A stretch of 12,126 nucleotides of DNA from Chloroflexota bacterium (GTDB lineage Bacteria; Chloroflexota; Anaerolineae; B4-G1; SLSP01), in contig JAAZNO010000500.1 of the NCBI GenBank assembly GCA_012798275.1, forward strand, positions 1 through 12,126. The letters run 5' to 3'. The notes beneath the pieces were generated by a model. The model saw only the letters and a list, made by a program, of their open reading frames with translations. It did no database searches and was not told the origin of the DNA. Within the stretch, counting starts at the first letter, position 1, and each line of letters starts with the position of its first letter. Of this stretch, positions 1 through 12,126 are shown one piece after another. The translations under genes and the position numbers were made by a program.

Positions 1-1380
1 ACGGTGCTGCGTCTCACGCGCGATCCGTCCTTCGAGGCCCGCCCCAGCTGGTCGCCGGATAGTCAGTGGCTGGCCTACGAGGTGTACGACGGGGAAAATT
101 TCGACATCTATGTGCTGAGCGTTGACGGCGAGCAGCAATATCGGCTGACTAATCACCCCTCCCCCGACTTCTCGCCGGCGTGGTCGCCCGACGGACGCCA
201 CATCGCCTTCACCTCGCTGCGCGACGGCAGCAAGGACATTCACGTCATCTCGCTCGACACGGGCGAAGTCATCAATCTCACCCAATCCCAGGAGCAGCAA
301 GAGGACTATGCCGCCTGGTCACCCGACGGCGCCTTTCTGACCTACTCCGCTGGCACACCGGGCAACGAGGAAATTCTGGTGCTCCCCTTCGACAAAGACG
401 CGATCGCCATGGGCGAGGTACGCCCGATGCTCTTCGGCACCGGCGGCCAGCCGACCTGGTCCCCCGACGGCCAGGCGCTCGCGTTTATCTACCGACGCAA
501 CGAGAAATCCTACCTGGTCGCGGCGAACATCTCCGGCTGGGCGCTGGCACAGGAAGGATACAGCTCCAGCGATTGGATGGCGGTTCCCAGCTGGAGTCAG
601 CACGTCCTTTCCGCCGAGCTCGCGCAGCAGCTGAGCGCGCGCATGGCGCAGCCGGAATCGTCGCTGTATACGGAACTCCTCCTCAACACCGAAACCCGCC
701 CCACAACCTATGAGCTGGTAGGACTCCCCGACGTGAACAACGGCGACACTACGGAAAAGCTCAGCGACCGCGTCAACGATAGTTTCAATGCCCTGCGGCA
801 GCGCGTGAAAGAGGAGACCGGCTGGGATTATCTCAGCATCTTGGGCGATTCCTGGCGCACAATGAACCATACCCCCCGGCCGGGGCAAGGCCGCATCTCA
901 TGGCATGTCTGCGGGCGCGCCATTGACATCAACCAGGGATTCTTGAGTGACGGGCTGATCGAGCTCATTCGCGAGGACATCGGCGGCGTGACCTACTGGC
1001 GGGTCTACATCAAAGCGGCAAAACAGGATGGCAGTCTCGGCGAACCGTTACGGGATCGTCCCTGGGACCTCTCCGCACGCTCCAAGGGCGGGCTGGCCGC
1101 CGTGCAGGGCGGCGAGCTCAAAAGTGAGGTACCGCAGGGCTATTACGTGGACTTTACGACGCTGGCCGCCGACTACGGTTGGGAACGCCGCAACGCACTC
1201 GCCGGTTGGCGCACGTCCTGGTTCGACATCGAATGGTGGCACTTCCAGAAGACGGCCGGGCTGAGCTGGTATCAGTGTATGCTGGAACTCTACGACGAGG
1301 ACGCGATCAGCGCGTCTTACGGGGACTTGCCCTGGTGGACGCGCCGCCCGGAGTGGGAAGTCCAAACGTACCCGTGGTGA
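1..1380 (+). CDS. TolB-like PD40 beta-propeller fused to M15 zinc peptidase domain (5' partial)
   Basis: The reading frame is open at the window edge, so the N-terminus and any signal peptide lie upstream; residues are counted from base 4. Residues 1-165 carry four PD40/WD40-like repeats with the core W-S-P-D (WSPD at about 16, 60, 105 and 152), as in TolB-type propellers. The C-terminal part (about 255-458) has the M15 peptidase signature: S299-x-H301-x2-G304-x-A306-x-D308 (H-x6-D), then E410-x-x-H413 in EWWHF. In VanX/VanY enzymes these are the zinc ligands (H, D, H) and catalytic Glu. The gap between the two motifs (about 100 residues) is larger than in VanX, which suggests an insert. I infer an exported D-Ala-D-Ala peptidase or related amidase acting on peptidoglycan, with the propeller as a binding platform. 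It stands alone on this strand, ending 8 bases before the convergent glycosyltransferase gene. Domain calls are firm; the substrate is not. Confidence 0.8.
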   Translation, partial: TVLRLTRDPSFEARPSWSPDSQWLAYEVYDGENFDIYVLSVDGEQQYRLTNHPSPDFSPAWSPDGRHIAFTSLRDGSKDIHVISLDTGEVINLTQSQEQQEDYAAWSPDGAFLTYSAGTPGNEEILVLPFDKDAIAMGEVRPMLFGTGGQPTWSPDGQALAFIYRRNEKSYLVAANISGWALAQEGYSSSDWMAVPSWSQHVLSAELAQQLSARMAQPESSLYTELLLNTETRPTTYELVGLPDVNNGDTTEKLSDRVNDSFNALRQRVKEETGWDYLSILGDSWRTMNHTPRPGQGRISWHVCGRAIDINQGFLSDGLIELIREDIGGVTYWRVYIKAAKQDGSLGEPLRDRPWDLSARSKGGLAAVQGGELKSEVPQGYYVDFTTLAADYGWERRNALAGWRTSWFDIEWWHFQKTAGLSWYQCMLELYDEDAISASYGDLPWWTRRPEWEVQTYPW

Positions 1381-1383
1381 AAG

Positions 1384-1401
1384 CGCGTCTAGCGCGACGC
1401 G
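1384..1401. terminator. possible bidirectional hairpin at convergent gene junction
   Basis: A 6-base stem (CGCGTC / GACGCG) with a 6-base loop sits right after the stop of the + strand peptidase gene and overlaps the last codons of the - strand glycosyltransferase. There is no T-run on either side, so it is at best a weak or factor-assisted terminator. Such stems arise easily in GC-rich DNA. Confidence 0.22.
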
Positions 1402-2483
1402 ATGAGCGTCTGTAGCGCGGAGACCAGCTCCTGCTGGAAACGCTCCACGGAGAAACGCCCGGCATTCGCGCGGCACACGGCCGGCTCCATGGGCTGAGCC
1501 TCGAACTTGCGCACCGCTTCGATCAAGGCAGCAACAGTCTGCTCACGGAAGAAGACCCCCGTCTCACCCTCAATGACAGTGTCAAGCGCCCCACCCGCCC
1601 CGTAGGCGATGACCGGTCGTCCCGCCGCCTGCGCCTCCAGCGGCGCGATGCCGAAATCCTCCTTGCCGGGGAAGACGAAAGCCTTGCACTCCGCGAGGAG
1701 CTGCGGCAGATCGGCGTCGGGGACGTAGCCGAGGAACTCGACGTTCGGGCCGGCGATAGCCTCCAGGGCCGCGCGGTCCCGGCCACTGCCGGCGATGCGC
1801 AGCGGCAACCCCAGCTCGGTGAAAGCGCGCACCGCCAGGTCAATGCGCTTGTAGGGGATCAACCGCGAGACGACGAGGTAATACTCTCCAGGATGGGGAG
1901 CAACGAAGAAGCGCTTCACATCTACAGGGGGATAGATGAGGGTGGACTCGCGGTGGTAATACCGCCGGATGCGCTCCTGGATTTCGGTGGAAATGGCGAC
2001 GAAATGGGTCGCCGGACGTTGCGCGGCGGCGTAATCCCAACGGCGCAACGCCAGCACCACCGGTTTCAAGGCCACCCGCAGTGCCGGGGGCAGGTTTTCC
2101 CGCGCCGCGTAGGTCGCATATTCCCAGACGTAGCGCGTCGGCGCGAGACAATAGCAAAGGTGCGACGTCTCCCCGCTGTGGACGCCGTGGCAAAACCCGC
2201 TCTTGTTGCTCAGAATCGCCTCATATCCGGCATCCGCCAGGTTCAGCCGGGCGAAAGCCAGGGCATAGAGCGGGAAGTACCATTGGTGATGGCGATAAAT
2301 CCCCGGCAGCCGATCCATCCAGGTAGTGCGGATGTCCCACGCGCGGTAGGCAGAGGGCAATTTCTCGCGCCAGTAGATGCTGGTATAAATCGGGGCTGCG
2401 GGGAAGAAGGCGTGAAAATGTTCGAGGACCCGTTCCGCCCCGCCGAGCTGGTTCAGCCAATCATGCACGAGCGCCAATCGCAT
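1389..2483 (-). CDS. glycosyltransferase family 4 (GT4), GT-B fold
   Basis: A 364-residue protein with the layout of a GT-B retaining glycosyltransferase. The N-terminal acceptor domain begins MRLALVHDWLNQLGGAERV; the GGAE(R/K)V loop is typical of GT4 enzymes. The C-terminal nucleotide-sugar domain begins near residue 200 with VVSRLIPYKRIDLAV, whose R207 and K212 match the phosphate-binding Arg/Lys pair. It contains the E-x7-E motif in EDFGIAPLE (E275, E283) followed by A-x-G-x-P-V-I-A. There are no obvious membrane segments, so it should be cytosolic or membrane-associated. The closest family resemblance is to WbaZ/RfaG-like enzymes of polysaccharide or lipid glycan synthesis; donor and acceptor cannot be read from sequence. 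The start at 2483 is supported by AGGGAG 7 bases upstream. It follows murE on the same strand after a 78-base repeat-rich gap. Confidence 0.85.
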   Translation of the reverse strand: MRLALVHDWLNQLGGAERVLEHFHAFFPAAPIYTSIYWREKLPSAYRAWDIRTTWMDRLPGIYRHHQWYFPLYALAFARLNLADAGYEAILSNKSGFCHGVHSGETSHLCYCLAPTRYVWEYATYAARENLPPALRVALKPVVLALRRWDYAAAQRPATHFVAISTEIQERIRRYYHRESTLIYPPVDVKRFFVAPHPGEYYLVVSRLIPYKRIDLAVRAFTELGLPLRIAGSGRDRAALEAIAGPNVEFLGYVPDADLPQLLAECKAFVFPGKEDFGIAPLEAQAAGRPVIAYGAGGALDTVIEGETGVFFREQTVAALIEAVRKFEAQPMEPAVCRANAGRFSVERFQQELVSALQTLIASR

Positions 2484-2496
2484 GAGCCGGCTCCCT

Positions 2497-2514
2497 GTGA
2501 GTTGTGAGTTGTGA
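2497..2514. repeat. heptamer tandem repeat GTGAGTT (about 2.6 copies)
   Basis: GTGAGTT occurs at 2497-2503 and 2504-2510, followed by a partial GTGA. It lies between the glycosyltransferase start and the murE stop, next to a second heptamer array. No coding role is visible. Confidence 0.8.
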
Positions 2515-2530
2515 TCGAAGGCTGCGACAG

Positions 2531-2558
2531 CTCTCTACTCACGGCTCACTGCTCTCTA
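2531..2558. repeat. degenerate heptamer array, four units, downstream of murE
   Basis: The 28 bases divide exactly into four 7-base units: CTCTCTA, CTCACGG, CTCACTG, CTCTCTA. The first and last are identical and all begin CTC. The array ends 3 bases before the murE stop codon on the complementary strand. It has the same period as, but a different sequence from, the GTGAGTT array 17 bases away. Confidence 0.7.
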
Positions 2559-2561
2559 TTT

Positions 2562-4106
2562 TCAGAGGGACGCGGTAGGCAACGTCGCCAGGAAATCGCC
2601 ATGCAGCGCCCGGCGCAGCGCTTCGCGGTCGTCCCAGGGATACTCGATCTCCCCGAAGCACATGCTCTGTTCGTGCCCCTTGCCGCACGCCATGACAAGG
2701 TCACCGGGACGCGCCAACGAGACGGCGTGAAGAAGGGCCTTGCCGCGATCCGGGACGCGGTAGAAATCACGTCCCTCCACCTTACCGGCAGCTTCGAGGG
2801 CGCGGGCTGTCTCCGCCATAATCGCGTCGAGCGCTTCGGTGCGGGGGTCCTCCGCCGTGATGAGGGTGATGTCAGCCCCAGCAGCCGCGACCTCGCCCAT
2901 CAGCCGCCGCTTTTCCCGGTCACGGAGGCCGGCACAGCCGAAGACCACGATAACTCTGCCGCCGGGAGCGATCAGCCCGCGCGCCGTCTCCAGGGCGCGC
3001 AAGAGCGCGTTTGGCGTGTGGGCAAAATCCACGATCGCCGTAAAAGCCTGTCCCTCGTCCATACGCTCCATGCGCCCCGGCACGCCGTTGAAGGAAGCGA
3101 GGCCCGCCGCTACCTGCTCGGGGGCAATGCCCAACGCCAGCCCCGTCGTCGCCGCCGCGAGGAGGTTGCTCACGTTGAACGCTCCCACCAGCGGGGAGGA
3201 CACCGGCACCTGCCCCCAGGGACTCAACACGGTGAACCGCAGTCCCGAAGGCGCCGAGGCGATGTCCACGGCGACGACGTCCGCCTCCTCGCCATCAAGG
3301 CCATAGACTACCTGCCAATCCGCTGGCATCTGACGCAGGTAAGGGTAAGAGCCGACGTCATCGGCGTTGAGGACGGAGATCTTGGGCGTGTCGGGCTTGC
3401 GATAGGAAGGGTACAGGCCGCGGAACAGCGTCGCCTTAGCCTCACGGTAAGCCTCCCACGTGCCGTGATAATCCAGATGCTCGTGGGTGATGTTGGTGAC
3501 CACGGCCACGTCGAAATCGCAGCCGGCCAGGCGATGCTGCGCCAGGCCGTGAGACGTGGCCTCGACGACGGCGTGCGTGGCGCCATCGGCGACCATCTCC
3601 GCGAGATAGGCCTGAATCTCGTCGGCAGGGGGCGTGGTGGTGTGCAGGCCCGTGTCCAGGCTACGTGAGCCGATCTGAGCATTCACGGTGCTGATCATGC
3701 CCGCGTTGTGTCCAGCCGCGCGAAGGATGGCGTAAATCAGGTTGGTCGTCGTCGTCTTGCCGTCCGTGCCGGTGACGCCGATCAGGGTGAGCTTGCGGGA
3801 CGGGAAATTCAACAACGCCGCGCACAGCCACCCGAACGCCTCCGCGGCATTCTCCACCAGGGCGTAGGGCGTCCCTGCCGGCAAGGACACTTCGGCGAGA
3901 GCGCGCTCGCCCACCACTGCGGCGGCGCCCGCCGCCAAAGCCTGCGGGATGAAGTCGTGCCCATCGCGGGTGAGGCCCGAAATGGCCACGAAAATGCTAC
4001 CAGGCGTCACCTGCCGGGAATCGGCAACAACGCTTACCACGTCAGCGTCAGCCTCCGTGCGCCCCCGAACGCCGGGAATCATCGAAAGCAACTCGCTAAA
4101 CCGCAT
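2562..4106 (-). CDS. murE: UDP-MurNAc-tripeptide synthetase (MurE), variant substrate motif
   Basis: A 514-residue Mur ligase, the normal size for MurE. It joins the third, usually dibasic, amino acid to UDP-MurNAc-L-Ala-D-Glu using ATP, in the cytoplasm. Domain 1 is at about 1-100. The ATP loop is GTDGKTTTT (113-121), followed by the TTTP motif (157-160), EATSHGL (182-188) and THEHLDYHGT (207-216). EAKATLF holds the Lys expected to be carbamylated (K224). Domain 3 has FNGVPGRMER (339-348), VDFAHTPNAL (359-368) and CGKGHEQ (474-480). Oddities: the amino-acid selecting motif, DNPR in diaminopimelate enzymes, reads EDPRTE (419-424), and the usual FGCGGDRD-type stretch reads FGCAGLRDREKRR. The third residue may therefore not be meso-diaminopimelate; L-ornithine is a candidate. 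The ATG at 4106 is chosen over an earlier in-frame start because MRFSELL matches family N-termini and AGGGGA lies 5 bases upstream. No other dcw-cluster gene is adjacent. Confidence 0.93.
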   Translation of the reverse strand: MRFSELLSMIPGVRGRTEADADVVSVVADSRQVTPGSIFVAISGLTRDGHDFIPQALAAGAAAVVGERALAEVSLPAGTPYALVENAAEAFGWLCAALLNFPSRKLTLIGVTGTDGKTTTTNLIYAILRAAGHNAGMISTVNAQIGSRSLDTGLHTTTPPADEIQAYLAEMVADGATHAVVEATSHGLAQHRLAGCDFDVAVVTNITHEHLDYHGTWEAYREAKATLFRGLYPSYRKPDTPKISVLNADDVGSYPYLRQMPADWQVVYGLDGEEADVVAVDIASAPSGLRFTVLSPWGQVPVSSPLVGAFNVSNLLAAATTGLALGIAPEQVAAGLASFNGVPGRMERMDEGQAFTAIVDFAHTPNALLRALETARGLIAPGGRVIVVFGCAGLRDREKRRLMGEVAAAGADITLITAEDPRTEALDAIMAETARALEAAGKVEGRDFYRVPDRGKALLHAVSLARPGDLVMACGKGHEQSMCFGEIEYPWDDREALRRALHGDFLATLPTASL

Positions 4107-4111
4107 GGCCG

Positions 4112-4117
4112 TCCCCT
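4112..4117 (-). promoter_or_regulatory. Shine-Dalgarno site deciding the murE start
   Basis: AGGGGA on the - strand, 5 bases before the ATG at 4106. It supports this start over the in-frame codon at 4172, which would add 22 residues unlike any MurE N-terminus. Confidence 0.7.
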
Positions 4118-4162
4118 GAACATAGAATGAGCTACAGAAAAACACATGGCTGCTTGTGGCGC

Positions 4163-4185
4163 AAAAGGGCAAACTAAAGTTTGTC
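4163..4185 (-). terminator. palindrome with short T-run downstream of nuoN
   Basis: A stem of seven pairs (4168-4174 with 4179-4185, including one G.T wobble read on the + strand) closes a four-base loop; the perfect core is CAAAC / GTTTG. Read on the - strand, downstream of nuoN, it is followed by CCCTTTT, like a weak intrinsic terminator, but there the wobble becomes an A/C mismatch. It may instead be a dispersed palindromic repeat. It sits in the 96-base gap between nuoN and murE, where I find no convincing murE promoter. Confidence 0.35.
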
Positions 4186-4200
4186 GCCGCATTTCTGCCA

Positions 4201-4228
4201 ATCTAAAATCTAAAATCCAAAGTCCAAA
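4201..4228 (-). repeat. heptamer array at the nuoN 3' end, inside the reading frame
   Basis: There are four 7-base units on the + strand: ATCTAAA, ATCTAAA, ATCCAAA, GTCCAAA. The nuoN stop codon (TAG, complement of 4203-4205) and its last seven codons fall within the array. Confidence 0.85.
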
Positions 4229-5684
4229 GCCCGCTGGGCGGAAAGACACCCAAGAGGAGGACCAGCGCGACGCTGATCCCCAGCGCTGCGGCCAGCCACG
4301 GCGAGATTCGCAGCGGTTCGTCCGAGTGCGCCTGCTGGAAGTACATCGCGTGGATAATTTTCCAGTAATAGGCGATCGAGACGACGTTGCTGAGCACCGC
4401 GATCACGGTGAGCCAGGGGAACCCCGCCTCCAACGCTCCCGCGAACAGCCAGAACTTACCGAGGAAGCCGGCGGTCAGCGGCATCCCGATCAAAGTCAGC
4501 AGACTCACCAACACGCTGAAGGCCACCCAGGGGGCGCGCTGATGTAGCCCAGCAAAAGCGGAGATCTTGGTCGAGAGGGGAGTCGAATTCCCGGTCACCG
4601 CAATGATCGCGGCAAAGATGCCCAGAGAGGCCACTCCGTACGCCACCAGGTAGAACAGCAGCGCTGCCACGCCCGTCGAGGATTGCACCACGACGCCAAT
4701 GAGGAGGTAGCCGACCTGCGCTACACCCGAATACGCCAGAAGCCGTTTGAGATCCGTCTGCCACAGGGCGCCGAGGCTGCCCACGATCATGGTAATCGAG
4801 GCCAGAGCGGCCAGCAACGCCTGCCAATCGCCGCCGTGCGCGGATGTAGCGACAGGCAACGCCGTGAGCGTGAAGCGCACGAGCGTCGCAAGACCCGCCA
4901 GCTTGGGAATGACCGCGATGAAGGCGGCAGAAGCGGTCGGCGCTCCCTGGTAGGCGTCGGGCGCCCACTGATGGAATGGCGCCGCCGCGAGCTTCATCGC
5001 AAAACCGGCGCCCGCCATGATCAACGCCGGCAGGATCACGTATTCGAGCTCCGCAACGTGCAGCGGCAGCGCCGAGGACGTGAGGCCGCGATCCAGAAAA
5101 GCGTGCAGCCCGGCCAGGTCGGTCGTCCCGGTGGCGCCATAAAGCCAGGAGAAGCCGAACAACATCACCGCAGAGAGGGTCGCGCTGTAAAGGAAGTACT
5201 TCAACGCGGCCTCAGAGGCGAGCGGATTTACCCGCTCGTAAGCCGTCATGATGTAGGCAATCACGCCGAGAAAATCTAACGCCAGCAGGATGAGCACCAG
5301 GTCAGAAGCCGCCCCCAGAATCGAGAGCACCAGCGCCGCGACGAGCAACAGCGCGCCATAAAGCGCCGTGGATTGCGAACGGCAGCAGTCTTCCGACTCG
5401 GCCAGGAGGGCAACCAGGGCAATGAAGAAGAAGCCCAGCAGTTTGACCACCACGGTGAAGGTATCCGGCGTAAGTCCTGCCAGCAGGAGCGCCCCCGGCT
5501 CAAGCGGGGGGAAGACGAGCGCCGCGACCGCCGCCAGCAGCAATCCCCCCAAAGTAATGCCGAGGCAGTAGCGCCCGTCGCGTGGGTGGAAAATCAGATC
5601 TCCCGTCAACAGCAGCAAGATGGTGCAGAGCAACACCAGCTCGGAGGCGAAGGTTCGCAATGTGAGGGCCGAATCCAGCAGCAT
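4203..5684 (-). CDS. nuoN: NADH-quinone oxidoreductase subunit N (NuoN)
   Basis: A 493-residue, very hydrophobic Mrp-antiporter-like subunit of complex I with about 14 membrane helices. It provides one of the three proton channels of the membrane arm. Typical motifs: SEAALKYFLYSATLSAVMLFG (157-177) and MKLAAAPFHQWAPDAYQGAP (230-249), with K231 on the broken helix. PKLAGL carries K261, WQTDLKRLLAYSGVAQVGYL is at 308-327, and TAGFLGKFWLF carries K410. The usual TM5 Glu (E133 in E. coli) appears to be Asp here (D137 in LALDFLG). The C-terminus WTLDFRF is encoded by a heptamer repeat. The ATG at 5684 lies 10 bases after the nuoM stop; AAAGGGG just before it overlaps the nuoM end, which suggests tight translational coupling. 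It is the last gene of the nuo cluster. Confidence 0.95.
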   Translation of the reverse strand: MLLDSALTLRTFASELVLLCTILLLLTGDLIFHPRDGRYCLGITLGGLLLAAVAALVFPPLEPGALLLAGLTPDTFTVVVKLLGFFFIALVALLAESEDCCRSQSTALYGALLLVAALVLSILGAASDLVLILLALDFLGVIAYIMTAYERVNPLASEAALKYFLYSATLSAVMLFGFSWLYGATGTTDLAGLHAFLDRGLTSSALPLHVAELEYVILPALIMAGAGFAMKLAAAPFHQWAPDAYQGAPTASAAFIAVIPKLAGLATLVRFTLTALPVATSAHGGDWQALLAALASITMIVGSLGALWQTDLKRLLAYSGVAQVGYLLIGVVVQSSTGVAALLFYLVAYGVASLGIFAAIIAVTGNSTPLSTKISAFAGLHQRAPWVAFSVLVSLLTLIGMPLTAGFLGKFWLFAGALEAGFPWLTVIAVLSNVVSIAYYWKIIHAMYFQQAHSDEPLRISPWLAAALGISVALVLLLGVFPPSGLWTLDFRF

Positions 5685-5694
5685 GAAGCCCCTT

Positions 5695-7209
5695 TCAGAA
5701 CAACGTGCGCAGCAACGTCTGCACGGCGGCGTCGAAGGTCGCCAGCAGGGGCGCGGGGTACAATCCCAGCACCACGGTCAGCACGACCAGCGGCGCTACG
5801 GTGAGCTGCTCCCACCACGTCAGATCGGGGAGATGCGCCCACCGGGTGGTGTCGAGCGAACCGAGGAACAGGTGCTGCACCACCTTCCACAGGATGTAGG
5901 CCGCCGTGAAGACGATCCCCAGGACGCCGATATAAGCCGCGAGGGGCAGCAATTGCGCCGTCCCACGGAAGACGAAGAATTCACTCCAGAAGCCCGCCAG
6001 CCCCGGCAGGCCCAGCGAGGCCAGCGCCAGCACCAGCATCAGGCCGTAATAGACCGGCATCTGTCCCGCCAACCCGCCAAAAGCGCGCAGGTCACGGGTG
6101 TGGGAGCGTTCGTAGAGCATCCCGACGAGGAAGAACATCCCGCCGGTGACGATCCCGTGCGAGAAAAGTTGCCAGACCGCGCCGTTGAGCGCCGACGCCG
6201 CAGCCGCCTGGGTAGCGGTTCCGCCGACCGCTGTGGCGCACAATCCCAGGGTGAAGTAGCCCATGTGTGCGACAGAGGAATAGGCGATCAGTCGTTTGAG
6301 GTCCCATTGCGCCAGGCACACCAACGCGCCGTAAACGATGCTGAACAGCGCTAACACCGGCAAGATGGGGACATCCACCACGTAGTAGCGGAACATCTGC
6401 GGGAACAGCGGCAATCCAATCCGCAACATGCCGTAAGCGCCGAGCTTGAGCAGCACGCCCGCCAGCATCACGCTTCCGGCCGTCGGCGCCTCGGTGTGAG
6501 CATCGGGGAGCCAGGTATGCAGCGGGAAAATCGGGACTTTGATGGCAAACGCCAGCCACAGACCCCAGAAAGCCAGGTTCGCCCAGCGCAGATCGCGGGC
6601 GAAGGGACGCAAACGCGCCAGCTCGACGATGTCGAACGTGCCGGTGTTGAAATAAATGGCCAGAATCGCCAGGAGCGCGAACACGCTGCCGGCGAGGGTG
6701 TAGATGAAGAACTTGATTGCCGCATAGTCGCGGCGCTTTCCGCCCCAAATGCCGATGATGAGGAACATCGGGACGAGGCCAATCTCCCAGAAAACGTAAA
6801 ACAGCACCAGATCCAGCGCCACGAAGACGCCGATCAGCCCGGTTTCCAGCAGCAAGAACAGGAGATAGTATTCCTTGACCCGTTCCTCGACGGTGTGAGC
6901 GGAATAGAAAAGCGCCAGCGTCATCAACAAGGCCGTCAGCCAAATCAACGGCGCGCTGAGGCCGTCCGCGCCGACGGAATACCAGATGTCAAACGCGGGA
7001 ATCCAGGAATAGCGCTCCGTCAGCTGCAGGGATCCCGCCCCCAATTGCTCTACACGAATCCACAAGAGCGTCGCCAGCACCAGGCTGAACACGGCAAAGG
7101 CCACGCCCACACGCCGAATCGTGCGCACGTCCTCACGGGGAATCACGAGAACCAGCAGCGCCCCCAACAAAGGCGTCACCAGGATGGCACTCAGAATTGG
7201 AAATTGCAT
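5695..7209 (-). CDS. nuoM: NADH-quinone oxidoreductase subunit M (NuoM)
   Basis: A 504-residue integral membrane subunit, the usual length for NuoM, forming a second antiporter-like proton channel. Key residues are present: E142 in FYVFWEIGLVPMFLIIG (E. coli E144), K224 in AIKVPIFPLHTWLPDAHTEA (E. coli K234), K255 in VLLKLGAYG, and E410 in FWSEFF (E. coli E407). QWDLKRLIAYSSVAHMGY is at 301-318. A cytoplasmic loop has the standard IWGGKRRDYAAIKFF form. The ATG at 7209 is preceded by TAGAGG at 7 bases. It lies 54 bases downstream of nuoL and 10 bases upstream of nuoN, in the standard L-M-N order. Nothing in it suggests loss of function. Confidence 0.97.
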   Translation of the reverse strand: MQFPILSAILVTPLLGALLVLVIPREDVRTIRRVGVAFAVFSLVLATLLWIRVEQLGAGSLQLTERYSWIPAFDIWYSVGADGLSAPLIWLTALLMTLALFYSAHTVEERVKEYYLLFLLLETGLIGVFVALDLVLFYVFWEIGLVPMFLIIGIWGGKRRDYAAIKFFIYTLAGSVFALLAILAIYFNTGTFDIVELARLRPFARDLRWANLAFWGLWLAFAIKVPIFPLHTWLPDAHTEAPTAGSVMLAGVLLKLGAYGMLRIGLPLFPQMFRYYVVDVPILPVLALFSIVYGALVCLAQWDLKRLIAYSSVAHMGYFTLGLCATAVGGTATQAAAASALNGAVWQLFSHGIVTGGMFFLVGMLYERSHTRDLRAFGGLAGQMPVYYGLMLVLALASLGLPGLAGFWSEFFVFRGTAQLLPLAAYIGVLGIVFTAAYILWKVVQHLFLGSLDTTRWAHLPDLTWWEQLTVAPLVVLTVVLGLYPAPLLATFDAAVQTLLRTLF

Positions 7210-7263
7210 AGACTAGCCTCTACATGAAACAAAATGATGTCCTCTTCTCGCGGCGCCCGCTCG

Positions 7264-9465
7264 TCACAGGAAAAAGGCCACGATCAGGATGATGACGGTG
7301 AAAAAAGCCAAACTCAGGTAGTCCTGCACGGCGCCCGTCTGCAAGGCGGTCACAAATTTGCCCAGGCGCGTCCACAGCCAGGCGACGGGACCTACCGGCG
7401 CGTCGGGCACTTCCGGTTCCACGGAGCCGGTGGCCCACGGCCCCAACTGTCCAAACCAGCCTATCACATTCACCAGGGGATCCACCAGATGCAGGTCGAG
7501 CCAGTTGAAGAAGCGCCCCAGGCCGACCGAGATACCCCCCCACATATTCACCAGCGTATCCAGGATCTTCTCGTCGAAATACGCCGCCGCGCCGCTCAAC
7601 GCGCGCACCCCGGCCGCCACCCCGCGCACCGCGCCATCGGGAACGGCAGCGTCGAAGCGTGCCGAGAACGCAGCCAGCGCCTGCGTCGCCCAGACGACGG
7701 TGTGCTGATACAGCCCATCAAAGTAGAAGCCCTGCTGCAGGGCACGGTAAAGCCAGCCCAGGTGCAGGCGTCGCATCGCAGCCGCCAGAGGCTCCAACGC
7801 GCCGGCCGCGAGCGGACGCCAGCCGTAGACCAGCCATCCCAGCCCCAGGCCGAGCAGCCCAGCGCCAACGCCCAGCGCCAGCGGCTGCCAGTCGGCGGAA
7901 ACCGGCGCCGATGCGGAAGAAGCTCCGACGAACTCGTGGAACCAGTTGGGGATGAGGCCCCCCAACACGGGGAAATGCTCGGGAATCCCCACCCATCCCA
8001 GCGCCACCGCGAAGGCCGCCAGGATGAGCAGAGGAGTGGTCATGGAACGCTCGCTTTCCTGCGCGTGCGCCGCCGCCGCAGAACGCGGCGTCCCCAGGAA
8101 CACCAGGCTCAGTTGCCGGGCGACGTAGAAAGCGGTCAACAGCGCCGCCGCCGCCAGAACCCAGAAGAGGGCCTGGTCTTGAGCGTAAACCTGGGCGAGG
8201 ATCTCGTCCTTGGACCAGAATCCCGCCGTCAACAGCGGGAATCCCGCCAGCGAAAGCCCTCCCAGGAGAAAGGCCACAAAAGTACGCGGCATGACGCGGC
8301 CCAGGCCCCCCATGGCCAGCAAATCGTTGGGGTCGAACTCGCCGGCGCCGCCGCCGTGCTGATGGCCGTGTTCCATCGCGTGGATGACCGACCCGGCGCT
8401 GAGAAAGAGCAGCGCCTTGAAGAAGGCATGGGTCAACAAATGGAAGAACCCCGCCACGTAGGCGCCCAGTCCCAGGGCCGCGACCATGTAGCCGAGCTGG
8501 CTCATCGTCGAGAAGGCGAGCACGCGCTTGATGTCGTTCTGCCCCAGCGCCACGAGCGCCCCAAACAACGCCGTGAAAGCACCGATGTACGCCACGGGCA
8601 ACACCGGCAATCCCGCTGCCGTCAGCAGGGGAAACATCCGCACCAGCAGGAAGACGCCAGCGGAGACCATCGTCGCCGCATGGATGAGCGCCGACACGGG
8701 GGTAGGCCCGGCCATGGCGTCGGGGAGCCAGGTGTGCAGGGGGAACTGCGCGCTCTTCCCCACAGTCCCGCCGAAGAGCAGCAGGGCGATCACCAACGCA
8801 GGCGATACCGGCAGGCCCAGGTAGCCCGGCTGCGCCAGCTGCGCGAGCGTCTCCGCGGTGAACAGGTCACGGTACGCCAGAGAGCCGACGTTCGCGTAGA
8901 GGACGACCAGTCCCAGGAAGAAGAACAAATCGCCGACCTTCGTCACCAGGAACGCCTTCAGTCCCGCCGCGACCGCCGAGGGACGTTCGTACCAGAAGCC
9001 AATCAGCAGGTAGGAGCACAGGCCCATCAGCTCCCAGCAGATGAAAAACGCCAGCAGATTGTCGAGGAGCACCACTCCCAGCATGGCGGAGGCGAAGAGG
9101 GAGATGTAGGCAAAAAAACGTCCGTAGCGCGGGTCGCCGCGCATGTACCCCGTGCTGTAGATGAAGATCAGCAGGCACAGCAACGGCACCATGAAAAGCA
9201 TCACCAGCGCCGGCGGATCGAGGGCCAGCCCCAGGGACACCGTCTCACCGTTGTTGATGAGCCAGCGCCAGGAGTCCGCGGCCGGCGTCCCCCCGGCTCC
9301 CGTCACCGCGAGCCAGAAGAGGAGCTGCGCCAGGACCAGGGCGACGGCAATCCCACCGATCGCCAGGCGGTGACTGAGCTGCGCGCGGCGCTGTGTGAAC
9401 AACAGGATGCCAGCAAACGCCAGCAAGGGGAAAGCGGGGATCAACCAGGCCAGGTTCCAAACCAT
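7264..9465 (-). CDS. nuoL: NADH-quinone oxidoreductase subunit L (NuoL), long form
   Basis: 733 residues, against about 613 in E. coli. It is the distal antiporter-like subunit and carries the long lateral helix. Key residues are intact: E145 in CWELMGLCSYLLIGFW, K170 and K175 in GLKAFLVTKVGD, K237 in TVGKSAQFPLHTWLPDAM, LGQNDIKRVLAFSTMSQLGY (307-326), and H345 and K350 in LTHAFFKALLFL. A Gly/His-rich loop (366-378) follows SVIHAMEH. Between the lateral-helix region and the last membrane segment (about 716-733) is an extension with a motif (F/L)D-x4-D-x2-V repeated at residues 604, 630 and 656, exactly 26 apart, and a weaker copy at 582. The ATG at 9465 has AAGGGG 7 bases upstream and lies 16 bases after the nuoK stop. 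Confidence 0.97.
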   Translation of the reverse strand: MVWNLAWLIPAFPLLAFAGILLFTQRRAQLSHRLAIGGIAVALVLAQLLFWLAVTGAGGTPAADSWRWLINNGETVSLGLALDPPALVMLFMVPLLCLLIFIYSTGYMRGDPRYGRFFAYISLFASAMLGVVLLDNLLAFFICWELMGLCSYLLIGFWYERPSAVAAGLKAFLVTKVGDLFFFLGLVVLYANVGSLAYRDLFTAETLAQLAQPGYLGLPVSPALVIALLLFGGTVGKSAQFPLHTWLPDAMAGPTPVSALIHAATMVSAGVFLLVRMFPLLTAAGLPVLPVAYIGAFTALFGALVALGQNDIKRVLAFSTMSQLGYMVAALGLGAYVAGFFHLLTHAFFKALLFLSAGSVIHAMEHGHQHGGGAGEFDPNDLLAMGGLGRVMPRTFVAFLLGGLSLAGFPLLTAGFWSKDEILAQVYAQDQALFWVLAAAALLTAFYVARQLSLVFLGTPRSAAAAHAQESERSMTTPLLILAAFAVALGWVGIPEHFPVLGGLIPNWFHEFVGASSASAPVSADWQPLALGVGAGLLGLGLGWLVYGWRPLAAGALEPLAAAMRRLHLGWLYRALQQGFYFDGLYQHTVVWATQALAAFSARFDAAVPDGAVRGVAAGVRALSGAAAYFDEKILDTLVNMWGGISVGLGRFFNWLDLHLVDPLVNVIGWFGQLGPWATGSVEPEVPDAPVGPVAWLWTRLGKFVTALQTGAVQDYLSLAFFTVIILIVAFFL

Positions 9466-9481
9466 CAGCGCGCCCCTTCGC

Positions 9482-9790
9482 TCACCCTTTCAGGGTATCA
9501 ATTTCATCCACGGCGACCGTTTGGCGCGTGCGCCAGACCGCAATCATGATGGCAAGCCCCAACGCCGTTTCCGCCGCCGCGATGACATACACGAAAAGCG
9601 CGAAAACGCGCCCCACCACCTGCCCTTCCTCAAGGTAGCGCGAGAAAGCAATCAGGTTGATGTTGACCGCATTGAGGAGCAGCTCCAGGGACATCAGGAG
9701 CATCACCAGATTGCGACGTGCGAGAAGGCCGTACAGGCCGATGGAAAACAGCGCCGCCGCCAAAATCAAGTACCAGCTCAAAGGGACCAT
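9482..9790 (-). CDS. nuoK: NADH-quinone oxidoreductase subunit K (NuoK)
   Basis: 102 residues with three membrane helices, the normal size for this membrane-arm subunit of the E-channel region. The two buried acidic residues are present: E36 in MSLELLLNAVNINLIAF and E74 in YVIAAAETALGLAI (E. coli E36 and E72). The C-terminal tail (about 86-102, DEIDTLKG end) is polar and cytoplasmic. The start codon lies one base after the nuoJ stop, so translation is probably coupled to nuoJ, with the purine-rich site inside the nuoJ 3' end. Confidence 0.97.
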   Translation of the reverse strand: MVPLSWYLILAAALFSIGLYGLLARRNLVMLLMSLELLLNAVNINLIAFSRYLEEGQVVGRVFALFVYVIAAAETALGLAIMIAVWRTRQTVAVDEIDTLKG

Positions 9791-9791
9791 T

Positions 9792-10295
9792 TCACCGCTC
9801 CCGGGCGATGTACAACGCGCCCAATAGCACCACGAACAAGAGCAAGGAGGCGAGCTCGAAGGGGACGGCGTACCCCGCGCGCGAGACGAGCACCTGTCCC
9901 AGCACCGCCAGATCGTTCTGCGGCGCCGGGACGAGGGGCTCCGAGGGCCATGGCACCTGCAGGATCAACCACGTCAGCCCACCAAAGACGCTGGCAGCCA
10001 CAACAGCGGCGCCATAGGTACTGCGGGCGGGACGGGGACGGTCTCCCATGAAGCCACGGGTGACCATGATCGCCAGCACTGCCAACACCGAGACGCCGCC
10101 GACGTAGATGAAGAGCTGCATCCCCGCCATGAAGGAGACGCCGAGCAGCACGTACAGCGCCGCCACCCCCACAAAGACGGCGATCATCAGCAAAATCGCG
10201 TGGAAAATATGGCGAGCGAGTACCATCGCCAGCGCCGCTGCCACCGTCAGCGCCGCGATTACCAGAAAAGCGATTTGTCCAAACCCCAATGTCAT
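9792..10295 (-). CDS. nuoJ: NADH-quinone oxidoreductase subunit J (NuoJ)
   Basis: 167 residues with five predicted membrane helices. The conserved TM3 segment reads FMAGMQLFIYVGGVSVLAVL (57-76), matching the family's A-x-Q-x-x-x-Y-x-G-A-x-x-V-L pattern with Gly replacing Ala in YVGA; the pi-bulge of this helix takes part in coupling in known structures. The C-terminal PFELASLLLFVVLLGALY (near 145-162) is also typical. The ATG at 10295 has GAGG only 4 bases upstream, a rather short spacing. In most nuo operons nuoI precedes nuoJ; here the preceding gene is nuoH, 93 bases away. Confidence 0.96.
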   Translation of the reverse strand: MTLGFGQIAFLVIAALTVAAALAMVLARHIFHAILLMIAVFVGVAALYVLLGVSFMAGMQLFIYVGGVSVLAVLAIMVTRGFMGDRPRPARSTYGAAVVAASVFGGLTWLILQVPWPSEPLVPAPQNDLAVLGQVLVSRAGYAVPFELASLLLFVVLLGALYIARER

Positions 10296-10388
10296 AGCGC
10301 CTCAATCCTGCACGTTGCCATTACTGACGGTGAAGATTATCTACCCCACCCGGCGCCGGCTGATCTCCGCCCCGCGTTGCCCTATTCC
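10296..10388 (-). other. nuoH-nuoJ gap where nuoI is normally found
   Basis: The gap is 93 bases. It holds no reading frame with CxxCxxC motifs, so the 4Fe-4S protein NuoI is absent. It contains the ten-base palindrome CCGGCGCCGG (10350-10359), a two-unit heptamer repeat at the nuoH end, and the nuoJ ribosome site near 10300. I see no clear promoter or terminator. Confidence 0.6.
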
Positions 10389-10393
10389 CTATT
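10380..10393 (-). repeat. heptamer pair at the nuoH stop
   Basis: CCCTATT occurs twice in tandem on the + strand (10380-10386 and 10387-10393). On the - strand the nuoH stop codon TAG (complement of 10389-10391) lies inside the unit nearest the gene. Confidence 0.6.
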
Positions 10394-11516
10394 CAAGAAA
10401 GGGCTCGAAACGTTGCGCGTCCCGCCGACGCTTTGCGCGACGGTCCACGAGTCTGAGGATGCCCCATGTGACGATCCCCACGCCCAGATTTGCCAGCAGC
10501 AGCCAGGGCGCGCGCGCGGCGAGCGTCGTCGCGCCGAGATCGAAGGCCAGCCGGTTCACCCAGGCAATCACGATCAACATCGCCAATGCCAGCGGCGTCA
10601 ACAATTTCCAGTTGAAGTTGAGGATATGATCAATGCGCAGGCGCGGCATCGCTCCCCAGAACAGCATCAGCACCAAAAACACGAGGAAGCCCTTCAGCAC
10701 CAGCCATACCGGCCCCAATGCGGGGACCTGCTCGACCCAGGGACCGCGCCAGCCGCCCAGGAACAGCGTGGCAAAGATCAGCGAGGCAGAGAAGTTGTTG
10801 ATGAATTCCGCCAGGTAAAAGGCGCCAAACATCATGCCGCTGTACTCGGTGAAGTAGCCGGCGACGATCTCCGCGTCCGCCTCCGCCTGCTCGAAGGGCA
10901 AGCGTCCCACTTCCGCCGTCATCGCCAGGAAATAGATCAACGCCGGAATCGGCAAGACCAGCGCGAAGGGCAGCTGCTGCGCGAGGACGAGGCGCTGCAG
11001 CGAGAGGGATCCCGTGAGCATGATGGGGAGCAACAACGACAGGAACTGCGGGATTTCGTAGCTCACCATTTGCGCCACGGCGCGAAAGGTGCCCAACGAG
11101 GCATATTTGTTGCGCGAACTCCATCCCGCCATGATCATGGAGAAGAGTGTAAACGGCGTGAGCACCACGACGTAGAAGATGCCGATGTCAGGGTCCATTC
11201 CCTGCAAAGTCGGGCCGAAGGGGATCACCAGCCACACGAGCAGCGCCGCCGCCACGACCACCGCCGGCGCCGCCAGGAAGACTACGCGATCCGCGCCCTC
11301 AGGGATGATCAGCTCCTTGGTAAGGATCTTGACCGCATCGGCGAGCGTCTGGAAGATCGCGTACGGACCGGCCCACGAACCGGAGCTATTGGGGCCAAGC
11401 CGATCCTGGATCCGTGCGATGACCTTGCGCGCCACCCAGATGAGGATCAGCGCCGACGCGAAAGGGATGATGAGCAGAATCAGACTGTTCAGGATGTAAC
11501 GCAGATAGATTTCCAT
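10389..11516 (-). CDS. nuoH: NADH-quinone oxidoreductase subunit H (NuoH)
   Basis: 375 residues with about eight to nine membrane helices. NuoH forms the floor of the quinone cavity and connects the peripheral and membrane arms. Recognisable motifs: RKVIARIQDRLGPN (30-43), LADAVKILTKELIIP (58-72), GWSSRNKYASLGTFRAVAQM (131-150) with SYEIP, AEVGRLPFEQAEADAEIVAG (201-220) plus YFTEYSGMMF, and WGAMPRLRIDHILNFNWK (287-304). Departures from the family: GPNRVGPFG is replaced by GPNSSGSWAGPY, about two residues longer; the NR-x-PFD stretch is GRLPFE; and one Glu of EAEXE is Asp. The basic tail (358-370) is somewhat long. The ATG at 11516 is preferred to an in-frame TTG at 11525, which lies in a heptamer repeat. 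There is no good Shine-Dalgarno site. It follows nuoA directly, without nuoBCD. Confidence 0.95.
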   Translation of the reverse strand: MEIYLRYILNSLILLIIPFASALILIWVARKVIARIQDRLGPNSSGSWAGPYAIFQTLADAVKILTKELIIPEGADRVVFLAAPAVVVAAALLVWLVIPFGPTLQGMDPDIGIFYVVVLTPFTLFSMIMAGWSSRNKYASLGTFRAVAQMVSYEIPQFLSLLLPIMLTGSLSLQRLVLAQQLPFALVLPIPALIYFLAMTAEVGRLPFEQAEADAEIVAGYFTEYSGMMFGAFYLAEFINNFSASLIFATLFLGGWRGPWVEQVPALGPVWLVLKGFLVFLVLMLFWGAMPRLRIDHILNFNWKLLTPLALAMLIVIAWVNRLAFDLGATTLAARAPWLLLANLGVGIVTWGILRLVDRRAKRRRDAQRFEPFLE

Positions 11517-11520
11517 GGCG

Positions 11521-11548
11521 GTCAAGCGTCAAGAGTCAAGAGTCAAGA
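11521..11548 (-). repeat. heptamer array GTCAAGA just upstream of nuoH
   Basis: There are four units: GTCAAGC then GTCAAGA three times. The array ends 4 bases from the nuoH ATG, so it occupies the ribosome-binding region and leaves no purine-rich site. On the - strand each unit reads TTGAC, like a -35 box, but no -10 box is placed to match. Confidence 0.88.
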
Positions 11549-11560
11549 GCACCTTACCAA

Positions 11561-11578
11561 CTGGTTCCCAGTAACCAG
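11561..11578 (-). other. small hairpin in the nuoA-nuoH gap
   Basis: A perfect 6-base stem CTGGTT / AACCAG with a 6-base loop, between the nuoA stop and the heptamer array. There is no T-run. It could stabilise an mRNA end or be chance. The whole gap (11517-11589) has no reading frame; nuoB, nuoC and nuoD, usually here, are absent. Confidence 0.3.
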
Positions 11579-11589
11579 GCCCGGCGCCT

Positions 11590-11946
11590 TCACATCCAGC
11601 GAAGCCAGCCCTTCTTCCAGACGTACACCAGGCCAAAAGTCAGCAGCAACAGGAACAGCGTCGCCTCGATGACCGCGTACAGGGGCAGAAAGGCGTAAGC
11701 CGCCGCCCAGGGGAGCAACAACACCGATTCCACGCCGAAGACAACATACGCTAGCGCATAAAGGTAATACTGCGGTTTGAACTCGACCCATGCCTTGCCA
11801 AAAGTGTGGAGGCCGCTCTCATAACTCTCGCGCTTGCGGGGATTGGGCTTCTTGGGTCCCAGAATCCACGCCAACAACAAGGGGGCCAGCGCAAATACCG
11901 CTGCCAGCAGAAAGAAAATTGCGATGAAAGCATATTGCTCGGACAT
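11590..11946 (-). CDS. nuoA: NADH-quinone oxidoreductase subunit A (NuoA)
   Basis: 118 residues with three membrane helices, the usual NuoA size and layout. It packs against NuoH and NuoJ at the joint between the two arms of complex I. Helix 1 is at about 6-29, followed by the NPRKRESYESG loop (35-45) that matches NP-x-K-x-x-x-YECG with Ser instead of Cys. Helix 2 includes YYLYALAYVVFGVESVLLLP (60-79), where the family FD-x-E motif reads FG-x-E (G71, E73), so one conserved acid is missing. PWA (79-81) follows. The start MSEQYAF at 11946 is chosen because the residues encoded upstream of it come from promoter and repeat DNA. There is no Shine-Dalgarno site, consistent with a leaderless message. 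It appears to be the first gene of the nuo transcript. Confidence 0.94.
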   Translation of the reverse strand: MSEQYAFIAIFFLLAAVFALAPLLLAWILGPKKPNPRKRESYESGLHTFGKAWVEFKPQYYLYALAYVVFGVESVLLLPWAAAYAFLPLYAVIEATLFLLLLTFGLVYVWKKGWLRWM

Positions 11947-11953
11947 GAGGCAG

Positions 11954-11982
11954 ATTATAGAGCTGATTACAGGGAACGGCAA
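11954..11982 (-). promoter_or_regulatory. sigma70-type promoter of the nuo cluster
   Basis: On the - strand: -35 box TTGCCG (11977-11982, four of six consensus bases), a 17-base spacer, and a perfect -10 box TATAAT (11954-11959). Transcription would start near 11947, at or next to the nuoA ATG (11944-11946), giving a leaderless or almost leaderless mRNA. The nuoA start has no ribosome-binding site, which fits. Confidence 0.65.
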
Positions 11983-11985
11983 GGT

Positions 11986-12020
11986 CTGGGGATGGAATCC
12001 CCAGCCTGACACAGGCAGAC
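11986..12020. repeat. 35-base double-hairpin repeat, copy 1
   Basis: The first half is CTGGGGAT-GGA-ATCCCCAG (8-base perfect stem, 3-base loop, 11986-12004). The second half is GCCTG-ACA-CAGGC (5-base stem, 3-base loop, 12004-12016), then AGAC. It is identical over all 35 bases to copy 2. It stops 3 bases from the -35 box of the nuo promoter, so it could act as an operator or simply be a dispersed palindromic element. Confidence 0.85.
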
Positions 12021-12091
12021 CCGGCATTCATTCCGGAACGGGAACCCAAACCAGGAATTCCTCTGGCGGCCGGGGCAGGCGCGGAGCGCGG
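12021..12091. other. spacer between the two 35-base repeats
   Basis: The spacer is 71 bases with no gene. It holds two smaller perfect palindromes, TTCCGGAA (12031-12038) and AGGAATTCCT (12053-12062), then a GC-rich run. The density of dyad symmetry suggests that repeats and spacer belong to one larger palindromic element. Confidence 0.5.
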
Positions 12092-12126
12092 CTGGGGATG
12101 GAATCCCCAGCCTGACACAGGCAGAC
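12092..12126. repeat. 35-base double-hairpin repeat, copy 2 (at window edge)
   Basis: An exact copy of the unit at 11986-12020, starting 106 bases further on. The window ends with its last base, so it may continue or be followed by more copies. Confidence 0.85.

Follow-up and report, generated by a model that had tools for sequence, protein, structure and literature searches.

The window analysed here, the whole of contig C649 with its 12,126 nucleotides from an uncultured member of the Anaerolineae, encodes the membrane arm of complex I in a single run, raising the question of where the quinone-reducing part that such a pump would work with is encoded and which donor feeds it. We propose, with a probability of about 0.82, that the block is an operon for the P module of a complex I with 11 subunits and no NADH module, the genes of which are distributed over two loci in the class Anaerolineae, and that its products assemble with NuoBCD and NuoI, accept electrons from ferredoxin, reduce quinone and pump ions.

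The membrane-arm block

The seven genes nuoA-H-J-K-L-M-N lie on the minus strand from 11946 to 4203 and are complete by open reading frame calls and profile scans; murE follows 30 bp downstream of nuoN.

11590..11946, minus strand: nuoA; PF00507 E 4.5e-30, NF005839 E 9e-30
10389..11525, minus strand: nuoH, 378 aa; PF00146 E 3.3e-98, NF004741 E 9e-88
9792..10295, minus strand: nuoJ, 167 aa; PF00499 E 1.1e-26, NF005168 E 4e-28
9482..9790, minus strand: nuoK, 102 aa; PF00420 E 1.2e-29, NF004322 (E 7e-40) over cut-off
7264..9465, minus strand: nuoL, 733 aa; NF005141 (E 1e-177) and TIGR01974 over cut-off
5695..7209, minus strand: nuoM, 504 aa, one copy; TIGR01972 552.8 bits, cut-off 263.8, E 7e-166
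4203..5684, minus strand: nuoN, 493 aa; TIGR01770 321.7 bits, just under the cut-off of 332.6, E 9e-96
2562..4172, minus strand: murE, outside complex I; TIGR01085 over cut-off

All seven membrane subunits exceeded the Pfam cut-offs; with the best NCBIfam models, M, L and K scored over the curated cut-off and N, H, J and A under it. The nuoN product aligned to solved NuoN/NdhB chains, NuoH is alignable to Thermus Nqo8 and NdhA, and NuoL exceeds its counterparts in the five 14-gene operons used for comparison by about 100 aa. The intergenic gaps N/M/L/K/J/H/A measure 10, 54, 16, 1, 93 and 64 bp. The start of nuoA was placed at the ATG at 11946 by conservation with relatives; its open frame continues to 12027, the extra part lying inside a repeat at the contig end. 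Ten open reading frames that tile the window, out of 51 listed, were scanned against Pfam and NCBIfam, and no peripheral-arm subunit was found among them, the remaining three being TolB-like, GT4 and MurE; the Pfam scan of the window likewise gave no PF00346 protein such as the group 4 NiFe hydrogenase large subunit with its two CxxC. Group 4-type NiFe hydrogenases with two CxxC occur in other relatives.

The first-pass annotation had read the run as nuoA-H-J-K-L-M-N with short gaps and no B, C, D, E, F, G or I, and had suggested surveying related genomes for such blocks. The profiles identify all seven genes as named, and the same order was read in all four other genus members (L056, L065, L057 and L058), so that the block is neither a chance arrangement nor a local misassembly. 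The neighbour murE is shared by L056, L057, L065, L058 and L082. That annotation had also considered that nuoB, C, D or I might lie just beyond base 12126, or that a close relative might have the standard order. The genes found beyond nuoA in relatives are those for a polyferredoxin and HdrB, and across the taxonomic order nuoA leads to nuoH in 22 of the 24 NuoA-bearing genomes and to nuoB in none, the other two being cut by contig ends.

The quinone module at a second locus in congeners

A fused nuoBCD gene with nuoI directly after it is present in each of the four other genus members; the search query was the protein from one of them, to which the other three are 88-97% identical. The order B-C-D-I was found at 10/10 Q-module loci tested, and neither nuoA nor nuoH was detected on the available stretch of any of these ten. 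The earlier proposal of a sorting by structural module is borne out in these congeners, where the pump and the quinone-reducing part are encoded apart. Its further suggestion, that the soluble arm is either encoded elsewhere or replaced, holds in its first half; the idea that another input module has replaced the Q module is rejected, as nuoBCD-nuoI is encoded in 4/4 congeners. The proposed genome search for nuoB, C, D and I succeeded in the congeners and gave no nuoBCD match in the MAG to which the window belongs (89% complete, 724 contigs), where the gene is probably missing through incompleteness.

The two parts occur together. In a sample of 40 genomes (the window's own and 39 relatives), true NuoBC(D) is found in 18 of the 24 with NuoA versus 1 of the 16 without it (Fisher p 1.8e-5, kinship ignored). 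Six NuoA-bearing genomes have no nuoBCD, compared with about 2.3 expected from stated completeness, and a few true absences are possible.

The congener proteins retain the features of a quinone module: NuoB has the CC, C and C of the N2 cluster and NuoD is without the NiFe ligands. None of the six true NuoD frames tested carries a CxxC, and four carry HPSTHG. Short PF00346 proteins were discarded as NuoD because both CxxC pairs of NiFe hydrogenases are present in them (CGIC...CIAC in 10/10 tested).

We propose that NuoA-H-J-K-L-M-N assembles with a Q module, the NuoBCD fusion and NuoI, supplied from a second locus that this genome would share with its congeners. Electrons would enter at NuoI, most likely from reduced ferredoxin, and travel via the NuoB cluster N2 to quinone at the NuoB/D/H site, the reduction of which would drive ion pumping through NuoL, M and N.

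Candidate electron donors

NuoE/F-like loci were inspected in four genus members, leaving aside G002:C208 and G004:C109. The NuoF-like genes of G000, G001 and G002:C39 sit in a NiFe-hydrogenase cluster and those of G003 adjoin a formate dehydrogenase alpha subunit, so at the inspected loci NuoEFG serving complex I from elsewhere in the genome is ruled out. Since nothing but the NADH module (E, F, G) is absent, the composition is that of the ordinary 11-subunit type, with its operon split.

In relatives a cluster encoding an AOR, a ferredoxin, HdrA(FlpD)-HdrC-HdrB and a polyferredoxin lies just upstream of nuoA; here it is hidden by the contig end. Two features occupy the space between nuoA and this end.

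11954..11982, minus strand: sigma-70-like promoter, TTGCCG - 17 - TATAAT, by consensus match only
11986..12126, no strand: contig-end repeat, the 35 bp at 11986-12020 being repeated at 12092-12126

The contig ends inside the repeat, which probably made the assembly break off ahead of the polyferredoxin gene. The -10 box of the candidate promoter ends 7 nt ahead of the nuoA ATG, and the site is present in genus relatives too, two of which (L056 and L065) have long terminator-like hairpins between the polyferredoxin gene and nuoA.

The cluster might be a dedicated input module, its HdrABC splitting aldehyde electrons and passing the low-potential branch through the FwdF-like polyferredoxin to NuoI. 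In its favour, HdrB retains ten cysteines aligned to methanogen HdrB, and in AOR four cysteines and a Glu/His pair align with the Pyrococcus enzyme. The polyferredoxin gene is directly ahead of nuoA in 6 of the 11 genomes with both, a contig break falling between them in two more (G000 and G004), and one contig of G045 carries a variant cluster, with a NAD module replacing HdrB, together with nuoE-F-G-A-B-C. The polyferredoxin itself is closest to FwdF, part of the Hdr complex in PDB 7bkb. Against this, polyferredoxin and nuoA are not adjacent in the other three genomes (G015, G016 and G027), polyferredoxin and NuoA show no tendency to occur together (11/24 genomes with NuoA versus 11/16 without; Fisher p 0.2), and in five genomes without NuoA the polyferredoxin gene is followed directly by murE. 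The hairpins and the promoter-like site fall between the cluster and nuo, and together with the missing co-occurrence they weaken the reading of the two as one operon that adjacency had suggested; judged from these signals, the cluster is probably transcribed separately. A dedicated input module is on balance unlikely, and slightly less likely still is the fuller scheme in which the AOR-HdrACB-polyferredoxin system has replaced the NADH module and its Hdr complex, bifurcating and driven by aldehydes, docks via the polyferredoxin on NuoI. We regard the cluster as a weak candidate for the donor of complex I.

The cluster recalls the MvhAGD-HdrABC and Hdr-FwdF systems of methanogens in its HdrA fused to FlpD, the two cysteine-rich motifs of its HdrB and its FwdF-like polyferredoxin, and differs from them in having an AOR with its ferredoxin in the hydrogenase's place and in being bacterial. 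Assignment of the AOR as a class II benzoyl-CoA reductase was rejected: the PDB match to Pyrococcus AOR scores 377 bits and that to BamB 173 bits, the latter with its best stretch N-terminal only.

Distribution in Anaerolineae and known complexes

Two further readings change what the block belongs to. The Q module might be gone from this species, leaving the membrane arm as an orphan pump or as one working with the AOR-Hdr cluster alone; nuoBCD was not found in the window's own MAG or in G005, G015, G027, G030 and G034, all with NuoA. The coupling site of complex I requires NuoB and NuoD, however, the sister genome G001 (NuoH 98% identical) and three other genus members have nuoBCD-nuoI, and the window's own MAG is fragmentary, as given above, which makes such a loss very improbable. 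Equally remote is an unassembled canonical 14-gene complex I beside which the window would be a second one. Near-complete members of other families of the class do hold both types, but exactly one NuoA match is found in 23 of the 24 NuoA-bearing genomes of the order (the second match of G005 is below the family cut-off), nuoA leads to nuoH in 22 of the 24 and to nuoB in none, and the hydrogenase cluster accounts for both NuoF-like genes of G000 and both of G001.

The first-pass annotation had taken the arrangement as unusual, and this did not survive: the split arrangement is widespread in the class and largely ordinary. Among the 30 best-scoring nuoA loci of Anaerolineae, a choice biased to high-scoring NuoA, 12 continue into nuoH and 16 into nuoB, two giving no clear reading. 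All five near-complete genomes from elsewhere in the class, picked by hand and not a random sample, carry an A-H-J-K-L-M-(M)-N block beside a 14-gene operon, with two nuoM-like genes in L215, L219, L222 and L224 and one in L217. No 14-gene set was seen among the NuoA matches and their neighbours in the 24 NuoA-bearing genomes of the order, which seems to have retained just the split set. A single nuoM does not mark the whole order, as its family f2 (L075 and L077) has two.

On sequence grounds, the window belongs with the split type in the trees. In the NuoL tree, from which four split rows were omitted for low coverage, the 14-gene type forms a clade (5 rows, 100/100) separate from the split type and the window's order; in the NuoH tree the 14-gene rows are again one clade (6 rows, 100/99), and the window falls on the same side as seven of the nine 'split' rows, the other two (G071 and G103) falling on the 14-gene side (support 93/94).

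The split is already in print for Chloroflexi: the accessible part of PMC7117926, citing Chadwick et al. 2018, describes members with separate nuoBCDI and fused nuoCD. This '2M' complex I shares with the window lineage the membrane-arm block apart from nuoBCDI (here A-H-J-K-L..N apart from B-CD-I, as seen in congeners), a fused nuoCD and its occurrence in Anaerolineae; unlike it, as far as that text goes, the window genus has one nuoM, with no second copy between nuoL and nuoN, and has B fused to CD. The one-operon 11-subunit complex I, as partial sources describe it, is likewise without NuoEFG, with the donor left open and ferredoxin suggested, but is encoded in a single nuoABCDHIJKLMN operon and not divided by module. 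The two-operon complex I of Sulfurospirillum is divided, in the excerpt available, as nuoGHIJKLMN and nuoABCDEF. The canonical operon, A-B-C-D-E-F-G-H-I-J-K-L-M-N in one run, has membrane subunits homologous to those of the window, which differs in having no E, F and G, a Q module elsewhere and a place in the trees apart from the compared 14-gene operons.

Some Anaerolineae carry a full complex I set alongside a second one that is split by module. What donates electrons directly to the 11-subunit complex I is posed as an open question in the accessible part of PMC11238625, and a genus in which only the 11-subunit complex is seen, with pump and quinone modules apart, offers a clean case for it. 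Docking of the AOR-Hdr system, if true, would give this class of complex I a genetically linked electron donor.

The membrane-arm block and the end of its contig

The window is the entire contig C649 of a MAG (724 contigs totalling 3.06 Mb, completeness 89%), and carries:

11946 to 4203, minus strand: nuoA-H-J-K-L-M-N, with intergenic gaps of 1 to 93 bp
1-1380, plus strand: TolB-like propeller protein, its 5' part lost at the contig start

The nuo genes are followed, 30 bp after nuoN, by murE and then by a GT4 glycosyltransferase gene, and the TolB-like gene faces this run; over its C-terminal ~250-280 residues the TolB-like protein had no Pfam match (E 1e-3). By their sequences the membrane subunits look intact. 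NuoH is 98% identical to that of L056 (JAGPHL010000017.1), the near-twin of the window in another genus member (taken to be G001), and Thermus Nqo8 can be aligned with it along the quinone-site loop; solved chains align with NuoL, NuoM and NuoN over most of their length. Residue 137 of NuoN (4203-5684, minus strand) is Asp in seven of eight aligned sequences, including that of the window, and Glu in L082, a relative's stretch; two solved NdhB-type chains that were compared also have Glu there. The nuoA of genus member G004 (L058, 181-601) was matched as two pieces in different frames.

The module-sorted block described in the first-pass annotation is real and conserved. NuoA was found in 24 genomes of the order, and the next gene is nuoH in 22 of them and nuoB in none, the two other loci (G005 and G039) being cut by contig ends. 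The window contig terminates in a 35-bp repeat, and the possibility that nuoB, C, D and I lie directly past this end is not borne out, as L056 has polyferredoxin and HdrB there. On the same strand 5' of its nuoA, L056 encodes a MoaD-like protein, an aldehyde:ferredoxin oxidoreductase (AOR), a 4Fe-4S protein, an HdrA-FlpD fusion, HdrC, HdrB and the polyferredoxin. In the window's own genome HdrA-HdrC-HdrB-polyferredoxin are found on contig C429, where the polyferredoxin gene stops 18 bp short of the contig end, which fits an assembly break between polyferredoxin and nuoA.

The soluble arm

The proposal that the soluble arm is encoded elsewhere holds for the other members of the genus: all four carry, on another contig, an open frame (811-861 aa) for a NuoBCD fusion with nuoI directly after it. 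Across the order, the ten Q-module loci tested all have the arrangement B-C-D-I, and neither nuoA nor nuoH was detected on the DNA stretches around them. The window's own MAG, 89% complete, gave no nuoBCD match at E 1e-15; its sole nuoBCD-like piece (E 4e-5) falls in a hydrogenase small subunit. Among 40 genomes (own and 39 relatives, G021 scored from NuoB and NuoC alone), true NuoBC(D) is present in 18 of the 24 with NuoA versus one of the 16 without it (Fisher p 1.8e-5, kinship ignored). Since it is absent from six NuoA-bearing genomes, where ~2.3 absences are expected from stated completeness, some absences need not be artefacts and may be true. With the second locus counted, complex I is complete in the relatives.

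The NuoD proteins were also compared with hydrogenases. None of six true NuoD frames tested has a CxxC pair and four have HPSTHG. Both CGIC and CIAC are present in ten shorter PF00346 proteins from relatives, which we regard as group 4 hydrogenases. Compared with Thermus Nqo4, NuoD of the genus lacks ~24 residues in one loop; it aligns end to end with the NuoD model NF008974 (366 residues).

PF01512 matches, bearing on NuoE/F/G, occur in 33 of the 40 genomes. Those of the window's genome (C626, L137) and of G001 (C295, L138) lie in a soluble NiFe-hydrogenase cluster that encodes NuoF-like, NuoE-like, NuoF-like and NuoG-N-like proteins and a NiFe small subunit, with a NiFe large subunit also in G001. 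G002:C39 has a similar set and a NiFe large subunit; in G003 (L154) a similar set adjoins the alpha subunit of a formate dehydrogenase, which scores 850 bits against TIGR01591 and so passes the cut-off. These four are the loci inspected in the genus, G002:C208 and G004:C109 being left out.

The upstream AOR-Hdr-polyferredoxin cluster

The AOR-HdrACB-polyferredoxin cluster upstream of nuoA is a weak candidate for feeding complex I. The polyferredoxin directly adjoins nuoA in six of the eleven genomes with both (G001, G002, G003, G005, G007, G023); contigs break between the two in G000, the window's genome, and in G004, and the two genes lie apart in G015, G016 and G027. HdrB keeps its conserved cysteines and AOR its conserved cysteines and Glu/His pair, and the polyferredoxin most closely resembles FwdF of a methanogen Hdr complex. 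Yet 11 of the 24 NuoA-bearing genomes have the polyferredoxin versus 11 of the 16 that lack NuoA, and in five NuoA-less genomes (G013, G018, G020, G022, G035) murE directly follows it. Moreover, a hairpin lies between cluster and nuoA in L056 (16 bp and T8) and in L065 (17 bp), and a promoter-like site, TTGCCG or TTGTCC and TATAAT at a spacing of 17, ends 7 nt 5' of the nuoA ATG in the window and three relatives:

Window 11946-11982, minus strand: promoter-like site by nuoA
L056 9551-9579: the same
L057 9575-9603: the same
L065 10676-10704: the same

Because of the lack of co-occurrence, the polyferredoxin-murE genomes, the hairpins and the promoter-like site, we regard the cluster as a unit that is probably transcribed separately from the nuo block, although both belong to one energy-metabolism neighbourhood. 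A −10 box 7 nt from the ATG would give a leaderless nuoA mRNA in the genus; several other relatives have a TATAAT-type box farther 5' of nuoA. Pointing the other way, short stems were all that the terminator scan flagged in L057, no coding-strand terminator was flagged in L061, L062 and L079, and no coding-strand promoter in L061 and L062. We found no earlier report of AOR-Hdr-polyferredoxin beside complex I in a literature search that had most subscription papers outside it.

The order AOR-ferredoxin-HdrA-HdrC-X-polyferredoxin recurs in the class (L056:1059-9042; L136; L079:544-8697; L140-L144), where X is HdrB in the window's family, FlpD and an NAD-binding flavoprotein set in G045 (G118 is similar by gene listing) and NiFe hydrogenase subunits in G096. 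The polyferredoxin is present in 13 of 199 class genomes (E 1e-60). Set against the window, L057 and L065, the polyferredoxin-murE genomes (L140-L142, L145, L147) give the impression that the nuo block was excised from, or inserted into, the same place. Genes for a V-type ATPase come after nuoN in G015 (L073:8621-16522), and one such gene (subunit C, Pfam) follows the polyferredoxin in G011 and G010 (L143:9106-10191; L144:12700-13794), a placement that suggests an ancestral energy island.

The split arrangement in the class

NuoA is encoded by 169 of the 199 class genomes, and among the 30 best-scoring nuoA loci the next gene is nuoH in 12, nuoB in 16 and unassigned in two. Five hand-picked, near-complete class genomes (G048, G065, G071, G146, G164) all have a complete 14-gene operon and, apart from it, an A-H-J-K-L-M-N block; four of these blocks contain two nuoM-like genes and the fifth contains one. 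Within the window's order two nuoM genes are found in family f2 (L075, L077), and one in the genus, L073 and L082. In G166 and G129 a B-C-D-I block comes immediately before nuoA-B of the other nuo set. In the NuoL tree, which left out four short split-type rows, the five rows of the 14-gene type form a clade with 100/100 support, separate from the split type and the window's order (16 rows); this type is likewise one clade in the NuoH tree (6 rows, 100/99), where the split-type rows G071 and G103 adjoin it with support of 93/94.

A Chloroflexi MAG with NuoL, M and N is described in PMC3971608 as lacking the connecting subunits D, C, I and B, and as described there it is a different case from the complex I of the window. 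The relevant passage of PMC7117926, citing Chadwick et al., reports separate nuoBCDI and fused nuoCD in Chloroflexi, and the split arrangement was therefore already known. The window's genus stands apart by having one nuoM and by fusing B to C and D, and its order by the absence of a second, 14-gene set.
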